Positions 1 to 64,000 of a DNA stretch of 64,000 nucleotides are shown here, one piece after another. Origin of the DNA: Flavobacterium psychroterrae (GTDB lineage: Bacteria; Bacteroidota; Bacteroidia; Flavobacteriales; Flavobacteriaceae); NCBI RefSeq assembly GCF_018380615.1, contig NZ_JAGYVZ010000004.1, positions 62,001 to 126,000 on the forward strand, read 5' to 3'. The position numbers were made by a program, and so were the translations under genes. The notes under the pieces are model-generated. The model ran no database searches and was not told the origin of the DNA. It saw only the letters and a list, made by a program, of their open reading frames with translations. Within the stretch, counting starts at the first letter, position 1. Every line of letters begins with the position of its first letter.

Positions 1-241
1 AAATACCCACAATAAAAGCCGCAAAGATTAATATGCAACAAGCTGCAGCAAGATGTCGGGGAAATTTTAATCTGGTATTTAAAAAGGTGAAAATTGGGAC
101 TAATAATACTGCAAATAAAAAGGCCATTAATACCGGGGTAATAATGTCTTTTCCGATACAGAATATAAAAGCGAAAGAAATAAAGCTAACTAATATAAAG
201 GCAAGTTTAGCATAAAGCGGTAATTTTATGGTGCGAATCAT
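1..241 (-). CDS. AI-2E family transporter, N-terminal part (runs off the window)
   Basis: I translated the minus strand by hand from the ATG at 241. The open frame continues without a stop to base 1, so only about 80 N-terminal residues are present. It starts MIRTIKLPLYAKL and contains two hydrophobic segments (about residues 12-29 and 33-52), with the phrase IGKDIITPVLMAFLFAVLL between charged turns. That layout is typical of the N-terminus of AI-2E/PerM family permeases (PF01594), which are integral inner-membrane proteins; a few export AI-2 or exchange ions and most are uncharacterised. The substrate here cannot be told. Upstream lies a long repeat region, so it is probably transcribed alone. 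The plus-strand reading of the same bases is a shadow. Confidence 0.7.
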   Translation of the reverse strand, partial: MIRTIKLPLYAKLAFILVSFISFAFIFCIGKDIITPVLMAFLFAVLLVPIFTFLNTRLKFPRHLAAACCILIFAAFIVGI

Positions 242-371
242 GTTTTTGTGTGAATTAGTAAAAACTAGAAATTGGTTAAGCAAATATTATATTTTTATTA
301 AAATAGAACGTTTTAGCTTTCTTGTAATAGTTTATAAAATTCCCATTATGATATTGAGGTTTTTAAATTTT

Positions 372-1035
372 TTTGCTACGAATGTCACGAATTAGCTCGA
401 ATTTTCTTTTTGCTAAAGATTAAATGATTTTGAAAATCTGCTTTAAGTGCGTGAAATTTTTTACCACAAATTACACAAATTAGCACAATTTTTTTTGCCA
501 CAAATTAAAAAGATTATAAAGATTTTGAAAATCTGATTTATCTGCTAAATCTGCGTGAAACTTTTTTTGCTACAAATGTCACGAATTAGCTTGAATTTTC
601 TTTTGCCACAGATTAAAAAGATTATAAAGATTTTGAAAATCTGCGTTATCTGCTAAATCTGCGTGAAACTTTTTTTGCCACGAATGTCACGAATTAGCTC
701 GAATTTTCTTTTGCCACAGATTAAAAAGATTATAAAGATTTTGAAAATCTGCGTTATCTGCTAAATCTGCGTGAAACTTTTTTTGCCACGAATGTCACGA
801 ATTAGCTTGAATTTTCTTTTGCCACAGATTAAAAACATTAAAATGATTTTTGAAAATCTGCTTTATCTGCTAAATCTGCGTGAAACTTTTTTTGCCACGA
901 ATGTCACGAATTAGCTTGAATTTTCTATTGTTAAGATTAATTGATTTTTGAAAATCTGCTTTATGTGCGTGAAATTTTTTTACCACAAATTACATAAATT
1001 AGCACAAATTTTCTTTTGTCGCAGATTAAGAGATT
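372..1035. repeat. Tandem array of a ~108-bp AT-rich unit, about seven copies
   Basis: A unit beginning TTTTTGCCACGAATGTCACG, continuing through GCCACAGATTAAAAAGATT and ending CTGCTAAATCTGCGTGAAAC is repeated head to tail. The landmark GAATTAGCT recurs at 390, 583, 691, 799 and 908; variant copies carry AAATTAGCAC at 478 and 997. Spacing is 108, 108 and 109 bp in the central copies and about 88-105 bp in the edge copies, which are shorter and more diverged. There are no unique spacers, so it is not CRISPR. The array fills the gap between the mscS-like stop (1155) and the transporter start (241). Bases 242-371 hold nothing I recognise; 1040-1140 holds a related phrase made of ACTTTGCG and CTTTGTGG words. 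Confidence 0.9.
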
Positions 1036-1154
1036 TTATAGGTTTTAAAGCTTTTGCGAACTTTTCTGAAATTTTTCAGCTCAAATAACTTTGTTAACTT
1101 TGCGTAAACCTTTGTGGACTTTGCGGTAAAATTTTGCCAAAGATTAAACTAACA

Positions 1155-1685
1155 TTAATCATAAAACTCTTTTTCTTCATAATGTGAAGGCATAATCGAA
1201 ATACCCTTTTGAAGGAGTAAATTATTTGGAAAAATGATTCTTTCGCCTTCTTTTGTTCTTAAATTAACGTGAAAAGCGCTGATATCTTCAATTTCGGCTT
1301 CGATAGGAAAATCTTTATCGTGGATTTTAATGGTATCTCCAATTCTGAACGGAAAAGAGAAAAACAAAATCATTCCCGATGTAATATTACTTAAAATAGA
1401 CCATTGTGCAAACATAGCCACACCAATAACCGTTGTAATTGATGAAACTGTGATAAAAATATCCTTTGTCTCAACTCCCCAAATTACAATTAAACTAATC
1501 GTTACCAATATATTCATTAAAATATGGATATACTTGATTACCAGATTCGTTCGATGTTCCAGCAATTGACTTGTACTGGCATAACGCCGAATTAATTTTG
1601 CAATAATTACCCTTAGCGCTATTAAAGCCGCTATGATAATTATCGTACTAAAAATTTCCTGACTATATTCTTTAAAAGAAAACAT
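1155..1685 (-). CDS. Small MscS-family mechanosensitive channel
   Basis: This 176-residue membrane protein belongs to the MscS family, whose members open under membrane tension to release solutes during hypo-osmotic shock. Hydrophobic helices lie at about residues 12-31 and 48-70. A Gly/Ala-containing pore-helix region follows at about 78-112, ending in FPFRIGDTI, the usual junction between TM3 and the beta domain. The beta domain (about 113-165) contains AEIEDISAFHVNLRT and IIFPNNLLL, both typical of MscS. At 176 residues it is much shorter than E. coli MscS (286) and lacks the C-terminal alpha/beta cage, as in other minimal family members. It is the last gene of a minus-strand run and starts 10 bp after the maf stop. 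Confidence 0.88.
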   Translation of the reverse strand: MFSFKEYSQEIFSTIIIIAALIALRVIIAKLIRRYASTSQLLEHRTNLVIKYIHILMNILVTISLIVIWGVETKDIFITVSSITTVIGVAMFAQWSILSNITSGMILFFSFPFRIGDTIKIHDKDFPIEAEIEDISAFHVNLRTKEGERIIFPNNLLLQKGISIMPSHYEEKEFYD

Positions 1686-1695
1686 AATTAATTTT

Positions 1696-2280
1696 TTACA
1701 CTAAAGTACTTAAATATTCGTAAACTTTAGCTGTTGGCAAGCCCATAACATTGGTATAAGAACCGTCAACTTTTGCAACTGCCATAAAACCAAACCATTC
1801 CTGAATTCCGTATGCACCGGCTTTATCATAAGGTTTGTAGTTTTCGATGTAATATAAAATAGCTTCATCAGATAAATCGTTGAAAGTTACTTTTGTCACA
1901 TCATTAATCAGGGTTGAAGAGGAGTTGGTTTTAAAGCAAACCGATGTAAATACTTCGTGTGTAGTGTTTGACATTGATTTGATCATTTCAAAAGCTTCGT
2001 CGGCACTTTTTGGTTTTCCTAAAGCTTTATTTTGATGCCAGACAATGGTGTCGCTTGTTACTAAAATTTCATTTTCTTTAAGTTCACCATCAAAAGCACT
2101 TGCTTTTAATTGAGCTAAGAAATCAGTTATTTCAACCGCTTTTAATTCTGGCGGATAAATTTCTTCAATATCTTTTAACCTAATTTCAAAATCAAGATCT
2201 AAATCCTTGAAAAATTGTTGTCTGCGAGGTGATCCCGATGCTAATATTAAAGTATATTTTTTTAATTTTTCTTTAAGCAT
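1696..2280 (-). CDS. maf: Maf-like nucleoside triphosphate pyrophosphatase
   Basis: This 194-residue cytoplasmic protein is of full family length. Maf enzymes hydrolyse non-canonical or modified NTPs to the monophosphate and pyrophosphate, and some are linked to division arrest. The N-terminal signature ASGSPRRQQF (about residues 14-23), the central SDTIVW (about 96-101) and PYDKAGAYGIQEW (about 151-163) are the conserved active-site blocks. Which of the dTTP/UTP-type or m7GTP-type activities it has cannot be settled by eye. Its start overlaps the end of the prenyltransferase gene by 8 bp, implying translational coupling in the same transcript. Confidence 0.93.
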   Translation of the reverse strand: MLKEKLKKYTLILASGSPRRQQFFKDLDLDFEIRLKDIEEIYPPELKAVEITDFLAQLKASAFDGELKENEILVTSDTIVWHQNKALGKPKSADEAFEMIKSMSNTTHEVFTSVCFKTNSSSTLINDVTKVTFNDLSDEAILYYIENYKPYDKAGAYGIQEWFGFMAVAKVDGSYTNVMGLPTAKVYEYLSTLV

Positions 2281-3199
2281 TGTATTTGATATTAATGGTT
2301 ATAACCAAAATTGATAAAATTCCGAAAAACAAAATCAGCTTTAAAACCATACTTAAATGATGGTAATCTCTTTGACTTTTTGCGCCCACTATTTTTACAA
2401 TAAAGTACAAAAGCGGAGCCAAAACAAAGGCAAATGCATAAAACGTCGCGATAAAAAGATTGTTGTCAAAAAAGTATTTATTGACGTAGAGCAGACATAC
2501 AATAAAAGATACGACAGCAAAAGCTACAGCTATTTTTGCTGCACGACTAATTCCTATTGCAATTGGTAAGGTATTCATTCCTTGATTGTAATCGCCATTT
2601 ACATCTTCAATATCTTTAACTATTTCACGTATAAAATTAATCATAAAAGCAAACAAAGCATAATCTGTCAATATCGAAAAGAAACTTGCCATTTGGGCCT
2701 GATTCTCTGAATTTGTTGCAGGAAACAAATCAAAAACGCCAATAATAAGAACGCTCACAGAAAGTAATGCTGCCACAACAAAATTGCCTAAAATCATGAT
2801 TTGTTTTAAGGTCGTAGCATAAAAATAAAGCAATGAAGCAATCAAAATAAATAATGAAGCAAACATTGGTCTCATAATAATATTAGCTAATAAAAAACCA
2901 AGTGCAACGCCGGAAATATTCAGCCCTATATAAATATTATAAGCGGCAGTTTCTGAGATTCCTTTACCCACTACAACATCATTTGGTTTATTAATTGAAT
3001 CTGTAGCAACATCATAAATATTATTAATTACATAGCCCGCAGCAGCCAATAAAACAGTACTTAAAACTAATAATGCATATTGCCAGTCGGCTAAAGCCAA
3101 AGGAATATTTTGCTGTTTTAAAAAGGCATAACGAAATAATACCTGCATAAAAGCAAGCATCAAAAGGTTTTTATAGCGAATGAGTTTGAGGAATTTCAT
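2273..3199 (-). CDS. UbiA-family prenyltransferase (geranylgeranylglycerol-phosphate geranylgeranyltransferase-like)
   Basis: This 308-residue polytopic membrane protein has about eight or nine hydrophobic helices. The first Asp-rich motif NNIYDVATDSIN (about residues 59-70) binds the Mg-diphosphate of the prenyl donor in the UbiA superfamily. A second acidic region, EIVKDIEDVNGDYNQG, sits at about 191-206. It is distinct from the menA product elsewhere in the window. Flavobacterial homologues are often annotated as GGGP geranylgeranyltransferases, but the acceptor is not proven and another aromatic or glycerol phosphate acceptor is possible. It overlaps maf by 8 bp and is separated from the upstream phosphatase gene by 156 bp containing a repeat. 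Confidence 0.85.
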   Translation of the reverse strand: MKFLKLIRYKNLLMLAFMQVLFRYAFLKQQNIPLALADWQYALLVLSTVLLAAAGYVINNIYDVATDSINKPNDVVVGKGISETAAYNIYIGLNISGVALGFLLANIIMRPMFASLFILIASLLYFYATTLKQIMILGNFVVAALLSVSVLIIGVFDLFPATNSENQAQMASFFSILTDYALFAFMINFIREIVKDIEDVNGDYNQGMNTLPIAIGISRAAKIAVAFAVVSFIVCLLYVNKYFFDNNLFIATFYAFAFVLAPLLYFIVKIVGAKSQRDYHHLSMVLKLILFFGILSILVITINIKYNA

Positions 3200-3355
3200 T
3201 TTTTTTGAGGTTCTGAGTTTTTTTGAAGGTTCAAAGGAACAAAGGTTCTGAGGCTCTAAGGTTTTGTTTTTCGGAAAGATAGCGCTAAGTGAATCACTGA
3301 AAACTGGAACTGAGACTGCGACTAAAATAATTCACAATTCACAATTAACAATTAT
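3200..3355. repeat. Intergenic repeat made of GGTTCAAAGG-type words
   Basis: The spacer between the KdsC-like and UbiA genes contains GAAGGTTCAAAGGAACAAAGG followed by a TTCTGAGGCTCTAAGG phrase. A second phrase, ACTGGAACTGAGACTGCGAC, resembles one at 23840-23882. The first family recurs as a longer array at 28440-28512. No hairpin with a T-run is obvious on the minus strand, so I do not call a terminator here. Confidence 0.6.
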
Positions 3356-3883
3356 CTAATCGTGTTTCCCGTTAAAATGTTCCATCCATTTTCCCTGTAC
3401 TTTCATTACTTGCTCGATAACGTCACGTGCAGCGCCTTTTCCGCCTTTTACGTGCGAGATATAACGACAAATATTTTTGATTTCAGGACTTGCATCTTGC
3501 GGACAAGTTGGTAATCCTACTAATTTCATTACATGAAAATCAGGAATATCATCGCCCATATACAATACTTGTTCCGGATTAATGTTGTAAGTATCAGTGT
3601 ATTCTTTAAAAGTTGCTACTTTGTCCGGCGTTCCTAAATGAATATCTTTAACGCCAAGATTACGTAAACGAATACGAACGCCTTCGTTGCTTCCGCCAGA
3701 AATAATGCAAACATTATAACCACTTTCAACCGCTGCTTTCATTGCATAACCATCACGAATATTCATTGTGCGAAGTATTTCTCCTTCATTGGTTACAAAA
3801 ACCGAACTGTCTGTAAGTACGCCATCAACATCAAAAACAAATGTTGTGATGTCGTTCATTATTTCCTTATAACTTTTTGCCAT
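3356..3883 (-). CDS. HAD phosphatase, KdsC-like (3-deoxy-D-manno-octulosonate 8-phosphate phosphatase family)
   Basis: The 175-residue single-domain protein is the usual size for cap-less C0-type HAD phosphatases such as KdsC. Motif I is FDVDGVLTD (about residues 17-25), with the two catalytic aspartates. Motif II is IISGG (about 60-64), and motif IV is MGDDIPD (about 108-114). KdsC removes phosphate from KDO-8-P on the way to lipid A core. The family also includes phosphatases for other sugar acids, so the exact substrate is inferred. The start overlaps the DUF2520 gene by 17 bp, so the two are almost certainly co-expressed. Confidence 0.85.
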   Translation of the reverse strand: MAKSYKEIMNDITTFVFDVDGVLTDSSVFVTNEGEILRTMNIRDGYAMKAAVESGYNVCIISGGSNEGVRIRLRNLGVKDIHLGTPDKVATFKEYTDTYNINPEQVLYMGDDIPDFHVMKLVGLPTCPQDASPEIKNICRYISHVKGGKGAARDVIEQVMKVQGKWMEHFNGKHD

Positions 3884-4628
3884 TATTCTGTATTGATTGT
3901 GTTAATATTTTATAGATATTCTTTTGATTCTCATTCGATAAATAATCTAAATGAACATCGATTGTAGTTGAATCATTTCGTTTTGCAGGACCAGTTTGCG
4001 CGTAAATTGGATCAAGCGTATTGATTTTTTCGGCTGTTTCCTGAATCAAAGGTTTTAAAATTTCAAAAGGAACCTGATGTTCTTCGCAAATTTCGTGTCC
4101 AATTTGATATAAGTGATTGGTGAAATTATTGACAAAAACCGCTGCAACATGCAACGCTTTTCTTTGATCTGAATTAATGGCATGAACCACATTTGAAATA
4201 CTTTTTGCAGCAGTTTCTAAAACCTTAAAATCAAAAGTATTTTCCGCTTCCAAACACATTGGAACTGTTGAAAAATCAATTTCTTTGCTTTTAGAAAATG
4301 TCTGAAGCGGATAAAAAACACCTTTTCGGTTTTTTACATCCAAAACATCAAGAGAAGCCGCGCCCGAAGTATGAACTACGATTCGGTTTTGAAAAGGCAA
4401 TTGTCTGGAAACTTCTGCAATAGCTTTGTCAGAAACTGCTATAATGTATAAATCTGCTTCCTTTAATTCTTCAAAATCATTTACAATTTTATCAAAATCG
4501 ATTAAAGAAGCCAGATTTTCCTTTTTTCTGGAATATACCTGCACAATTTCGATAGTTTCACTTTTGGTAAAAGCTTTAATTAAATGTTGTGCAACATTTC
4601 CGGAACCTAATAAAGTTATTCGAATCAT
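3867..4628 (-). CDS. Rossmann-like and DUF2520 domain protein
   Basis: This 253-residue protein begins IRITLLGSGNVAQHL, a GxGxxA dinucleotide-binding fold (about residues 2-16) like ketopantoate and pyrroline-5-carboxylate reductases. The N-terminal half contains VVHTSGAASL and GVFYPLQTFS. The C-terminal half (about 135-245) is the helical DUF2520 region, with HAAAVFVNNFTNHLY, where helices complete the active site in related reductases. The substrate is unknown. It is the first gene of the minus-strand run toward 1155. A TAATTTTG box (4640-4633, minus strand) just before the ATG matches the flavobacterial -7 form. Confidence 0.85.
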   Translation of the reverse strand: MIRITLLGSGNVAQHLIKAFTKSETIEIVQVYSRKKENLASLIDFDKIVNDFEELKEADLYIIAVSDKAIAEVSRQLPFQNRIVVHTSGAASLDVLDVKNRKGVFYPLQTFSKSKEIDFSTVPMCLEAENTFDFKVLETAAKSISNVVHAINSDQRKALHVAAVFVNNFTNHLYQIGHEICEEHQVPFEILKPLIQETAEKINTLDPIYAQTGPAKRNDSTTIDVHLDYLSNENQKNIYKILTQSIQNNGKKL

Positions 4629-5018
4629 AGCGCAAAATTAGCATTAATTTTTTTAAACAGAATTATGAAAATAAAGTTTGGTCACAGATAAAACTGATTA
4701 AACTGATTTTCATTCAAATATTATTTGTTAATGATATTCAAACGTATTATAAAGAAGATTTGTTATTAGTACCTTTTTCAAACAGAAGAAAATAGTGTAA
4801 AAAAATCTAAAATTCTTTTTAATCGCTTAAATCTGTGGTAAATATCTAATTTATCGAAAACATTTTGCTTTTTAAATTTACAAAATTAAGTGCCTGTTTT
4901 TAAGAATTCGATTTAATTACATCTCCTTTTTTTAGTTTTTATTAACAAAGTTGAAATATTGGAACTCAACATTTTTAAGTACTTTTGTGCCACTTTTATA
5001 CAATGTAATTCCTCAAAA
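4629..5018. other. Divergent intergenic region
   Basis: This 390-bp AT-rich stretch separates the divergent DUF2520 and ccsBA genes. It holds the promoters of both and an imperfect inverted pair: GTCACAGATAAAACTG near 4681 faces AAATCTGTGG near 4828, which belongs to the same word family as the tandem array at 372-1035. I see no gene in it. Confidence 0.6.
4959..4987 (+). promoter_or_regulatory. ccsBA promoter (TTG-N18-TACTTTTG)
   Basis: TTG at 4959-4961 is followed after 18 bp by TACTTTTG at 4980-4987, a full match to the Bacteroidota/flavobacterial housekeeping promoter form. It lies 32 bp upstream of the ATG at 5019. This argues against starting the gene at the TTG of 4959, because that codon would be the -33 element itself. 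Confidence 0.65.
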
Positions 5019-8000
5019 ATGGATAAAAAAATATTCTCTTTTTTGTTTTCTACACGATTAATGTCTGTTCTTTTTTTAACATTTGCAATCGCAATGGGTG
5101 TTGGTACTTTTATCGAAAGTAAATACAATACAGACACAGCCCGAATTTTAATTTATAATACCTGGTGGTTTGAAGCAATAATGGTCTTTTTTATGATCAA
5201 TTTCTTCGGAAATATCAAACGTTACCAATTGCATAAAAAAGAAAAATGGGCAACTTTAATACTTCACATTGCTTTTATTTTTATTCTTTTAGGAGCTTTC
5301 ATAACACGTTATATTAGTTATGAAGGAATGATGCCAATTCGTGAAGGTGCTGCCGAAAACCAAATTTTTTCTGATAAAACATTCTTAACTGTTTTTGCAG
5401 ACGGAGAATATAAAGGTGAAATGAAACGCAGGGTTTTTGATAAAGCCTTATTGTTCTCGCCGGTAACCAATAACGATTTTACACTTTCGGGTAAATTTGA
5501 TGAAACTCCGTTCGAAGTGAGTTATGTCAATTATATTATGGGAGCAAAAGAAACCATAAAACCAACTGCAAACGGAACTTTATACCTTAAACTGGTTGAA
5601 GCAGGAGCAGGCGGGCGTGAAGAACATTTCCTGAAAGAAGGTGAAGTTCAAAACATTCATAATGTATTATTTGCACTGAATAAACCAACAGACGGCGCAA
5701 TTAACATTAATACAAAAGGTGAAAAATATACCATTCAAACTCCTTTTGAAGGGGAATTTATGCGAATGGCAGATAAATTAAAAGGAACTGTAACAAAAGA
5801 TAATGTTCAGCCTTTAATGATGCGTTCCTTATATAGTATTGGCGATATCAGAATTGTATTTCCTGATCCTGCCGTAAAAGGAATTGTAGATTATGAATCA
5901 AATAAAGACTTTAAAGCCAAATCTCATAACGATGCTTTAATTGTAAAAGTAAAAGCCGACGGTCAGGAAAAAGAAGTACGCCTTTTAGGTTCTAAAGGAA
6001 GCGTAGGAGAACCTCAAACAGTAAAAATTGGTAAAGTCGAATACAGTTTATTCTACGGAAGTAAAGCATATATCTTGCCTTTTAAAATTAAACTAAACGA
6101 CTTTATTGCTACTAAATATCCGGGAACTGAGAAAAGTTATTCGGCTTTTGAAAGTAAAGTAACCGTTCAGGATTCATCAGAAACTTTTGATGCAAGAATT
6201 TTTATGAATAATGTATTAGATTATAAAGGATACAGATTTTTTCAATCCTCATTTGATCCGGACGAAAAAGGAACAGTATTATCTGTAAACCACGATTTCT
6301 GGGGAACATCAATAACTTATTTAGGATATTTTATGTTGTTTTTCGGTTTAATGGCAATTATGTTTACAAAACATTCTCGTTTTGCAGATCTAAAACGCAA
6401 ATTAGAAACCGTGAAAAAGAAGAAAGAAAAATTAATTACCATTTTGGTTTTAATGATCAGTTTAAGTGGTTTTGCTCAGGCACCGCACGTTCACACTCCG
6501 GGACATGATCACAATCACACAACAGATCCTAACGATCACTCAAATCACGTTACAGCACCGCCAAGTCAAAAGCAATTAGATTCATTATTGACAATCTATA
6601 AAGCACCGGAAGCGCACGCCGCAAAATTTGGACGTTTGATTATTCAGGATGCGGGCGGTAGAATGAAACCTATTAATACTTTCTCCTCTGAATTATTGAG
6701 AAAAGTAAGCCACGATGATACGTATAACGGAATGAATTCTGATCAGGTATTTTTGTCAATGACACAATATGCTCAGGTTTGGATCCAGATTCCGCTTATC
6801 TATATTAAACCTGAAAATGATAGTATTCGTAGAATTATCGGAATCGAAAAAGAAGCTAAGTTTGCTCCTTTTGTAAAATTCTTTGATGAAAACGGAAATT
6901 ACAAACTTTCTCCTTACTTAGATGCAGCATACAAAGCAGCAAATCCAAATAATTTTGAGAAGGGTTTTATCGAAACAGATAAAAAAGTAAACTTAATGGA
7001 ATCTGCGTTAAGCGGAAGTATCCTGAAAATTTTCCCAATTCCAAACGATCCTAACAACAAATGGATTTCGTATCTAGAAATTCAAAATGCAGGATTAAAA
7101 GGAATGGATTCTACATATGTAAAGCAAATTTTACCAATGTATTTTAGCGCTTTAAACAACGGAGCAATTTCAAAAGATTTTACAAATGCAGATCATTTGG
7201 TAGAAAGTATTAATGGTTTCCAAAAGAAATTTGGAATTGCAGTTCGTCCAAGTGATAAAAAAATTGATCTTGAAATAGCTTATAATACATACAATATTTT
7301 ACCAAAAATGTTCTATTGGTATTCGCTTGCCGGAATCTTTATGCTGATTTTTACACTTTTCAGTATCTTTTTTGATAAAAAATGGTTACGAATCACAGTA
7401 AATGGTTTTCATATATTGATAGGAACCATATTTGCATTTCATACAATTGCATTAATAGCACGTTGGTATATTTCAGGACACGCACCGTGGAGTAACGCTT
7501 ATGAAGCCATTGTATACGTAGCCTGGGCAACAATGTTCTTTGGTTTATCTTTTGATCGCAAATCAAAACTTACCGTAGCATCAGCAGCATTTGTAACGGC
7601 AATGATTTTCATGGCGGCAAATGCAAACTGGATTGATCCTGAAATTGCAAACTTACAACCGGTTCTTAATTCATACTGGTTAATGATTCACGTTGCAGTA
7701 ATTGTAGCAAGTTACGGACCATTTGCACTGGGAATGATTTTAGGTTTTGTAGCGTTGATATTGATCTTTTTTACCAACGACAAGAACAAAGCCAAAATGG
7801 ATTTGAACATCAAAGAAATCACGTATATCAACGAAATGTCATTGACTATTGGTTTGATAATGTTAACAATAGGTAACTTTTTAGGCGGACAATGGGCAAA
7901 CGAAAGCTGGGGACGTTACTGGGGATGGGATCCAAAAGAAACCTGGGCTTTAATCTCGATTATGGTTTATGCCTTTGTAATTCATGCTCGTTTTGTTCCT

Positions 8001-8225
8001 TCACTTCGTGGAAAATGGTTCTTTAATTTAATGAGTATGTATGCTTTTGTGTCGATTTTGTTCACCTATTACGGAGTAAACTTTCACTTAGTAGGTCTGC
8101 ATTCATACGCAAGCGGTGAGGCACATTCACTAAGCTGGATCTGGTATTCATTAGGAACAATTTCAATTATTGGAGCCATTACATATCCTAAATACCGTAA
8201 ATATTACAAAAGCAAGAAAAAGTAA
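5019..8225 (+). CDS. ccsBA: Fused cytochrome c maturation protein CcsBA (ResB-CcsA)
   Basis: This 1068-residue polytopic membrane protein is the single-chain form of the System II haem delivery and ligation complex. The N-terminal ResB-like half (about residues 1-470) has paired membrane helices and a large periplasmic beta-rich domain. The C-terminal CcsA half (about 765-1068) has several helices and the haem-handling WWD motif, seen as WGRYWGWDPKETWALI near residue 965, with flanking histidines such as FHTIALIARW and FHLVGLHSYA. Between the halves lies a hydrophobic, signal-like stretch ending SLSGFAQ, then a His-rich linker (about 487-510). I chose the ATG at 5019 because an upstream promoter covers the alternative TTG. 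A terminator follows at 8253. Confidence 0.95.
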   Translation: MDKKIFSFLFSTRLMSVLFLTFAIAMGVGTFIESKYNTDTARILIYNTWWFEAIMVFFMINFFGNIKRYQLHKKEKWATLILHIAFIFILLGAFITRYISYEGMMPIREGAAENQIFSDKTFLTVFADGEYKGEMKRRVFDKALLFSPVTNNDFTLSGKFDETPFEVSYVNYIMGAKETIKPTANGTLYLKLVEAGAGGREEHFLKEGEVQNIHNVLFALNKPTDGAININTKGEKYTIQTPFEGEFMRMADKLKGTVTKDNVQPLMMRSLYSIGDIRIVFPDPAVKGIVDYESNKDFKAKSHNDALIVKVKADGQEKEVRLLGSKGSVGEPQTVKIGKVEYSLFYGSKAYILPFKIKLNDFIATKYPGTEKSYSAFESKVTVQDSSETFDARIFMNNVLDYKGYRFFQSSFDPDEKGTVLSVNHDFWGTSITYLGYFMLFFGLMAIMFTKHSRFADLKRKLETVKKKKEKLITILVLMISLSGFAQAPHVHTPGHDHNHTTDPNDHSNHVTAPPSQKQLDSLLTIYKAPEAHAAKFGRLIIQDAGGRMKPINTFSSELLRKVSHDDTYNGMNSDQVFLSMTQYAQVWIQIPLIYIKPENDSIRRIIGIEKEAKFAPFVKFFDENGNYKLSPYLDAAYKAANPNNFEKGFIETDKKVNLMESALSGSILKIFPIPNDPNNKWISYLEIQNAGLKGMDSTYVKQILPMYFSALNNGAISKDFTNADHLVESINGFQKKFGIAVRPSDKKIDLEIAYNTYNILPKMFYWYSLAGIFMLIFTLFSIFFDKKWLRITVNGFHILIGTIFAFHTIALIARWYISGHAPWSNAYEAIVYVAWATMFFGLSFDRKSKLTVASAAFVTAMIFMAANANWIDPEIANLQPVLNSYWLMIHVAVIVASYGPFALGMILGFVALILIFFTNDKNKAKMDLNIKEITYINEMSLTIGLIMLTIGNFLGGQWANESWGRYWGWDPKETWALISIMVYAFVIHARFVPSLRGKWFFNLMSMYAFVSILFTYYGVNFHLVGLHSYASGEAHSLSWIWYSLGTISIIGAITYPKYRKYYKSKKK

Positions 8226-8252
8226 TACAATAAATGGTTTTTATTAATTCAT

Positions 8253-8287
8253 AAAAAAAGGTTCAACTTTACTGTTGAACCTTTTTT
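8253..8287 (+). terminator. Rho-independent terminator after ccsBA
   Basis: AGGTTCAAC at 8259-8267 pairs with GTTGAACCT at 8274-8282 around a 6-base loop. The stem extends into A-run/T-run pairing, and the T-run follows on the plus strand. It lies about 30 bp after the ccsBA stop. Confidence 0.85.
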
Positions 8288-8359
8288 GTATTTATATTTT
8301 TTCTAGTAAGGACAAACCTGAAACTTGAAACAAATAAAACATGAAAATTTTTTTAGTCA

Positions 8360-8438
8360 GGAGCTATTTCCTGCTATCCGTTTCAATCTTTTGCTTTTTA
8401 AAGAAAAAAGCAAAAGGATTTCCACTTCTATCAGGGCT
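8360..8438 (-). repeat. Dispersed structured element, copy 1
   Basis: Read on the minus strand it begins AGCCCTGATAGAAGTGG and continues ATCCTTTTG. A hairpin follows (CTTTTGCTTTTT pairing with AAAAAGCAAAAG), then CGGATAGCAGGAAATAGCTCC. The same frame with a different hairpin sequence occurs at 25731-25805 and, shorter, at 37693-37753. Here it lies about 80 bp beyond the acr3 stop in the direction of acr3 transcription. A short plus-strand open frame across it looks coincidental. Confidence 0.75.
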
Positions 8439-8518
8439 AGGGGATTCGTTTTCAGAAGAAATTCTAATAATTTGGAGAAATCTTAGAATCTATGACACTT
8501 AGAAACTTCGCAGCTCAG

Positions 8519-9577
8519 TCAAAAAAACTTCTTTCTAAACCAAAAAGCAACATTTACTAAAGCAATCAAAGCCGGAACTTCGACCAATGGACCAATTACG
8601 CCAGCAAAAGCCTGACCGCTGTTGATTCCAAAAACACCAATCGCAACAGCAATCGCCAATTCAAAATTATTTCCCGTCGCTGTAAAAGCAATCGCAGTAC
8701 TTTTAGAATAATCTGCACCAAAATACTTTCCTGTAAAAAAACTAATAATAAACATAGCTGTAAAATAGAGCACTAAAGGAACCGCAATTCTAACAACGTC
8801 CAAAGGAATCTGAACAATCAATTTTCCTTTTAAACTGAACATGATAACAATAGTAAACAGCAAAGCAATTAAAGTAACAGGCGATATAAAAGGAATATAC
8901 TTAGTTTTAAACCATTCTTTTCCTTTAAGCTTTATCAATCCATATCGACTTATAATTCCAAATGCAAACGGAATTCCTAAATAAACACCAACACTTTCTG
9001 CGATATCAATAATGTTGATATTGACATTAAAACCTTTATATCCAAAATAAGGAGGTAAAACAGTGATGAAAATATAAGCGTAAACACTATAAAGTAAAAC
9101 CTGAAAAATACTGTTTAAGGCAATTAATCCAGCGGCATATTCACGATTTCCATCTGCTAAATCATTCCAGACTACAACCATAGCAATGCAACGCGCTAGT
9201 CCTATTAAGATTAATCCAATCATATATTCAGGATAATCTTTTAGAAATAAAAGTGCCAAAGCAAACATCAAAAAAGGTCCAACAATCCAATTTAAAAATA
9301 AGGAAGCACCTAATACTTTTGTATTTTTAAAAACTTCACCCATTTTTTCATAATTCACTTTCGCGAGCGGAGGATACATCATCAAAATTAAGCCAATAGC
9401 TAACGGAATATTTGTTGTTCCGTTCGAAAATGAATTGATGAAATTTCCGCTTGACGGAAAAAAATATCCTATAGAAACGCCAATTGTCATAGCTAGAAAA
9501 ATCCAAAGCGTTAGAAAACGATCCAGAAAACCTAATTTTTTTCTTCCTGCCACAGGATAACAATGATTTGAATTCAT
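8519..9577 (-). CDS. acr3: Acr3-family arsenite efflux transporter
   Basis: This 352-residue protein has about ten hydrophobic helices. The block [19 protein letters not shown] (about residues 126-144), with its conserved Cys and the VWN turn, is the hallmark of Acr3 permeases, as is [19 protein letters not shown] (about 296-314). Acr3 expels arsenite, the product of the arsenate reductase encoded just upstream. The gene is last in the operon arsR, DUF6428, arsC, acr3 and starts 1 bp after the arsC stop. It is unrelated in sequence to the ArsB family, although annotation pipelines often give it that symbol. Confidence 0.95.
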
Positions 9578-9578
9578 C

Positions 9579-10208
9579 TTATTTTTTTATTTGTGAGAAT
9601 ACGTAAAACATTTCAATTGCAATTTGAAGGTTTCGTTCCTGATATTTTTCAGTTTGTTGTGGAGTATTATCATAAACTTTTGGATCATCAAAATTTACAG
9701 GAATACGTTTTTCAGCTCCGGCAATAAAAGGACAATCGTCATCAGCCTGAGAACACGTCATAATTGCTGCGAAACTATTTACCGGGTTAAAATCATCATC
9801 ATAAGTTTTAGAAAAACCAATTACAGGAGCTTTATTTGCAGAAAATTTTATGGCGTACAAAGGATTATTTCCCTTTGATAATTTCTGTATTTTAAATCCT
9901 GATTTTTCTAATGTTTCAATGACTTTAGAAAATAATGCCGTAGCTTCTGTTCCTCCAGAATAACAAAACACATTTTTTATTCCGTAATAGTGTGCCGCAG
10001 TTTGCGCCCAAACTTGAGATAAATGACTTCTTCGGGAATTATGTGTACAAATTAAATTCAATCTGATCTCTTGTTGATTATCATATTTTAACTGCATAAA
10101 ATCAATAAGAGGCTGTAGTATATTTGTACGTTCTTTAGAAATCCCTGTAAAATCAAAAGACTGGACTAAAGATTGAATTTCTGTATATAAAATATTTTGA
10201 TTTGACAT
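9579..10208 (-). CDS. arsC: Arsenate reductase, low-molecular-weight phosphatase type
   Basis: This 209-residue cytoplasmic protein has the P-loop CTHNSRRS (C-x5-R) at about residues 53-60, the signature of LMW protein-tyrosine phosphatase-fold arsenate reductases. A later [14 protein letters not shown] (about 153-166) supplies further cysteines, in the place where thioredoxin-coupled ArsC enzymes carry their redox pair. It converts arsenate to arsenite for export by Acr3. An upstream in-frame start at 10268 would overlap the DUF6428 gene, which ends at 10225. MSNQNILYT at 10208 is therefore the better start, leaving a 16-bp spacer. It is longer than the usual 130-140 residues because of an N-terminal helical extension of about 45 residues. 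Confidence 0.92.
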
Positions 10209-10224
10209 TTTTGTAGCTTTTAAT

Positions 10225-10713
10225 TTAACAACAACTTCCGCCCGGAGTACATGAATTTGTGTTATCAACGTTTAATTGTGTCAACTTAAGTTTTGGTTTT
10301 TCAGACGGAATTCCGCATTGATCCACAGCAAGACACGCAGTAGTTTTATTTAGTAAAAGAAAATCTTTACCATTAAAATCTAAGTCATATTTACCAATTG
10401 TAGTATTTTGATATTCAACTTCGATTTCAAAATCATTCATCCCTATAGCCATCGGGACAAAAACTTTTTCTGAAAGTTCAATAATATGAATCAATTTTTG
10501 CGGTTTTAAGCGATGTTCGTAGTCGTTAGCGTCCCAAAGCTGAAAATTTACAACAGTTTCTTTTCTAACAACTCCGCCACAATCGATGAAGTTTTTAGTA
10601 ATCAGACCCACTTCGGTAACGTGAAAATATTCAGGTACAAATTTCCCATCCGGTAATTGAAAATTTACGGATTCAACAGTAGCAAGTATTTTTTTAATTT
10701 CTGATAGTTTCAT
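10225..10713 (-). CDS. DUF6428 family protein in arsenic operon
   Basis: This 162-residue protein begins MKLSEIKKILATVESVNFQL and has the Val/Phe-rich beta pattern of the DUF6428 family. Family members are regularly found between arsR and arsC in Bacteroidota, but no biochemical role is established. The last 10 residues are Cys-rich (SCTPGGSCC), and further cysteines occur at DCGG, ACLAVDQCG and nearby. A trivalent arsenic or metal-binding role such as a chaperone is therefore plausible but inferred. It lies 18 bp after arsR and 16 bp before arsC. Confidence 0.8.
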   Translation of the reverse strand: MKLSEIKKILATVESVNFQLPDGKFVPEYFHVTEVGLITKNFIDCGGVVRKETVVNFQLWDANDYEHRLKPQKLIHIIELSEKVFVPMAIGMNDFEIEVEYQNTTIGKYDLDFNGKDFLLLNKTTACLAVDQCGIPSEKPKLKLTQLNVDNTNSCTPGGSCC

Positions 10714-10731
10714 AATAATGTGATTTAATGA

Positions 10732-11064
10732 TTAACAACATTCGTTTTTTCTTTTTTCTAAATGAAGATCAATTTCTTTGAAGAAAACTTTTATTTTCTC
10801 AAATCCAGTTTCGTTAATACAATAGCAAATTGCATTTCCTTCAATATTTCCCTTTATCAAACCAGCATTTTTAAGCTCTTTTAAATGCTGGGAAACCGTA
10901 GGCTGAGAAAGCGGAAGTTCATTTACAATGTCACCACATATACATGCATTTACTTTAAGTAAATATTCTATAATGGCAATTCTGGCAGGATGACCTAATG
11001 CTTTGGTCAAAATAGCCAACTCGTTTTGTTTGTCTGTAAAGTGATCTGATTTTGTAGCGCCCAT
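10732..11064 (-). CDS. arsR: ArsR-family metalloregulator
   Basis: This 110-residue winged-helix repressor is of typical length. [15 protein letters not shown] (about residues 23-37) opens the DNA-binding domain. [26 protein letters not shown] (about 39-64) contains the metal-sensing Cys pair and the recognition helix. The C-terminus ends KRKNECC, adding cysteines. The protein should repress its operon and release DNA on binding arsenite. An upstream in-frame start at 11109 would place the operator at 11076-11097 inside the gene, so I take MGATKSDHF at 11064. It is the first gene of the ars operon. Confidence 0.93.
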
Positions 11065-11075
11065 CGTTATATATT

Positions 11076-11097
11076 TATATTGCAATATTACGATATA
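11076..11097 (-). promoter_or_regulatory. Candidate ArsR operator overlapping the ars promoter
   Basis: This 22-bp imperfect palindrome has 9 of 11 pairs matching between half-sites TATATCGTAAT and ATTGCAATATA (minus-strand reading). It is centred 23 bp upstream of the arsR ATG. It contains TAATATTG, a near match to the TAnnTTTG box, with a TTG 16 bp further upstream. A bound repressor would block the polymerase. The assignment rests on position and symmetry only. Confidence 0.6.
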
Positions 11098-11148
11098 GTA
11101 ATTAAACAAAAAAGAAAATAGTTGAGTATTTTCTTTTTTAGAACATTT

Positions 11149-11880
11149 TTAAGATAATTTTCCTGTTATTGCCAACAATATAATTAGCACAATTAGCAGA
11201 CAAGTCAAAAATATAATATGACTTAAAGCAGATAAAAAAAAGACTTTTGTTTTAGACAATTTATTGAAAAACTGAAAATTGGTCCAATAAATTAAAAAAA
11301 TGTCCACTATATAAAGGATATTCATAACTGTTCTCACTTCACTAGTGCTATTAAAGTAAAGAATGAACGGAAATGTCAAAAGATGAACAAAAAGTCTTTG
11401 TGAGGCTTTGAAAGTATTTAAAACAAATAATTCGACATAATTGTATCCTTGTTTTCTAAAACAAATATAAGTTCCTATAGTATATATAGGTATGGTCGCA
11501 ATGGTTATCCAGGAAAAATGTGTAGCCATCCATTCATTGAATTCGGTATAATTTAAATCAACATCTGATGTATCCGGAAATAAATCGATTTTAAAATAAT
11601 GATATAATACGCCATAAGCTGTCGCCAGTAGGACTACTAAAGAAAGAGGCTTGAAATGTTTTACCCTTTTACCTTCAATAAATTCCCTAATAGAATTTCC
11701 GGGTCTTGTAAATAATTGTTTTAAGGAATAGGGAATTCCTTCATCAAAATGCAGTAATCCATGCTGAATATCGTGCCATAAAAAATGCCCGTTTATTTTA
11801 TGGGTTTCAGCAGGCTGTCCGCAATTATTGCAATAATGTCCTTTATAAATCTGATGACAATTTTTACAGGTTATTTCCAT
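11149..11880 (-). CDS. DUF3667 membrane protein with N-terminal zinc ribbon
   Basis: This 243-residue protein starts with a four-cysteine ribbon, CKNC and CNNC (about residues 5-21). The conserved block HDIQHGLLHFDEGIPYSLKQL follows, then RPGNSIREFIEGKRVKHFKP (about 60-79), both characteristic of DUF3667. Four or five hydrophobic helices fill the rest. The family is common in Bacteroidota and has no known function. The ATG at 11880 is preferred over the TTG two codons upstream. It lies 33 bp after the DoxX gene on the same strand. Confidence 0.88.
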   Translation of the reverse strand: MEITCKNCHQIYKGHYCNNCGQPAETHKINGHFLWHDIQHGLLHFDEGIPYSLKQLFTRPGNSIREFIEGKRVKHFKPLSLVVLLATAYGVLYHYFKIDLFPDTSDVDLNYTEFNEWMATHFSWITIATIPIYTIGTYICFRKQGYNYVELFVLNTFKASQRLFVHLLTFPFILYFNSTSEVRTVMNILYIVDIFLIYWTNFQFFNKLSKTKVFFLSALSHIIFLTCLLIVLIILLAITGKLS

Positions 11881-11919
11881 TTTCAATATTATTATTCTAT
11901 ATAATTTATTCTTAAAAAG

Positions 11920-12303
11920 CTACACAATATTTTTTCTAAATCCATTAGGATACATAACGGTCAACAACACTACGATAAGTAAAAAGTTATATTCCATACC
12001 ATTTCTACCACCGCCAACTACAAACCAGCCTTCTTTAAAATGAACCAAAATGATCCCCATAATCAATACAAAAATGGTCACGAATCCTGCCAGTTTAATA
12101 TATTTATTCACAATTAAAAGTACAGCCGCAACAACGTGCGATAATTTAATTAACCAGGCAATAACAACACCAAAAGGAGCAAAGCCAATCTGGTTTAAAT
12201 ATAAATTCCCAAAGTCATTGATGCCGTTATCAAACATTCCATAAATGGAATGGGTGAGGAGAATAAAAGCGATTGCAAGTCTTAAAAGTAAAGTTCCATT
12301 CAT
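11920..12303 (-). CDS. DoxX family membrane protein
   Basis: This 127-residue protein has four hydrophobic helices (about residues 4-22, 44-64, 69-87 and 104-118). The conserved loop HFKEGWFVVGGGRNGMEYN (about 88-106) is typical of DoxX/DoxD-like proteins. Members form membrane parts of quinone-linked or redox-stress complexes in some bacteria; most, including this type, are uncharacterised. It shares a strand with the DUF3667 gene (33-bp gap), and the two may be co-transcribed. The terminator at 12354-12387 separates it from the sigma/anti-sigma pair upstream. Confidence 0.88.
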   Translation of the reverse strand: MNGTLLLRLAIAFILLTHSIYGMFDNGINDFGNLYLNQIGFAPFGVVIAWLIKLSHVVAAVLLIVNKYIKLAGFVTIFVLIMGIILVHFKEGWFVVGGGRNGMEYNFLLIVVLLTVMYPNGFRKNIV

Positions 12304-12353
12304 GATTTAACTGGTTTTGCTTTAGAATAGTTATCGGATTTAAAAATAATAAA

Positions 12354-12387
12354 AAAACGCATATTAAAATAAATTAATATGCGTTTT
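12354..12387 (-). terminator. Terminator of the sigma/anti-sigma operon
   Basis: AAAACGCATATTAA (12354-12367) pairs perfectly with TTAATATGCGTTTT (12374-12387) around a six-base loop. On the minus strand a run of seven T follows. It lies 24 bp beyond the anti-sigma stop. Confidence 0.88.
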
Positions 12388-12410
12388 AGGTTTTATCTTA
12401 AGTTTTGCTT

Positions 12411-13199
12411 TTAAACTTTTCCTAAAGTATATAGTTGCTCCATTGTAGGTGTTAAACTTCCTCCGGCAGGTTCTAAAGTAATTCCAAAAGCTTCAGCAGA
12501 ATCTGTTTGACTAACAGCAAAAATCTTTTGGTTATTTCCTTCAAAGTCGCTCAATAAACCAATACTTGTTGGTGTAAGAACCGGACTTAATTTCAAAGCC
12601 CAAACCTGATAAACCATTCCTTTAGGCGGTTTTGGTAAACCGGCAGCATCAATATACGTCGTTTTTGTTTCCTTATTCCAGTACACTTTTGCAAATGAAG
12701 TAGGAGAAACTGCCTGACCGCCAAGCGTTACGCCAGTATTTTTAATATCTCTAACGATATTTAAGTTTTTTTCAGTTTCCTTATTTTGCAAATCTAAATA
12801 AGCAAAGTCTCTCTGAATTTTATTTTTCTCCGTACCAACAGTTGCAATAGCATCTTTTGTTTTAGTAAGTTCCAGAGTTTGATACCCTAGACCTAATAAC
12901 AATAACACCGCAGCAGCCCAGCCTACATATTGAGACCAGTTTGATGTTGGTTTCATTTCAACAACTTTGCCATGTTTCAGTTCTAGACGTGCTTTTATCT
13001 TCTCGAAATTGGCTACTGAATGAAAAGGAGAAAAACTGGATGACAAAGCCACAATAGCTCTTTCAATCGAAATAATTTCTTCATCCACAGCGGGATTCTT
13101 CTTCGCCATTTCGGCAATTTCCAGATTTTCAGTTTCGCTCAATAAACCATAAACATAAAGTTCGAGAATTCCTGAGTCAATATATTCTTGTGCTTCCAT
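12411..13199 (-). CDS. Anti-sigma factor, RskA-like
   Basis: This 262-residue single-pass membrane protein has an N-terminal cytoplasmic region with LELYVYGLLSETENLEIAEM (about residues 12-31), a zinc-less anti-sigma domain pattern. One transmembrane helix follows at about 88-105 (YVGWAAAVLLLLGLGYQTL). The extracytoplasmic RskA-type beta domain contains KVYWNKETKTTYIDAAGLPKPP and VYQVWAL (about 186-222). It should hold the adjacent ECF sigma factor at the membrane until signalled. Its ATG overlaps the sigma factor stop by one base (ATGA-type arrangement), so translation is coupled. Confidence 0.92.
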   Translation of the reverse strand: MEAQEYIDSGILELYVYGLLSETENLEIAEMAKKNPAVDEEIISIERAIVALSSSFSPFHSVANFEKIKARLELKHGKVVEMKPTSNWSQYVGWAAAVLLLLGLGYQTLELTKTKDAIATVGTEKNKIQRDFAYLDLQNKETEKNLNIVRDIKNTGVTLGGQAVSPTSFAKVYWNKETKTTYIDAAGLPKPPKGMVYQVWALKLSPVLTPTSIGLLSDFEGNNQKIFAVSQTDSAEAFGITLEPAGGSLTPTMEQLYTLGKV

Positions 13200-13729
13200 T
13201 ATATTTTTAGGTAATTTCTTAAATCATTAATACAGTTTCTGTTTTGCGTTTTGATAGTTCCCAATGGTATTGCTAATTCCTCTGAAGCTTCCTGTTGGGT
13301 ATATCCTTTAAAAAATAATAAATCTATAATCTCAATACATTTTGGTTTCAGTTTTTTTACGAATTCCTGAATACCAATAGTATCAATTCTATTAACGAGT
13401 TTATTACTGTCGTCTAACAGATTTACGAAATTATCTGAAGAAAGGTTTTTTTGGCTGTTATTAAAATTTTTAGATCGTAACTTATCAATTGACGTATTCC
13501 TTGCTATATTAAGGATCCACGTATAAAATCTGCCTTTACCTTCGTTGTAAGAATCGATATTTTTCCAGATTTTGACAAAAACTTCCTGCAAAACATCTTC
13601 TGCTTCTTCGCGGTTTTTTATAAGAACGTTGATAACCGAAAATAAACTTTTCGAGTACATATCATATAAATGGGTAAAAGCTCTTTCGTCTTTCTTGTAA
13701 ATTAAAACTAACAATTCATCTTGACTCAT
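13199..13729 (-). CDS. ECF sigma factor (SigK-like)
   Basis: This 176-residue protein has the two ECF domains. Region 2 (about 17-85) contains FTHLYDMYS, EAEDVLQEVFVKIWKNI and FYTWILNIARNTSIDKLR. Region 4 (about 118-172) contains CIEIIDLLFFKGYTQQEASE and the recognition helix IPLGTIKTQNRNCINDLR. Both the membrane-stress class and the pairing with an RskA-like anti-sigma factor match SigK-type units. Genes under its control cannot be read from the window; the pair may autoregulate. A long non-coding stretch lies upstream (13730-14081). Confidence 0.93.
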   Translation of the reverse strand: MSQDELLVLIYKKDERAFTHLYDMYSKSLFSVINVLIKNREEAEDVLQEVFVKIWKNIDSYNEGKGRFYTWILNIARNTSIDKLRSKNFNNSQKNLSSDNFVNLLDDSNKLVNRIDTIGIQEFVKKLKPKCIEIIDLLFFKGYTQQEASEELAIPLGTIKTQNRNCINDLRNYLKI

Positions 13730-14081
13730 ACATCTGGATTTTAAGCTTAAACAAAAATTTAGTATACTTTTTTATACTTAGAGATAAAGATAATTTATTT
13801 TTTTGTGAAAAGCACAAATTTTTTAACAGGCTAAAACCTAGTAAAATCAGGCATTACAAAAAAATATTACTTTTTTTTCATTTTTTTAAAACCAAAAGCA
13901 ATCCAGTTACGTAAATGCTATTATAACATCAAACGATAATGCCGAAAAATAGCAGGACAATTAGAAACGATTGAAAATTCTGATATTTTATTTCATCAAT
14001 AAAAACGCAGCGATGATATACTTTAACATTTATGCAAAAATAAGCTGTAAAGTAAATCTCAATAAATAAAACCAAAACGTC
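13730..14081. other. Intergenic region upstream of the sigma operon
   Basis: These 350 AT-rich bases have no ORF that resembles a protein and no clear hairpin terminator. They must hold the sigma operon promoter on the minus strand. No perfect TAnnTTTG box is evident, as might be expected if the operon uses its own ECF sigma factor. Confidence 0.5.
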
Positions 14082-14207
14082 ATGTATAACGTATATAATT
14101 TAAAAATACTAATTGTAGGCTTAACGGCAGTTTTGGCATTAGTGAATTTTACCGGAACTGATTTTCGTAAACACATTTTACAAAATTGTAATTCCGTTTT
14201 AATGTAG
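14082..14207 (+). CDS. Possible 41-residue membrane peptide
   Basis: The ATG at 14082 opens a 41-codon frame starting MYNVYNLK. A hydrophobic helix (ILIVGLTAVLALVNF, about residues 9-23) follows, then a polar tail with one Cys (FRKHILQNCNS). It has no recognised family. It lies on the plus strand between the divergent sigma operon and a strong plus-strand terminator at 14604, which otherwise has no gene to serve. Length and helix are compatible with a small membrane protein, but coding is unproven and no good promoter box is visible. Confidence 0.3.
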   Translation: MYNVYNLKILIVGLTAVLALVNFTGTDFRKHILQNCNSVLM

Positions 14208-14255
14208 CATGGTAAAGGAGTAATTGAAAGAAAGTTGTAATTGAAAAAACGGAAT

Positions 14256-14327
14256 ATGAATTTGAAGATGCTGAAAATATTTGTTTTATTAATTTTTGTA
14301 ATTCTGTTCATTATCATTTTTAAGTGA
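14256..14327 (+). CDS. Possible 23-residue hydrophobic peptide
   Basis: An ATG-started frame of 23 codons encodes MNLKMLKIF followed by an almost unbroken run of Val, Leu, Ile and Phe, ending IIIFK. It would be a single-helix membrane peptide of the size seen for type I toxin-like or regulatory peptides. AT-rich DNA readily yields such frames by chance, so confidence is low. It lies 48 bp after the 41-codon frame and upstream of the 14604 terminator. Confidence 0.2.
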   Translation: MNLKMLKIFVLLIFVILFIIIFK

Positions 14328-14603
14328 AAATTTAAAAACAAAAACATTTGATTCAAATTATTGATTAGTTGATGTCTTTGGACTTCCAACCGAAAATTAG
14401 ATAAGATTTAAAAATACCAGATTGATCTCAAACATAAGAATTAGTAAATTTTATGATATAAACGCCAGTAAATAATATACAAAATTAAAGGTATTATAAT
14501 TTCAAATATAATTTTCACTATAACCAGGGCATCAACTATAATTTTAAAATATAAAAAAGTAAACGAAACAATTAATTCATGGTTTGATTTGTTTGTATGG
14601 GGG

Positions 14604-14642
14604 GAAGCCTAACGTCTGATTAACGTTAGGCTTCATTTTTTT
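14604..14642 (+). terminator. Strong terminator without an assigned gene
   Basis: GAAGCCTAACGT (14604-14615) pairs perfectly with ACGTTAGGCTTC (14623-14634) around a seven-base loop. An A and a T-rich tail follow on the plus strand. Only the plus strand has the T-run. The nearest recognised upstream plus-strand gene ends more than 6 kb away, so some unrecognised transcript must end here. Confidence 0.88.
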
Positions 14643-14725
14643 ATTTAACTTATGTTTAATAAAAATAAAGGAAACAAATCAATTAACGAAAACAGATTTT
14701 AACTAATTTTATAAAAAATTAAACA

Positions 14726-15313
14726 ATGAAAAAAATAGTATTTTTAGCTTGCAGCGTAGTCTTATTATTAAGTTCACAAGCTCAGGCTCAAACAAGTAAA
14801 AATAAATTATCTAAAACTGATAAAGTCATGGCAAAAGAAAACATTTACCAATTTAAAGTACAGGATTTATCAGGAGATACATTTGATTTTGCCTCTTTAA
14901 AAGGTAAAAAAGTAATGATTGTAAACACCGCTTCAAAATGCGGATTAACACCTCAATACAAAGATCTTGAAGCAACTTACAAAGAGTATAAAGATAAAGG
15001 TTTTGTAATTGTAGGCTTTCCTGCAAATAATTTTGCATCTCAGGAACCGGGAACAAACAAGGAAATCGAAACATTTTGCCAACAAAATTACGGAGTAACT
15101 TTCCCAATGATGGACAAAGTTTCTGTAAAAGGAGATGATATGTGCGATGTGTACAAATTTCTGACTCAAAAATCTAAAAACGGTTTACAAGATTCTGAAG
15201 TAGAATGGAATTTTCAAAAATACCTAATCGACGAAAAAGGCGAATTGGTAAAAGTAATCAAACCTAGAACATTGGTAACAGAACCGGAAGTTGTTAACTG
15301 GATAAAAAGTTAA
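14726..15313 (+). CDS. Exported glutathione peroxidase-like thiol peroxidase
   Basis: This 195-residue protein has an N-terminal signal peptide (MKKIVFLACSVVLLLSS, cleavage around AQAQ) and then a full GPx domain. NTASKCGLTPQYKDLE (about residues 69-84) carries the peroxidatic Cys. GFPANNF supplies the conserved Asn and Gln region (about 99-110), and VEWNFQKYLID (about 160-170) carries the Trp and Asn of the catalytic tetrad. It reduces peroxides, most likely with thioredoxin rather than glutathione (family knowledge). The signal peptide places it in the periplasm. A terminator follows immediately at 15332. Confidence 0.93.
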   Translation: MKKIVFLACSVVLLLSSQAQAQTSKNKLSKTDKVMAKENIYQFKVQDLSGDTFDFASLKGKKVMIVNTASKCGLTPQYKDLEATYKEYKDKGFVIVGFPANNFASQEPGTNKEIETFCQQNYGVTFPMMDKVSVKGDDMCDVYKFLTQKSKNGLQDSEVEWNFQKYLIDEKGELVKVIKPRTLVTEPEVVNWIKS

Positions 15314-15331
15314 TTAAAACTTTAAAAATAC

Positions 15332-15370
15332 AAAATCCCCAAATTTGAATATCAAGTTTGGGGATTTTTT
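15332..15370 (+). terminator. Terminator after glutathione peroxidase gene
   Basis: AAAATCCCCAAA (15332-15343) pairs with TTTGGGGATTTT (15357-15368), and a run of T follows. It lies 18 bp after the stop codon. Confidence 0.9.
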
Positions 15371-15398
15371 TTGTTTTAATCTAAGGATATGTTTGTAA

Positions 15399-15661
15399 CG
15401 CGAATGACACAGATTCACTAAGCGAAAATGCGGATTGAACACGGATTTTTTCATAATCTTGTCATTTCGACGGAAGGATAATCACACAAGAAACTCTATA
15501 AAAAATGTCGTCAATCATTGTCGATAAACTAGTGTGATTTATCCTTCCGTCGAAATGAAAAATGCGTGAACCCTTTGTGTTAATTGCTATAAAAATACAG
15601 ACAATAATAAAAATCCGTGTTCAATCCGCGTTTTCGCGTTAGCGAATCGGTATGATCCGCG
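15399..15661. repeat. Nested palindromic element of about 260 bp
   Basis: The outer arms (15399-15452 and 15609-15661) both read GCGGATTGAACACGGATTTT when the right arm is reverse-complemented. The inner arms (TCATTTCGACGGAAGGATAA at 15462-15481 and its complement ending about 15557) pair almost perfectly. The whole could fold into one long hairpin. It fills the space between convergent gpx and acetyltransferase genes. No ORF or transposase is present. It resembles a MITE-like or REP-like element. Confidence 0.75.
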
Positions 15662-15688
15662 TGCCAATGCGCGTTGCTTATCAATTAT

Positions 15689-16186
15689 TTATTTCAATAT
15701 CAATTGCATGAAAACCAAATCAAGCCAATGATCAAATTTATAACCCACTTCACGAATTGTTCCGGTTATTACGAATCCAAATTTCTCATGAAACGCAATA
15801 CTTCCCGCATTATCTGCATCAATTGCGCCAATCATTACATGCAAACCTTGTTCTTTTGCTAACCGAATAAGTTCAAGTAAAAGTTTAGATCCAATGCCTT
15901 TTCCTATTACATTATCAACCACATAAACTGAATGTTCCACTGTATATTGATAACCAATTTTTTCACGGAATTGTCCGTAACTCCCAAAACCAACCACTTC
16001 GCCATCTAACTCAGCAACAACAATAGGAAGGTTTTTAGCCTGTTTATCTTCAAACCATTTTGTTTGCACTTCAATAGTCTGAACATCATAATTATAATTT
16101 GCAGTTGTATGTACAATCGAATGATTAACAATTTCAAGAATTTTTTCTAAATCGTTTATTACAGCTGGTCTAAGTATTGGGTTCAT
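15689..16186 (-). CDS. GNAT N-acetyltransferase (phosphinothricin acetyltransferase-like)
   Basis: This 165-residue protein starts MNPILRPAVINDLEKILEI. YDVQTIEVQTKWFEDK (about 40-55), VVGFGSYGQFREK (about 71-83) and the acetyl-CoA loop VIGKGIGSKLLLELI (about 101-115) follow. HVMIGAIDADNAGSIAFHEKFGF (about 123-145) is characteristic of the Pat/MnaT subgroup, which acetylates small amines such as phosphinothricin or methionine sulfoximine. The substrate here is not known. An ATG 12 codons upstream (16222) is in frame, but family similarity begins at MNPILRP. The gene is transcribed toward the palindromic element. Confidence 0.88.
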   Translation of the reverse strand: MNPILRPAVINDLEKILEIVNHSIVHTTANYNYDVQTIEVQTKWFEDKQAKNLPIVVAELDGEVVGFGSYGQFREKIGYQYTVEHSVYVVDNVIGKGIGSKLLLELIRLAKEQGLHVMIGAIDADNAGSIAFHEKFGFVITGTIREVGYKFDHWLDLVFMQLILK

Positions 16187-16274
16187 AATAGTTATATGTT
16201 TTTTTTCATAACCCAAACGCATTAGTAAGCGTGTAGGATTGGAATTTGGAATTTAATTTTTGAAATTTAGTAAT

Positions 16275-17453
16275 TTATTTAGCGCCTAATTCGGCTAATA
16301 AAGCGTCAACATCTTTTGTGCTCCAGGTCATTTCGGTACAAATTACCTTAGCATCTTTGGCATATTTTATTGCTGCTTTTTTGTCTTTTATTTTATTATA
16401 AAGTCTTGCCAAAAGTAAATTCCCATCATAAGAATCATTTAATTGTAGAGAACGTTTCACCCATGAAATCGATTTTTTCAGGCTTTCTTCATCTGTAATA
16501 TGTTTCAAATATGTCTGCCCGATATCTTTTAGAAAACTGGCATCATTCCAAACGAATTTCTGAGTATCCTCAAGCGTAACTTTTTTGTAATATTGCCATT
16601 TTTCAGTTCGTTCCGCCAAAGTTAAATCAAATTTAAAAACAAGAGAATCTGTTTTTTGCAATTTTATAGATTTCGCAATTTCCCTATGTTTATAATAATT
16701 AATCGTATCTAAATTATCCACATCCGGTCGGAGTAATTCCGTCACAATACTTTCTACTTTACGATCAACCCGATTTTGAGACGCCACAGCCGCAAAATCT
16801 TTCTGATGATTTAATACATATTGAAATTCTCGTGACTTAATATCCGTTACGCCATTTGCAATTATGCGCCAATTTGTTTCGCTTATTAATTGGGCATCAG
16901 ATTGTGTATTAAGATAAATGTGAGTTGGAATTGATAAATCGGTTCTGTCTTTTCCTTTCTTTAAAGTATTCAAATAATTAAAAAACTTGTTTGAATTGCC
17001 GGGATTTGCCAGAAATTCCTTTTCTAAATAAGGCAATTGTAATTTCGGATTCAGCGCATAATTTGCTTCATTTAAAAAATCGACTTTTTTTGATTCTCCC
17101 TTTAAAGCATACAAAAGCGTTTCAGTATTAGGGTCTAAAAATAAAAAAGCAGGCAGTGATTTTGTATTGTATTTGTTTTTTAGCGCCGTTCCTTCTTCTT
17201 TTTCGATATTTTTCCAGATGCAAACATAGTTTTTATTAAAAAAATCCATCACGGCAGGATCGCTAAAAACTTCTTTTTTCATTTGATTACAATGCGGACA
17301 CCAATCTGCGTAAAGCATTACAAAAAGTGGTTTTCCTTGTTTTTTTGCATTTTCTAAAGCCGTTTTATAAGTAACGTCATCAGTAACAAACTGATTTTGA
17401 GAATGTAAGATTTGTACCGAAACAAAAAGGAAAAAAAAAGTAAAGAAACGCAT
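16275..17453 (-). CDS. Exported thioredoxin-domain protein
   Basis: This 392-residue protein has a signal peptide (MRFFTFFFLFVSVQILHSQ). A thioredoxin-like domain follows (about residues 25-135), with the active site ADWCPHC at about 49-55, preceded by GKPLFVMLY and followed by a cis-Pro type SLPAFLFLD. This is the DUF255/thioredoxin_7 layout. The C-terminal two thirds are helical and tetratricopeptide-like near the end (NLLLARLYNKIKDKKAAIKYA). It probably acts as a periplasmic disulfide reductase or chaperone. No partner is encoded next to it. Confidence 0.85.
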   Translation of the reverse strand: MRFFTFFFLFVSVQILHSQNQFVTDDVTYKTALENAKKQGKPLFVMLYADWCPHCNQMKKEVFSDPAVMDFFNKNYVCIWKNIEKEEGTALKNKYNTKSLPAFLFLDPNTETLLYALKGESKKVDFLNEANYALNPKLQLPYLEKEFLANPGNSNKFFNYLNTLKKGKDRTDLSIPTHIYLNTQSDAQLISETNWRIIANGVTDIKSREFQYVLNHQKDFAAVASQNRVDRKVESIVTELLRPDVDNLDTINYYKHREIAKSIKLQKTDSLVFKFDLTLAERTEKWQYYKKVTLEDTQKFVWNDASFLKDIGQTYLKHITDEESLKKSISWVKRSLQLNDSYDGNLLLARLYNKIKDKKAAIKYAKDAKVICTEMTWSTKDVDALLAELGAK

Positions 17454-17538
17454 AAAGAGTAATTTTTATTAAATAATCTATTTTACAAATATATCCCCTT
17501 TTTCTAAATTCAACCCTTAATATCTTCCTATTTATAAG

Positions 17539-17567
17539 TTAAATCCAGTACGAAGTTTGTAACTTTG
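17539..17567 (+). promoter_or_regulatory. menD promoter (TTA-N18-TAACTTTG)
   Basis: TAACTTTG at 17560-17567 is a full match to the flavobacterial -7 element. TTA in place of TTG lies 18 bp upstream at 17539-17541. The box is 64 bp before the menD ATG. Confidence 0.5.
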
Positions 17568-17631
17568 TGATATCAAAAAAAGAAATCTTGTACTTTTTAG
17601 ATTTTCTTTAAAAAAGTAATACGCCATCATA

Positions 17632-19293
17632 ATGATTTACCCCAAAATAGCGCTTGCACAAAGCATTATCGAAATTTGTTTAGCAAAAGGAATCACCAAT
17701 ATTATAATTTCTCCCGGATCCAGAAACGCACCTTTGACAATTGGGTTTGCACAAAATCCTAATTTTAAATGTTACAGTATTGCAGATGAACGCTGCGCTG
17801 CCTTTTTTGCATTAGGAATTGCGCAACAGACTAAATTGCCAACTGCGATTGTTTGTACTTCAGGATCAGCATTATTAAATTATTATCCGGCTGTAGCCGA
17901 AGCATTTTACAGTCAGATTCCATTGATTGTGATTTCGGCAGATCGTCCGCAAAGCAAAATTGATATTGGTGACGGACAAACGATTCGTCAGGAAAATGTT
18001 TTTCAGAATCATTCTGTTTTTAATGCCAATTTAAACGAAGATGCTTCTGTTGAAAATGATTTAAAAATCAATAAAGCAATCGAAACCGCCATTCTTCAAA
18101 AAGGACCGGTTCATATCAACGCACCATTCGAAGAACCTTTATATGAAACCGTTGATGCGCTTTCGGTACAATCAAAAATCACACATTCCGAAGAAATTAT
18201 CGGAACAAAAATTATTGAAAATTTAAAAGATGTACTTTCCATCTGGAATTCGGCAAAACGTAAATTAGTTCTGGTAGGAGTAAACGAATCCAATGCTATT
18301 GATCAGGAAATTGTTGATAATTTTGCCAATGATCCTTCAATTGTAGTATTAACAGAGACGACCTCAAACTTGCATCATCCAAGTTTTATTAATAGTATAG
18401 ACACGCTAATAACGCCTTTTGACGATGATGATTTTAAAGCTTTTCAGCCTGAAATTCTAATCACTTTTGGAGGAATGATTGTTTCTAAACGAATAAAGGC
18501 ATTTTTACGAAAATACAAACCAAAACACCATTGGCACATTGATACATTACGCGCTTATGACACGTTTGGAGCTTTAACACAACATTTTGTGATGAAGCCA
18601 AATGATTTTTTCAAATCATTATTATCCCAATCTGTAAATGTAGAAAGTGATTATTTTTCTAAAATTAATACCATTTATGATTTACGAAAAATAAGAAGAC
18701 AGGAATATTTAGATAGAATCTCATTTTCAGACTTTAAGGTATTCGAAAAAGTACTTGAAACTTTGCCGGTTGACAGCCAGTTACAAATAAGCAATAGCTC
18801 AGCAATTCGATATGCACAGTTAATTCATCTCGATCCATCAATTGAAGTATTTTGTAATCGTGGAACCAGCGGAATCGACGGAAGTACATCAACCGCAATT
18901 GGTGCAGCTGTAGGAAGCGGAAAACAAACTGTTTTTATTACTGGTGATATTGGTTTTTTATACGATAGTAACGCATTATGGAATGCTTATATTCCGAAAA
19001 ACTTTAAAATTATTTTGATTAATAATGGGGGAGGAGGAATCTTCAGAATTTTACCCGGACACGAGGAAAAACCTGTTTTTAATACCTATTTTGAAACTTC
19101 GCACCAATTAACGGCTGAACATTTAGCCAAAATGTATAAAATGAATTATTACAGAGCGACAAATGTAGCATCATTACAAGAAAATATTAAATCGCTTTAT
19201 AATGATGATAATGTTGCCGCGATATTAGAAGTTTTCACGCCAACATTTGAAAATGATGTAATTTTGAAAAACTACTTTAAACAGTTAATTTAA
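17632..19293 (+). CDS. menD: MenD, SEPHCHC synthase
   Basis: This 553-residue thiamine diphosphate enzyme joins isochorismate and 2-oxoglutarate in menaquinone synthesis. IISPGSRNAPLTIGFAQNP (about residues 23-41) and ADERCAAFFALGIAQQ (about 50-65) form the Pyr domain. VISADRPQ is at about 102-109. The diphosphate-binding region GTSGIDGSTSTAIGAAVGSG and TGDIGFLYDSNALWN...INNGGGGIFRILPG (about 420-485) are MenD hallmarks. Length is normal. It is the first of four men genes in the window, all on the plus strand, and is followed by the DUF2853 gene 92 bp downstream. Confidence 0.97.
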   Translation: MIYPKIALAQSIIEICLAKGITNIIISPGSRNAPLTIGFAQNPNFKCYSIADERCAAFFALGIAQQTKLPTAIVCTSGSALLNYYPAVAEAFYSQIPLIVISADRPQSKIDIGDGQTIRQENVFQNHSVFNANLNEDASVENDLKINKAIETAILQKGPVHINAPFEEPLYETVDALSVQSKITHSEEIIGTKIIENLKDVLSIWNSAKRKLVLVGVNESNAIDQEIVDNFANDPSIVVLTETTSNLHHPSFINSIDTLITPFDDDDFKAFQPEILITFGGMIVSKRIKAFLRKYKPKHHWHIDTLRAYDTFGALTQHFVMKPNDFFKSLLSQSVNVESDYFSKINTIYDLRKIRRQEYLDRISFSDFKVFEKVLETLPVDSQLQISNSSAIRYAQLIHLDPSIEVFCNRGTSGIDGSTSTAIGAAVGSGKQTVFITGDIGFLYDSNALWNAYIPKNFKIILINNGGGGIFRILPGHEEKPVFNTYFETSHQLTAEHLAKMYKMNYYRATNVASLQENIKSLYNDDNVAAILEVFTPTFENDVILKNYFKQLI

Positions 19294-19385
19294 TTTTGTA
19301 AATAAATTAACACAAAATAATATTTTATGTAAGATATATCTTTAAATTTGACTATTCAAAAAATAGTCTAATTTAAAAATTTATT

Positions 19386-19727
19386 ATGAGCGCAAGAGAA
19401 GAATTAATTAAAAAGTATGCTGCAGATTTAAAAGAAAAATGTGGAGTAACTCCAAATATGGATTTGCTTACAAAAGTAACCATAGGTTGTGGACCGAGTA
19501 TTTATAATGCTGATGCATCGACGGTTGCGGCAACTCAACATTCAGAAATAGACACGGTTAGAAAAAATTTCCTGATAAAAAAATTAGGATTACCAAATGG
19601 TCCGGATTTAGAAGCAGCAATTAATACTGTTCTTGAAAAATACGGACATTCAAATAAACATAAATACAGAGCAGTTGTTTATTATTTATTGACTGTTCAC
19701 TTTAAAAAAGAAAGTGTTTACAAATAA
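19386..19727 (+). CDS. DUF2853 family protein
   Basis: This 113-residue cytoplasmic protein contains the family blocks EELIKKYAADLKEKCG, TIGCGPSIYNADASTVA (about residues 32-48) and KKLGLPNG. It is a small all-helical protein of unknown function, found in Bacteroidota and Proteobacteria. It follows menD with a 92-bp gap and may share its transcript. A bidirectional terminator at 19749 ends it. Confidence 0.88.
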   Translation: MSAREELIKKYAADLKEKCGVTPNMDLLTKVTIGCGPSIYNADASTVAATQHSEIDTVRKNFLIKKLGLPNGPDLEAAINTVLEKYGHSNKHKYRAVVYYLLTVHFKKESVYK

Positions 19728-19748
19728 AACTTCCCTGAATTAAAAACA

Positions 19749-19771
19749 AAAAGCGCCTAATTGGCGCTTTT
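19749..19771 (+). terminator. Bidirectional terminator between DUF2853 and M28 genes
   Basis: AAAAGCGCC (19749-19757) pairs with GGCGCTTTT (19763-19771) around a five-base loop, with A and T runs on both sides. It serves the convergent genes ending at 19727 and 19792. Confidence 0.85.
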
Positions 19772-19791
19772 CTGTTTCTTAATCTTATTTT

Positions 19792-21141
19792 TTAACGAAT
19801 AGGAACTGGAAAAACCGGTAAACTTGCGTGTCCCAAAGCATCTACAGTTTGAATCGCAAAAAAGTAATTATCTTTAGAATAAGGAATTTCTGCTTTAGTA
19901 TCTTTTACAAAAAAAGTTTTTTCCCAATGTGGTGATGACGTTTCTCTCATTAAAATCTGATATCCGTATTGTGCTTTTCCTTCAGGGGCAGTCCACGAGA
20001 AAGACGATGAATTTGAAAGGTTTTTAACTTCGATACCCACATTTGTTGGTACTTTTGGCGACCAGGCTAAATTTGCCAGAGTTGCTAAGTTAGAACATGC
20101 ATTTTTTCTCAAATAGTCAAAATCCATAAACTCAACAAGATCTCCGTATTTAATCCCATTTTCAGTTCTTAAATCCTGATGTTGGTGATCAAAATTTTCG
20201 TTCATTTCACAAAAACGAACCGCAGTAAATCCGTTTTGACTAAACGGAGTATGATCGCCTCCACGTAAAAAACGATCGTTTCTATACACCAATTTAACTT
20301 TTAATTGATCTACATATTGTTCTGTAACCGTTTTTATATATCGTGCCAATAATCTCGACGGGCTATCATTATCACGGCTTGTCGCTTTACGCATTTTAGC
20401 TTCATCTTCGGTTTCCATAAACGGAATCGTTTCGCTAAAAATTCTGATTTGTGTATTGTCTCTTAAATTAGTTCCGCTTGACAAGCTATTTCCAATCATG
20501 TCATTGTTTAGCATAGCAACAATATTCCAGTTCGATTCGCGCGCATATTCTGCAAGATGGCGAGCACCATAAAGTCCTTGTTCTTCGCCGGTTACAGCTA
20601 CAAAAATGATTGTTGCCGGAAATGATCTTTTGCTCATAACCTTTACCAGTTCTATTACTGCCGCAACACCGGATCCGTCATCATTTGCTCCCGGAGCATC
20701 AGATTTTACATTCATGACATCAGAAACTCTCGAATCAAGATGTCCGCTTATAATAAGTACGCGATTATCATTAGGATCAGTTCCTTTTAATGTTGCCATC
20801 ACATTCCCAAGCTGGCTGTCTTTTGCAATTCGTTTTCCATCAGCTTTTACAGTAAAATAATCAATTGTAGAAGTTAATCTTCCGTTAGATTCCAATGCAA
20901 ATTTATCAAACTCAGATTTTACCCATTGTTGAGCTGCGCCAATTCCTTTTGTTTTGCTTTTTGTATCACTTAAAGTATGCCTTGTTCCAAAAGAAACTAA
21001 TTTTCGAACTGTAATTTCAAGATTTTCAGCTTTAACTTCAGCAAGCATCTTTTTTATTTCAGGATCTTCAACGACTTGTGAAATGGTAATTTGTGTAAAA
21101 AACAGAAAAGCAAAAACGGAATAAAAAATGGTCTTTTTCAT
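19792..21141 (-). CDS. Exported M28-family zinc aminopeptidase
   Basis: This 449-residue protein has a signal peptide (about residues 1-22) followed by an M28 domain. Zinc-binding and catalytic motifs are visible in order: SGHLDSR (His and Asp, about 131-137), GANDDGSG (bridging Asp, about 150-157), TGEEQG (catalytic and ligand Glu, about 184-189), NNDMIGN (Asp) and GGDHTPF (His, about 295-301). The C-terminal 90 residues look like a fibronectin III-type domain. It probably removes N-terminal amino acids from peptides in the periplasm or outside. It interrupts the plus-strand menaquinone region on the opposite strand. Confidence 0.92.
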   Translation of the reverse strand: MKKTIFYSVFAFLFFTQITISQVVEDPEIKKMLAEVKAENLEITVRKLVSFGTRHTLSDTKSKTKGIGAAQQWVKSEFDKFALESNGRLTSTIDYFTVKADGKRIAKDSQLGNVMATLKGTDPNDNRVLIISGHLDSRVSDVMNVKSDAPGANDDGSGVAAVIELVKVMSKRSFPATIIFVAVTGEEQGLYGARHLAEYARESNWNIVAMLNNDMIGNSLSSGTNLRDNTQIRIFSETIPFMETEDEAKMRKATSRDNDSPSRLLARYIKTVTEQYVDQLKVKLVYRNDRFLRGGDHTPFSQNGFTAVRFCEMNENFDHQHQDLRTENGIKYGDLVEFMDFDYLRKNACSNLATLANLAWSPKVPTNVGIEVKNLSNSSSFSWTAPEGKAQYGYQILMRETSSPHWEKTFFVKDTKAEIPYSKDNYFFAIQTVDALGHASLPVFPVPIR

Positions 21142-21256
21142 TGATTTGGTATTAATTTAGATCCTCAAATTTAATTAAAAAAAAGACAAACCGGAAAAAG
21201 ATGTTAAGATGCATTTTTATCTAAAACATTTTTCGTCGTACCATTTTCAAACTTCG

Positions 21257-21264
21257 TACATTTG
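21257..21264 (+). promoter_or_regulatory. -7 element of cvfB promoter
   Basis: TACATTTG matches TAnnTTTG exactly and lies 45 bp upstream of the cvfB ATG. No clear TTG is found at the usual spacing. Confidence 0.45.
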
Positions 21265-21308
21265 CACTTTAAAAACTCAGCTGCTTTACAGCTTAGAATC
21301 TCAAGAAT

Positions 21309-22163
21309 ATGATTGAAATAGGAAAATACAATACCCTTACTATATTACGTGATACCAAAGTTGGTTTATTTTTAGGAAATCCTCAAGAAGATCCTGAAGG
21401 AATTCACGATATATTATTACCCAATAAATACGTTCCAAACGAATTTGAAATAGGCGAAGAACTAATTGTTTTTGTTTATTTAGACCACGAACAACGTCCG
21501 GTTGCTACAACACTTGAACCATATATATTACTGAATGAATTTGCACTTTTACGCGTAAATTACATCAACCAGGTTGGTGCTTTTATGGATTGGGGAATGG
21601 AAAAAGACATTCTTGTTCCGTTTAAAGAACAAGCCCGACCAATGGAAAAAGGAAAGCGCTACTTAGTTTACCTATATATGGACGAAAAAACGAATCGTTT
21701 GGTAGCGTCAAGTAAATTGAACCAATTTTTAAAGAACGATCAGCTTACGGTTGAAAAAGGCGAAGAAGTTGATTTAATCGTTTCACATATTACTGAATTA
21801 GGTATTAATGTAATCATCAATGAGCAGCACAAAGGGTTGTTATACAAAGATGAAGTTTATGACGATGCTATCAGAACCGGAGACAGAATGATAGGATTTA
21901 TTAAAAACATTCGTCCTGATAATAAAATTGATGTGGCGCTGCAAGTGCAGGGATATCAAAGCATTGAGCCAAACGCAGAGAAGATATTAGACGAATTAAG
22001 AGCAAACCGTGGTTTTTTACGTTTAAACGATGGTTCACATCCGGAAGATATTAAGACAGTTTTGAAAATGAGTAAAAAAACTTTCAAAAAAGCAATTGGT
22101 GCTTTGTATAAAGACAAACTAATAGAAATCAAGGAAGACGGAATTTATCTCGTTAAAGAATAG
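21309..22163 (+). CDS. cvfB: CvfB-like S1-domain RNA-binding protein
   Basis: This 284-residue protein is made of consecutive S1-type OB domains. The first domain starts IEIGKYNTLTILRDTKVGLFLG; the second contains NQVGAFMDWGMEKDILVPFKEQ (about residues 92-113); the third contains SHITELGINVIINEQHKGLLY (about 159-179). A C-terminal winged helix follows, NRGFLRLNDGSHPEDIKTVL (about 229-270). This is the CvfB/YitL architecture, implicated in virulence regulation in Staphylococcus, while the flavobacterial role is unknown. A terminator follows at 22305. Confidence 0.92.
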   Translation: MIEIGKYNTLTILRDTKVGLFLGNPQEDPEGIHDILLPNKYVPNEFEIGEELIVFVYLDHEQRPVATTLEPYILLNEFALLRVNYINQVGAFMDWGMEKDILVPFKEQARPMEKGKRYLVYLYMDEKTNRLVASSKLNQFLKNDQLTVEKGEEVDLIVSHITELGINVIINEQHKGLLYKDEVYDDAIRTGDRMIGFIKNIRPDNKIDVALQVQGYQSIEPNAEKILDELRANRGFLRLNDGSHPEDIKTVLKMSKKTFKKAIGALYKDKLIEIKEDGIYLVKE

Positions 22164-22304
22164 TTATTCTTTAAAATTCCAATATTTTTAAATTCCAAAT
22201 TCCAAAACTATACAAAGTGTTGGAATTTGGAATTTTTTTATTGGAATTTAAAATTTAAGTATTGGAATTTGGAATTTTTATTTTGGAATTTATTTTTTAA
22301 AACA

Positions 22305-22341
22305 GGAAAGGCTACTCGTTACAAGTAGCCTTTCCCTTTTT
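22305..22341 (+). terminator. Terminator downstream of cvfB
   Basis: GGAAAGGCTACT (22305-22316) pairs perfectly with AGTAGCCTTTCC (22324-22335) around a seven-base loop, followed by a T-run. Between the cvfB stop and this hairpin lie repeated TTGGAATTTGGAATTT words in both orientations (22172-22290). Confidence 0.9.
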
Positions 22342-22996
22342 ATTCTAGTTTTAAAAAAAATTGTAATTAAAAAAAAACAGAAATAAAATAAATTCGAATC
22401 CTTCAAAAAGTAAAACTTTAAAAATTTTAGAAATTACTTCCTGAAATGGTATGTCTTTAAACAATCTATACATTCATATTAAAAACGAAACATCAATTTC
22501 ACGGCTCAGCCATTGGTTTGATAAAATAACTTATAGAAAGTCTGAGTTAGCATTTTTTCCTCTTTTCGTAATCAATTTTATACTAATTACACAAACAATC
22601 CAGCATTTAACCTTAGGTGTTACTATCTCCTTTTCGAAGTTTTAACAAATGAATAAATCATTTGCTCATTATTTAAGGGTTTACTAATAAGAACCGTAAA
22701 AAAATGAGCGACAAATTTTTTAAATTTTCTCAAAAAAATCATTTTTTAGGTTAATAAATCAGTGAAAGAAAATCAATCTTAAATCGACGAAATAAAATGT
22801 ATCTCATTGATTTCTAGGGTGTAAAATTACTTATTATTTTTTGAAACTAATGTTAAAAAATGTTATTTTTTGTAGGTCAATACTAATTGTTAACATTAGA
22901 AGTCATTTTCTCACAGACTTAAACTAAATTGAGTAGGTAAAAATATAAAAATGGTTTATTTTTACACTATAATTATTTAAAATAAAACAAATAGAA
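22342..22996. other. Long intergenic region before menB
   Basis: These 650 AT-rich bases have no recognisable gene. A 64-codon plus-strand frame at 22451-22645 exists, but I do not trust it. Short AT-rich inverted words are present. The menB promoter must lie near the right end, although no full TAnnTTTG match was found in the last 100 bases. Confidence 0.5.
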
Positions 22997-23830
22997 ATGG
23001 ATTGGATAACTGCCAGAGAATTTGAAGATATAACTTATAAAAAATGTAACGGAGTTGCAAGAATCGCATTTAACAGACCAAATGTTAGAAATGCTTTTCG
23101 TCCTAAAACAACTTCAGAATTATACCAGGCTTTTTACGATGCTCAGGAAGATACTTCGATAGGAGTAGTTTTACTTTCGGCAGAAGGACCATCAACTAAA
23201 GACGGAATCTATTCTTTTTGCAGCGGTGGAGATCAAAACGCACGTGGACATCAGGGTTACGTGGGGGAAGACGGTCAACATCGTTTGAATATTCTTGAAG
23301 TTCAGCGTTTAATTCGTTTTATGCCAAAAGTAGTTATTGCCGTAGTTCCGGGCTGGGCAGTTGGTGGCGGACATAGTTTACACGTAGTTTGCGATTTGAC
23401 TCTGGCAAGTAAAGAACACGCTATTTTTAAACAGACAGATGCTGATGTAACCAGTTTTGACGGAGGTTACGGATCTGCTTATTTGGCTAAAATGGTAGGA
23501 CAGAAAAAAGCACGTGAAATTTTCTTTTTAGGAAGAAATTATTCAGCTCAGGAAGCAATGGATATGGGAATGGTAAATGCCGTTATTCCGCATGATGAAT
23601 TAGAAGATACGGCTTATGAATGGGCGCAGGAAATCCTTCAAAAATCACCAACTTCTATAAAAATGCTAAAATTTGCTATGAATTTAACAGATGACGGAAT
23701 GGTCGGTCAGCAAGTTTTTGCCGGTGAAGCTACTCGTTTAGCCTACATGACCGAAGAAGCAAAAGAAGGAAGAAATGCTTTCTTAGAAAAAAGAAAACCA
23801 AATTTTGGTGATAATAAATGGTTACCGTAA
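22997..23830 (+). CDS. menB: MenB, 1,4-dihydroxy-2-naphthoyl-CoA synthase
   Basis: This 277-residue crotonase-fold enzyme cyclises o-succinylbenzoyl-CoA. RIAFNRPNVRNAFRPKT (about residues 22-38), FCSGGDQNARGHQGY (oxyanion hole region, about 75-89), VVPGWAVGGGHSLHVVCDLT (about 115-134) and TDADVTSFDGGYGSAYLAKM (about 148-167) match MenB closely. The end, EKRKPNFGDNKWLP, is the conserved MenB C-terminus. The product feeds menA, which starts 115 bp downstream. The gap holds an ACTGGAACTGTGACTG repeat. Confidence 0.97.
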   Translation: MDWITAREFEDITYKKCNGVARIAFNRPNVRNAFRPKTTSELYQAFYDAQEDTSIGVVLLSAEGPSTKDGIYSFCSGGDQNARGHQGYVGEDGQHRLNILEVQRLIRFMPKVVIAVVPGWAVGGGHSLHVVCDLTLASKEHAIFKQTDADVTSFDGGYGSAYLAKMVGQKKAREIFFLGRNYSAQEAMDMGMVNAVIPHDELEDTAYEWAQEILQKSPTSIKMLKFAMNLTDDGMVGQQVFAGEATRLAYMTEEAKEGRNAFLEKRKPNFGDNKWLP

Positions 23831-23945
23831 AAGTAATGAGTTTCCAGTCACAGTCACAGTCTGAAAACTGGAACTGTGACTGAAAACTTTTTTCAAGAAC
23901 TTGAAACTTGAAACCTGAAACAAAAATTTAACTAAACAAAACATA

Positions 23946-24908
23946 ATGAAACACTGGATTGAAGCCGCGCGTTTGCGCACATTACCTTTATCAGTTTCCG
24001 GAATTATAGTTGGAAGCATTTATGCGCTTTCAAACCCAACCGAAGCCATCAATACACCAACCGAAGTATTTAGCTGGAAAATTTTTGGTTTCGCCTTATT
24101 AACAACACTTGGTTTACAGGTTTTATCCAATTTTGCAAATGATTACGGAGATGGAGTAAAAGGAACTGATAATGAAGACCGAATAGGACCAAAGCGTGCT
24201 ATTCAAAGCGGAGTTATCACGCCGAAAGCCATGAAAAAAGCAATAATTATAACTTCATTATTGACTTTATTGTCGGCAATTACTTTAATTTATTTTGCAT
24301 TTGGCGAAACTAATTTCGGTTATTCCATATTTTTCTTATTGCTTGGAGTTGCTGCAATCGCATCAGCAATTCGTTACACAGTTGGTAATTCGGCTTATGG
24401 ATATAAAGGATTTGGAGATGTTTTTGTTTTCGTATTCTTCGGACTTGTAAGTACATTAGGCGTTAACTTTTTATATTCTAAAGAAATTGATCCGCTTTTG
24501 ATTCTTCCTGCAATTTCTGTTGGTTTATTAAGCGTAGGAGTTTTAAATCTAAACAATATGCGTGATGAGGAATCAGATAAAAAGTCAGGGAAAAATACAA
24601 TCGTAGTGCAAATTGGCGGAGCAAAAGCTAAAATTTATCATTTTATCTTGATAATTACAGCAATGATTCTTGTAGTTATTTTTGCCATTTTAAGCGATTA
24701 CAATTTCGATCAGTATTTGTTTTTATTGGCATTTATTCCTTTAACTAAACATTTAATTACCGTTTATAAAAATCAAGATCCCAAGTTGTTAGATCCTGAA
24801 TTAAAAAAATTGGCTTTAAGTACTTTTTTACTTTCTTTATTATTAACAATATGTATGATTTCATTGATTTCAGACATTATCGTAAATCTTTTCTTAGGCG
24901 GAAGATAA
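23946..24908 (+). CDS. menA: MenA, 1,4-dihydroxy-2-naphthoate polyprenyltransferase
   Basis: This 320-residue UbiA-superfamily membrane protein has about eight to nine helices. It opens HWIEAARLRTLPLSVSGIIVG, the usual MenA N-terminus. The first Asp motif is NFANDYGDGVKGTDNEDR (about residues 60-77), followed by the conserved GPKRAIQSG. The second motif is NLNNMRDEESDKKSGK (about 199-214). It prenylates DHNA at the inner membrane to give demethylmenaquinone. It sits between menB and the metallo-hydrolase gene (28-bp gap), probably as one transcript. Confidence 0.96.
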   Translation: MKHWIEAARLRTLPLSVSGIIVGSIYALSNPTEAINTPTEVFSWKIFGFALLTTLGLQVLSNFANDYGDGVKGTDNEDRIGPKRAIQSGVITPKAMKKAIIITSLLTLLSAITLIYFAFGETNFGYSIFFLLLGVAAIASAIRYTVGNSAYGYKGFGDVFVFVFFGLVSTLGVNFLYSKEIDPLLILPAISVGLLSVGVLNLNNMRDEESDKKSGKNTIVVQIGGAKAKIYHFILIITAMILVVIFAILSDYNFDQYLFLLAFIPLTKHLITVYKNQDPKLLDPELKKLALSTFLLSLLLTICMISLISDIIVNLFLGGR

Positions 24909-24936
24909 ACAAAGTTCAACTTTAAAATTTATAAAA

Positions 24937-25614
24937 ATGAAAATTACATTTTACGGACACGCATCTTTAGGCATTGAAGTTGGAGGAAAACACATTCTTG
25001 TCGATCCATTTATTACGGGAAATCCAAAAGCTGCAGCAGTAGATATAAACACCATAAAAGCAGATTATATTTTGCTTACACACGCACATGGCGATCACGT
25101 TCTTGACGTTGAGGCTATCGCAAAACGAACCAACGCAACGATTGTTTCTAATGCAGAAATCACAAGTTATTACGCTCAAAGAGAGCTAAATGCACACCCA
25201 ATGAATCACGGCGGAAGCTGGAATTTCGATTTTGGGAAAGTAAGATATGTAAATGCAATTCATTCAAGTTCTTTCCCTGACGGAACTTACGGTGGAAATC
25301 CGGGTGGTTTTGTAATCGAAAGCGAACATAAAAATATCTATATCGCCGGCGATACAGCACTTACATTTGATATGAAACTGATTCCGCTACGTACAAAATT
25401 AGATTTGGCAATTCTCCCAATCGGAAACAACTTTACAATGGATGTTGAAGATGCTATTATTGCTTCAGATTTCGTTGAATGCGATAAAATTTTAGGATAT
25501 CATTTTGACACTTTCGGTTACATCGAAATCAATCATGAAGATGCTATTCGTAAATTTTTCGATAAAGGAAAAGATTTAATGCTTCTTGAAATCGGAGAAT
25601 CAATCGAATTGTAA
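24937..25614 (+). CDS. UPF0173 metal-dependent hydrolase
   Basis: This 225-residue metallo-beta-lactamase-fold protein carries THAHGDHVLD (about residues 47-56), the HxHxDH zinc motif, and MNHGGSWNF (about 89-97). AGDTALTFDMKLI (about 139-151) supplies the Asp ligand and GYHFDTFG (about 187-194) the last His. This is the UPF0173/YtkL family; no substrate is established. It starts 28 bp after menA and is most likely co-transcribed with it. A link to quinone metabolism is possible only by association. Confidence 0.9.
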   Translation: MKITFYGHASLGIEVGGKHILVDPFITGNPKAAAVDINTIKADYILLTHAHGDHVLDVEAIAKRTNATIVSNAEITSYYAQRELNAHPMNHGGSWNFDFGKVRYVNAIHSSSFPDGTYGGNPGGFVIESEHKNIYIAGDTALTFDMKLIPLRTKLDLAILPIGNNFTMDVEDAIIASDFVECDKILGYHFDTFGYIEINHEDAIRKFFDKGKDLMLLEIGESIEL

Positions 25615-26093
25615 TTCATTCATCCTCAACAAAGTCGAATTATCAGACTAAGGGGAGTCGGAATTCTCATCCTGAGCTGAGTCGAAGGATTTGGAATTTG
25701 GATTTTAAAAAATTGGAATTTTGATTTTTAGGAGCTATCTCCCGCTATACGCTATATCTTTTGTGCCGAACCCCGGCACAAAAGGATATCGCTTCTATCA
25801 GGGCTAGGGCTTTAGTTTTCATAATAAAAATTATTTTGGCACAATATATGTCATTTCGATAGAAGAGAAATTTGATCTTTGTGTTATTTGAGTAAATCAA
25901 GTTGTTAGATTAAACGAAATAAGCTTTTAGACTGAGTAAAAATGAACTTTGAACTGATCGAAATCTATTTGTCAGACTAAGCGGAATCGTAGTCCCTCAA
26001 AGCAATTCAAAACTTAATCATTTATAATCTATAAAATCTGTGGCAAACAAAAAATTAGAGAAAATTAATGTAATGAGTGGTAAAAAAATCAAT
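25615..26093. other. Intergenic region with several repeat fragments
   Basis: From left to right this holds a CTGAGTCGAAGGATTTGG phrase (about 25676), TTGGAATTTGGATTTT words, structured element copy 2 (25731-25805), a TCATTTCGATAGAAGAG phrase (about 25852), and AAATCTGTGGCAAAC at about 26034, which matches words of the 372-1035 array. No gene is seen. An in-frame GTG at 26040 lies in the last repeat and is not a convincing start. Confidence 0.6.
25731..25805 (-). repeat. Dispersed structured element, copy 2
   Basis: The minus strand reads AGCCCTGATAGAAGCGATAT, then the hairpin CTTTTGTGCCG paired with CGGCACAAAAG around GGGTT, then ATATAGCGTATAGCGGGAGATAGCTCC. The flanks match copy 1 (8360-8438). 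The upper stem has a different sequence but the same pairing. Confidence 0.78.
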
Positions 26094-27296
26094 ATGACTT
26101 TTAAGAAATTAGCCCTATTCCTTTTAATAACAGTTTCTTATAATACGTTTGCACAAAAAGACGGTTATTGGGATAAGGAACGTGCAACAACAAAAGAAAT
26201 TATTGTTTCAGCACGTGACAGAATTACCATTAAAACGGAAGATTTACCCGTAGGAACTACTGAAATAGTATACAGAATTACACTTTTAGATGAAAACCAG
26301 CAAATGACAAGCAGTTTGGTTTCAATGTTAAAGGCCATTCCGGATCCTTACGGAATTGGACAAGGTTCTGCCGGCGCTGTTTTTTTAATGTCAAAAATTT
26401 CAGGAGATGATTCTTGTACTTATGCATTATTTACTTCAAATGACGATGCAAAAAAATATGTTGACGACGGAAAAACTGATAAAGCGTGTTATGCTCAGGT
26501 TGATCCGGTAAACAAAGATGCTAAGAGATTGTCTATCGATAAATCATCTTGCATCAAACAAAATAGTACTACAATTTGGTTTGGATTTACGAGTAAAAAC
26601 TGGGTTTTAAATCAAAAAGTAGTTTTAGAAGTTGTGCCTTGGGTCGATACAAAATTAAATCGTGGTTGGAATCAGGACAATAAAAACGAAATCATAAGTC
26701 TTTGTAAAACATCAACAATGGCACAAAAAATGGCCAATTCTGATGATTTTTGCGTTTGTATTCTGGAAAAAATAATGAAACAATATCGTTATACGGAATT
26801 TCAGAAATTATTAGCAATCGAAAAAACCAAAGTATATAAAGACTTCGGAAACGCCTGCTATCAGGATGTTGATATTTCTAAAAATGTTTACAATGATTTG
26901 AGAACTCAGGCTTCGACTTTAATAAAATTGCAAAAATACAACGAAGCAATTCAAAAGTTAAATACAATTATTAACGATGGAAAATCAACAGCATTAGATT
27001 ACAGTTCAATTGGTTACAGTTATATTTTGACAAAACAATATGCTAAAGCAATAAAATCTCTTAAAGAAGGCGAAAAATTAGACGATACCGAATTATTGGT
27101 AAAACTTAATTTAGCGCACGTTTATTTAGTAAGCGACGATTATAGCGAAGCCAAAGCAATCTACAAAAAATACCAAACTCAAAACGTCACAGATAGTTTG
27201 AGCTGGAAAGAAAAAACAAAACAGGATTTTATAGTTTTCGAAAAAGCAGGTTTGCCATCAAAAGACTTTGAACGCGTTTTAAAACTTTATAATTAA
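26094..27296 (+). CDS. Exported tetratricopeptide-repeat protein
   Basis: From the ATG at 26094 this is a 400-residue protein. Its signal peptide MTFKKLALFLLITVSYNTFA gives an exported product starting QKDGYWDKE. The N-terminal half is beta-rich with paired cysteines (DDSCTYAL, DKACYAQ, SSCIKQ, FCVCILEK) and no family I recognise. The C-terminal third contains TPR units, LIKLQKYNEAIQKLNTII and LTKQYAKAIKSLKEGEKL (about residues 280-345). Starts at 26073 (seven codons longer) or the GTG at 26040 are in frame but fit the signal peptide less well. It lies between menA and menC without an obvious pathway role. Confidence 0.75.
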   Translation: MTFKKLALFLLITVSYNTFAQKDGYWDKERATTKEIIVSARDRITIKTEDLPVGTTEIVYRITLLDENQQMTSSLVSMLKAIPDPYGIGQGSAGAVFLMSKISGDDSCTYALFTSNDDAKKYVDDGKTDKACYAQVDPVNKDAKRLSIDKSSCIKQNSTTIWFGFTSKNWVLNQKVVLEVVPWVDTKLNRGWNQDNKNEIISLCKTSTMAQKMANSDDFCVCILEKIMKQYRYTEFQKLLAIEKTKVYKDFGNACYQDVDISKNVYNDLRTQASTLIKLQKYNEAIQKLNTIINDGKSTALDYSSIGYSYILTKQYAKAIKSLKEGEKLDDTELLVKLNLAHVYLVSDDYSEAKAIYKKYQTQNVTDSLSWKEKTKQDFIVFEKAGLPSKDFERVLKLYN

Positions 27297-27391
27297 AATA
27301 TTTTTACCATATAAGTGATATAAGTTCAGTTAAAATATGCTCATGCTAAAATTATAATTACTTATATAACTTAAATGGTTTAACAAAAAAG

Positions 27392-28426
27392 ATGAAAGCG
27401 ACTTACCACAAATACATGTTGGATTTTAAACGTCCTTCCGGAACTTCGAGAGGCGTTATGACCGAAAAAGAAACCTGGTTTATTGTTCTTGAAGAAAATG
27501 GTAATAAAGGAATAGGCGAGTGCGGAATCTTACGAGGTTTAAGTGCTGATGATCGCTACGATTATGAAGAAAAAATAAAATGGACCTGCGAAAATATTCA
27601 TCTTGGAGAAACCGCCTTATGGAAAGCATTATTAGAATTTCCTTCGATACAATTCGGGATTGAAATGGCCTTTTTATCGCTTAAAAGTGATAATCCTTAT
27701 TTGTTGTTTCCTTCGGATTTTACCAATAATTCAAAATCAATTGTTATCAACGGTTTAGTTTGGATGGGCGAAGCTTCTTACATGAAACAACAAATTGAAG
27801 AGAAATTAGCGGATGGTTTTAATTGCATAAAACTCAAAATTGGTGCTATTGATTTTGAAAAAGAATTAGAATTATTGCGCTTTATCAGAACTCATTTTTC
27901 AGCAGAACAAATCGAAATCAGAGTAGATGCCAACGGAGCTTTCGCTTTAAATGAAGCTTTAAATAAACTAAAGCAATTGAATCAATTTCAGCTTCATAGT
28001 ATTGAACAGCCTATCAAAAAAGGCAATATTGAAGCAATGGCAAATTTGTGTAAAACAACTCCATTTCCTATTGCATTAGATGAAGAACTAATTGGAATTT
28101 TTACATTAAAAGAAAAAGAAAAATTACTACAAGAAATCAAACCTCAATACATAATCCTTAAACCTAGTTTTGTTGGTGGATTCAGAGGAACAAAAGAATG
28201 GATTGATCTTGCTGATAAATACAATATTGGCTGGTGGATAACATCAGCTTTAGAAAGTAATATTGGACTGAATGCTATTGCACAATGGACATTCATGCAA
28301 AACTCAAAAATGCCGCAAGGTTTAGGAACCGGCGCTCTTTATACCAATAATTTTGATTGTCCGCTTGAAGTTTCAAAAGGTCAATTATGGTACAATACTG
28401 CTAAAAACTGGGATTCTTTTTTTTAG
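27392..28426 (+). CDS. menC: MenC, o-succinylbenzoate synthase (enolase superfamily)
   Basis: This 344-residue protein has the enolase-superfamily layout. The N-terminal capping domain contains GIGECGILRGLS (about residues 40-51). In the barrel are CIKLKIGAIDFEKEL (catalytic Lys, about 145-159), RVDANGAF (Asp ligand, about 177-184), SIEQPI (Glu ligand, about 204-209), ALDEEL (Asp ligand) and IILKPSFVGG (second Lys, about 253-262). It dehydrates SHCHC to o-succinylbenzoate. The family also contains dipeptide epimerases, but the location with menD, menB and menA favours MenC. A menE gene is not adjacent; repeats follow instead. Confidence 0.92.
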   Translation: MKATYHKYMLDFKRPSGTSRGVMTEKETWFIVLEENGNKGIGECGILRGLSADDRYDYEEKIKWTCENIHLGETALWKALLEFPSIQFGIEMAFLSLKSDNPYLLFPSDFTNNSKSIVINGLVWMGEASYMKQQIEEKLADGFNCIKLKIGAIDFEKELELLRFIRTHFSAEQIEIRVDANGAFALNEALNKLKQLNQFQLHSIEQPIKKGNIEAMANLCKTTPFPIALDEELIGIFTLKEKEKLLQEIKPQYIILKPSFVGGFRGTKEWIDLADKYNIGWWITSALESNIGLNAIAQWTFMQNSKMPQGLGTGALYTNNFDCPLEVSKGQLWYNTAKNWDSFF

Positions 28427-28437
28427 AAGGTATAAAG

Positions 28438-28567
28438 TAAGGAAAGGAGCAAAGGTTCAAAGGGTCAAAGGTTCAAAGGAGCAAAGGTTCAGAGGCTCAA
28501 AGGTTCAGAGTTATCTAGTTAAAGACCTTTGGCCCTTTGTAACTCTGTACCTTTTGAACCCTTTTTT
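28438..28567. repeat. GGTTCAAAGG-type repeat cluster with inverted partner
   Basis: Words such as GCAAAGGTTCAAAGGGTC, GCAAAGGTTCAGAGGCTC and AAAGGTTCAGAG run in tandem from 28448 to 28512. They are followed by CTTTGGCCCTTTGTAACTCT and CCTTTTGAACCCTTTTTT, which are partly complementary. The cluster could fold into a long imperfect hairpin between convergent menC and the helix-hairpin-helix gene. A related phrase lies at 3222-3264. Confidence 0.7.
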
Positions 28568-28577
28568 AAACCTATTT

Positions 28578-29123
28578 TCACTCTTTCCCTCCAAGCAACC
28601 CTTTTTGTAAATCTTTTAATTCCTGCCATCTTCCCTGATAGGCTAATAAAGCTTGTTTTGCCCAGGTACTTGGATTATGGATTGCATAATTTTCACCACC
28701 GGAATCTAAAATTGATTGTAATCTTTCAGTCGATGTTTCTGATAGATCACGCCAGGTTTTAATTCCCGCAACATTAAATAAAACTTCAATTTTAGGTCCA
28801 ATTCCTTCCACAATTTTCAAATCATCCTCTTTTATTTTTTTTCCATAAGCGATACTTGCCAATGAAGCATCAAATAGAAATGCAGGAGGATTAGTTGCAA
28901 ATGATTGTGATTCGGAAAAACTTGACTTAGCGGCTAAATCAGCTTCTAATGAAGAAATTTTTAAGTTCAAATTTCTTGTATTTGCTTTGCAAGCGTCTAA
29001 ATCATCTTGTAATGACAATGCAAGTGAATCATCTCCTTTTGAATTCATTTTTCCAATTAAGTAACCTAAAATTCCACAGATTAATCCCACTAGCGCAGGT
29101 ATTAAGATACAAGGTATATTCAT
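28578..29123 (-). CDS. Membrane-anchored helix-hairpin-helix protein
   Basis: This 181-residue protein has a single N-terminal membrane helix (CILIPALVGLICGILGYLIG, about residues 5-24) and a short coiled-coil segment (about 40-66). The C-terminal helix-hairpin-helix domain contains DDLKIVEGIGPKIEVLFNVA (about 99-118) and TWRDLSETSTERLQSIL. Such domains resemble those of flap endonuclease-like or SH3/HhH 'predicted nuclease' proteins, but no catalytic residues are evident. It follows the OmpA-family gene by 19 bp on the same strand, so the pair is likely co-expressed. Function is unknown. Confidence 0.8.
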   Translation of the reverse strand: MNIPCILIPALVGLICGILGYLIGKMNSKGDDSLALSLQDDLDACKANTRNLNLKISSLEADLAAKSSFSESQSFATNPPAFLFDASLASIAYGKKIKEDDLKIVEGIGPKIEVLFNVAGIKTWRDLSETSTERLQSILDSGGENYAIHNPSTWAKQALLAYQGRWQELKDLQKGLLGGKE

Positions 29124-29142
29124 AATAGTATATTTTGATTAG

Positions 29143-30054
29143 TTATTTGATTGTAATTACAGTTCGTCTGTTGTTTGCTTTTCCTTCAGCAGTATCATTT
29201 TCACCAATTGGTTCGTCCGGACCTTTTGATTCAGTTGTAATGCGGCTTTCTTCAATTCCATTTTTCGCCAAATAGTTTTTAGAAAATTCTGCACGCTTTT
29301 GCCCCAGCACAATATTAGCATCGCGATTTCCAACATTATCACTATGTCCTACAATAAGAACAACGGCATCTTTAACATGTTCTGTATATTTTACCAGATC
29401 TGCTACTTTTTGTTTTTCAAGATTTGTTAATTTATCGCTGGATTTATTGGTATTGAAATGCAGAATTAACGGATCTCCATTAATTTTTTCTTTTAAAATA
29501 GTCCATTCATCTGTTGTTGCGGGAGTAGTTTCAGGAGTTCCAAATTTGTATTCAGCCGGACCCAAAAGTGTATCTGAAATCGTTTTCCACTTATCGATTA
29601 TTTCACCTTTTGTATCAAATTGAGCAGCTGATAAACCTTTAGAAACAAAAAACTTTTTGATATCATTTGCCCTTGCCAGACCCAGATTTTCAAAAGTGGT
29701 TGAGTTGGTTTCGTCGGATGTAGCATATCCGGTTATTGTTATTATTTGGTTTGGATTTGCAATCAAAAATGTTTTAAGATTTTCAAGTCCAATGGATACA
29801 GAATCACCAACAGGCAGGATTACTGCAAAGCTGTTTTTAAGGAACTTGATATTATCGTTAGTTCGATAATCAATTCCTGAACCATTTAGAATAAAGGGGA
29901 CAAAATTATTGTCCTGAGCCACAACTACGGATACTTTTTGAGTATCAGCCGCCGGTGTCTTAATAGTACAATTGCAACAAAATTCTACATACAAAAAAGT
30001 ACCTAAAATAATTGTTATTGCAATGCCTAATAGATAAAGTGCTTTTTTAGACAT
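29143..30054 (-). CDS. OmpA-family protein with two OmpA-like regions
   Basis: From the ATG at 30054 this is 303 residues. An N-terminal membrane anchor (ALYLLGIAITIILGTFLYVEF) ends in a Cys cluster, FCCNC. The C-terminal 100 residues form an OmpA domain, ILHFNTNKSSDKLTNLEKQKV through GHSDNVGNRDANIVLGQKRAEF and RRTVITIK, which binds peptidoglycan. A second, more diverged OmpA-like region lies upstream (about residues 60-150), with ITGYATSDETNSTTFENLGLARA. A TTG start 22 codons upstream is in frame but less likely. The gene precedes the helix-hairpin-helix gene by 19 bp. Confidence 0.85.
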   Translation of the reverse strand: MSKKALYLLGIAITIILGTFLYVEFCCNCTIKTPAADTQKVSVVVAQDNNFVPFILNGSGIDYRTNDNIKFLKNSFAVILPVGDSVSIGLENLKTFLIANPNQIITITGYATSDETNSTTFENLGLARANDIKKFFVSKGLSAAQFDTKGEIIDKWKTISDTLLGPAEYKFGTPETTPATTDEWTILKEKINGDPLILHFNTNKSSDKLTNLEKQKVADLVKYTEHVKDAVVLIVGHSDNVGNRDANIVLGQKRAEFSKNYLAKNGIEESRITTESKGPDEPIGENDTAEGKANNRRTVITIK

Positions 30055-30256
30055 AGATAATGAAGTTAAGATTTGATCAAATTTAACAAAAAAATAAATA
30101 CAAAATGAATTGATAATCAATTATTTAGAAGTTATGTATTTAGTTTTTAGATAATTACATAAAACAATATATAAACTCTACGATTGATTAATCTTGATTT
30201 TTAGACTGAATTAAATTGAGTAACTTGCATAAAAAATTAATTTAAGACATACAAAA

Positions 30257-30733
30257 ATGGTCGAAATAGAAAGAAAGTTTCTTGTAAAATCCAATGATTT
30301 TAAAGAACAGGCTTTTACTCAAAATAATATTGCTCAGGGCTATTTAAGTTCAATACCCGAAACAACTGTCAGAGTTAGAATTAAAGGAAATAAAGGCTTT
30401 ATTACTATTAAAGGAATTAGTCATCACGGAGGAATGTCCCGTTTTGAATGGGAAAATGAAATACCGGTTGATGAAGCTAAGGAATTACTTAAATTATGTG
30501 AAAAAGGCAAAATAGAGAAAACTCGTTTTGAAATAAAATCCGGAGATCATATTTTTGAAGTAGATGAATTTTATGGAGAAAATGAAGGTTTGGTAATGGC
30601 GGAAATCGAATTAAAATCAGAAACTGATTCCTTTGAAAAACCGGACTGGCTTGGCGAAGAAGTAACCGATGACGAAAGATATTATAATGCTTATTTGAGC
30701 AAAAATCCTTTTAAAAATTGGGGAAAACATTAG
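30257..30733 (+). CDS. CYTH-domain triphosphatase-like protein
   Basis: This 158-residue protein begins MVEIERKFLV, giving the ExExK signature of the CYTH triphosphate tunnel fold. Alternating charged strands follow: TVRVRIKGNKGFITIKG (about residues 37-53), RFEWENEIP, EKTRFEIKSGDHIFEVDEFYG (about 96-116) and VMAEIELKSE. Bacterial single-domain members hydrolyse inorganic triphosphate or nucleoside triphosphates in a metal-dependent way. The substrate here is not known. The ypdA gene starts 4 bp after its stop, indicating one transcript. Confidence 0.92.
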   Translation: MVEIERKFLVKSNDFKEQAFTQNNIAQGYLSSIPETTVRVRIKGNKGFITIKGISHHGGMSRFEWENEIPVDEAKELLKLCEKGKIEKTRFEIKSGDHIFEVDEFYGENEGLVMAEIELKSETDSFEKPDWLGEEVTDDERYYNAYLSKNPFKNWGKH

Positions 30734-30737
30734 AATT

Positions 30738-31706
30738 ATGACAGAACAATATGATTTAATCATCGTCGGAGGAGGTCCAATTGGGCTTGCTTGTGCGATA
30801 GAAGCTCAAAAGAAAAATTTACGTTATTTGATTATCGAAAAAGGCGCAATTGTAAACAGTATTTTCAATTATCCTTTATATATGACTTTTTTTTCAACGG
30901 CCGAAAGGCTTGAAATAGGGGATATTCCGTTTAGTTGTCTGGCACCAAAACCCGGTCGTCAGGAAGCTTTAGAATATTATCGAAATATTCATCGTTATTT
31001 TAAATTTTCAATCAATTTATTTGAAAAAGTAACTGAGGTTAAGAAATTAGAAAATACTTTTTTTAAAATTACAACAGACAAATCGTTATATGAATCTAAA
31101 AATGTTGTGATTGCAACGGGTTTTTATGATATTCCCATTGAAATGAACGTTGTAGGGGAGGATTTATCTAAAGTGCGACATTACTATAAAGAAGCACATG
31201 AATATGCTTTTAGAAATGTTTTAGTTGTTGGAGCCAATAATTCATCTGTAGATGCAGCTCTGGAATGCTGGAGAAAAGGAGCTAATGTAACAATGGTTAT
31301 TCGTAAAAACGAAATCAATAGCAGGGTAAAATATTGGGCAAAACCAGATATTGAAAACCGAATTGAAGAGGGAAGTATAAAAGCTTATTTTCAATCTAAT
31401 ATAACTGAAATTAGAGAAAATGAAGTTGAAATCGATACGCCAAGCGGAAAAGTCATTATAGAAAATGACTTTGTGTTAGCCTTAACCGGATACAAACCAG
31501 ATTTGGGTTTTCTTGAAAATATGGGAATTCAATTGTCTGAGGATGAATTAAAAACACCAACTTATAATCCGGAAACTATGGAAACAAATGTTGATGGTTT
31601 ATTTCTTGCAGGGGTTATTTGCGGCGGAATGCACACACATAAATGGTTTATTGAGAATTCCCGTGTTCACGCTAATATGATCGTGGATTATATTACTTCA
31701 AAGTAA
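30738..31706 (+). CDS. ypdA: YpdA/Bdr-family FAD- and NADPH-dependent disulfide reductase
   Basis: This 322-residue flavoprotein has DLIIVGGGPIGLACAIEAQ (FAD site, about residues 6-24), NVLVVGANNSSVDAALE (NADPH site, about 157-173) and the C-terminal GLFLAGVICGGMHTHKWFIENS (about 287-308), which caps the flavin. No CxxC pair is present, as expected for the YpdA group of bacillithiol disulfide reductases rather than thioredoxin reductases. In Bacteroidota with bacillithiol it would regenerate BSH from BSSB (family knowledge). It is coupled to the CYTH gene. A perfect hairpin follows at 31727. Confidence 0.88.
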   Translation: MTEQYDLIIVGGGPIGLACAIEAQKKNLRYLIIEKGAIVNSIFNYPLYMTFFSTAERLEIGDIPFSCLAPKPGRQEALEYYRNIHRYFKFSINLFEKVTEVKKLENTFFKITTDKSLYESKNVVIATGFYDIPIEMNVVGEDLSKVRHYYKEAHEYAFRNVLVVGANNSSVDAALECWRKGANVTMVIRKNEINSRVKYWAKPDIENRIEEGSIKAYFQSNITEIRENEVEIDTPSGKVIIENDFVLALTGYKPDLGFLENMGIQLSEDELKTPTYNPETMETNVDGLFLAGVICGGMHTHKWFIENSRVHANMIVDYITSK

Positions 31707-31726
31707 ACTTTATCACACATTTTTGT

Positions 31727-31786
31727 TGTCACATTGAGCGAAGTCGAGAACACTTTACGTGCATTTCGACTTCGCTCAATGTGACA
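31727..31786. repeat. 21-bp perfect inverted repeat (CATTGAGCGAAGTCGA family)
   Basis: TGTCACATTGAGCGAAGTCGA (31727-31747, first 20 bases shown by TGTCACATTGAGCGAAGTCG) is the exact reverse complement of 31766-31786, with an 18-base loop. It sits between convergent ypdA and selO genes and may act as a terminator for both. A T-run follows on the plus side. Confidence 0.85.
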
Positions 31787-31819
31787 CACTTTTTATAAAT
31801 TTTTTTTAGCATCAAAATA

Positions 31820-33388
31820 TTATGAACTACAAGATAGCATTGAACAGCCTACTTTAGATCTCGCCCAATCAGGTCGTTTTACAAACCATCTTTGATATTC
31901 CGGTTGTTCGTCATATGGCTTTTGCAATACTAAGTACAATTCATCAATCAATGAATAATCACCTTGATCAGCGGCGTCAATTGCTAATTGAGACATATAA
32001 TTTCTCAACACATATTTGGGATTTATCTGATTCATTTTTTCTGAGCGAACTTCATCTGATAATTCTTCTGCATTTAATCTTTCGATATAAACAGTAAACC
32101 ATTTTTTCCAGGATTCAAGAATTTCTCCTTTGATTTCTTCGGGAATATAGAAAGAATCTTTTACCCTTTCAATTGCATTTTCAACTGAATCTTTTTTCTG
32201 AATCTGACTCAAATTTCTAAAAAATATTGTCATATCAGTTTCAGATAATTGCAAAACTGTTTCTAAAGCTGTAATTAGTTTATCATCAGTTTCAGTTGAA
32301 GTAAAGACTCCTAATTTACTTAAAAACATTGTTTTATAATCAGATTCGAATTCAGTAATAAATGATTCTAATATTTTTTCCAATGGTTCAGCTTCATTGA
32401 TTAACGGGTACAAAGCATTTGCTAATTGGTACAAATTCCATTGTGCAATTTGAGGCTGATTACCAAAACGATATCTTCTGTTTTGACTGTCTGTAGTGTT
32501 TGGAGTCCAATTTGGATCGTAATTTTCAAGCCATCCGTAAGGACCGTAATCAATCGTGATCCCGTGAATCGACATATTATCAGTATTCATAACGCCGTGT
32601 ACAAAACCAACACGTTGCCAATGCAAAATCATTTCGCGTGTTTTATTCGCTACAGATTTAAAAAACTGTAAATATTGTTCTTTTGGCTCACCATTAATTT
32701 CAGGAAAATAATGTTTGATAGTATGTTCAACAAAATCCTTTAAGTTTTTAAGTTCATTTCGCGCTGTCAGCATTTCAAAACTTCCAAAACGAATGAAAGA
32801 AGGAGCAACACGACAAACAATAGCACCTTTTTCGTAAGCGGGATTTCCGTTATATAAAATATCTCGCAATACTTCATCACCGGATAACATCAACGAAAGT
32901 GATCGGGTAGTAGGAACACCCAAATGATACATTGCTTCAGCGCATAAATATTCCCTAACAGAAGAACGCAAAACCGCCAAACCATCAGCAGTTCTGGAAT
33001 ATGGTGTTTTTCCTGCACCTTTTAACTGGAGCGTAAAAAAATTATTATTGTGTTCTATTTCCGTTAAATTAATTGCACGTCCATCTCCTAATTGTCCTGC
33101 CCAATTTCCAAATTGATGCCCCGCATAACACATAGCATATGGTCTCGTTTCCGGAAGAATTTCTTTTCCGGAAAAAGTATTCAGAAAAGATTCTGACTGA
33201 ATTTCATCAGATGAAACCCCAATTAATTCAGCTACTTCTTTTGAAGCATGAATTAAACTGGGATTTGATGGTTTGACAGGATTTACATATGAGAATACAG
33301 TGTTTTTAACCTGACGAATTTCATTAGTTTCTTCAGGATCTGCAGGTAATTCAGCAGTAAATCGATTGTTTATTTTTAAATTTTTCAT
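31820..33388 (-). CDS. selO: SelO/YdiU-family protein adenylyltransferase
   Basis: This 522-residue pseudokinase is of the SelO family, whose members transfer AMP from ATP to Ser, Thr or Tyr residues of target proteins. Conserved blocks seen are YAMCYAGHQFGNWAGQLGDGRA (about residues 82-103), LQLKGAGKTPYSRTADGLAVLRSSVREYL (about 119-147), FVHGVMNTDNMSIHGITIDYGPYGW (about 263-287) and RYRFGNQPQIAQWNL (about 309-323). The C-terminus SMLSCSS has the redox Cys at the position of selenocysteine in other members. Length is normal. It is transcribed alone, 112 bp downstream of msrA; both belong to oxidative-stress biology. Confidence 0.94.
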   Translation of the reverse strand: MKNLKINNRFTAELPADPEETNEIRQVKNTVFSYVNPVKPSNPSLIHASKEVAELIGVSSDEIQSESFLNTFSGKEILPETRPYAMCYAGHQFGNWAGQLGDGRAINLTEIEHNNNFFTLQLKGAGKTPYSRTADGLAVLRSSVREYLCAEAMYHLGVPTTRSLSLMLSGDEVLRDILYNGNPAYEKGAIVCRVAPSFIRFGSFEMLTARNELKNLKDFVEHTIKHYFPEINGEPKEQYLQFFKSVANKTREMILHWQRVGFVHGVMNTDNMSIHGITIDYGPYGWLENYDPNWTPNTTDSQNRRYRFGNQPQIAQWNLYQLANALYPLINEAEPLEKILESFITEFESDYKTMFLSKLGVFTSTETDDKLITALETVLQLSETDMTIFFRNLSQIQKKDSVENAIERVKDSFYIPEEIKGEILESWKKWFTVYIERLNAEELSDEVRSEKMNQINPKYVLRNYMSQLAIDAADQGDYSLIDELYLVLQKPYDEQPEYQRWFVKRPDWARSKVGCSMLSCSS

Positions 33389-33395
33389 TGGAGTT

Positions 33396-33498
33396 TTTTT
33401 TTGCCACAGATTAAAATGATTTAAAAGTATTATTAAACTGTAACAGGGTTACACATAATTCAAGAAAAATCATTTTAATCTGTGTAATCTGTGGCATT
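33396..33498. repeat. Inverted repeat of the CCACAGATT family
   Basis: TTTTTTTTGCCACAGATTAAAATGATTT at the left (33396-33423) and AAATCATTTTAATCTG...AATCTGTGGCATTTTTT at the right (33466-33500) are nearly perfect complements with a spacer of about 40 bp. The words are the same as in the 372-1035 array. It lies between msrA and selO, both minus strand. Confidence 0.75.
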
Positions 33499-33500
33499 TT

Positions 33501-34031
33501 TTAAATTATTTTATCGGCGTATATTTTTTTTAATAGCTGCACCTTTGGATCAATTACGATTTGGCAATAATGTGAATCCTGATTGTTATTGTAATAGTTT
33601 TGATGATCTTCTTCGGCATTGTAAAAGACTTCGAAAGATTTTAATTCAGTAACAATTGAATCTTCATATAATGATGCCACTTCTTCAAAAACCTGCTGCG
33701 CAATCTCCTTTTGTTCATCATCATGATATAAAACAATCGAACGATATTGCGTTCCTTTGTCTGCTCCCTGACGATTTAAAGTTGTTGGATCATGACTTGT
33801 CATAAAGATATAAACTAAATCATGATATGAAATTATATCAGGATTAAAAGTAACTTGTATGACTTCGGCGTGACCGGTTCTGCCTGTGCGAACTTCTCGA
33901 TATGGCGGATTTTTAATAAAACCTCCCGAAAAGCCTGATTTTAAGGATTCAATCCCTTTTAAACGTTGAATTACTGCTTCAATACACCAAAAACATCCAC
34001 CACCAAAAGTAGCGACTGATAAATTTTCCAT
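33501..34031 (-). CDS. msrA: Peptide methionine sulfoxide reductase MsrA
   Basis: This 176-residue enzyme has the catalytic motif GGGCFWCIEAVIQ (about residues 10-22), in which the first Cys attacks Met-S-sulfoxide. GHAEVIQVTFNP (about 53-64), DPTTLNRQGADKGTQYRS (about 81-98) and AEEDHQNYY (about 140-148) are the other conserved blocks. No signal peptide is seen, so it acts in the cytoplasm. No MsrB is encoded nearby. It is divergent from the class V PLP enzyme gene at 34211. Confidence 0.96.
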   Translation of the reverse strand: MENLSVATFGGGCFWCIEAVIQRLKGIESLKSGFSGGFIKNPPYREVRTGRTGHAEVIQVTFNPDIISYHDLVYIFMTSHDPTTLNRQGADKGTQYRSIVLYHDDEQKEIAQQVFEEVASLYEDSIVTELKSFEVFYNAEEDHQNYYNNNQDSHYCQIVIDPKVQLLKKIYADKII

Positions 34032-34181
34032 AAAAGTATTGTTTAAGTTTACTTGCCCTATTAATCCGATAGAATATTATGATAAATTATTAGCAAAACA
34101 ACAATTTAATTAAAGATACTAAACGGATATTGAATGTTTGAATTTTGCAATTGATAAATTCGCAATTCTATAAAAAAGCAA

Positions 34182-34189
34182 TATATTTG
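34182..34189 (+). promoter_or_regulatory. -7 element upstream of the class V PLP enzyme gene
   Basis: TATATTTG matches TAnnTTTG and lies 22 bp before the ATG at 34211. The usual TTG is not found at 17-20 bp. Confidence 0.4.
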
Positions 34190-34210
34190 CAATCAAACTC
34201 AGGCACACTA

Positions 34211-35698
34211 ATGAATAGCAAAAATAGTACCACCACTTTAGAAACTTATTTTCAGGAATTTAGACAACATATTGTTGGAATTGATCAGGAATTTTCTTCT
34301 CCATATGGCAAAAAAAAGATCATATATACGGATTGGACTGCCAGCGGAAGGTTATATAGACCAATTGAGGAGAAACTTCTAAATAATTTCGGACCTTTTG
34401 TAGCCAATACTCACACAGAAACTACTGTGTCAGGTACTGCCATGACAAAAGCGTATCATCATGCCAGAAATATTATCAAGCGCCATGCAAATGCAAATAA
34501 TGATGATGTTTTAATTACTGATGGAACCGGAATGACTGGTGTTGTCAATAAATTTCAACGTATTTTAGGATTAAAGATTCCTGAGAATTTAAAAGATTTT
34601 ATTACTGTCCCTACAGAAAAAAAGCCAATTGTATTTATTTCGCACATGGAACATCATTCCAATCAAACGTCTTGGTTAGAAACTATTGCTGATGTTGAGA
34701 TCATTCCGTCTTGCGAAAAAGGACTTTTTTGTTTGGATAATTTGGCTTTATTATTAGAAAAATATGCTGACAGAACGATAAAAATCGCTTCTATTACTTC
34801 ATGTTCAAATGTTACGGGTTTAAAAACTCCTTTTCATGAAGCGGCAAAATTGATGCATCAAAATAACGGAGTCTGTTTTGTAGATTTCGCTTGTTCAGGA
34901 CCTTATGTAGAAATTGATATGCATCCTGAAGATCCGGAGTCGTATCTTGATGCTATTTTCTTTTCACCTCATAAATTTTTAGGTGGTCCGGGAACTTCGG
35001 GTGTTTTAATATTTAATAAAAAATTATACAATAATATGATTCCTGATTGTCCCGGCGGCGGAACCGTAAGCTGGACAAATCCTTGGGGTGAACATAAATA
35101 TATTGATAATATTGAGGATCGCGAAGATGGAGGAACTCCTGGTTTCCTACAGGTTATTAAAACGGCGCTGGCAATTGAGTTGAAGGAAGAAATGGGAATT
35201 GAAAACATTTTACAGCGTGAACACGAAATTGTTGATTTTGTTTTTAAAGAATTAGATGCTGTTTCTAATATCAAGATTTTAGCTGGACAACATCAAAATC
35301 GTTTGGGTGTAGTTTCATTTTTTATAGAAAATCTTCATTTTAATCTAGGAGTAAAATTGCTGAATGATAAATTTGGGATTCAAACCAGAGGAGGATGCAG
35401 TTGTGCAGGAACTTACGGGCATTTTTTATTACATGTAGATCAGGAAACTTCGAATAAATTGATTGATGAAATTACAATTGGTGATTTAATCAAAAAACCA
35501 GGATGGATCAGAATGTCGATTCACCCAACAACTACAGATCAGGAAATTGCTTTTGTTTGTGCAAGTATAAAGGATTTAGCTGAGAACCATGAAAGATGGG
35601 CTTTAGATTATTCTTATAATAAAAACACAAACGAATTTGTTCATAAAAATGCGACTTCATTTGAGGATGAATTGGTTGCGGGGTGGTTTAAAAGTTAG
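34211..35698 (+). CDS. Class V aminotransferase / cysteine desulfurase-like PLP enzyme
   Basis: This 495-residue fold-type I PLP enzyme has TDWTASGRLYRPIEEKL (about residues 37-53), HMEHHSNQTSWLE (about 145-157), CSNVTGLKTPFHEAAKL (about 198-214) and FVDFACSGPY (about 222-231). The PLP lysine lies in FFSPHKFLGGPGTSG (about 251-265). A late Cys motif, RGGCSCAGTYGH (about 396-407), sits where cysteine desulfurases carry the catalytic Cys loop. The true reaction is unknown; Cys or Sec desulfuration or an amino transfer is possible. The in-frame TTG at 34145 is rejected because a -7 box lies between it and the ATG. Confidence 0.82.
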   Translation: MNSKNSTTTLETYFQEFRQHIVGIDQEFSSPYGKKKIIYTDWTASGRLYRPIEEKLLNNFGPFVANTHTETTVSGTAMTKAYHHARNIIKRHANANNDDVLITDGTGMTGVVNKFQRILGLKIPENLKDFITVPTEKKPIVFISHMEHHSNQTSWLETIADVEIIPSCEKGLFCLDNLALLLEKYADRTIKIASITSCSNVTGLKTPFHEAAKLMHQNNGVCFVDFACSGPYVEIDMHPEDPESYLDAIFFSPHKFLGGPGTSGVLIFNKKLYNNMIPDCPGGGTVSWTNPWGEHKYIDNIEDREDGGTPGFLQVIKTALAIELKEEMGIENILQREHEIVDFVFKELDAVSNIKILAGQHQNRLGVVSFFIENLHFNLGVKLLNDKFGIQTRGGCSCAGTYGHFLLHVDQETSNKLIDEITIGDLIKKPGWIRMSIHPTTTDQEIAFVCASIKDLAENHERWALDYSYNKNTNEFVHKNATSFEDELVAGWFKS

Positions 35699-35820
35699 AT
35701 TGGCTTTTTTTACCGCAAAGTTTGCAAAGTTTTTACGTAAAGAGCTCAACGTTTTTTTATAGATTGTAAATAATTTATTTTTTAAGATTATAAAGCTTTG
35801 TGTTGAAATTATAATAAAGT

Positions 35821-35852
35821 AAACCGGACAGATTTTTAAAACCTGTCCGGTT
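35821..35852 (+). terminator. Hairpin downstream of the class V PLP enzyme gene
   Basis: AACCGGACAG (35821-35830) pairs with CTGTCCGGTT (35842-35851) around an 11-base loop. The T-run is interrupted, so efficiency is uncertain. Between the gene and this hairpin lies a CGCAAAGTTTGCAAAGTT repeat phrase. Confidence 0.7.
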
Positions 35853-35904
35853 TGTTGTTTATAAATATTTTTTATAACTTTTGAAAAAGTTAGCAATATA
35901 TCAA

Positions 35905-36762
35905 ATGAAAATTTTTAAAGAGTTCAAAGAATTTAATGAATATGTAGGATTAAAAATGCCGGTTGATAATGATATAGATATTGGTTACTATGATGCTGCA
36001 AATATGCGAACAAAATCTGAAGCTGTTACGGCTGATTTTTATCGTATTTCTATCAAATTTAATTATGTAGATAAATCTCAGGCACTTCCAAAACCTATAG
36101 ATGCTATTTTTTTCAGCAGTCCAACAATGTCAAACGGATGGAATGTTGAGCCAAACTATACAGGAATGTATTTGCAATTATCTAAAAAAATAATAGAAGA
36201 AAACAGATTTTTATTTAAAACTTATCTGGATTATGGTCAGCACGAAGCTTTATTTTTGACAAAAAATGAAGTGGATGAAATAACTACGCTTTTTGGCTTA
36301 ATGCATAAATATTATATAAGTGAAAGTCGAAACTTCAATGTATTACTTTCGTATGTAAACGTGCTAATATCAGTAGTTGAAACTTTTTACAGCAGACAAT
36401 TTTCTACAAACCCAAAACAATATAATCGAATTGTTACTGATTTTCAGCAAAGCTTAAAGGATTACTATAATCAGCCTGTAAAACAATTACCTAATGTTCA
36501 GTATTTTGCAGATCAATTAGGATTAACTCCTAATTATTTAGGTGATATCATCAAACATTTCACGAACAAATCTGCGCTTGAAAATATCCATGAATTTGTA
36601 ATTAAAAAAGCAAAGGAATTATTAGAGAAAAATACTTCAATGAATAATACCGAAGTCGCTTATCACTTAGGGTTTGAATATCCCAATTATTTTTCTAAAT
36701 TTTTTAGAAAACAAGTAAATCTTACTCCTAAAGAGTATCGGGAAAAAATTAAAAATTTATAA
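35905..36762 (+). CDS. AraC-family transcriptional regulator
   Basis: This 285-residue protein has a C-terminal AraC domain (about residues 185-284). The first helix-turn-helix is at LPNVQYFADQLGLTPNYLGDIIKHF. The second is at NNTEVAYHLGFEYPNYFSKFFRKQVNLTPKEYR, ending with the conserved PxxYR. The N-terminal 170 residues are a cupin-like sensing domain without a recognised ligand. The preferred ATG at 35905 replaces a TTG eight codons upstream. The oxidoreductase gene 130 bp downstream on the same strand is a possible target (inference). Confidence 0.9.
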   Translation: MKIFKEFKEFNEYVGLKMPVDNDIDIGYYDAANMRTKSEAVTADFYRISIKFNYVDKSQALPKPIDAIFFSSPTMSNGWNVEPNYTGMYLQLSKKIIEENRFLFKTYLDYGQHEALFLTKNEVDEITTLFGLMHKYYISESRNFNVLLSYVNVLISVVETFYSRQFSTNPKQYNRIVTDFQQSLKDYYNQPVKQLPNVQYFADQLGLTPNYLGDIIKHFTNKSALENIHEFVIKKAKELLEKNTSMNNTEVAYHLGFEYPNYFSKFFRKQVNLTPKEYREKIKNL

Positions 36763-36775
36763 ATCAATTACAACC

Positions 36776-36800
36776 AAAACGTCTTTTAAGGCGTTTTTTT
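36776..36800 (+). terminator. Terminator after the AraC gene
   Basis: AAAACGTCTT (36776-36785) pairs with AAGGCGTTTT (36788-36797), with one G-U pair, and is followed by a T-run. Confidence 0.75.
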
Positions 36801-36863
36801 ATTATCAGTAATTTGTATCTTTTTTTCCGGTGATTTGTTCCACCTTAAGATTCTATCTCTTTT

Positions 36864-36871
36864 TACATTTG
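36864..36871 (+). promoter_or_regulatory. -7 element of the oxidoreductase promoter
   Basis: TACATTTG is a full match to TAnnTTTG, 22 bp upstream of the ATG at 36893. It supports that start over an in-frame codon at 36830. Confidence 0.45.
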
Positions 36872-36892
36872 CCAAGTAAAATTAATCAAACG

Positions 36893-37495
36893 ATGGAAAA
36901 AAAGAAAAAAGTATTACTGATAAACGCTCATTTAACTTATCCAAACTGGTCAGAAGGAAATTTGAACAATTCATTTATCGAAGTTGCAAAGCATTTTTTT
37001 ACAGCTAACAATTATGAAATTTTAGAAACTGTAATTGAGAAAGAATATAATCCCGATGAAGAAGTTAGAAAACACTTAGAAGCTGATATTGTGATTTTAC
37101 AAACTCCAATCAACTGGTTTGGAGCTCCGTGGATTTATAAAAAATATATAGATGAAGTTTTCAACAGCGGATTACATAGTCAAAAATTTCTTTCGGGAGA
37201 TGGAAGAACAAGGGAAGATAGTTCAAAACAATACGGAACTGGCGGAAAAATGCAAGGGAAACAATTTATGATTTGCGCAACATGGAATGCTCCTGAACAA
37301 GCTTTTGGAAATATAGATCAAACTTTACTGCAGGGTAAAACTACATCAGATTTATTTTTAAATATTTCAAGCAATTATCGCTTTTGTGGTGTTGACATTT
37401 TACCGGATTATAATTGTTTTGATATTTATAAAAGTGAAACAATAAAGAAAGATCTTGAAAATTATCCGGCACATTTATCCAAAATATTTTCCTGA
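36893..37495 (+). CDS. NAD(P)H-dependent flavin oxidoreductase (MdaB-like)
   Basis: This 200-residue flavodoxin-fold protein starts MEKKKKVLLINAHLTYPNWSEG, with the nucleotide-binding strand and loop. ADIVILQTPINWFGAPWIYKKYIDEVF (about residues 63-89) is the conserved quinone-reductase block, and WNAPEQAFG (about 129-137) precedes the flavin-contact region. The family reduces quinones or nitro compounds by two electrons, protecting from redox stress. It follows the AraC regulator on the same strand, past a terminator, with its own promoter box. Confidence 0.88.
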   Translation: MEKKKKVLLINAHLTYPNWSEGNLNNSFIEVAKHFFTANNYEILETVIEKEYNPDEEVRKHLEADIVILQTPINWFGAPWIYKKYIDEVFNSGLHSQKFLSGDGRTREDSSKQYGTGGKMQGKQFMICATWNAPEQAFGNIDQTLLQGKTTSDLFLNISSNYRFCGVDILPDYNCFDIYKSETIKKDLENYPAHLSKIFS

Positions 37496-37499
37496 ATAT

Positions 37500-37648
37500 T
37501 TTACCGCAAGGTTCGCTAAGATTTTTTATTAGTATGTTAAAAAACACAAAGTTCCCAAAGCTGGTTAAATACAAAGCTTTGTGAACTTTGTGTTTATGTT
37601 CATACTGTTGGTGAAAAATTTGTGCACTCTGCGGTAAAAATCAATTTG
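37500..37648. repeat. Nested palindrome of TTTGTG/ACTTTG words
   Basis: The outer arms are TTTTACCGCAAGGTTCGCTAA near 37498 (20-base core TTTACCGCAAGGTTCGCTAA) and a complement ending CTCTGCGGTAAAAA near 37641. The inner arms ACACAAAGTTCCCAAAGC (near 37545) and GCTTTGTGAACTTTGTGT (near 37577) pair almost completely. It lies just after the oxidoreductase stop and is related to phrases at 1085-1135 and 35708-35745. Confidence 0.75.
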
Positions 37649-37692
37649 GTTTTGAACGTTTTTATTTCTTATAAATTTAAAATTTCTTGTTT

Positions 37693-37753
37693 AGCCCCGA
37701 TAGAGCTGATATCCTTTGAGAGGAACGAACAAAGATAAAGGCGAAAGCGGGAC
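37693..37753 (+). repeat. Dispersed structured element, copy 3 (shorter)
   Basis: On the plus strand it reads AGCCCCGATAGAGCTGATAT, then CCTTTGAGAGGAACGAACAAAG, where only CTTTG and CAAAG pair, then AAGGCGAAAGCGGGAC. Flanks align with copies 1 and 2. It lies between the convergent oxidoreductase and APC permease genes. Confidence 0.65.
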
Positions 37754-37797
37754 AAAAGGTCTTTTAAACTTTATATGGTTCTGCTCCAAAAAAAAAT

Positions 37798-39540
37798 CTA
37801 CATAATCAAGCGAACTCCGCCAAGATCCGAAACTCTGTACGAGAATTTATTTCCGGGAGAACCAATAAACATGAAATTTTTGGGGATTTTCCATTTTTTA
37901 GATAGTTCATCAATAATTTCGGGACCAAAAACACCTTGAATTTCAAGATATTCCAGATCAATTTCATCATATGCGCGATCTAAAACTTCGAGATCTTTTA
38001 TGAGCGCGTCATTATTTGATGTGTCATTTTTGACATGAACGATTTTCAGTTTATTAGTAGTTTCATTGCCCTGGACATATTGTAAAACTTTGTTGAGAAT
38101 AGCAATGTCATCACCTTTAGTAAAAAACACGAATTCCTGCGAATTGATTTCGACACTCATTTTCTGTAAATACCTATTACTTAAAATTACCATTTTACGT
38201 AACGGCTGATAGAAATATTCTAAAGCTTCGATTAAAAGCCGAATTAAAAAGACACGATTAAGCATGATCCCGATAAAAATTAAGGAAGGAACCATATATT
38301 TTAAAAAGGTATAAAACGAATTAATGTTAAATTTTATGTTACCAATGAAAGCGGCGATAATAAATGAAACTGCCAGAACAACTGCGATTCCTTTTGCACG
38401 CTCGGGTCTTGGTAATTTTCGGCGTTTGAATTTGAGTAATAAATTCCCGATGCCGAATAATGCCATTACTGCTAAAAACGAAAAGGTGTAAACTCCTGCC
38501 AAAGATTCTAAATGTCCGTGTGTGGCAAATAACACAGAAATACACAAAACCAAAAAACTAATTACAATTCTATAATGAGAACCCCTTGCATTTTGTTTTA
38601 GAAAATAATTTGGTAGAATTCTATCTAATGTCATTCGGTTTAATAATCCGGAAACTCCCACAAATGAGGTCAATACGGCACCACATAAGACTAAAACGGC
38701 ATCAATAGAAATCAACCACGCCAGCCAGGATCCGCCAGTTGTTTGTCCTAAATGGGCGAGAAGAGATTCTTTATTAGCGCCAACTTCGGTCAGTGGAATT
38801 ACACTTATTAATAAAATAGCGATTACAGGATTGAAGAAACTAACAATCGCCCACATGTTTCTTAAGGTTTTTGGAAAAACGCCATGTTCTTGTTCTTCAA
38901 CAAAATTAGCTGAACTCTCAAAACCTGATATTCCGAGCATTGCTGCCGAAAAACCTAAAAAAAGAGCCGTTTTAATGTTTCCGTATGCAATAGGTGTTTC
39001 CCAATTGATATGAAAAGTTTCTAAACCATTATTTAAAACAAACCAAAGTGAGGCTAAAACCAATAAACTTAAAGTAGCTAAATGTGTGATGAAAATAATT
39101 ACCGCTACAAATGCAGATTCGCCAATTCCTAAAATTGCAAGTCCCGTAAATAGCACTAAAACAATGACGGTTGCAATTGTTATATTTAAACTTTCAAATA
39201 TTCCGTGTAGATAATGCATACCTTCTGAAGCCGAAATTACTGCCGTTGCCATGTAAGACAAAACAATTAAGGTGGCGGCTAATGAGGCTAATCGTTTTGT
39301 TGATGTATTTAATAAAACATTGTATGCGCCTCCGTTTAAAGGTATTGCACCAACAACTTCTCCGTAAATTTTTCTGAATAAATACAAAACTACGGCAACA
39401 ATCAACAATGAAATCCAGGCGTATTGTCCGGCATATAATATTGTTAATGCCGAAACATATAAACAAGAGGAACTAATATCGTTGCCGCAAATTGCTGTTG
39501 CCTGTAATTGATTTAATTTTTTGTGTACAAGTTCTTTCAT
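37798..39540 (-). CDS. APC-superfamily amino acid permease
   Basis: This 580-residue protein has about 12 membrane helices (about residues 10-440). AVVGAIPLNGGAYNVLL-like sequence at about 62-78, with the conserved GG near TM2, and SGFESSANFVEEQEHG (about 204-219) are typical of APC permeases. A C-terminal soluble region of about 130 residues (about 448-580, EFVFFTKGDDIAILNKVLQYV onward) resembles a universal-stress-like or regulatory domain. The substrate is not readable. It is transcribed alone. Confidence 0.85.
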   Translation of the reverse strand: MKELVHKKLNQLQATAICGNDISSSCLYVSALTILYAGQYAWISLLIVAVVLYLFRKIYGEVVGAIPLNGGAYNVLLNTSTKRLASLAATLIVLSYMATAVISASEGMHYLHGIFESLNITIATVIVLVLFTGLAILGIGESAFVAVIIFITHLATLSLLVLASLWFVLNNGLETFHINWETPIAYGNIKTALFLGFSAAMLGISGFESSANFVEEQEHGVFPKTLRNMWAIVSFFNPVIAILLISVIPLTEVGANKESLLAHLGQTTGGSWLAWLISIDAVLVLCGAVLTSFVGVSGLLNRMTLDRILPNYFLKQNARGSHYRIVISFLVLCISVLFATHGHLESLAGVYTFSFLAVMALFGIGNLLLKFKRRKLPRPERAKGIAVVLAVSFIIAAFIGNIKFNINSFYTFLKYMVPSLIFIGIMLNRVFLIRLLIEALEYFYQPLRKMVILSNRYLQKMSVEINSQEFVFFTKGDDIAILNKVLQYVQGNETTNKLKIVHVKNDTSNNDALIKDLEVLDRAYDEIDLEYLEIQGVFGPEIIDELSKKWKIPKNFMFIGSPGNKFSYRVSDLGGVRLIM

Positions 39541-39671
39541 AGTTATTCAGGATTAAAACACGATTAACTCAACAAAATGTAGCAACAAGCAAATTCTTAA
39601 AAGAAGGCAGGTATAATATAAGGACTAAAAAGTATTTTAGTTAATGTGTATTAAATTCTAAATTAGGGAAA

Positions 39672-40142
39672 TTATTTGGATTGCTGAAACTTTTTGAGCG
39701 ACAATAAGGCTTGTTCCTGAATTTTGTTTTGAAAAAATCCTGTCCATCCTAATAAATATCCCGTAGGTCCAAAGGCTTGTTTCGACCATTTCCAAACATC
39801 AAAACTATCTGTATGTTTGATAATTAGTCCGTCCTGAAAAGCAAATTCAGCTGATATTCTATTGATTACGTTTCTATTGGTTTTGGTAAATTTATAGGTA
39901 GCAACCCATCTTGCAGAACCTGTAGAATCATCTGCTTTTATATCTGAAAATTCAATTTTAAGATTGCCTTTGCTTCTAAAGATAAGCATTTCCCACATTT
40001 TAGAAACCTGATCTTCTTTTAGTAAGCCAAATGCAGGATCAACAAAATGAACTTTAGGATGATAACATTCGCTCATTGTTTTAGCATCAGCATTTGAAAA
40101 AGCAGTGTAGAATTTTGTAATTAGAGCTTCGTTAGCATTCAT
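39672..40142 (-). CDS. NTF2-like (SnoaL) protein
   Basis: This 156-residue protein begins ALITKFYTAFSNADAKTMSECYHPKVHFVDPAFG (about residues 5-38), the typical start of SnoaL/NTF2-like domains that form a cone-shaped ligand pocket. ARWVATYKFTKTNRNVINRISAEFAFQDGLI (about 78-108) completes the beta sheet. It has no signal peptide. The family includes isomerases and ligand-binding proteins; function here is unknown. Confidence 0.82.
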   Translation of the reverse strand: MNANEALITKFYTAFSNADAKTMSECYHPKVHFVDPAFGLLKEDQVSKMWEMLIFRSKGNLKIEFSDIKADDSTGSARWVATYKFTKTNRNVINRISAEFAFQDGLIIKHTDSFDVWKWSKQAFGPTGYLLGWTGFFQNKIQEQALLSLKKFQQSK

Positions 40143-40195
40143 AGGATATTGTAATTAGACTATAAATATAGGATTTATTAAAACAAATATTTTAT

Positions 40196-40720
40196 TTATA
40201 AAGCACTAATTGCTGCTGCAGTATCAAATGATTTTTTAGATTTATCGAAGGCTGTCGAAAAATAGGTCATTTTATTTGAGGCAGTAAAATATCCTGTTTG
40301 ATCACCAAAAGCATTAGAATTTCCTGTAACAATAAATCTAATGCCTTTGATATCATTTTTTTTAAGTTTAACCATTTCAGCAGGAGTAAAGTAATAGTAA
40401 GATGATGTTTTACCATCGACAGTTTCATTACTGTTTTTGTCAACGCACGGAATCACATCTCCATTTGCTAAATCAACATAAAGTCCTCCTGAAATTTTTG
40501 TTTTATCACTGGTTGTACCAATGCTTAATTTTAAAACTCCTCCTTTATCTGTTTTGGCAATCTGAACATTTGCTTCACCTGTATAAACATACTTTTCGCA
40601 AATAAAAGTATACGTTTGTGTTGCAGGAAAAGGCTTAGAACCTTTTATACTCATTGTTTCCTGAGCATTTGCAAAAGTAGAAATTAACAGTAGGATAAAA
40701 AGAGATAATTTTAAATTCAT
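40196..40720 (-). CDS. Exported protein of unknown function
   Basis: This 174-residue protein has a clear signal peptide (MNLKLSLFILLLISTFANA). The mature part starts QETMSIKGSKPF and is beta-rich, with SIKGSKPFPATQTYTFICE and GGLYVDLANGDVIPCVDKN (about residues 78-96). Two cysteines could form a disulfide. I do not recognise a family. It starts 8 bp after the lipoprotein gene stop and is probably expressed with it and the M23 gene, suggesting an envelope role. Confidence 0.75.
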   Translation of the reverse strand: MNLKLSLFILLLISTFANAQETMSIKGSKPFPATQTYTFICEKYVYTGEANVQIAKTDKGGVLKLSIGTTSDKTKISGGLYVDLANGDVIPCVDKNSNETVDGKTSSYYYFTPAEMVKLKKNDIKGIRFIVTGNSNAFGDQTGYFTASNKMTYFSTAFDKSKKSFDTAAAISAL

Positions 40721-40728
40721 AGTTTATT

Positions 40729-41205
40729 TTATTGTTCTGTTAGTTTTGAATCAAATTTTTCATCCCAATCCATTGATTTAATGGCAGAAATCAAATTATC
40801 TTCATTCACAAAAACGCGTAATTCTTTATTGGCAACTTTTTTTGTGTATAAGGCGTGATAACGGTAAACCACTTCTTGTTTTGTTTTATAAACGCCATCT
40901 AATTTTAAATCTATAAAATTACCGTAGTATTGTCTAAATCGCTGACATGTTTTTGTCAATCGTTCTTCGGTCGTGTTTTCTCTGACTGAGGACGTAACTT
41001 CGGTTTCGTTAAAAGGTTTAAACTTTGATGTGTTACAAGTTTCTAAAACTCGTTTTCCTAGTTCGTAGGCTTTTTGCTGCTGATTAGAATTAATTTCTGC
41101 ACCAGAAATTTTCTTAATTTTCAAATCTTCAGTGTCTCTACTAATGTTTTTGGATTTACATCCAATTAACAACAACAAACATATAATCAATCCTGCTTTC
41201 TTCAT
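40729..41205 (-). CDS. Putative lipoprotein of unknown function
   Basis: The product, 158 residues from the ATG at 41205 (or 160 from 41211), starts MKKAGLIICLLLLIGCKSK. This is a lipoprotein signal with the lipobox LIGC. The mature part is hydrophilic and helical, with KAYELGKRVLETCNTSKF and TKTCQRFRQYYGNFIDLKLDG, and carries two cysteines. No family is recognised. It lies between the M23 gene (stop at 41212) and the exported protein gene, with almost no spacing. Confidence 0.75.
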   Translation of the reverse strand: MKKAGLIICLLLLIGCKSKNISRDTEDLKIKKISGAEINSNQQQKAYELGKRVLETCNTSKFKPFNETEVTSSVRENTTEERLTKTCQRFRQYYGNFIDLKLDGVYKTKQEVVYRYHALYTKKVANKELRVFVNEDNLISAIKSMDWDEKFDSKLTEQ

Positions 41206-41211
41206 AATCAT

Positions 41212-41889
41212 TTAAGTAATTTTTAATAATAAGTTCGGGTCAGGGCAGTTTTCTATATAGAAATTCAAATCATTTGTATTGCAAACTCCTGGATAATCGC
41301 CAAAATATTCTTCAATATTTTTTATAATTTGAAAATGCACATGAGGTGCATAATCCCCGTTAACATCTGCATTACCTAAGGTTCCAATTTTTTCCCCTTT
41401 ATTAAAAACTGTCCCGACACTAAGGTTTTCTATACTTTCTAACGATAAATGTCCGTATAAAGTATAAAATTTTTCATTTTCAACAATGTGTTCTAAAATT
41501 ATTGTAGGTCCGTAATCTCCCAAACCAATGTTATTTTTAAAACTATGAACCTTTCCATTCAATGGCGCCAAAACTGCTGTGTCAACTTTTGTCCATAAGT
41601 CCAAACCAATATGAATGTTGCGTTCCGGAATAGCATCATTTTTAAAAATAGTACTTCGCTGATACAAAGTCCGTCCTTCAATATAGCCGCCAAAAGCAAC
41701 TTCTGCATTGTTTTTCTCTAAATAATTTGAAATAAAATCCTCAAATTCTTTTGGGTTTTCAGGTTTACATTCCATGAATTCCTGATTGGTTACAGATAAA
41801 TCAAGCGGAATATATTTTGAAAAATCAATACTGGAATCAATAATTTTAGTAGATGGCAAGGCTTTTAAAATGGAGACAAGAGGTTTCAT
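41212..41889 (-). CDS. M23-family peptidase-like protein
   Basis: This 225-residue protein contains HIGLDLWTKVDTAVLAPLNGKV (about residues 93-114), with the H-x3-D zinc motif, and the second motif APHVHFQI (about 181-188). Between them lie TLYGHLSLESI and GEKIGTLGNADVNGDY. This is the LytM/M23 endopeptidase fold, which usually cuts peptidoglycan cross-links. No signal peptide is visible, which is unusual for a cell-wall enzyme and leaves open an intracellular or unconventional route. It heads the group with the lipoprotein and exported protein genes. Confidence 0.87.
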   Translation of the reverse strand: MKPLVSILKALPSTKIIDSSIDFSKYIPLDLSVTNQEFMECKPENPKEFEDFISNYLEKNNAEVAFGGYIEGRTLYQRSTIFKNDAIPERNIHIGLDLWTKVDTAVLAPLNGKVHSFKNNIGLGDYGPTIILEHIVENEKFYTLYGHLSLESIENLSVGTVFNKGEKIGTLGNADVNGDYAPHVHFQIIKNIEEYFGDYPGVCNTNDLNFYIENCPDPNLLLKIT

Positions 41890-41901
41890 AAAGTTTTAAA
41901 T

Positions 41902-42567
41902 TTAGGCGACTTTTTCAATAATTATTAATTCATTATGAACTTCTACGCGGGGCAGCATTTTTGAAGTAAATAATTCAGCGTTTATTTCAGATATGTATTT
42001 TCTGTTTCGAACATTATGTGCTTCATCTAAAATCATGGTGTTGAATAAAACAAATCCATTATTTTTTAAAAGAAAACAAATGCGTTCACTAAAAAAACTT
42101 TCGAACAAAAAATTGGGCATTTTTATATCTTCAAAAATATCAATAATAATGAGATCATACTTGTTTTTTGTTTTTAAAACAAATTCAAATGCATCATCAA
42201 TAATAATTTCAAGTTGTTTTATTTTATCCAGGTCAAAATATTGATTCGCAATCTGAATTATATCTGAATCAATTTCGACACCGGTAATTTTACCTTTATA
42301 CTTAATCTCGTCTACCAAAGTTTTAATAACGCTTCCGCCGGCAACTCCTAATAATAAAATGTGATCCATTTTAAGAATAGTTGGATAACCAATAGTTCTT
42401 AAACCGTATCTTAATATGCGTTGTAAACTTCCGTATGAATAATTTGTGTTTTCAGAATCCAGAACCAATTCTCCGTTTGCCCATGTAACCTCAATGATTT
42501 TGCTTCTTTCTGATTTTTTCTTGAATATTTTTATAGGAATTATATAACTAAATAATTTTTGAATCAT
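41902..42567 (-). CDS. Spermidine synthase-like methyltransferase-fold protein
   Basis: This 221-residue Rossmann-fold protein has ILLLGVAGGSVIKTLVDE (about residues 69-86), TGVEIDSDIIQIANQYF (about 94-110), IIDDAFEFVL (about 120-129) and YDLIIIDIFED (about 135-145), matching the aminopropyltransferase/SAM-binding pattern. The N-terminal beta domain of true spermidine synthases is short here. Many such short proteins are annotated as fused or orphan methyltransferases. Whether it makes polyamines is unknown. It is divergent from the acyltransferase gene at 42632. Confidence 0.82.
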   Translation of the reverse strand: MIQKLFSYIIPIKIFKKKSERSKIIEVTWANGELVLDSENTNYSYGSLQRILRYGLRTIGYPTILKMDHILLLGVAGGSVIKTLVDEIKYKGKITGVEIDSDIIQIANQYFDLDKIKQLEIIIDDAFEFVLKTKNKYDLIIIDIFEDIKMPNFLFESFFSERICFLLKNNGFVLFNTMILDEAHNVRNRKYISEINAELFTSKMLPRVEVHNELIIIEKVA

Positions 42568-42631
42568 TTTAAATGCTTTTACTCAAAAATACCATTTAAA
42601 TCTTTTATTTTGCATGAAAAAATAAATTTTA

Positions 42632-43183
42632 ATGAAGAAACGATTGTATAAATTCATCTTTTTTAAGCTAATGGGCTGGAAAATAATAGGAATTGAAAAT
42701 GCGGAAGTGAAAAAATGTGTGATGATGGTGATGCCACATACAAGTAATCATGATTTTTATTTAGGAATTTTTACTCGTGGCATCTCTGGACTAGAGATGA
42801 ACTGGGTGGGAAAGAAGGAATTATTTAAATTTCCGATTGGATATTATTTCAGAAGCGTAGGAGGAGAACCGCTTGATCGCTCGGGCGGATTAAATAAAGT
42901 AGATTCGATTGCTGCAATTTTTGAAAGAAAAGAAGTTTTTCGTCTGGCTGTTGCTCCGGAAGGAACCCGCAAAGAAGTTAATGAAATTCGAACTGGTTTT
43001 TATTATATAGCACTCAAAGCAAATGTACCTATTGTTACGGTGGCTTTTGATTGGGGCAAAAAAGAAGTCAATTTTGGCAAACCATTTTTTCCAACAGGAA
43101 ATTACGAAGAGGACTTACAGATTTTGAAAAAACATTATGAAAGTGTTGTTGGCAAAATTCCTCATAACGGATTTCAACTTTAA
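42632..43183 (+). CDS. Small PlsC-like acyltransferase
   Basis: This 183-residue protein has PHTSNHDFYLGIF (about residues 35-47), which contains the H-x4-D catalytic motif of glycerolphosphate acyltransferases. GGEPLDRSGG (about 76-85), PEGTRKE (about 109-115) and VPIVTVAFDWG (about 129-139) are the other blocks. It lacks a clear N-terminal membrane helix and is shorter than PlsC (about 240). It could acylate lysophosphatidic acid or another lipid acceptor. It is transcribed alone and converges on the XRE gene across a hairpin at 43211-43258. Confidence 0.87.
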   Translation: MKKRLYKFIFFKLMGWKIIGIENAEVKKCVMMVMPHTSNHDFYLGIFTRGISGLEMNWVGKKELFKFPIGYYFRSVGGEPLDRSGGLNKVDSIAAIFERKEVFRLAVAPEGTRKEVNEIRTGFYYIALKANVPIVTVAFDWGKKEVNFGKPFFPTGNYEEDLQILKKHYESVVGKIPHNGFQL

Positions 43184-43210
43184 TTTTCGATCTTTTTAAT
43201 GTTACGGGAG

Positions 43211-43258
43211 AATCGTGTATTTGAAAATTATTTTTAATTTTTTTCAAATATGCGATTT
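43211..43258. terminator. Bidirectional terminator between acyltransferase and XRE genes
   Basis: AATCGTGTATTTGAAAA (43211-43227) faces TTTTCAAATATGCGATT (about 43242-43258), with two G-U-compatible positions and an AT-rich loop. A and T runs flank both sides. Confidence 0.7.
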
Positions 43259-43264
43259 TTCAAT

Positions 43265-43717
43265 TTATGGGTGATAGGCCTTAAAAGTTCCGTTTTTATA
43301 AAAAATAACAATTTTCTCAATTTCTCCTTCTTCAGAATTTAAATTTTGATTTTTAATTTCCGGGGCTGTTCTTGTTTCTGCTTTTTCAGTTTTCATATAA
43401 TTAACCTCAGAAAATAAATCCGGTCCAGCGAAATTTTCATTTACAGAAATAGGAGTGGGAGTTTTTATATTTTCAGAGACTTCATCATTATTTTTAGGAA
43501 AACTTCCTTTTCCGTTTATTATCCAATATAAATCTACATCCGGAAAAACTTCTAAAATTTTCATCACAAAATCCAAGCTTGGTTTGTTTCTGCCCGAAAG
43601 TAAGTGAGACATACTAGAGCGTTGCACACCAATTCTATCCGCAAAAGCAGAAGCATTTAAAGCATAATAATCAAGTATTATTTCAAGACGTTTTACAAAA
43701 TCATCGATGTTTACCAT
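43265..43717 (-). CDS. XRE-family helix-turn-helix regulator
   Basis: This 150-residue protein has an N-terminal Cro/C1-type domain (about residues 5-65). LDYYALNASAFADRIGVQRSSMSHLLSGRNKPSLDFVMKIL contains the helix-turn-helix, followed by FPDVDLYWIINGKGSFP, a common flavobacterial phrase. The C-terminal half is low-complexity and acidic, ending in a short beta segment (IEKIVIFYKNGTFKAYHP). Its start codon lies within a TTTAC-N4-GTAAA palindrome, and two further copies lie in its promoter region. It is likely autoregulated, and probably also controls the divergent M14 gene. Confidence 0.88.
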   Translation of the reverse strand: MVNIDDFVKRLEIILDYYALNASAFADRIGVQRSSMSHLLSGRNKPSLDFVMKILEVFPDVDLYWIINGKGSFPKNNDEVSENIKTPTPISVNENFAGPDLFSEVNYMKTEKAETRTAPEIKNQNLNSEEGEIEKIVIFYKNGTFKAYHP

Positions 43718-43794
43718 TGTAAATTATTGTTTTTAAAACCGTTGTTTACAAATGTAATTAAAAGAAGTTAATAAAGCAATTTTACAGTTGTAAA
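43710..43794 (-). promoter_or_regulatory. Three TTTAC-N4-GTAAA palindromes over the XRE promoter and start
   Basis: Sites are 43710-43723 (perfect, over the ATG), 43745-43758 (one mismatch) and 43781-43794 (perfect), with centres 35 and 36 bp apart. The middle site contains TACATTTG on the minus strand (43756-43749), a full -7 match, with TTG 20 bp further upstream (43779-43777). Binding there would block the XRE promoter. Confidence 0.7.
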
Positions 43795-43944
43795 TAGTTA
43801 TTTAATAAGCATATAACTAGCATAATAACTTTAGGTAATTATATTTAATTTATTGAAATACAATATATAGAGTATTAATATTTAAAGTAATAACAAATGT
43901 TAACACATATTGCGTTAGATAACCAATATCAGCCTAAAATTCTG

Positions 43945-44015
43945 TTTACATTTCTAAATTATTTCATTTTATCTTTGTTTACAATTGTAAAAAGAAAGAT
44001 GTTTACTTTTGTAAA
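43945..44015 (+). promoter_or_regulatory. Three TTTAC-N4-GTAAA palindromes over the M14 promoter
   Basis: Sites are 43945-43958 (one mismatch), 43978-43991 (perfect) and 44002-44015 (perfect, extended to GTTTAC...GTAAAC). The last contains TACTTTTG (44004-44011), a full -7 match. The middle one contains the TTG (43985-43987) that would be the -33 element (16-bp spacer). Both promoter elements are thus inside operators. Confidence 0.7.
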
Positions 44016-44028
44016 CAAATCAAAACAA

Positions 44029-45183
44029 ATGAATTTAGAAGAATTATTCAACCAATACAAAGAACAAAGCATTGAGGGTCGTTACTTAACTTTAGATCAT
44101 ATTCAACCTTTATTAGATAAACTAAATACTAATAATCAAGTACAAATAATTGGTAAATCAGTTTTAGATGAACCTATATATAGTTACCAAATTGGAACTG
44201 GAGAAACTCGTATTTATTTATGGTCTCAAATGCACGGAAATGAAAGCACAACAACAAAAGCATTATTTGACTTTATTAATGTATTAAACAGCGGATCAGA
44301 ATTTGCTGAGAAAATGCTTAAAACATTTACCTTTTATAGTATTCCAATTTTAAATCCTGATGGCGCGCGACTTTATACACGTGAAAATGCTAATATAGTA
44401 GACTTAAACCGTGACTCACAAAACCTAACTCAGCCGGAAAGTAAAGTATTAAGAGAAGCTTTTGAAACATTTAAACCTCATTATTGCTTTAATCTCCATG
44501 ATCAGCGCACTATTTTTGGTGCCGGAACTACTGGTAAACCTGCAACGGTATCTTTTTTAGCACCTTCATATAATGAAGAAAGAGAGATAAATGAAAACCG
44601 ATTAAAAGCTATCAATGTCATTGCAGGAGTTAACGATGTTCTACAACAGTATATTCCCGGTCAAGTAGGTCGTTTTGATGATTCCTTTAATATAAACTGT
44701 ATAGGAGATACTTTTCAATTTATGGGAGTACCAACCATTTTATTCGAAGCAGGGCATTTTGCTAACGATTACAATCGTGAACTAACTAGAAAATTCATAT
44801 TTTTCTCACTTATTTCAAGTTTTGCAATAATCAGCGAAAACGATTTAGTTGATAATCGAATTAGTGATTATTTGAATATTTCACAAAATAAAGTGGTTTT
44901 TTATGATTTTATGTATAAAAATATCAAAATAAATTATGATGGTATCGAAATTATTACGAATTTTGTCGCACAATACAAAGAAGAATTGATTGAAAATAAG
45001 ATTCATTTTAACGCTTATATTGTTGAAGTGGGCGAGTTGGAAAATTATTTTGGACATTACGAATATGATGGTAAAGAAGCTGTTTATTCCGATGACTATA
45101 ATGGTTTTCCCAAATTGAATCAAAAAGCAAATTTTTATTTAAATAAAAATGTTAAATTTGTTAACGGATTGATAAAAAGTTAA
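44029..45183 (+). CDS. M14-family zinc carboxypeptidase-like protein
   Basis: This 384-residue protein has QMHGNESTTTKALFDF (H-x2-E zinc motif, about residues 67-82), SIPILNPDGARLYTRENANIVDLNRD (about 105-130) and CFNLHDQRTIFGAG (second His, about 153-166). TILFEAGHF (about 238-246) supplies the catalytic Glu. No signal peptide is present from the ATG at 44029, so it probably acts in the cytoplasm on small peptides or amidated substrates. An in-frame ATG at 43897 would put three palindromes and the promoter inside the gene and is rejected. The Lrp-family gene follows after 77 bp. Confidence 0.88.
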   Translation: MNLEELFNQYKEQSIEGRYLTLDHIQPLLDKLNTNNQVQIIGKSVLDEPIYSYQIGTGETRIYLWSQMHGNESTTTKALFDFINVLNSGSEFAEKMLKTFTFYSIPILNPDGARLYTRENANIVDLNRDSQNLTQPESKVLREAFETFKPHYCFNLHDQRTIFGAGTTGKPATVSFLAPSYNEEREINENRLKAINVIAGVNDVLQQYIPGQVGRFDDSFNINCIGDTFQFMGVPTILFEAGHFANDYNRELTRKFIFFSLISSFAIISENDLVDNRISDYLNISQNKVVFYDFMYKNIKINYDGIEIITNFVAQYKEELIENKIHFNAYIVEVGELENYFGHYEYDGKEAVYSDDYNGFPKLNQKANFYLNKNVKFVNGLIKS

Positions 45184-45260
45184 TTTTTATGTGAATTTGT
45201 TGTTTTTTATATATATTTTTATACTTTGTTATAGCAATTAGTAATATTAATTAAAGAATT

Positions 45261-45740
45261 ATGAGTAAATTTCGTTTAGATGAAGTAGATCACCAGATTT
45301 TAGATATGTTAATAGACAATACGAGAGTTCCGTTTACTGACATTGCAAAAAAGCTATTGATATCTGCTGGTACAGTGCATGTTAGAGTAAAAAAAATGGA
45401 AGACGCCGGGATAATAATGGGATCGTCACTAGCCTTAGATTACGATAAATTAGGGTATTCATTTATTGCTTATGTTGGTGTATTCCTTAATAATACGTCT
45501 CAAACTAAATTTGTATTAGAGCGAATCAATCAAATTCCGTTCGTAACAGTAGCTTCTGTAACGACAGGAAAATTCAATATTTTTTGCAAAATTAGAGCAA
45601 AAGATACTAAACACGCAAAAGAGGTTATCTTCATGATTGATGATATCGAAGGTGTTTACAGAACAGAAACTATGATTTCATTAGAAGAAAGTATAAACGA
45701 TAAGAAGCGTTTGATGCATACTATATTTAAAAATATGTAA
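45261..45740 (+). CDS. Lrp/AsnC-family transcriptional regulator
   Basis: This 159-residue protein has an N-terminal winged helix, LDEVDHQILDMLIDNTRVPFTDIAKKLLISAGTVHVRVKKMEDAGII (about residues 5-51), and a C-terminal RAM ligand domain (about 65-140) with VASVTTGKFNIFCKIRAKD. It is of normal length. Such proteins sense amino acids and regulate their metabolism. Its position 77 bp behind the M14 peptidase gene, with no terminator seen between, suggests co-transcription and a shared amino acid or peptide signal. A terminator follows at 45769. Confidence 0.93.
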   Translation: MSKFRLDEVDHQILDMLIDNTRVPFTDIAKKLLISAGTVHVRVKKMEDAGIIMGSSLALDYDKLGYSFIAYVGVFLNNTSQTKFVLERINQIPFVTVASVTTGKFNIFCKIRAKDTKHAKEVIFMIDDIEGVYRTETMISLEESINDKKRLMHTIFKNM

Positions 45741-45768
45741 TATTTTCTTGAATGCTATATTAAAATAT

Positions 45769-45797
45769 AACCTCAAGTTTATTCTTGGGGTTTTTTT
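45769..45797 (+). terminator. Terminator after the Lrp gene
   Basis: AACCTCAAG (45769-45777) pairs with CTTGGGGTT (45784-45792), with one G-U pair, and is followed by seven T. Confidence 0.85.
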
Positions 45798-45828
45798 ATG
45801 ACTAATTAACCACCAACTACAATAGATT

Positions 45829-48414
45829 ATGTATACGTTGCCTAAAATAGAACGTTTTAATCAAGATGTTCTCTCAAAATATCACATTTATAATAGTGTA
45901 TTTATAACTTTGCCTTTTGATTCTATAGATAATACAGGAGCGTTACTTCCTTTATTTACAGAAACTTGCGAAACAGGATTTAAAAAAAATGAAACACCAA
46001 AAGAAATTTTTAATTTCTTTTCTGACAGATATTTAAATAACCCATCTGAAGCGGAAAAAATCGATTTAATGTTTCGATTTATTCAGTACACAGAACGTCA
46101 GATTGTACTATTTGACGCAATTGAAGACGCTGCTTTTCCGGAAGTTAATAACATGGAAGGTCGCGGATCTTTACGTGATATTAAAGAGAAATCAGATGCT
46201 AAGGAAAAAGACGGGGAATTAATCGAATTCCTTGAAAACTTTAATGTAAGAACTGTTTTAACAGCGCATCCAACTCAATTTTATCCAGGACCTGTTTTAG
46301 GAATTATAAATGATTTGACTGATGCAATTCGCTCTAATGATTTGTTGAAAATTAAAGAATTATTAGCTCAATTAGGAAAAACTCCTTTCATACAAAATGA
46401 AAAACCAAATCCTTACGATGAAGCGGTTTCTTTGATTTGGTATTTAGAGAATGTATTCTATGCTACATCTGGAGAAATAGTTCATTATTTGCAGAAAAAT
46501 ATCTTACATGGAAAAGCCATTCAGAATAAATTAATTAAGCTTGGTTTTTGGCCTGGAGGAGATCGTGATGGAAATCCGTTTGTTACTACCGAAATAACTT
46601 TAAAAGTTGCGGAACGTTTGCGTACTTCAATTTTGAAATGCTATTATGTTGAAATGAGAAATTTAAAACGTAAGTTAACCTTCTCAGGTGTAGATACTTT
46701 GGTATCTGAACTTGAACATAAACTTTATCGTTCTGTTTTTTATTCTAAAGGAGAAATTTATATCACTTTAGAAGAATTATTATCACAATTAAACCTTATC
46801 CGTGATATTATTATTGAAAAACATCAGTCTCTTTATTTAGACGATCTGGAAGCATTTTTGGTAAAGATCAATCTTTTTGGTTTTCATTTTGCCACGTTGG
46901 ATATTCGTCAAAACAGTAAAATTCATAATGTCGTTTTTAAGGATGTTGTGAATCATTATTTGAATTCAGGTTCTGAAATATTCCCTAAAAATTATTTTGA
47001 ATTATCTGAAGATGAAAAACTAATTGTCTTATCTAAAGTAAAAGGAGATTTAAATCCTGCCGACTTTGAGGATGAAATTACAAGATTAACTTTAGAGTCT
47101 GTTCAGGCTATCAAAACTATCCAGAAAGCTAATGGTGAATTTGGTGCAAATCGTTACATTATCAGTAACAATGAAAGTGCGCTGAATGTCATGGAAACTT
47201 TTGCAATGATTCGTTTAAACAATTGGGAAAACCCAAGTGTTGATGTAATTCCGCTTTTTGAATCTGTTGATGATTTACAAAGTGCGCATCATATTATGGA
47301 ACAGTTGTACACCAATCCTGAATATTCAAAACACTTAAAACAAAGAGGAAATAAGCAAACTATTATGTTGGGTTTCTCTGATGGAACCAAAGATGGTGGA
47401 TATTTAATGGCGAACTGGAGTATTTATCTGGCAAAAATTGCTCTAACAGAAATTTCCAGAAAATACGGAATTAAAGTTATTTTCTTTGATGGTCGTGGTG
47501 GACCTCCCGCACGTGGTGGAGGAAAAACACATAAATTCTATGCTTCGTTAGGACCAAAAATTGAAAATAACGAAATTCAGATTACTGTTCAGGGACAAAC
47601 TATTAGTTCTAATTTTGGAACTTTAGATTCTTGTCGTTATAATATTGAGAATTTATTGACTGCCGGTGTAACAAATCAGGTATTTAGTAAAGAGAAAAAT
47701 GAACTAAGCGCTGATGAAACTCAAATTTTGACGCAATTAGCAGATTTGGGTTATGAAAAATATTTAAGTTTCAAAAATCACCCAAAATTCATTCCGTATT
47801 TAGAAAAAATGAGTACTTTAAAGTATTACTCTAAAACAAATATAGGAAGCCGTCCGTCTAAAAGAAGCAAATCTGAATCATTAGATTTTGCTGATTTAAG
47901 AGCAATTCCGTTCGTGGGATCGTGGAGTCAATTGAAGCAAAACGTACCAGGATTTTTTGGTGTTGGAACTGCGTTGAAACATTTTGAAGAAACGAATCAA
48001 TGGGACAAAATTCATGATTTATATCACAATTCATTATTCTTTAAAACGCTGCTTGAAAACAGTATGATGTCACTGGCAAAATCATTTTTACCATTAACAG
48101 CATATATGAGAAATGATCCTGAATTTGGTGAATTCTGGCAAATTATCTTCGATGAATTTCAGGAAACAAAACGTTTATTATTGAAAATTGCAGGACATAA
48201 AACGTTAATGGAAAATTATCCTGATGGTATAGCATCAATTCAGGTAAGAGAACGTATTGTGTTGCCATTGTTGACAATACAACAATATGCCTTACTGAGA
48301 ATTAATGAATTGAACAAAGAAAATGAGGTTGATGAAGAGCTGGTAAAAGTGTACGAAAAAATTGTTACAAGATCACTTTTCGGAAATACTAATGCAAGTA
48401 GAAACTCGGCATAA
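45829..48414 (+). CDS. ppc: Phosphoenolpyruvate carboxylase
   Basis: This 861-residue enzyme makes oxaloacetate from PEP and bicarbonate. RTVLTAHPTQFYPGP (about residues 142-156) has the catalytic His. GFWPGGDRDGNPFVT (about 240-254), FHFATLDIRQNS (about 353-364), FDGRGGPPARGGGKTH (about 560-575) and RPSKRSKSE (about 682-690) are the family blocks. It is slightly shorter than E. coli Ppc (883). The C-terminus reads RNSA instead of the usual RNTG, so the terminal active-site segment differs slightly. The DinB gene follows after 53 bp. Confidence 0.96.
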   Translation: MYTLPKIERFNQDVLSKYHIYNSVFITLPFDSIDNTGALLPLFTETCETGFKKNETPKEIFNFFSDRYLNNPSEAEKIDLMFRFIQYTERQIVLFDAIEDAAFPEVNNMEGRGSLRDIKEKSDAKEKDGELIEFLENFNVRTVLTAHPTQFYPGPVLGIINDLTDAIRSNDLLKIKELLAQLGKTPFIQNEKPNPYDEAVSLIWYLENVFYATSGEIVHYLQKNILHGKAIQNKLIKLGFWPGGDRDGNPFVTTEITLKVAERLRTSILKCYYVEMRNLKRKLTFSGVDTLVSELEHKLYRSVFYSKGEIYITLEELLSQLNLIRDIIIEKHQSLYLDDLEAFLVKINLFGFHFATLDIRQNSKIHNVVFKDVVNHYLNSGSEIFPKNYFELSEDEKLIVLSKVKGDLNPADFEDEITRLTLESVQAIKTIQKANGEFGANRYIISNNESALNVMETFAMIRLNNWENPSVDVIPLFESVDDLQSAHHIMEQLYTNPEYSKHLKQRGNKQTIMLGFSDGTKDGGYLMANWSIYLAKIALTEISRKYGIKVIFFDGRGGPPARGGGKTHKFYASLGPKIENNEIQITVQGQTISSNFGTLDSCRYNIENLLTAGVTNQVFSKEKNELSADETQILTQLADLGYEKYLSFKNHPKFIPYLEKMSTLKYYSKTNIGSRPSKRSKSESLDFADLRAIPFVGSWSQLKQNVPGFFGVGTALKHFEETNQWDKIHDLYHNSLFFKTLLENSMMSLAKSFLPLTAYMRNDPEFGEFWQIIFDEFQETKRLLLKIAGHKTLMENYPDGIASIQVRERIVLPLLTIQQYALLRINELNKENEVDEELVKVYEKIVTRSLFGNTNASRNSA

Positions 48415-48467
48415 ATTAGTTTTAAAAGAATTTCAGTATATCATAAAAATTGTAAAAAATCATAAAA

Positions 48468-48983
48468 ATGAATTCAAGTCAATTATTAGAAACAGAATGT
48501 TCGGGTCCTTTTGCTAATTATGTTCGTGAAGCCGGAGAGGTAAATTTAATTGAAGAGTTAGAAATTTCTCTTCATGATTTTATTAGGTTTGTACAAAATA
48601 TTCCATTAGATAAATTTGATTACCGTTACGCAGAAGGAAAATGGACGATTAAAGAAATCATTCAGCATTTGATTGATTGTGAACGTATTTTTGCTTATCG
48701 CGCTTTACGTTTTTCAAGAAATGATAAGACTGAGTTACCTGGATTTGAGGAAAATGACTATGTAGACAATACTGATGCCAACAAAAGAGGTATTCAGGAT
48801 TTATTGACTGAACTTTCTGCAGTAAGACATTCAACTTTATTGTTTTATAAAAGTTTATCTGATGATCAACTTAAAAGAATAGGAACGGCTTCAACACATC
48901 AAATTTCTGCCGGTGCTTTAGGTTTTGTGATAATTGGTCACCAAAAACATCATCAAAAAGTTTTTGTAGAGCGCTATTTGTAA
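48468..48983 (+). CDS. DinB-family putative metalloenzyme
   Basis: This 171-residue four-helix-bundle protein has KFDYRYAEGKWTIKEIIQHLIDCERIFAYRALRF (about residues 44-77) with a His at the first metal position. IIGHQKHHQKVFVERYL (about 155-171) carries the second and third His. DinB/YfiT proteins bind zinc or nickel through three His and include thiol S-transferases, notably bacillithiol-dependent ones. That is of interest because a YpdA homologue lies in the same window. It follows ppc by 53 bp. Confidence 0.9.
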   Translation: MNSSQLLETECSGPFANYVREAGEVNLIEELEISLHDFIRFVQNIPLDKFDYRYAEGKWTIKEIIQHLIDCERIFAYRALRFSRNDKTELPGFEENDYVDNTDANKRGIQDLLTELSAVRHSTLLFYKSLSDDQLKRIGTASTHQISAGALGFVIIGHQKHHQKVFVERYL

Positions 48984-49004
48984 TTTTGTCTTTTTAATAT
49001 ATAA

Positions 49005-49040
49005 AAAATCCTGTGAAGTTTATTTTCACAGGATTTTTTT
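49005..49040 (+). terminator. Bidirectional terminator between DinB and RecQ genes
   Basis: AAAATCCTGTGAA (49005-49017) pairs with TTCACAGGATTTT (49025-49037) around seven bases, with long A and T runs. It is placed between convergent genes. Confidence 0.9.
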
Positions 49041-49144
49041 TGTTTTAACGCAATTTTTTTAACCTAAAATTCACGACAAAAATGCGCGTAACTTTTGTAG
49101 AGCTTATCAATGCCTTTGCTTCGTTCCTCCGAATAAAATAAAAA

Positions 49145-51259
49145 TTACTTATTCCTCTCTACAATAGCAAGTCCAAACCTAATCTTATCATAAGATAGTT
49201 TTTCTTCAAAATGATCGTAATATGGTTTTAATGCTGTAGGGTATTCAAGTTCTATTTGTGCTTTGTGTAAAATTTTAACTTCTTCATCAGTAACAAATTG
49301 GCTTATATCAATATCATTTCCATCGACATATAATTTTGCTAAGTGCGAAATTATAGTCGTCTTTCCCAAATTTCTTTGTTCAGCAATTTCTTCGACAGAC
49401 GCGCCATTTTGAAATAATTCCAAAGTCGTTTTATAGGTGTTGCCTTCTTTTTTAGCTTTCGGCTTAGCGTTTTCTTTTTTTACTTTTTCATAATAAACAA
49501 TAGCATCAATAAATTCAGAGCCATATTTTTCAAGTTTTGCTTTTCCAACTCCATCAATCGCAAGGAATTCTTCATCGCTCATTGGGCGCAAAGTTTCCAT
49601 TTGTCTTAAAGCAGCGTCACTAAAGATTACATAAGCAGGAACTTCTTCATCTTTAGAAATCTCATAACGTAATTTTCGCAATATTTCAAAAAGAGAACTT
49701 TTTACTGCTTTAGTTTTTGTTTCTTTGATTTCGTTTTTATCAATTACTTTTTTAACAACTGTGTTCAATTTTACTTTTTCGCCTTCAAACAAAACTTTTC
49801 TGGCAAAAGGAGTTAGTAATATTTTATTATGCTGGTGAAAAGCAATTTCACAGTAGCCTAAATTTATTAACTGAATTAAGTATTGATTCCAATCATACCA
49901 TGAGATGTCAGCACCGATTCCGTACGTTTTTAAGCTTTGATAATTTTTTTCATAGATATACGCGTTTTTCGAGCCTCTTAAAAAATCTACAATCACTGCC
50001 AAAGGCTCAGATTCCTGTAAACGACTTATCGCAGACAATGCTTTTTGCGCGAGAATCGTACCATCGAAAAATGTTGGAGGATTTTTGCAAATATCGCAGT
50101 TTCCGCAATTCTCTTTTACCAGTTCACCAAAGTAGGAGAGCAGAATTTTTCGTCTGCAGCTCAAAGCATCTGCATATTGTTTCATTCTTTCCAGTTTTGC
50201 TAACTGAACATCTGAGTTCAAACCTTCTGAAGCAAATTTTTGAAGCTGAATTACATCGGCATAACTTTCAAATAAAACGGTTTCTGCAGGTAATCCGTCA
50301 CGACCGGCACGACCAATTTCCTGATAATAACCTTCAATATTTTTGGGTAAATTATAATGTATAACCCATCGAACATTTGATTTATCAATTCCCATCCCGA
50401 ATGCTATCGTAGCACAAACTACCTGACAATCATCATTTATAAATTCGTCCTGAGTTTTAGCACGAAGTTTATTTTCCAGACCTGCATGATAAGCTTTTGC
50501 TTTAACACCATTTTTTTGCAATTTTAGCGCTAGTTCTTCCGTTGTTTTTCTGCTTAAGCAGTAAATTATCCCGGATTCATTGGGTTTATTTTCTACAAAA
50601 TCAATAATTTGCTTGACACGATCCAATGCAGGACGAACTTCGAGGCTTAGATTTTTTCGATCAAAAGAAGCTACAAATGTTTTTGGATTTCTTAATTTTA
50701 ACTGTTTTGTTATATCAGTTCGTGTTGCTTTATCCGCCGTTGCTGTCAAAGCAAGGACTGGAGTAGAAGGAAATCGGCTTTTTAAATAACCTAAATTAGT
50801 ATATGCCGGACGAAAGTCATGTCCCCAGGAAGAAATACAATGTGCTTCATCAATTGCAATTAAGCTGACTGTCAATTCATTAAATACAACATCTAAATAT
50901 GATAAACTTTCCGGAGCGATATAAACGAGCTTGAAATTATTTGATTTTAAATTATCAATATAAAATTGCTGTTCATCACTTGTTTGGCTGCTGTTGATGT
51001 AACAAGCATTAATTCCGTTAGTTTTTAAGCTGTCAACCTGATCTTTCATCAAGGCAATTAAAGGAGAAATAACAATAGTAATTCCTGGTAGAACCAATGC
51101 TGGTAACTGAAAACAAATTGATTTTCCGCCTCCCGTAGGCATAATCGCCAAAGTATCCTGACCTGAAAGAATCGTATTTATTATAGTTTCCTGATTGGGT
51201 CTGAATTTTTCAAATCCAAAATTTTCTTTTAATTTGGCGTGTAGAATTTCTGAAGTCAT
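49145..51259 (-). CDS. recQ: ATP-dependent DNA helicase RecQ
   Basis: This 704-residue 3'-5' helicase has Walker A IMPTGGGKSICFQL (about residues 38-51), the DEAH box AIDEAHCISSWGHDFRP (about 135-151), SAT-like ALTATADKATR and motif VI YYQEIGRAGRDGLPAE (about 322-337). The zinc-binding region has CRRKILLSYFGE and CGNCDIC (about 367-391). An RQC winged helix follows, then an HRDC domain (AALRQMETLRPMSDEEFLAIDG, about 546-567). The last 100 residues add a helix-turn-helix, GASVEEIAEQRNLGKTTIISHL, which is the RecQ C-terminal extension seen in Bacteroidota. It is transcribed alone. Confidence 0.96.
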   Translation of the reverse strand: MTSEILHAKLKENFGFEKFRPNQETIINTILSGQDTLAIMPTGGGKSICFQLPALVLPGITIVISPLIALMKDQVDSLKTNGINACYINSSQTSDEQQFYIDNLKSNNFKLVYIAPESLSYLDVVFNELTVSLIAIDEAHCISSWGHDFRPAYTNLGYLKSRFPSTPVLALTATADKATRTDITKQLKLRNPKTFVASFDRKNLSLEVRPALDRVKQIIDFVENKPNESGIIYCLSRKTTEELALKLQKNGVKAKAYHAGLENKLRAKTQDEFINDDCQVVCATIAFGMGIDKSNVRWVIHYNLPKNIEGYYQEIGRAGRDGLPAETVLFESYADVIQLQKFASEGLNSDVQLAKLERMKQYADALSCRRKILLSYFGELVKENCGNCDICKNPPTFFDGTILAQKALSAISRLQESEPLAVIVDFLRGSKNAYIYEKNYQSLKTYGIGADISWYDWNQYLIQLINLGYCEIAFHQHNKILLTPFARKVLFEGEKVKLNTVVKKVIDKNEIKETKTKAVKSSLFEILRKLRYEISKDEEVPAYVIFSDAALRQMETLRPMSDEEFLAIDGVGKAKLEKYGSEFIDAIVYYEKVKKENAKPKAKKEGNTYKTTLELFQNGASVEEIAEQRNLGKTTIISHLAKLYVDGNDIDISQFVTDEEVKILHKAQIELEYPTALKPYYDHFEEKLSYDKIRFGLAIVERNK

Positions 51260-51355
51260 TATACTGATATTTATAGATAGCTAAATATAATCAAATTTAT
51301 TAAATATAGTATTTTTCTTATATTTAAATATTTATTTATTTTGTAATTAATAAAA

Positions 51356-51380
51356 AAAGGAACCCGAATAGAGTTCCTTT
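51356..51380 (-). terminator. Terminator of the Asp-rich / deoxyhypusine-synthase-like unit
   Basis: AAAGGAAC (51356-51363) pairs with GTTCCTTT (51373-51380). The minus strand ends in a run of T. It lies 23 bp beyond the Asp-rich gene stop. Confidence 0.8.
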
Positions 51381-51402
51381 AGTTTATTTTGAAAGATTGA
51401 GA

Positions 51403-51810
51403 TTAATCTTCATCGTCTTCATCATCTTCATCAGCGATATCATCCGGATCTTTGTCTTCATCATCATCGTCATCTCCACCGTCAACATCTGGTTTGTCGA
51501 GATTATCATCTTCATCGTCATCATCAATATCATCATCAAGATCAAGACCTTTTACTGGTTCGATTACATCAACATCTACGTCGATATCATCATCTTCATC
51601 GTAATTCTCGATTCTGTCAGCAAGTTTTGTACTAATTTTTACTAAATAAATAGTGTCTTCAGTACGAACTTCAACAGCCTCGATCAATTCGTTTTTAGCA
51701 TTTCTAAAACGGATTACATCCGAATCATCATAACCATCAGGAAATTTCTCAACCAAAAGGTTCAAAATTTCGTTGGTAAGTTTAGCGTAGTCTACTATAA
51801 CTCTTTTCAT
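51403..51810 (-). CDS. Small protein with a long Asp/Glu tail
   Basis: This 135-residue protein has a basic-to-neutral N-terminal domain (about residues 1-70). MKRVIVDYAKLTNEILNLLV is followed by a YDDSDVIRFRNAKNELIEAVEV beta pattern. The C-terminal tail (about 70-135) is mostly Asp and Glu in runs such as DDDDEDD, giving a very acidic protein. The architecture recalls acidic-tail proteins like RNA polymerase delta, but I see no sequence proof. The gene begins 7 bp after the deoxyhypusine-synthase-like gene stop and ends at its own terminator, so it is in the same transcript. Confidence 0.8.
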   Translation of the reverse strand: MKRVIVDYAKLTNEILNLLVEKFPDGYDDSDVIRFRNAKNELIEAVEVRTEDTIYLVKISTKLADRIENYDEDDDIDVDVDVIEPVKGLDLDDDIDDDDEDDNLDKPDVDGGDDDDDEDKDPDDIADEDDEDDED

Positions 51811-51817
51811 AAATATC

Positions 51818-52786
51818 CTATAAATCTAATAAGTAAGCAAAAATTAATGGTGCAACAATTGTAGCATCCGACTCGATAATAAATTTAGGGGTTTTAATAT
51901 CTAATTTACCCCAAGTAATTTTCTCGTTTGGAACTGCTCCGGAATATGATCCGTAACTGGTTGTTGAATCTGAAATCTGACAGAAATAACTCCAAAAAGG
52001 AATATCATGCATTTCCATATCCTGATATAGCATTGGTACGACACATATTGGGAAATCTCCTGCAATACCACCACCAATTTGAAAAAATCCAATTCCGTTT
52101 GTGCTGTTTTTTGGATACCAATCAGCAAGGAAAACCATATATTCAATTCCTGATTTCATCGTAGAAGCTTTTAAATCTCCTTTGATTACGTATGAAGCGA
52201 AGATGTTCCCCATTGTACTATCTTCCCATCCCGGTACAATAATAGGCAAGTTTTTCTCAGCAGCAGCATACATCCAGCTATCTTTCAAATCTATTTCGTA
52301 ATATTCTTCTAATACACCGGATAATAACATTTTATACATGAATTCATGCGGAAAATAACGTTCTCCTTTGTCATCAGCATCTTTCCAGATTTTATAAATG
52401 TGTTTTTGTAAACGACGAAATGCTTCATGCTCAGGAATACAAGTGTCTGTAACACGATTTAGTCCTCTTTCCAGCAAAGCCCATTCATCTTCTGGAGTCA
52501 AATCGCGGTAATTAGGCACTCTTTCGTAGTGAGAGTGTGCTACTAAATTCATGATGTCTTCTTCTAGATTGGCTCCGGTACATGAAATAATCTGCACTTT
52601 ATCTTGTCTGATTATTTCGGCAAAAATTTTACCAATTTCTGCTGTACTCATAGCGCCAGCCATACTTACCATCATTTTTGCACCGTTTGCCAATTGTTGT
52701 TCGTATGCTTTTGCGGCATCAACAAGAGAAGCAGAGTTAAAGTGTAAATAATGTTTTTCAATAAACTGACTGATTGGTCCTTTCAT
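51818..52786 (-). CDS. Deoxyhypusine synthase-family protein
   Basis: This 322-residue protein is full length for the DHS family. It has MVSMAGAMSTAEIGKIFAEII (about residues 38-58), IISCTGANLEEDIMN (NAD-binding, about 66-80), FPHEFMYKMLL, GIGFFQIGGGIAGDFPICVVP (about 232-252) and the lysine region GAVPNEKITWGKLD (about 282-295), where Lys forms the enzyme-butylimine intermediate. Bacteria lack eIF5A, so bacterial members are thought to use small amines, for example in polyamine synthesis. It sits 107 bp downstream of the arginine-decarboxylase-like gene, supporting a polyamine role (inference). Confidence 0.9.
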   Translation of the reverse strand: MKGPISQFIEKHYLHFNSASLVDAAKAYEQQLANGAKMMVSMAGAMSTAEIGKIFAEIIRQDKVQIISCTGANLEEDIMNLVAHSHYERVPNYRDLTPEDEWALLERGLNRVTDTCIPEHEAFRRLQKHIYKIWKDADDKGERYFPHEFMYKMLLSGVLEEYYEIDLKDSWMYAAAEKNLPIIVPGWEDSTMGNIFASYVIKGDLKASTMKSGIEYMVFLADWYPKNSTNGIGFFQIGGGIAGDFPICVVPMLYQDMEMHDIPFWSYFCQISDSTTSYGSYSGAVPNEKITWGKLDIKTPKFIIESDATIVAPLIFAYLLDL

Positions 52787-52893
52787 TTTGTTTTTGTTTT
52801 TTTGTTTTTTTTTGAATTAAAAGTTTAACCTTTTAGATGGTACTGCAAATTAATAATTTTATATATATTAACATTTAAAAAGCAGGTTTTTTT

Positions 52894-54297
52894 TTATATT
52901 TTTTTAGTATATCCTAAAATCTTTAATACATCATCAGAAGTTTGTTGTTCTGAGAAAACTTCAGTTGCTAAAATTCCGTTTTCGTCACGATCTATTAAAA
53001 TATGTTTAGGCTGCGGAATCAAACAGTGGTGTAAACCACCGTAACCTCCAATAGTTTCCTGATACGCACCAGTATTAAAGAAACCAATATACAAAGGTTT
53101 TTCTTTGTTGTACTTAGGCAAATAAATAGCATTCATATTTTGTTCTGAATTGTAATAATCGTCACTATCACAAGTCAAACCACCTAATAAAACCCGCTCA
53201 TATGTTTCATTCCAGCGGTTAATAGCCAGCATAATAAAACGTTTATTTATAGCCCACGTATCCGGCAAAGTAGTAATGAACGAAGAATCAATCATATTCC
53301 ATTTTTCTCTATCATTTTGTTGTTTTTGGTACAAAATCTGATAGATTGCGCCACCACTTTCACCAACTGTAAATGATCCAAATTCTGTAAAAATATTTGG
53401 TACATCAACTTCGGCTTCGTCGCACGCTATTTTGATCTGATTGATAATTTCATCAATCATATATTGATAATCATATTCGAATGCAAGAGAATTTTTAATT
53501 GGGAAACCGCCTCCAATATTCAAACCATCAAGAGTAGGGCATTCCTTTTTAAGTGCAATGTAAACTTTGATACATTTTACTAATTCATTCCAGTAATATG
53601 CTGTATCGTTAATTCCGGTATTAATGAAAAAGTGAAGCATTTTAAGCTCTAACTTATCATTTTCCTGAATTTGTTTCTTGTAAAAAGCAACTATATTTTT
53701 GTATCCAATACCTAATCTTGACGTATAAAACTCAAATTTAGGTTCTTCTTCGGCTGCAATACGAATTCCAATTTTAAATTTTCCTTTGATTTCTGCCTGA
53801 AGCAAATCTAACTCTTCATAGTTATCAATAATCGGAATTGTGTTTTTATGTCCGTTGTTAATTAATCGTGCGATATTAGATATATATTCGTCTCTTTTAA
53901 AACCGTTACAAATTACATAAGTACTTTTATTGATTTTACCATTTTCAAGCAAATTCTCCACAATATTAACATCAAAGGCTGATGATGTTTCTATATGAAT
54001 GTTATTTTTAAAAGCCTCATTCATAATATATTCAAAGTGAGAGCTTTTTGTGCAGTAACAGTAAAAGTATTTAGCATCATACTTATTTTTTTCCATTGAT
54101 TTTCTAAACCAGGCTTTAGCCTTATTGATATTCTCAGAAATCTGTGGTAAATAAGTGAATTTTAATGGTGTACCGTATTGTTCAACTAATTTCATCAAAT
54201 CGATATTGTGAAATTGTAAGTTGTCTTTGTTTAATTTAAATTCCTCTTGCGGAAAGTAGTAAGTTTGATTTATTAGATCAGAATATTTTGTATTCAT
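52894..54297 (-). CDS. Alanine-racemase-fold decarboxylase, arginine decarboxylase-like
   Basis: This 467-residue fold-type III PLP protein has YFYCYCTKSSHFEYIM (about residues 77-92), in the region where family members carry the PLP lysine. HIETSSAFDVNIVENLL (about 100-116), LHFFINTGINDTAYYWNELV and LDGLNIGGGFPIKNSL (about 258-273), FTEFGSFTVGESGG (about 303-316), TCDSDDYYN (about 374-382) and NTGAYQ complete the fold. It is shorter than E. coli SpeA (658) and resembles Bacteroidota proteins annotated as arginine decarboxylase. The product would be agmatine. The deoxyhypusine-synthase-like gene follows. No agmatinase gene lies between them. Substrate is inferred. Confidence 0.85.
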   Translation of the reverse strand: MNTKYSDLINQTYYFPQEEFKLNKDNLQFHNIDLMKLVEQYGTPLKFTYLPQISENINKAKAWFRKSMEKNKYDAKYFYCYCTKSSHFEYIMNEAFKNNIHIETSSAFDVNIVENLLENGKINKSTYVICNGFKRDEYISNIARLINNGHKNTIPIIDNYEELDLLQAEIKGKFKIGIRIAAEEEPKFEFYTSRLGIGYKNIVAFYKKQIQENDKLELKMLHFFINTGINDTAYYWNELVKCIKVYIALKKECPTLDGLNIGGGFPIKNSLAFEYDYQYMIDEIINQIKIACDEAEVDVPNIFTEFGSFTVGESGGAIYQILYQKQQNDREKWNMIDSSFITTLPDTWAINKRFIMLAINRWNETYERVLLGGLTCDSDDYYNSEQNMNAIYLPKYNKEKPLYIGFFNTGAYQETIGGYGGLHHCLIPQPKHILIDRDENGILATEVFSEQQTSDDVLKILGYTKKI

Positions 54298-54354
54298 TTA
54301 GGCGATGTTTAAGATTGTAATTTTTAATTTAGGAAACTGTGCTAAATCTTAAAT

Positions 54355-54534
54355 TCAAACCCTAATATTCGCAAATACAATTTGCAGTTTTTCATTTTCT
54401 GCTTTTGAGTATAAAAAAACATCACAAGAAAACGGACTTTTACTATTATAAAAGCGATCCAACATCCTTAGTAAGGAACTATTGAGTCGGTTTCTATAAG
54501 AACTGAATTGTCTTTGTTTTTTGTTTGTTTTCAT
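54355..54534 (-). CDS. Possible 59-residue Arg-rich protein or leader ORF
   Basis: The frame starts MKTNKKQRQFSSYRNRLNS and ends EKLQIVFANIRV. It has six Arg and seven Lys, two of them AGG Arg codons. A full -7 match, TACATTTG, lies only 5 bp before the ATG, so the transcript would be leaderless or the box serves the downstream decarboxylase gene, whose ATG is 57 bp beyond the stop. No family is recognised. It may be a small protein or a leader controlling the decarboxylase. Confidence 0.4.
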   Translation of the reverse strand: MKTNKKQRQFSSYRNRLNSSLLRMLDRFYNSKSPFSCDVFLYSKAENEKLQIVFANIRV

Positions 54535-54539
54535 TGTGG

Positions 54540-54547
54540 CAAATGTA
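54540..54547 (-). promoter_or_regulatory. -7 element upstream of the decarboxylase unit
   Basis: Minus-strand TACATTTG is a full match to TAnnTTTG. A TTG 21 bp upstream is slightly further than usual. It would give the decarboxylase message an untranslated leader of roughly 235 bases, unless the 59-codon ORF is translated. Confidence 0.5.
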
Positions 54548-54591
54548 AAAAATAATATATACCTAAAGCAAAGCTTTTTATTAAAAAAAGT

Positions 54592-55659
54592 TTAAGATTT
54601 ATAATCTTGAAACGCATCTAGAATCAATTTATTTTCAACGGATTGGTTAATTTTTATTTTTCCGATTCCTTCAATTAATGCAAATTGAATTAAACCATAC
54701 TCATTTTTTTTGTCGTGAATGAGTAATTCCAAGATCTGATCGATGTCATTTTCTTCCACTTTTACATCATCATAAATGCCTTTTATTGCTGTTTTAATTT
54801 CAGTATATTCTGCTGCTGTAATTAAGTTTTTATGTAATGAGATATAACTTTCTAAAATCATTCCTATTGCAATAGCTTCACCATGCAATAATGTTTTTTT
54901 AGTTTCGCTTTCTAAAAAGTAACTTTCGATAGCGTGTCCTAATGTATGTCCGAAATTCAATGCTTTACGAATATTTTTTTCAGTTGGATCCTGGATAACG
55001 ATTTCGTTCTTAATTTCAACAGAACGATAAATTAATTCGTCAAAGTCGGCAAAATCAATTGCATTTAGATCTAAAAACTGTCTCCAATAAGCGGCATCGT
55101 ATATTAAACCATGTTTTAGCATTTCGGCAAGACCGGAGCGCATTTCACTTTGAGGCAAAGTTTCAAGATAATCGGTATCAATTAATACCATTTGAGGAAC
55201 GTTAATAACGCCAATCTGGTTTTTAAGATTCCCTAAGTCAACACCTGTTTTTCCTCCTACAGAAGCATCAACCATAGATAGTAATGTGGTTGGAATATTG
55301 ATAAAATCAACTCCACGCTTAAAAGTCGAAGCGACAAAACCACCCAAATCCGTTACCACGCCGCCACCCAGATTAATTACAAAGGATTTTCTGTCGGCAC
55401 CAAGTTCAGTTAATACTTTCCAGATTTCAATACAGGTTTCAATATTTTTATTGATTTCACCAGATTCAAATTCAATAATTTCTATCGTTAAATCGGTTTC
55501 AAGTAAAGGTAAAAACTTTGGTAAACAATATTCATTTGTCTCATTATCAACTATAATAAACAAATTAGAGTACTTATTTTCTTTCAAATGATTATTTAAG
55601 GCTTCATATGCATTTTGATTAAAATGCACGTGATAATTATTGGCTTGAATAGATTGCAT
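54592..55659 (-). CDS. aroB: 3-dehydroquinate synthase AroB
   Basis: This 355-residue shikimate-pathway enzyme has NLGGGVVTDLGGFVASTFKRGVDF (about residues 91-114), PTTLLSMVDASVGGKTGVDLGNLKNQIG (about 118-145) and the zinc ligand block LNFGHTLGHAIE (about 239-250), plus LHGEAIAIGM (about 262-271). All are characteristic. It closes DAHP into 3-dehydroquinate using NAD. An ATG-like in-frame start 12 codons upstream is possible, but MQSIQANNYHVHF fits the family start. It is in the same direction as the polyamine-related genes but about 295 bp upstream of the decarboxylase gene. Confidence 0.95.
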   Translation of the reverse strand: MQSIQANNYHVHFNQNAYEALNNHLKENKYSNLFIIVDNETNEYCLPKFLPLLETDLTIEIIEFESGEINKNIETCIEIWKVLTELGADRKSFVINLGGGVVTDLGGFVASTFKRGVDFINIPTTLLSMVDASVGGKTGVDLGNLKNQIGVINVPQMVLIDTDYLETLPQSEMRSGLAEMLKHGLIYDAAYWRQFLDLNAIDFADFDELIYRSVEIKNEIVIQDPTEKNIRKALNFGHTLGHAIESYFLESETKKTLLHGEAIAIGMILESYISLHKNLITAAEYTEIKTAIKGIYDDVKVEENDIDQILELLIHDKKNEYGLIQFALIEGIGKIKINQSVENKLILDAFQDYKS

Positions 55660-55851
55660 ATTTCTGTAGTTAATTGAAAGCGCAAAATAAGGCAATTTTA
55701 ACTAAATAATATTCAAACATTTGTTCTAATTTGTTTAAAAATGAATCATTCTAAATTAGGATTTACGTCAATTATTTGTTTTTAAACTGAATAATTTCGC
55801 AGATAAAGGAAACTCTTACTTAATAATTGAAATGACGGGTAAATAGTTCAT

Positions 55852-58158
55852 CTATTTACAATTTTGATTTAGCTGTTGTTGTGCTCCGGAAAAGTTCCTG
55901 TCTTTGGAAAGATTAAAATAGCGGCAAGCATTTTCATGATCATTGCTTTTTAAATAAGATGAGCCTATATAAAATTCAGTACTGCCGTCATTTAATCCCG
56001 TATATTTTAAAGCGTTTAAAAAATAAGGCACAGCTTGTTTATATTTCCCTGAAAAATAATAACATAAACCTATATTTCGCGACGTATATACATCTTCTGA
56101 ATCCATTTTTAATGCTTTTTTATAAGATTCAATTGCTTTGTCAAATTTTGCCTGTGATAGAAAAAGTTGTCCTTCACGAGTGTAATTTTGGGTTAAAATA
56201 TTCTTTTTTAGCTTTAGTAAAGTGCTGTCATTGGGTATTTCTTTTATTCCCTGCTCAATAAACCGAATCAAACTTTGATGATTAAAATTTGTTTTCTGTA
56301 ATTCGGTAGCAGGAATGACCCAGGCTTCCGGAATTTTTCTGTATTCTGAAAATTGTTTATGTTCTTTGAGTATTTCAAGAGTATCGTTTTTTACTGCCGC
56401 TAAATTGATGGAATATCTATAAAAAAATAAATTTCTTGGACGTATATTAAAAGCTTCTTTAATATAAATATAAGCGCTGTCCGTATTGTTTTTTTCTTTA
56501 GCGATTAAGTGTTTATAAAAGTTTATTCTACCGGAGTAAGGGTTTATTTTAGTTGCTTTTGCAAAATTGGATAAAGCTTTATCATATTTTTTTTCACGAT
56601 AATAATAAATCGCGGCATATTCATAAAATGATTCTGATGTAAGAAAAACATTTGGATATTTAGGTAATCTCGAAATAATTTCATCTCCAGTTAATTCACC
56701 TTCAGTTTTCATATTAATGTCATCTTTAAGAATTTGACATTCCAATATTGATGCTTTATAAATTGTAAAAGCAGCGTAACTTGTAATCACACAAACGCTA
56801 ATGAAAATTGGCAAAATTACGATTCTTAATATTTTGTAATTATTTTCATTAATCGAAACAGTTTGATTTACTATTGTCAATGCTAGTATTAAGCTAAAAA
56901 AGATTTGCATTGTAGGTCGATACATAGGAAAATTGAAGAATGCATCAACTCCATAAACAATTAATAACATTATAGTTAGAACAGCGATTGTCTTAATGTT
57001 GTTATTAGTAGATTTTACAATCTTTTTTATATTTATGAATAGAATAAATACAAAAAGGGAAAAATACAATACACCATTTATTATTCCTGTTTCAGCAAAT
57101 ATTTCCAGAAAATCATTGTGAGGATCTAAAGAAACTGTGAAATCATCTTCGGTATTTTTTTCATAAGGAATTGATTCCACGCGATAATTTCCTAGTCCAA
57201 TTCCTAATATTGGTTTTGCCTTACTCATTTTTATAGCATTTCCCCAATAATTCAATCTTGCCTGAGCGGATGCATCGCTTGCATTTATTTGTGTAATTCG
57301 ATTTGTAACTGATGTATAGCGTAAATTATTCTGAGATTTTTGAAAAGATTTATTCGAAATAAGTAGTGAAAGGAGAATGGGTATAATTAACGCCAAACTT
57401 ATTATTAAACTCTCTTTATTAAAAGAATTTGATTTTAGGAAATAAAGAATATAAATAAATAAAACTAAAGATAAACTAAGCAATGATGCCCTTGCGCCGG
57501 TTAAAAAAATAGCTGTTGTGGCCAGAAACAATACAACGAGGAAAAATTTCTTTTTTATGCCTGTAAAATGCGTGATTCCAAGCAGTAAAAAAGGAACTTT
57601 GATCATTAAACTTGCAGCGAATATATTTACGTTTCCTGTGTTTCCTGTTATACTTGATAATGCTTCAGTAATAGGAGCAAATTTGTATAATTGCGTAAAT
57701 TTATATAATGTAGCGCCTGACTGAAAAAAGGTACTTATACAAATTAGAAAAACAATCCTGTAAAGAAGATGTAATTTATCTTTAAGTAGAATTGAAAAAT
57801 TAATAAACAAACAAAAAATGACTATTAGCTCCGTTAACCTTGTGATAACTAACGAAGTGTTTTTTGCAACAAAAAATGATAACGCACAAAATAATAGAAA
57901 AATCAAATAAACAATAGCAATATAACTTCGCTTTAATATGGGAATTATGCTGTATGAAATCATTTTATGGTTCATATAAAGGTAAATTCCAAGCAAAAGA
58001 TTTAATACTGATATGTACAAAAATTGAATATCGGCAATTTGTGCAACCTTTTTATTAGGGATAAAATCGATAATTAAAAGCAAGCTTATAAAGGAATATA
58101 TAAGATATTCAGGAATAATTGATATTTCTTTATTTGCATTTGTACGTATATTGCCCAT
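55852..58158 (-). CDS. O-antigen ligase/polymerase-like protein fused to TPR repeats
   Basis: This 768-residue protein's N-terminal two thirds (about residues 15-470) have around twelve membrane helices with the Wzy_C-type loop. LGIGLGNYRVESIPYEKN is followed by DPHNDFLEIFAETGIINGVLYF (about 343-364), whose H-N-x2-E pattern is typical of O-antigen ligases. The C-terminal part contains TPR units (KYDKALSNFAKATKINPYSG, KFDKAIESYKKALKMD, KYKQAVPYFLNALKYTG). Such fusions link glycan transfer at the periplasmic face with protein binding, and include O-glycosylation ligases in some bacteria. The glycan is unknown. No other glycan genes are adjacent. Confidence 0.88.
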   Translation of the reverse strand: MGNIRTNANKEISIIPEYLIYSFISLLLIIDFIPNKKVAQIADIQFLYISVLNLLLGIYLYMNHKMISYSIIPILKRSYIAIVYLIFLLFCALSFFVAKNTSLVITRLTELIVIFCLFINFSILLKDKLHLLYRIVFLICISTFFQSGATLYKFTQLYKFAPITEALSSITGNTGNVNIFAASLMIKVPFLLLGITHFTGIKKKFFLVVLFLATTAIFLTGARASLLSLSLVLFIYILYFLKSNSFNKESLIISLALIIPILLSLLISNKSFQKSQNNLRYTSVTNRITQINASDASAQARLNYWGNAIKMSKAKPILGIGLGNYRVESIPYEKNTEDDFTVSLDPHNDFLEIFAETGIINGVLYFSLFVFILFINIKKIVKSTNNNIKTIAVLTIMLLIVYGVDAFFNFPMYRPTMQIFFSLILALTIVNQTVSINENNYKILRIVILPIFISVCVITSYAAFTIYKASILECQILKDDINMKTEGELTGDEIISRLPKYPNVFLTSESFYEYAAIYYYREKKYDKALSNFAKATKINPYSGRINFYKHLIAKEKNNTDSAYIYIKEAFNIRPRNLFFYRYSINLAAVKNDTLEILKEHKQFSEYRKIPEAWVIPATELQKTNFNHQSLIRFIEQGIKEIPNDSTLLKLKKNILTQNYTREGQLFLSQAKFDKAIESYKKALKMDSEDVYTSRNIGLCYYFSGKYKQAVPYFLNALKYTGLNDGSTEFYIGSSYLKSNDHENACRYFNLSKDRNFSGAQQQLNQNCK

Positions 58159-58392
58159 CTCTATTTTTATGCAAATGTATATTTTTTAAAGTAAAAACTT
58201 ACTATTTTAATATTTATATTTAATGTTTTTCGTACGAATATAAAATCAATTTTTAAAAATGAGATAATATCATCAGAAATAAATTTATATAACGAAGTAA
58301 AATTTACTACAAAATTATTTTTCTCTCAATATCGTTATTACTGATATTGAAAAATATACATCGTTTTAGTAAATAATATTTAAAACTCTATC

Positions 58393-58400
58393 TATATTTG
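58393..58400 (+). promoter_or_regulatory. -7 element of the proline dehydrogenase promoter
   Basis: TATATTTG matches TAnnTTTG, 18 bp before the ATG at 58419. No TTG is found at standard spacing. It supports the 58419 start over a codon at 58398, which lies inside the box. Confidence 0.45.
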
Positions 58401-58418
58401 CACAAAAAACTGACCTTA

Positions 58419-59588
58419 ATGGAAAAAATATTCGACAACACCCAAGTTGCATTTTCGTTAAAAAGCGATACAGAACTAGATAGAGCTTATTTTCTTTTTA
58501 AAATGATTGACAGTCAGCCTTTAGTAAGGATAGGAACTGCTGTTACTAATTTTGCTATAAAAGCTAAACTTCCTGTAGAAGGATTAATTCGTGCAACTGT
58601 TTTTGACCATTTTTGCGGTGGTGTAAACGAAAACGATTGTATTACAGTGGTTGACAAAATGTTTACCAAAGGTGTTTCATCCGTATTGGATTATTCAGTT
58701 GAAGGAAAAGAAGAGGAAGAGCAGTTTGATGCTGCCTTAGAAATGACTTTGAAAACGGTAGAATTTGCAAAAGAAAGATTAGCGATTCCGTTTGCTGTAT
58801 TTAAACCAACAGGTTTTGGTCGTTTTGATTTATATACTAAGGTAGGAGAAAAACAAGCGTTAACTCCAGACGAACAGGCAGAATGGGATAGAGTAGTAGC
58901 TCGTTTTGATCACGTTTGCAGTGTGGCGCATAAAAAAGATGTTGCTTTATTAATTGACGGTGAAGAAAGCTGGATGCAGGATGCTGCCGATGATTTAGTT
59001 ACCGAAATGATGCGTAAATACAATAAAGAGAAAGCAATTGTTTTTAATACTTTACAAATGTACCGTTGGGATCGTTTGGATTATTTGAAAAAATTGCATG
59101 AAGTTGCTAAAAACGAAGGCTTTTTTATTGGAATGAAATTAGTTCGTGGCGCTTACATGGAAAAAGAAAACAAAAGAGCGGAAGAAAAAGGATATGTTTC
59201 GCCAATTTGTGTTTCTAAAGAAGCTACAGATATTAATTATGATGCTGCTGTACATTATATGTTAGAGCACTTAGAGATTATGTCCATTTTTGCAGGAACT
59301 CATAACGAATTAAGTTCTTACAAATTGATGGATATGATGCAGGAAAGAGGAATTGCAAAAAATGATAATAAAATCTGGTTTGGACAATTATACGGAATGA
59401 GCGATAATATTAGTTACAACTTAGCCGAAAACGGTTATAATGTGGCTAAATATTTGCCTTTCGGACCAGTAAAAGATGTTATGCCATACCTGATTCGTCG
59501 CGCTGAAGAAAACACTTCGGTAGCTGGACAAACGAGCCGCGAATTATCAATGATAAAAGCAGAACGTAAACGTAGAAAAGGAAAATAG
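58419..59588 (+). CDS. Proline dehydrogenase
   Basis: This 389-residue FAD enzyme oxidises proline to pyrroline-5-carboxylate. It has FAVFKPTGFGRFDLY (about residues 127-141), VALLIDGEESWMQDAADDL (about 176-194), IVFNTLQMYRWDRLDYL (about 206-222), GMKLVRGAYMEKENKRAEEKGY (about 235-256), AGTHNELSS and the C-terminal PFGPVKDVMPYLIRRAEENTS (about 347-367). These match monofunctional PRODH proteins. The P5C dehydrogenase is not next to it. A terminator follows at 59609, shared with the convergent ABC gene. Confidence 0.93.
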   Translation: MEKIFDNTQVAFSLKSDTELDRAYFLFKMIDSQPLVRIGTAVTNFAIKAKLPVEGLIRATVFDHFCGGVNENDCITVVDKMFTKGVSSVLDYSVEGKEEEEQFDAALEMTLKTVEFAKERLAIPFAVFKPTGFGRFDLYTKVGEKQALTPDEQAEWDRVVARFDHVCSVAHKKDVALLIDGEESWMQDAADDLVTEMMRKYNKEKAIVFNTLQMYRWDRLDYLKKLHEVAKNEGFFIGMKLVRGAYMEKENKRAEEKGYVSPICVSKEATDINYDAAVHYMLEHLEIMSIFAGTHNELSSYKLMDMMQERGIAKNDNKIWFGQLYGMSDNISYNLAENGYNVAKYLPFGPVKDVMPYLIRRAEENTSVAGQTSRELSMIKAERKRRKGK

Positions 59589-59608
59589 TTTAAGATTTTA
59601 GATTTTAC

Positions 59609-59641
59609 AAAAAATCCATTTGCTATGCAAATGGATTTTTT
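59609..59641. terminator. Bidirectional terminator between proline dehydrogenase and ABC genes
   Basis: AAAAAATCCATTTGC (59609-59623) pairs perfectly with GCAAATGGATTTTTT (59627-59641) around a three-base loop. Confidence 0.92.
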
Positions 59642-59682
59642 GTGTATTGGAATTTGGAATTTCCTAAAATTGGAATTTCAAT

Positions 59683-61470
59683 TTAATAGTTACTAAACTG
59701 AAGATTACTCAGGTTTTTATAAATTCCGTTTTCAAGATTTATTAATTCCTGATGGGTTCCTTCCTCGGTAATTTCCCCTTTATCCAGAACTAAAATCTTA
59801 TCAGCGTTTCTAATCGTCGATAGGCGGTGAGCAATAATGATACTTGTTCTTCCTTCCATCAATACTTCTAATGCTTCCTGCACTAGTTTTTCGCTTTCGC
59901 TGTCTAATGATGATGTTGCTTCATCTAAAATCAGAATACTTGGGTTTTTTAGTAATGCTCTTGCAATTGCAATACGCTGACGTTGACCTCCTGATAATTT
60001 TACGCCGCGTTCGCCTACAACTGTTTCAAATTTTTCAGGGAAACCTTCTACAAAGTTTAATGCATTAGCTTGTTTTGCAGCGAGCATGATTTCTTCATCT
60101 GTAGCGTCTGGTTTTCCGTAAGCTATATTTTCTTTTATGGTTCCTCCAAATAAAATAACATCTTGCGGAACTATACTCATATTGCCACGAAGATTTTCTA
60201 AATCAAAGTCGTAAATGTTTTTTCCGTCAATAGTAATTTCTCCGGATTCGATATCGTAAAAACGTAACAATAAAGAAGAAATAGTTGATTTTCCCGCTCC
60301 ACTTGGACCCACGATTGCTATTTTTTGTCCAAATTCAGCAGTGAAATTTACATCTTTTAAAACCTGAACTTCTTTTCTTGAAGGATAACTAAAAGCTACA
60401 TTTTTGAAAGAGACATTTCCTTTTATTTTTTCTAACGGAATTCCGTTTTGAGTTGAATCTATTTTTTCCGGAGTTTCTTCTAATAATTCAAAAACTCTTT
60501 CTGTAGCACCAATTGCTTTTTGAATTTGAGCATATAATTCGGCAATTCCTCCAAATGAAGCACCTACAAATGTAGAATACAATACAAATGAAATCAATTG
60601 TCCTACGCTCATTTCGCCTGCAATACTCAAACGTACACCATACCAAACTACAGCAACGATAGCACCAAACAAACAGAAAATAATGAACGATGCAAAATAT
60701 CCTCTGTATTTACCGCCTTTTATAGCCAGTTTTACAACTTCGCTTATTTTACCTTTATAACGGGCAACTTCGTACCATTCGTTAGCAAATGCTTTTACAA
60801 TGCTAATTCCCTGCATGGTTTCTTCAACAATTACCTGACTTTCGGCAACCTGATCTTGTACTTGTTTCGAATATTTTCTAATAAAACGACCAAAAATTAC
60901 AGCAGCAACCGCAACAAGCGGAACTACAGCTAACATTAATAAGGTTAATTTAAAGCTTTCTGTAGCCAATAAAATAACACCACCAATAATAAGTATAAAT
61001 TGACGCAAAAACTCTGCAATTGTCGATGTTAGTGTATCCTGAATCTGAGTAATATCTGCACTAATACGGCTATTTAATTCTCCAACTCTTTTTTGGGAGA
61101 AAAACGTCATTGGCAATTTTACTAAATTTGTATATAACGACAAACGAAGATTTGCCAGAGTATTCTCAGTAAAATTAACAAATAATGATAATCTGAAAAA
61201 AGAACAGAAAGATTGCAGAAATAAAATTACTATCAGTCCTAATGCAATTTGGTTTGCCTGAGCGCCGTCTTTGTTTTTTACACAGTCAATCAACATTCCC
61301 ATTAATTTAGGAAAGGCTAGGGCAGTGGCTCCGGTTAGTAATAGGAAAACTAATCCAACGTAAAATTTCCATTGGTGTTTTCCGGCGTATTTGAAGATTA
61401 TGGTTGCTTTGTTTAGTGAAGTAGCGGTAATTTTTGATTTGGGTAAATCATTTTCTTTCATTCTTGCCAT
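59683..61470 (-). CDS. MsbA-type ABC exporter (fused permease and ATPase)
   Basis: This 595-residue half-transporter has six membrane helices in the first 320 residues. The nucleotide-binding domain follows: Walker A IVGPSGAGKSTISSLLL (about residues 385-401), Q-loop NMSIVPQDVILFGGTI, signature LSGGQRQRIAIARALL (about 490-505), Walker B SILILDEATSSLDSES and the H-loop IIAHRLSTIRNAD. It works as a homodimer or with another half. Substrates of this class are lipids, peptides or drugs; which one is unknown. An ATG at 61461 is an alternative start. A good promoter lies just upstream. Confidence 0.92.
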   Translation of the reverse strand: MARMKENDLPKSKITATSLNKATIIFKYAGKHQWKFYVGLVFLLLTGATALAFPKLMGMLIDCVKNKDGAQANQIALGLIVILFLQSFCSFFRLSLFVNFTENTLANLRLSLYTNLVKLPMTFFSQKRVGELNSRISADITQIQDTLTSTIAEFLRQFILIIGGVILLATESFKLTLLMLAVVPLVAVAAVIFGRFIRKYSKQVQDQVAESQVIVEETMQGISIVKAFANEWYEVARYKGKISEVVKLAIKGGKYRGYFASFIIFCLFGAIVAVVWYGVRLSIAGEMSVGQLISFVLYSTFVGASFGGIAELYAQIQKAIGATERVFELLEETPEKIDSTQNGIPLEKIKGNVSFKNVAFSYPSRKEVQVLKDVNFTAEFGQKIAIVGPSGAGKSTISSLLLRFYDIESGEITIDGKNIYDFDLENLRGNMSIVPQDVILFGGTIKENIAYGKPDATDEEIMLAAKQANALNFVEGFPEKFETVVGERGVKLSGGQRQRIAIARALLKNPSILILDEATSSLDSESEKLVQEALEVLMEGRTSIIIAHRLSTIRNADKILVLDKGEITEEGTHQELINLENGIYKNLSNLQFSNY

Positions 61471-61492
61471 TTGAGTATACAATTAAGGTATA

Positions 61493-61522
61493 CAAATGTA
61501 TGATTATAGTGAGTGAATACAA
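61493..61522 (-). promoter_or_regulatory. ABC exporter promoter (TTG-N19-TACATTTG)
   Basis: On the minus strand TTG (61522-61520) precedes TACATTTG (61500-61493) by 19 bp. The -7 box lies 22 bp upstream of the ATG at 61470. Confidence 0.65.
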
Positions 61523-61665
61523 AGTAATATTCAAAATTAGGTGTTTGAATACCATTTTATAAATTGATTTAGAAAAAACTGAATATTATCCTGAGATTAA
61601 ATAACTGTAAAAGAGTTTATTAAAATAATTAATAAAAATTTATTTCATTTTATTTCTAAAAACGC

Positions 61666-61695
61666 TTGCAAATACAAAATCTAGCTGTATATTTG
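61666..61695 (+). promoter_or_regulatory. tRNA-Val promoter (TTG-N19-TATATTTG)
   Basis: TTG at 61666-61668 and TATATTTG at 61688-61695 with a 19-bp spacer. The box ends 38 bp before the tRNA 5' end. Confidence 0.65.
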
Positions 61696-61733
61696 CACTC
61701 GCAATCACACAATGATAGCAACCTAGTAAAATA

Positions 61734-61811
61734 GGGCGATTAGCTCAGCTGGTTCAGAGCACCTCGTTTACACCGAGGGGGTCGGGGGTTCGAACCCCTC
61801 ATCGCCCACCA
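61734..61811 (+). tRNA. tRNA-Val (anticodon UAC)
   Basis: The acceptor stem GGGCGAT pairs with ATCGCCC. The D arm is GCTC...GAGC. The anticodon stem CCTCG/CGAGG encloses the loop TTTACAC, giving anticodon UAC, which reads GUA and other Val codons. The T arm GGGGG-TTCGAAC-CCCTC contains one G-U pair. CCA is encoded. A terminator follows directly, so it is a single-gene transcript. Confidence 0.95.
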
Positions 61812-61813
61812 AG

Positions 61814-61845
61814 AAACTCCTTAAGAAATTAAGGAGTTTTTTTTT
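61814..61845 (+). terminator. Terminator of tRNA-Val
   Basis: AAACTCCTTAA (61814-61824) pairs with TTAAGGAGTTT (61829-61839) around GAAA and is followed by a T-run. The core from 61818 to 61840 is repeated exactly at 63176-63198. Confidence 0.9.
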
Positions 61846-61967
61846 AAGGAATTTTCAACTTTCTTTACTATTATTAAGCAATCATCGAATATAAATCATA
61901 AATAACCTATTACGGATTTTCAGTTCATATAGGTAATGATTTTGTTTTATAAGTTAGACGTTACTTT

Positions 61968-62963
61968 TTAACACTTTATGTCAATTTCATTGTAAGTTAT
62001 CCAACGTTTAATATTACCTACAAACCTTTTTAGATGATCCTCATTCAGGAATATATTTGTCCAATATTCAAATCTATCACATTGAATACTTATATAGTAA
62101 ATCATAATAGCAAGGCAGGCATAGGGCAATAAGTTTTTTTCTTCTTCTGATATTTTAGTCTCGCTTTCATAACCTTTTAAGAAGCTCTCAGCTTTAACTG
62201 AATAGTCATTTTCATTCAGATTAGTCAAAAAAAGTTGATATAAAAAATACGAAATATCAAGACATAAACAACCATTACCACAAAAGTCAAAATCAAAAAA
62301 AGTTACTTCCTTCTCTCTATCAATGTGCATATTGTCAAACCAAACATCTAGATGGACAGCTCCGGATCTTATTTGTTTTTCATTCAAATTATTAAATTTA
62401 GTTTTAAGGAAGTTTGACAAACTTTCTAAAAATTGAACTTCATCAGATGTACCCTTAAAAAAGAGATTTGTCCTTATCAGAGACTCATCTAGTAAAGTTT
62501 GTATATTATAATTTATCCTGTTTAAAGTAAAATTTTCCGCTGCTTGATGAACTTTAGCTAATCCTTTGCCTATATAGAAGCTTGTATCAGCAGTGAATCT
62601 TGCTGTTTTTAAACCCTTCGCGTACGAAAATAATACACCATACCTTTTTCCTTCAGGGGCGTCAAATTCCTGAACTAATTCATCCGATATATCTGTTATT
62701 GGATACGCTACCGGAGTATTACTATTTTTTAAATGCAATAAAAATCTTAATTCTTCATCTATTTCCAATTTAGTTCTCCAATCATATGTATACACTCTAA
62801 AAACATACTTTTTTAAACCATCTGTGACAATATAGAGATGGTTCATTGCTGCTCTGAAAAGCTTACAATCTGCATTTTCACTAAGATCGTATTTATATCG
62901 TATGTGGTCAAGGAGTTTATTGGGAGAAAGGGTACTGTTTATAACTTGAAATTCTTGTGCCAT
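61968..62963 (-). CDS. APH-fold phosphotransferase (CotS/homoserine kinase II-like)
   Basis: This 331-residue protein has the aminoglycoside-phosphotransferase kinase fold. The N-lobe contains KKYVFRVYTYDWR (about residues 51-63), and YGVLFSYAKGLK is at about 108-119. The catalytic loop AVHLDVWFDNMHI (H-x-D-x4-N, about 202-214) is followed by FFDFDFCGNG (DFD metal motif, about 222-231). The small-molecule acceptor is unknown; antibiotics, choline or homoserine are family possibilities. It lies between tRNA-Val and a duplicate of the tRNA terminator, a segment that may be acquired. Confidence 0.85.
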   Translation of the reverse strand: MAQEFQVINSTLSPNKLLDHIRYKYDLSENADCKLFRAAMNHLYIVTDGLKKYVFRVYTYDWRTKLEIDEELRFLLHLKNSNTPVAYPITDISDELVQEFDAPEGKRYGVLFSYAKGLKTARFTADTSFYIGKGLAKVHQAAENFTLNRINYNIQTLLDESLIRTNLFFKGTSDEVQFLESLSNFLKTKFNNLNEKQIRSGAVHLDVWFDNMHIDREKEVTFFDFDFCGNGCLCLDISYFLYQLFLTNLNENDYSVKAESFLKGYESETKISEEEKNLLPYACLAIMIYYISIQCDRFEYWTNIFLNEDHLKRFVGNIKRWITYNEIDIKC

Positions 62964-63448
62964 TTTTATATACTCTTATGTTTTTTTTTGAAGAGGGCAA
63001 ATGTATAATACTTTATTCAGAAAAGAAATCTTTACTGAATACTTAGATGATACTTACGTTACACTGTCACTTTTAATATGGCTATTATAATAAATACTTT
63101 TCTTCAAAAATTAAAGTTATTTTAAACCTCAAAAAACTTAAAAGTCACGAGATGTTCGACTCTAATCCCTGAAAATCCTTAAGAAATTAAGGAGTTTTGT
63201 TATTCTTTATATTTTTCTTTTTGCACTCCTTTGCTATTTGAATCAATCCAAAAAGGATCAATATGATTTTTATGCTATTTTGCTAATTTTGAAATTACGG
63301 TTTTGTAGTTAAATTACCTGTATATTTCGCAATAAATTTTATCTTTAACAAAAACAATTAGTCATAAAATTAACAACCTCGCCAGGCACTGGAAAATTGT
63401 AAGCAATTTTGCAATCAATGATGAATTAAAAAACTATTAAAATATAAA
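62964..63448. other. Intergenic region containing a tRNA-end-like duplicate
   Basis: These are 485 AT-rich bases without a gene. At 63143-63198 a phrase GATGTTCGACTC, resembling a tRNA T-loop, precedes a 23-base exact copy of the tRNA-Val terminator (63176-63198). No complete cloverleaf can be drawn. Confidence 0.6.
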
Positions 63449-64000
63449 ATGACAGAAAACATTAAAAATCGTAAATCAGTAATTCTTCTTTTATTTTTTT
63501 TTATCCAATTAGTTTCACTTTATGGACAATCGCAAAAAGAATATTCAAAAGAGATACTATCAAAAATTGAACAGATTGAAAATAATCTTTCTAGCTGGGT
63601 ACAAATAGAAAATATGACCCAAAAATGGACGTTGCAAGAAAGAATGAAATTTTATCATGCAAACGGAGTGAGCATCGCAGTAATTAAAAACTATAACATT
63701 GAGTGGGCAAAAGGTTACGGATGGGCTGATAGTCTCCAACAAAAGCCTGTTACAACAAAAACCTTATTTCAAGCAGGTTCAAATAGCAAATCTCTAAATG
63801 CCGTAGGTATATTAAAATTGGTTCAAGAAGGAAAATTAAATCTCAATACAGATATAAATGAATACTTAAAAAGATGGAAATTCCCTTATGACACTTTGTC
63901 AAAAGGGAAAAAGATATCTATCGCAAATTTACTAAGCCATACTGCTGGCATTAGTGTACATGGATTTGCTGGATATGAATATGGAGATAAAATACCAACT
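63449..64000 (+). CDS. Beta-lactamase-family serine hydrolase, N-terminal part
   Basis: I translated this frame from the ATG at 63449; it is still open at the window end (184 codons). A signal peptide (VILLLFFFIQLVSLYG, about residues 11-26) leads into a class C-type fold: GVSIAVIKNYNIEWAKGYGWAD (about 73-94), FQAGSNSKSLNAVGILKLV with the S-x2-K motif (about 107-125), and LLSHTAGI (about 159-166). The family includes D-aminopeptidases, esterases and PBP-like enzymes; a true resistance role cannot be claimed from a fragment. Confidence 0.85.
   Translation, partial: MTENIKNRKSVILLLFFFIQLVSLYGQSQKEYSKEILSKIEQIENNLSSWVQIENMTQKWTLQERMKFYHANGVSIAVIKNYNIEWAKGYGWADSLQQKPVTTKTLFQAGSNSKSLNAVGILKLVQEGKLNLNTDINEYLKRWKFPYDTLSKGKKISIANLLSHTAGISVHGFAGYEYGDKIPT

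Follow-up and report, generated by a model that had tools for sequence, protein, structure and literature searches.

A conserved palindrome array between divergent XRE and M14-lrp genes of Flavobacteriaceae, the probable operators of a looping autorepressor

Introduction

In the immunity regions of phages lambda and 434, each of two promoters has three operators, which are occupied by a helix-turn-helix (HTH) repressor that regulates its own gene and links the two operator clusters through a DNA loop; with lambda CI, one occupancy state activates CI's own promoter. The lac and gal systems also use separate operators and depend on the helical phase between them, while the C proteins of restriction-modification systems and the HigA-type antitoxins are small autoregulating HTH proteins. 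Lrp-family proteins, in turn, often regulate their neighbours. Looping autorepressors are a known kind of regulator, and the locus described here would be a variant of them. It lies in a window of 64,000 nucleotides from Flavobacterium psychroterrae (contig NZ_JAGYVZ010000004.1, positions 62,001 to 126,000, numbered here from the first letter of the window), where an XRE-family regulator gene faces genes for an M14 metallopeptidase and an Lrp/AsnC-family regulator across an array of palindromes. The regulator is present in nearly all Flavobacteriaceae genomes searched (283/299), yet no description of the XRE-M14-Lrp module was recognised in the literature searched, with most subscription journals outside the scope of that search. 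The terms XRE, Lrp and palindrom are absent from the available portion of the main text of a Flavobacterium psychrophilum transcriptome study (PMC9723704).

Results

Six palindromes in the XRE-M14 gap

A reading of the sequence alone (hereafter the sequence-only reading) had described six TTTAC-N4-GTAAA palindromes within 306 bp, three at each of two divergent promoters, and this arrangement was confirmed in full, with four perfect copies beginning at 43710, 43781, 43978 and 44002 and two copies with one mismatch beginning at 43745 and 43945. The gap between the start codons of XRE and M14 measures 311 bp (43718-44028). Named from the M14 side, the putative operators are S1 (44002-44015), S2 (43978-43991), S3 (43945-43958, 33 bp upstream of S2), S4 (43781-43794), S5 (43745-43758) and S6 (43710-43723), of which S3 and S5 bear the mismatches. 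A degenerate seventh palindrome, TAACAAATGTTA, is located in the middle of the gap (43891-43902) and has similar counterparts in some of the 30 best loci of our alignment. An Rfam scan of positions 43000-46000 at gathering scores gave zero matches.

With up to one mismatch allowed, the whole window contains 14 matches compared to a shuffle mean of 8.2, a total that is unremarkable by itself since 14 was reached in one of 100 shuffles; six of the 14 are concentrated in the XRE-M14 gap. Throughout the 5.74 Mb genome there are 37 perfect sites and 29 sites for the reversed control pattern, so that the motif shows little or no genome-wide excess. At the rate given by the 33 perfect sites outside the locus, the Poisson chance of four perfect sites in 306 bp is ~4e-13. 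Among those 33 sites, 28 fall in ORFs of at least 120 aa, four are intergenic and one is unclear. The motif is thus local as judged by perfect copies, given the 37 sites against 29 for the reversed pattern and the 28/33 other copies in ORFs, and the check on motif density that had been proposed for it showed that perfect sites reach no comparable density elsewhere in the intergenic DNA of the same genome. A wider regulon in this genome was sought via all 33 off-locus perfect sites and was not found. Comparison with genome G114, made with perfect sites only, revealed a counterpart no more than 25 bp from the corresponding position for 13 of the 33 (12 in ORFs and the unclear one) and for none of the four intergenic sites.

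Promoter boxes and a start codon lie within the operators

On the M14 side, the sequence-only reading had placed a -7 box and a -33 element in consecutive palindromes. The -7 box, TACTTTTG, indeed lies in S1 on the plus strand (44004-44011), whereas the proposed -33 TTG (43985-43987, in the region overlapped by S2 and separated from the -7 box by a 16-bp spacer) is less certain. In the available passages of a study of F. johnsoniae promoters, the -33 motif is far less evident than the -7 box, whose consensus is TAHHTTTG, and many promoters have 4-5 nt between this box and the transcription start (PMC6847099). Transcription starts are accordingly predicted near 44016 (+) and 43744 (-). The claim for the XRE side held throughout: the -7 box TACATTTG (43756-43749, minus strand) lies in S5, and the XRE ATG lies in S6, which reads TTTACAATGGTAAA on the minus strand. 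Because S6 spans the start codon, the first residues of the protein, M-V-N (ATG GTA AAC), are written by the operator. Relative to the XRE -7 box, S4 is located upstream. On the plus strand, just upstream of S2 (43970-43977), a further -7-like box, TATCTTTG, could provide an alternative M14 start; it is absent from the other 29 loci of the alignment.

The resemblance between TAHHTTTG and half of the motif, with TACNTTTG contained in TTTACNTTTGTAAA, raises the alternative that the palindromes are a by-product of AT-rich promoter DNA. First-order Markov simulation of the 329 bp around the gap (5000 runs), however, produced on average 0.115 sites and never more than three from composition, compared to the six observed, and together with the distribution of the sites among genomes described below this makes such an origin vanishingly improbable.

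Encoded proteins and operon structure

The XRE-family regulator (150 aa, 43265-43717, minus strand) consists of an HTH domain, a low-confidence linker and a C-terminal beta-hairpin tail. It matches Pfam HTH_3 above the gathering score (26.6 bits against 23), and its AlphaFold monomer model displays helices within residues 4-68, segments of low confidence between residues 79 and 113, and strands at 136-139 and 145-148. Both ends of the protein are conserved, including the sequence of the C-terminal hairpin (28 rows). Assignment as a lambda CI-type repressor was rejected, as the protein scores 20.7 bits, below the Phage_CI_repr cut-off of 22, and according to the model and Pfam it carries the linker and a short hairpin in place of a C-terminal dimerisation/peptidase domain. 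In PADLOC, XRE had weak HTH matches with a best value of 0.0005, Lrp likewise had weak matches with a best value of 2.5e-05, and M14 had none. A toxin-antitoxin or restriction function was dropped because the partner gene is absent; no restriction or toxin gene was seen beside XRE when the ORF list of the window was inspected by eye. Elsewhere in the window, an ORF at 51403-51810 (minus strand) has long aspartate/glutamate runs towards the C-terminus of its protein.

The M14 metallopeptidase (384 aa, 44029-45183, plus strand) matches Pfam Peptidase_M14 with 42.4 bits (cut-off 21.6). Residues H69, E72, R118, N127, R128, H157 and E240 are invariant across 23 rows, and we take these to be the positions expected of the M14 family, with the residue roles that this implies. 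Its model (pLDDT 90.6) has a carboxypeptidase-like fold, with 4b6z, a Burkholderia metallocarboxypeptidase, as the best Foldseek match (TM ~0.5), and an extra C-terminal beta domain. No obvious signal peptide was apparent by eye. The murein tripeptide amidase MpaA was considered and rejected, as the score of 25.7 bits falls short of the NCBIfam equivalog cut-off of 157.

M14 is followed on its strand by the Lrp/AsnC-family regulator (159 aa, 45261-45740, plus strand), which contains a Pfam HTH_AsnC-type domain and the ligand-binding domain AsnC_trans_reg, both above their cut-offs. A consensus scan, the sole method used here for terminators, identified a terminator-like hairpin after lrp (45769-45792, plus strand) and none between M14 and lrp, suggesting that the two genes probably form one operon. 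A conserved separate lrp promoter was not found in the 75 bp searched, with TAHHTTTG in 11/36 loci and a box like SM5, as defined in the available part of PMC9723704, in 2/36.

Conservation in Flavobacterium and Flavobacteriaceae

XRE matches were obtained in 143/199 Flavobacterium genomes (counting weak matches in G016, G145 and G150), 283/299 genomes of Flavobacteriaceae (E 1e-10), 189/296 of the order (E 1e-8) and 50/198 of the class (E 1e-10), the narrower groups being also represented in the wider draws. The XRE and M14 genes are divergently oriented in 38/40 low-identity genus loci, in all 80 named genus loci, which overlap with the other genus genomes sampled, and in all 20 long-flank loci from 19 other genera; the two remaining low-identity loci are truncated by contig ends and give no M14 match. 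Lrp follows M14 in 38/40, 79/80 and 20/20 of these loci, respectively (137/140 in total). Judged from this distribution, the layout of XRE facing M14-Lrp is old.

The palindromes, for which conservation in orthologous loci had been named as a check, are conserved across the family. In the 30 best loci, our own included, the operators stand as nearly invariant islands in diverged spacer DNA. The pair S1+S2, 24 bp apart, is present in 76/88 genus rows and 75/113 rows of other genera, a site at S3 (33-36 bp from S2) in 57/88 and 35/113, at S4, the least conserved of all, in 51/88 and 14/113, at S5 in 81/88 and 66/113, and at S6 in 63/88 and 85/113. The 88 genus rows count two genomes twice (G152 as L080 and L132, G018 as L054 and L133), and three loci (L066, L076 and L260) were left out as they had no M14 match. 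In our view this is a real, old and local switch.

Site arrays beyond the family

In 13/20 order-level loci, the 700 bp upstream of XRE contain at least two sites, and an M14 match was present in the stretch in 16/20, often non-adjacent; in other families of Flavobacteriales, M14 and XRE often do not adjoin directly. In six loci of one family (L155, L157, L159, L160, L162 and L163), a membrane protein gene, which we presume to be TerC-like, separates M14 from XRE. Three of them (L157, L160 and L162) have two sites 234-235 bp apart in the M14-TerC gap, near the S2-S5 spacing of the window, and one further locus of the six has sites 268 bp apart in this gap. In other orders of the class, 9/14 loci have at least two sites near XRE, and M14 matches are absent from the 1.5 kb examined in all 14. 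Since these arrays occur near XRE with no M14 match, autoregulation may predate the link to M14. By eye, a look-alike of DtxR/MntR-type metal regulators is divergent from XRE in L328 and one gene away in L332, two loci of another order, which together with the TerC-like gene hints at a metal link. In L337, L341 and L342, XRE with its site arrays lies downstream of a same-strand gene that is presumably RecF-like.

Palindromes accompany XRE

The 24-bp site pair is present in 118/199 genus genomes, as a single copy in 109 of the 118, compared to 2/199 for its reversed control, counts that an origin from promoter composition does not predict. It occurs in 117/143 XRE-positive and 1/56 XRE-negative Flavobacterium genomes (Fisher p 9e-28, uncorrected for kinship), and the sole XRE-negative genome with the pair, G050, is 83% complete.

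Twelve XRE-less Flavobacterium genomes, namely 11 of the 56 XRE-negatives and G707, were chosen by hand. None has an intact XRE match, although weak matches were found in G042 and G068, and in G707 a piece of the XRE tail persists beside M14. All 12 retain M14 and the adjoining Lrp. In the 120 bp before M14, sites with at most one mismatch number zero in eight of these genomes, one in one, two in two and three in one, so that at least two sites remain in 3/12 compared to 82/88 XRE-positive rows; the three loci concerned (L209, L210 and L211) include some perfect sites. A TAHHTTTG box before M14, read by eye, is retained in 9/12, and in the other three (L214, L217 and L220) the M14 start lies within ~55 bp of a same-strand acyltransferase gene. 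Among twelve XRE-less genomes chosen outside the genus, no site was present in any of the eight that could be assessed; two had no M14 match and two were not assessable. XRE fragments are present in one of them, G394. A second, longer M14 relative (frames of 469-499 aa) was observed in eight XRE-less genomes of other genera (G248, G262, G306, G347, G349, G381, G467 and G477).

These comparisons bear on who binds the palindromes. Binding by Lrp or another regulator would suit a gene that adjoins M14 in nearly all loci, but most sites are gone from the 12 XRE-less Flavobacterium genomes, in which Lrp stays in place, and in other orders arrays occur close to XRE in stretches of 1.5 kb that contain neither an M14 nor an Lrp match, leaving this a very slight prospect. 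The sites track XRE, not Lrp, since XRE-less genomes lose most sites yet retain Lrp, and XRE is the likely binder, in support of the sequence-only reading, which had named it as the obvious candidate. The same genomes mostly lose the palindromes while retaining -7 boxes, which further argues against palindromes as promoter by-products.

They also bear on the sign of control. XRE could be an activator or a dual regulator in which one occupancy state switches a promoter on, as with lambda CI; the multiple sites at each promoter, conserved to different degrees, would fit this, as would the location of S3 and S4 upstream of the -7 boxes. However, the -7 boxes lie within S1 and S5, so that a protein bound there should keep polymerase out, and the M14 -7 box retained in 9/12 XRE-less genomes would be needless for an activator-dependent promoter. 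We therefore regard activation or dual control as quite unlikely. Repression by XRE is favoured because the -7 box often outlives both sites and regulator, and the earlier view of the array as a repressor switch is to that extent supported by comparison.

Spacing between the two clusters

Phasing was measured as the S2-to-S5 distance of each locus; 26/201 loci gave no distance, as the pair or S5 was unrecognised, and two more were excluded (pair not 24 bp, or distance too long). The distances clump near 201, 213, 223, 233, 245 and 257 bp. This was seen in a first set of 111 loci, in which the 31 from outside the genus had Rayleigh R values of 0.70 at 11.0 bp and 0.73 at 11.5 bp. Clumping with a period of 11.0-11.5 bp was recorded as a prediction before a second set of 80 further family loci was fetched. 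Measured by an unchanged rule, this second set provided 64 distances from 79 usable loci, with R values of 0.74, 0.73 and 0.68 at 10.5, 11.0 and 11.5 bp, respectively, and a phase at 11.0 bp of 3.9 compared to 3.5 in the 31 other-genus loci of the first. Ridges drawn post hoc on data already seen (198-204, 211-215, 221-226, 232-235, 243-246 and 253-260 bp) hold 168/174 loci, and the troughs hold two.

Blocks of species share one distance (42/173 at 233 bp), which inflates the Rayleigh values. The clumps may accordingly be due to common descent plus a small number of chance indels, with XRE repressing through each cluster separately and no loop, the more so as either cluster alone could block its own promoter. 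Because kin share distances, tree-separated pairs were used. Among 86 such pairs (probably including one self-pair with difference 0, as G152 entered twice as L080 and L132), 63 differ by 0-3 bp, 14 by 9-14 bp, six by 20-26 bp and three by more, and none by 4-8 or 15-19 bp. In a control spacer, from S1 to the M14 start, 5/12 differences of 4-29 bp fall in the 4-8 and 15-19 bp ranges, compared to 0/20 for S2-S5. A jitter null reproduced the S2-S5 pattern in 0/5000 runs with a loose site rule and gave p 0.0074 with a strict rule, and a uniform null gave p 0.04 at 10.5 bp and 0.002 at 11.0 bp. With a fixed 11-bp period, 15/20 S2-S5 differences are in phase compared to 7/12 for the control, a weak contrast that speaks for separate clusters. 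Taken together, the empty ranges among separated pairs and the jitter null make repression with no loop rather unlikely.

The best period varies, from ~10.5 bp in the second set and 11.5 bp in the first to 11.7-11.9 bp for the pair differences. Helical repeats fitted to lac loops in vivo include 11.08 and 11.60 bp in the available part of PMC1762422. The clumped spacing fits helical phasing and a DNA loop, and a protein bridge between the clusters would be its simplest reading. Two clusters with helically phased spacing, as expected of a looping repressor, were thus found entirely from evolutionary evidence and with a weak fixed-period contrast. This spacing and the family-wide spread of the module are new relative to the sequence-only reading.

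Discussion

Proposed mechanism

We consider it probable that XRE is a local looping repressor that acts through the palindromes on both its own gene and the divergent M14-lrp pair. In this mechanism, XRE would bind the TTTAC-N4-GTAAA sites, so that occupancy of S1 and S5 covers the -7 boxes of both promoters and occupancy of S6 the XRE start codon, with S2, S3 and S4 adjoining the covered elements. XRE at the M14-side cluster would then contact XRE at the XRE-side cluster, such that the spacer of ~200 bp loops and both promoters are closed at once; the bridge is perhaps made through the C-terminal hairpin, which is a guess. A peptide, an amino acid or another metabolite may open the loop, and the peptide or amino acid circuit proposed from the gene content remains a suggestion.

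A broader proposal is that the XRE family is an ancient autorepressor of Bacteroidia that acts via arrays of one palindrome and has acquired lineage-specific partners, M14-lrp in Flavobacteriaceae, looping by pairing of C-terminal hairpins and, in Flavobacteriaceae, sensing a product or substrate of M14. We hold this as possible, if doubtful; were it true, selection on helical phase would have left a natural record in this locus. Should the loop be real, the locus would offer extensive natural data on the way in which selection keeps operator spacing to helical turns, and an example of operators that incorporate -7 boxes and a start codon. The locus also gives an entry point to the study of an M14 peptidase that is uncharacterised and has no obvious signal peptide.

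Comparison with known systems

MpaA and other M14 carboxypeptidases share the M14 domain with the peptidase of this locus; the MpaA match is weak (25.7 bits) and far below the cut-off of 157, and the protein here differs in its extra C-terminal beta domain. The C proteins and HigA-type antitoxins are among the weak fold matches of XRE (E ~0.01-0.07). Unlike theirs, the XRE gene has no restriction or toxin neighbour, as seen by eye, and its neighbours M14 and Lrp persist in genomes that lack XRE. The lac and gal looping repressors have in common with the XRE locus their separate operators and phasing, but belong to a different protein family, and the phasing is known from reporters for lac/gal and from evolution for the XRE locus. 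The lambda and 434 immunity regions share with the XRE locus the operator layout and an HTH regulator, and with the proposed mechanism autoregulation and a loop between the clusters. The HTH domain shows weak fold likeness to those of 434, SinR and C proteins, with nothing at E of 0.001 or below, and it matches PHROG families of phage regulators with E values down to 3e-10. In contrast to lambda and 434, however, the XRE locus is chromosomal, has a 311-bp gap with no second repressor opposite, encodes a regulator with no CI-type C-terminal domain, and has as its putative targets a peptidase and an Lrp regulator.
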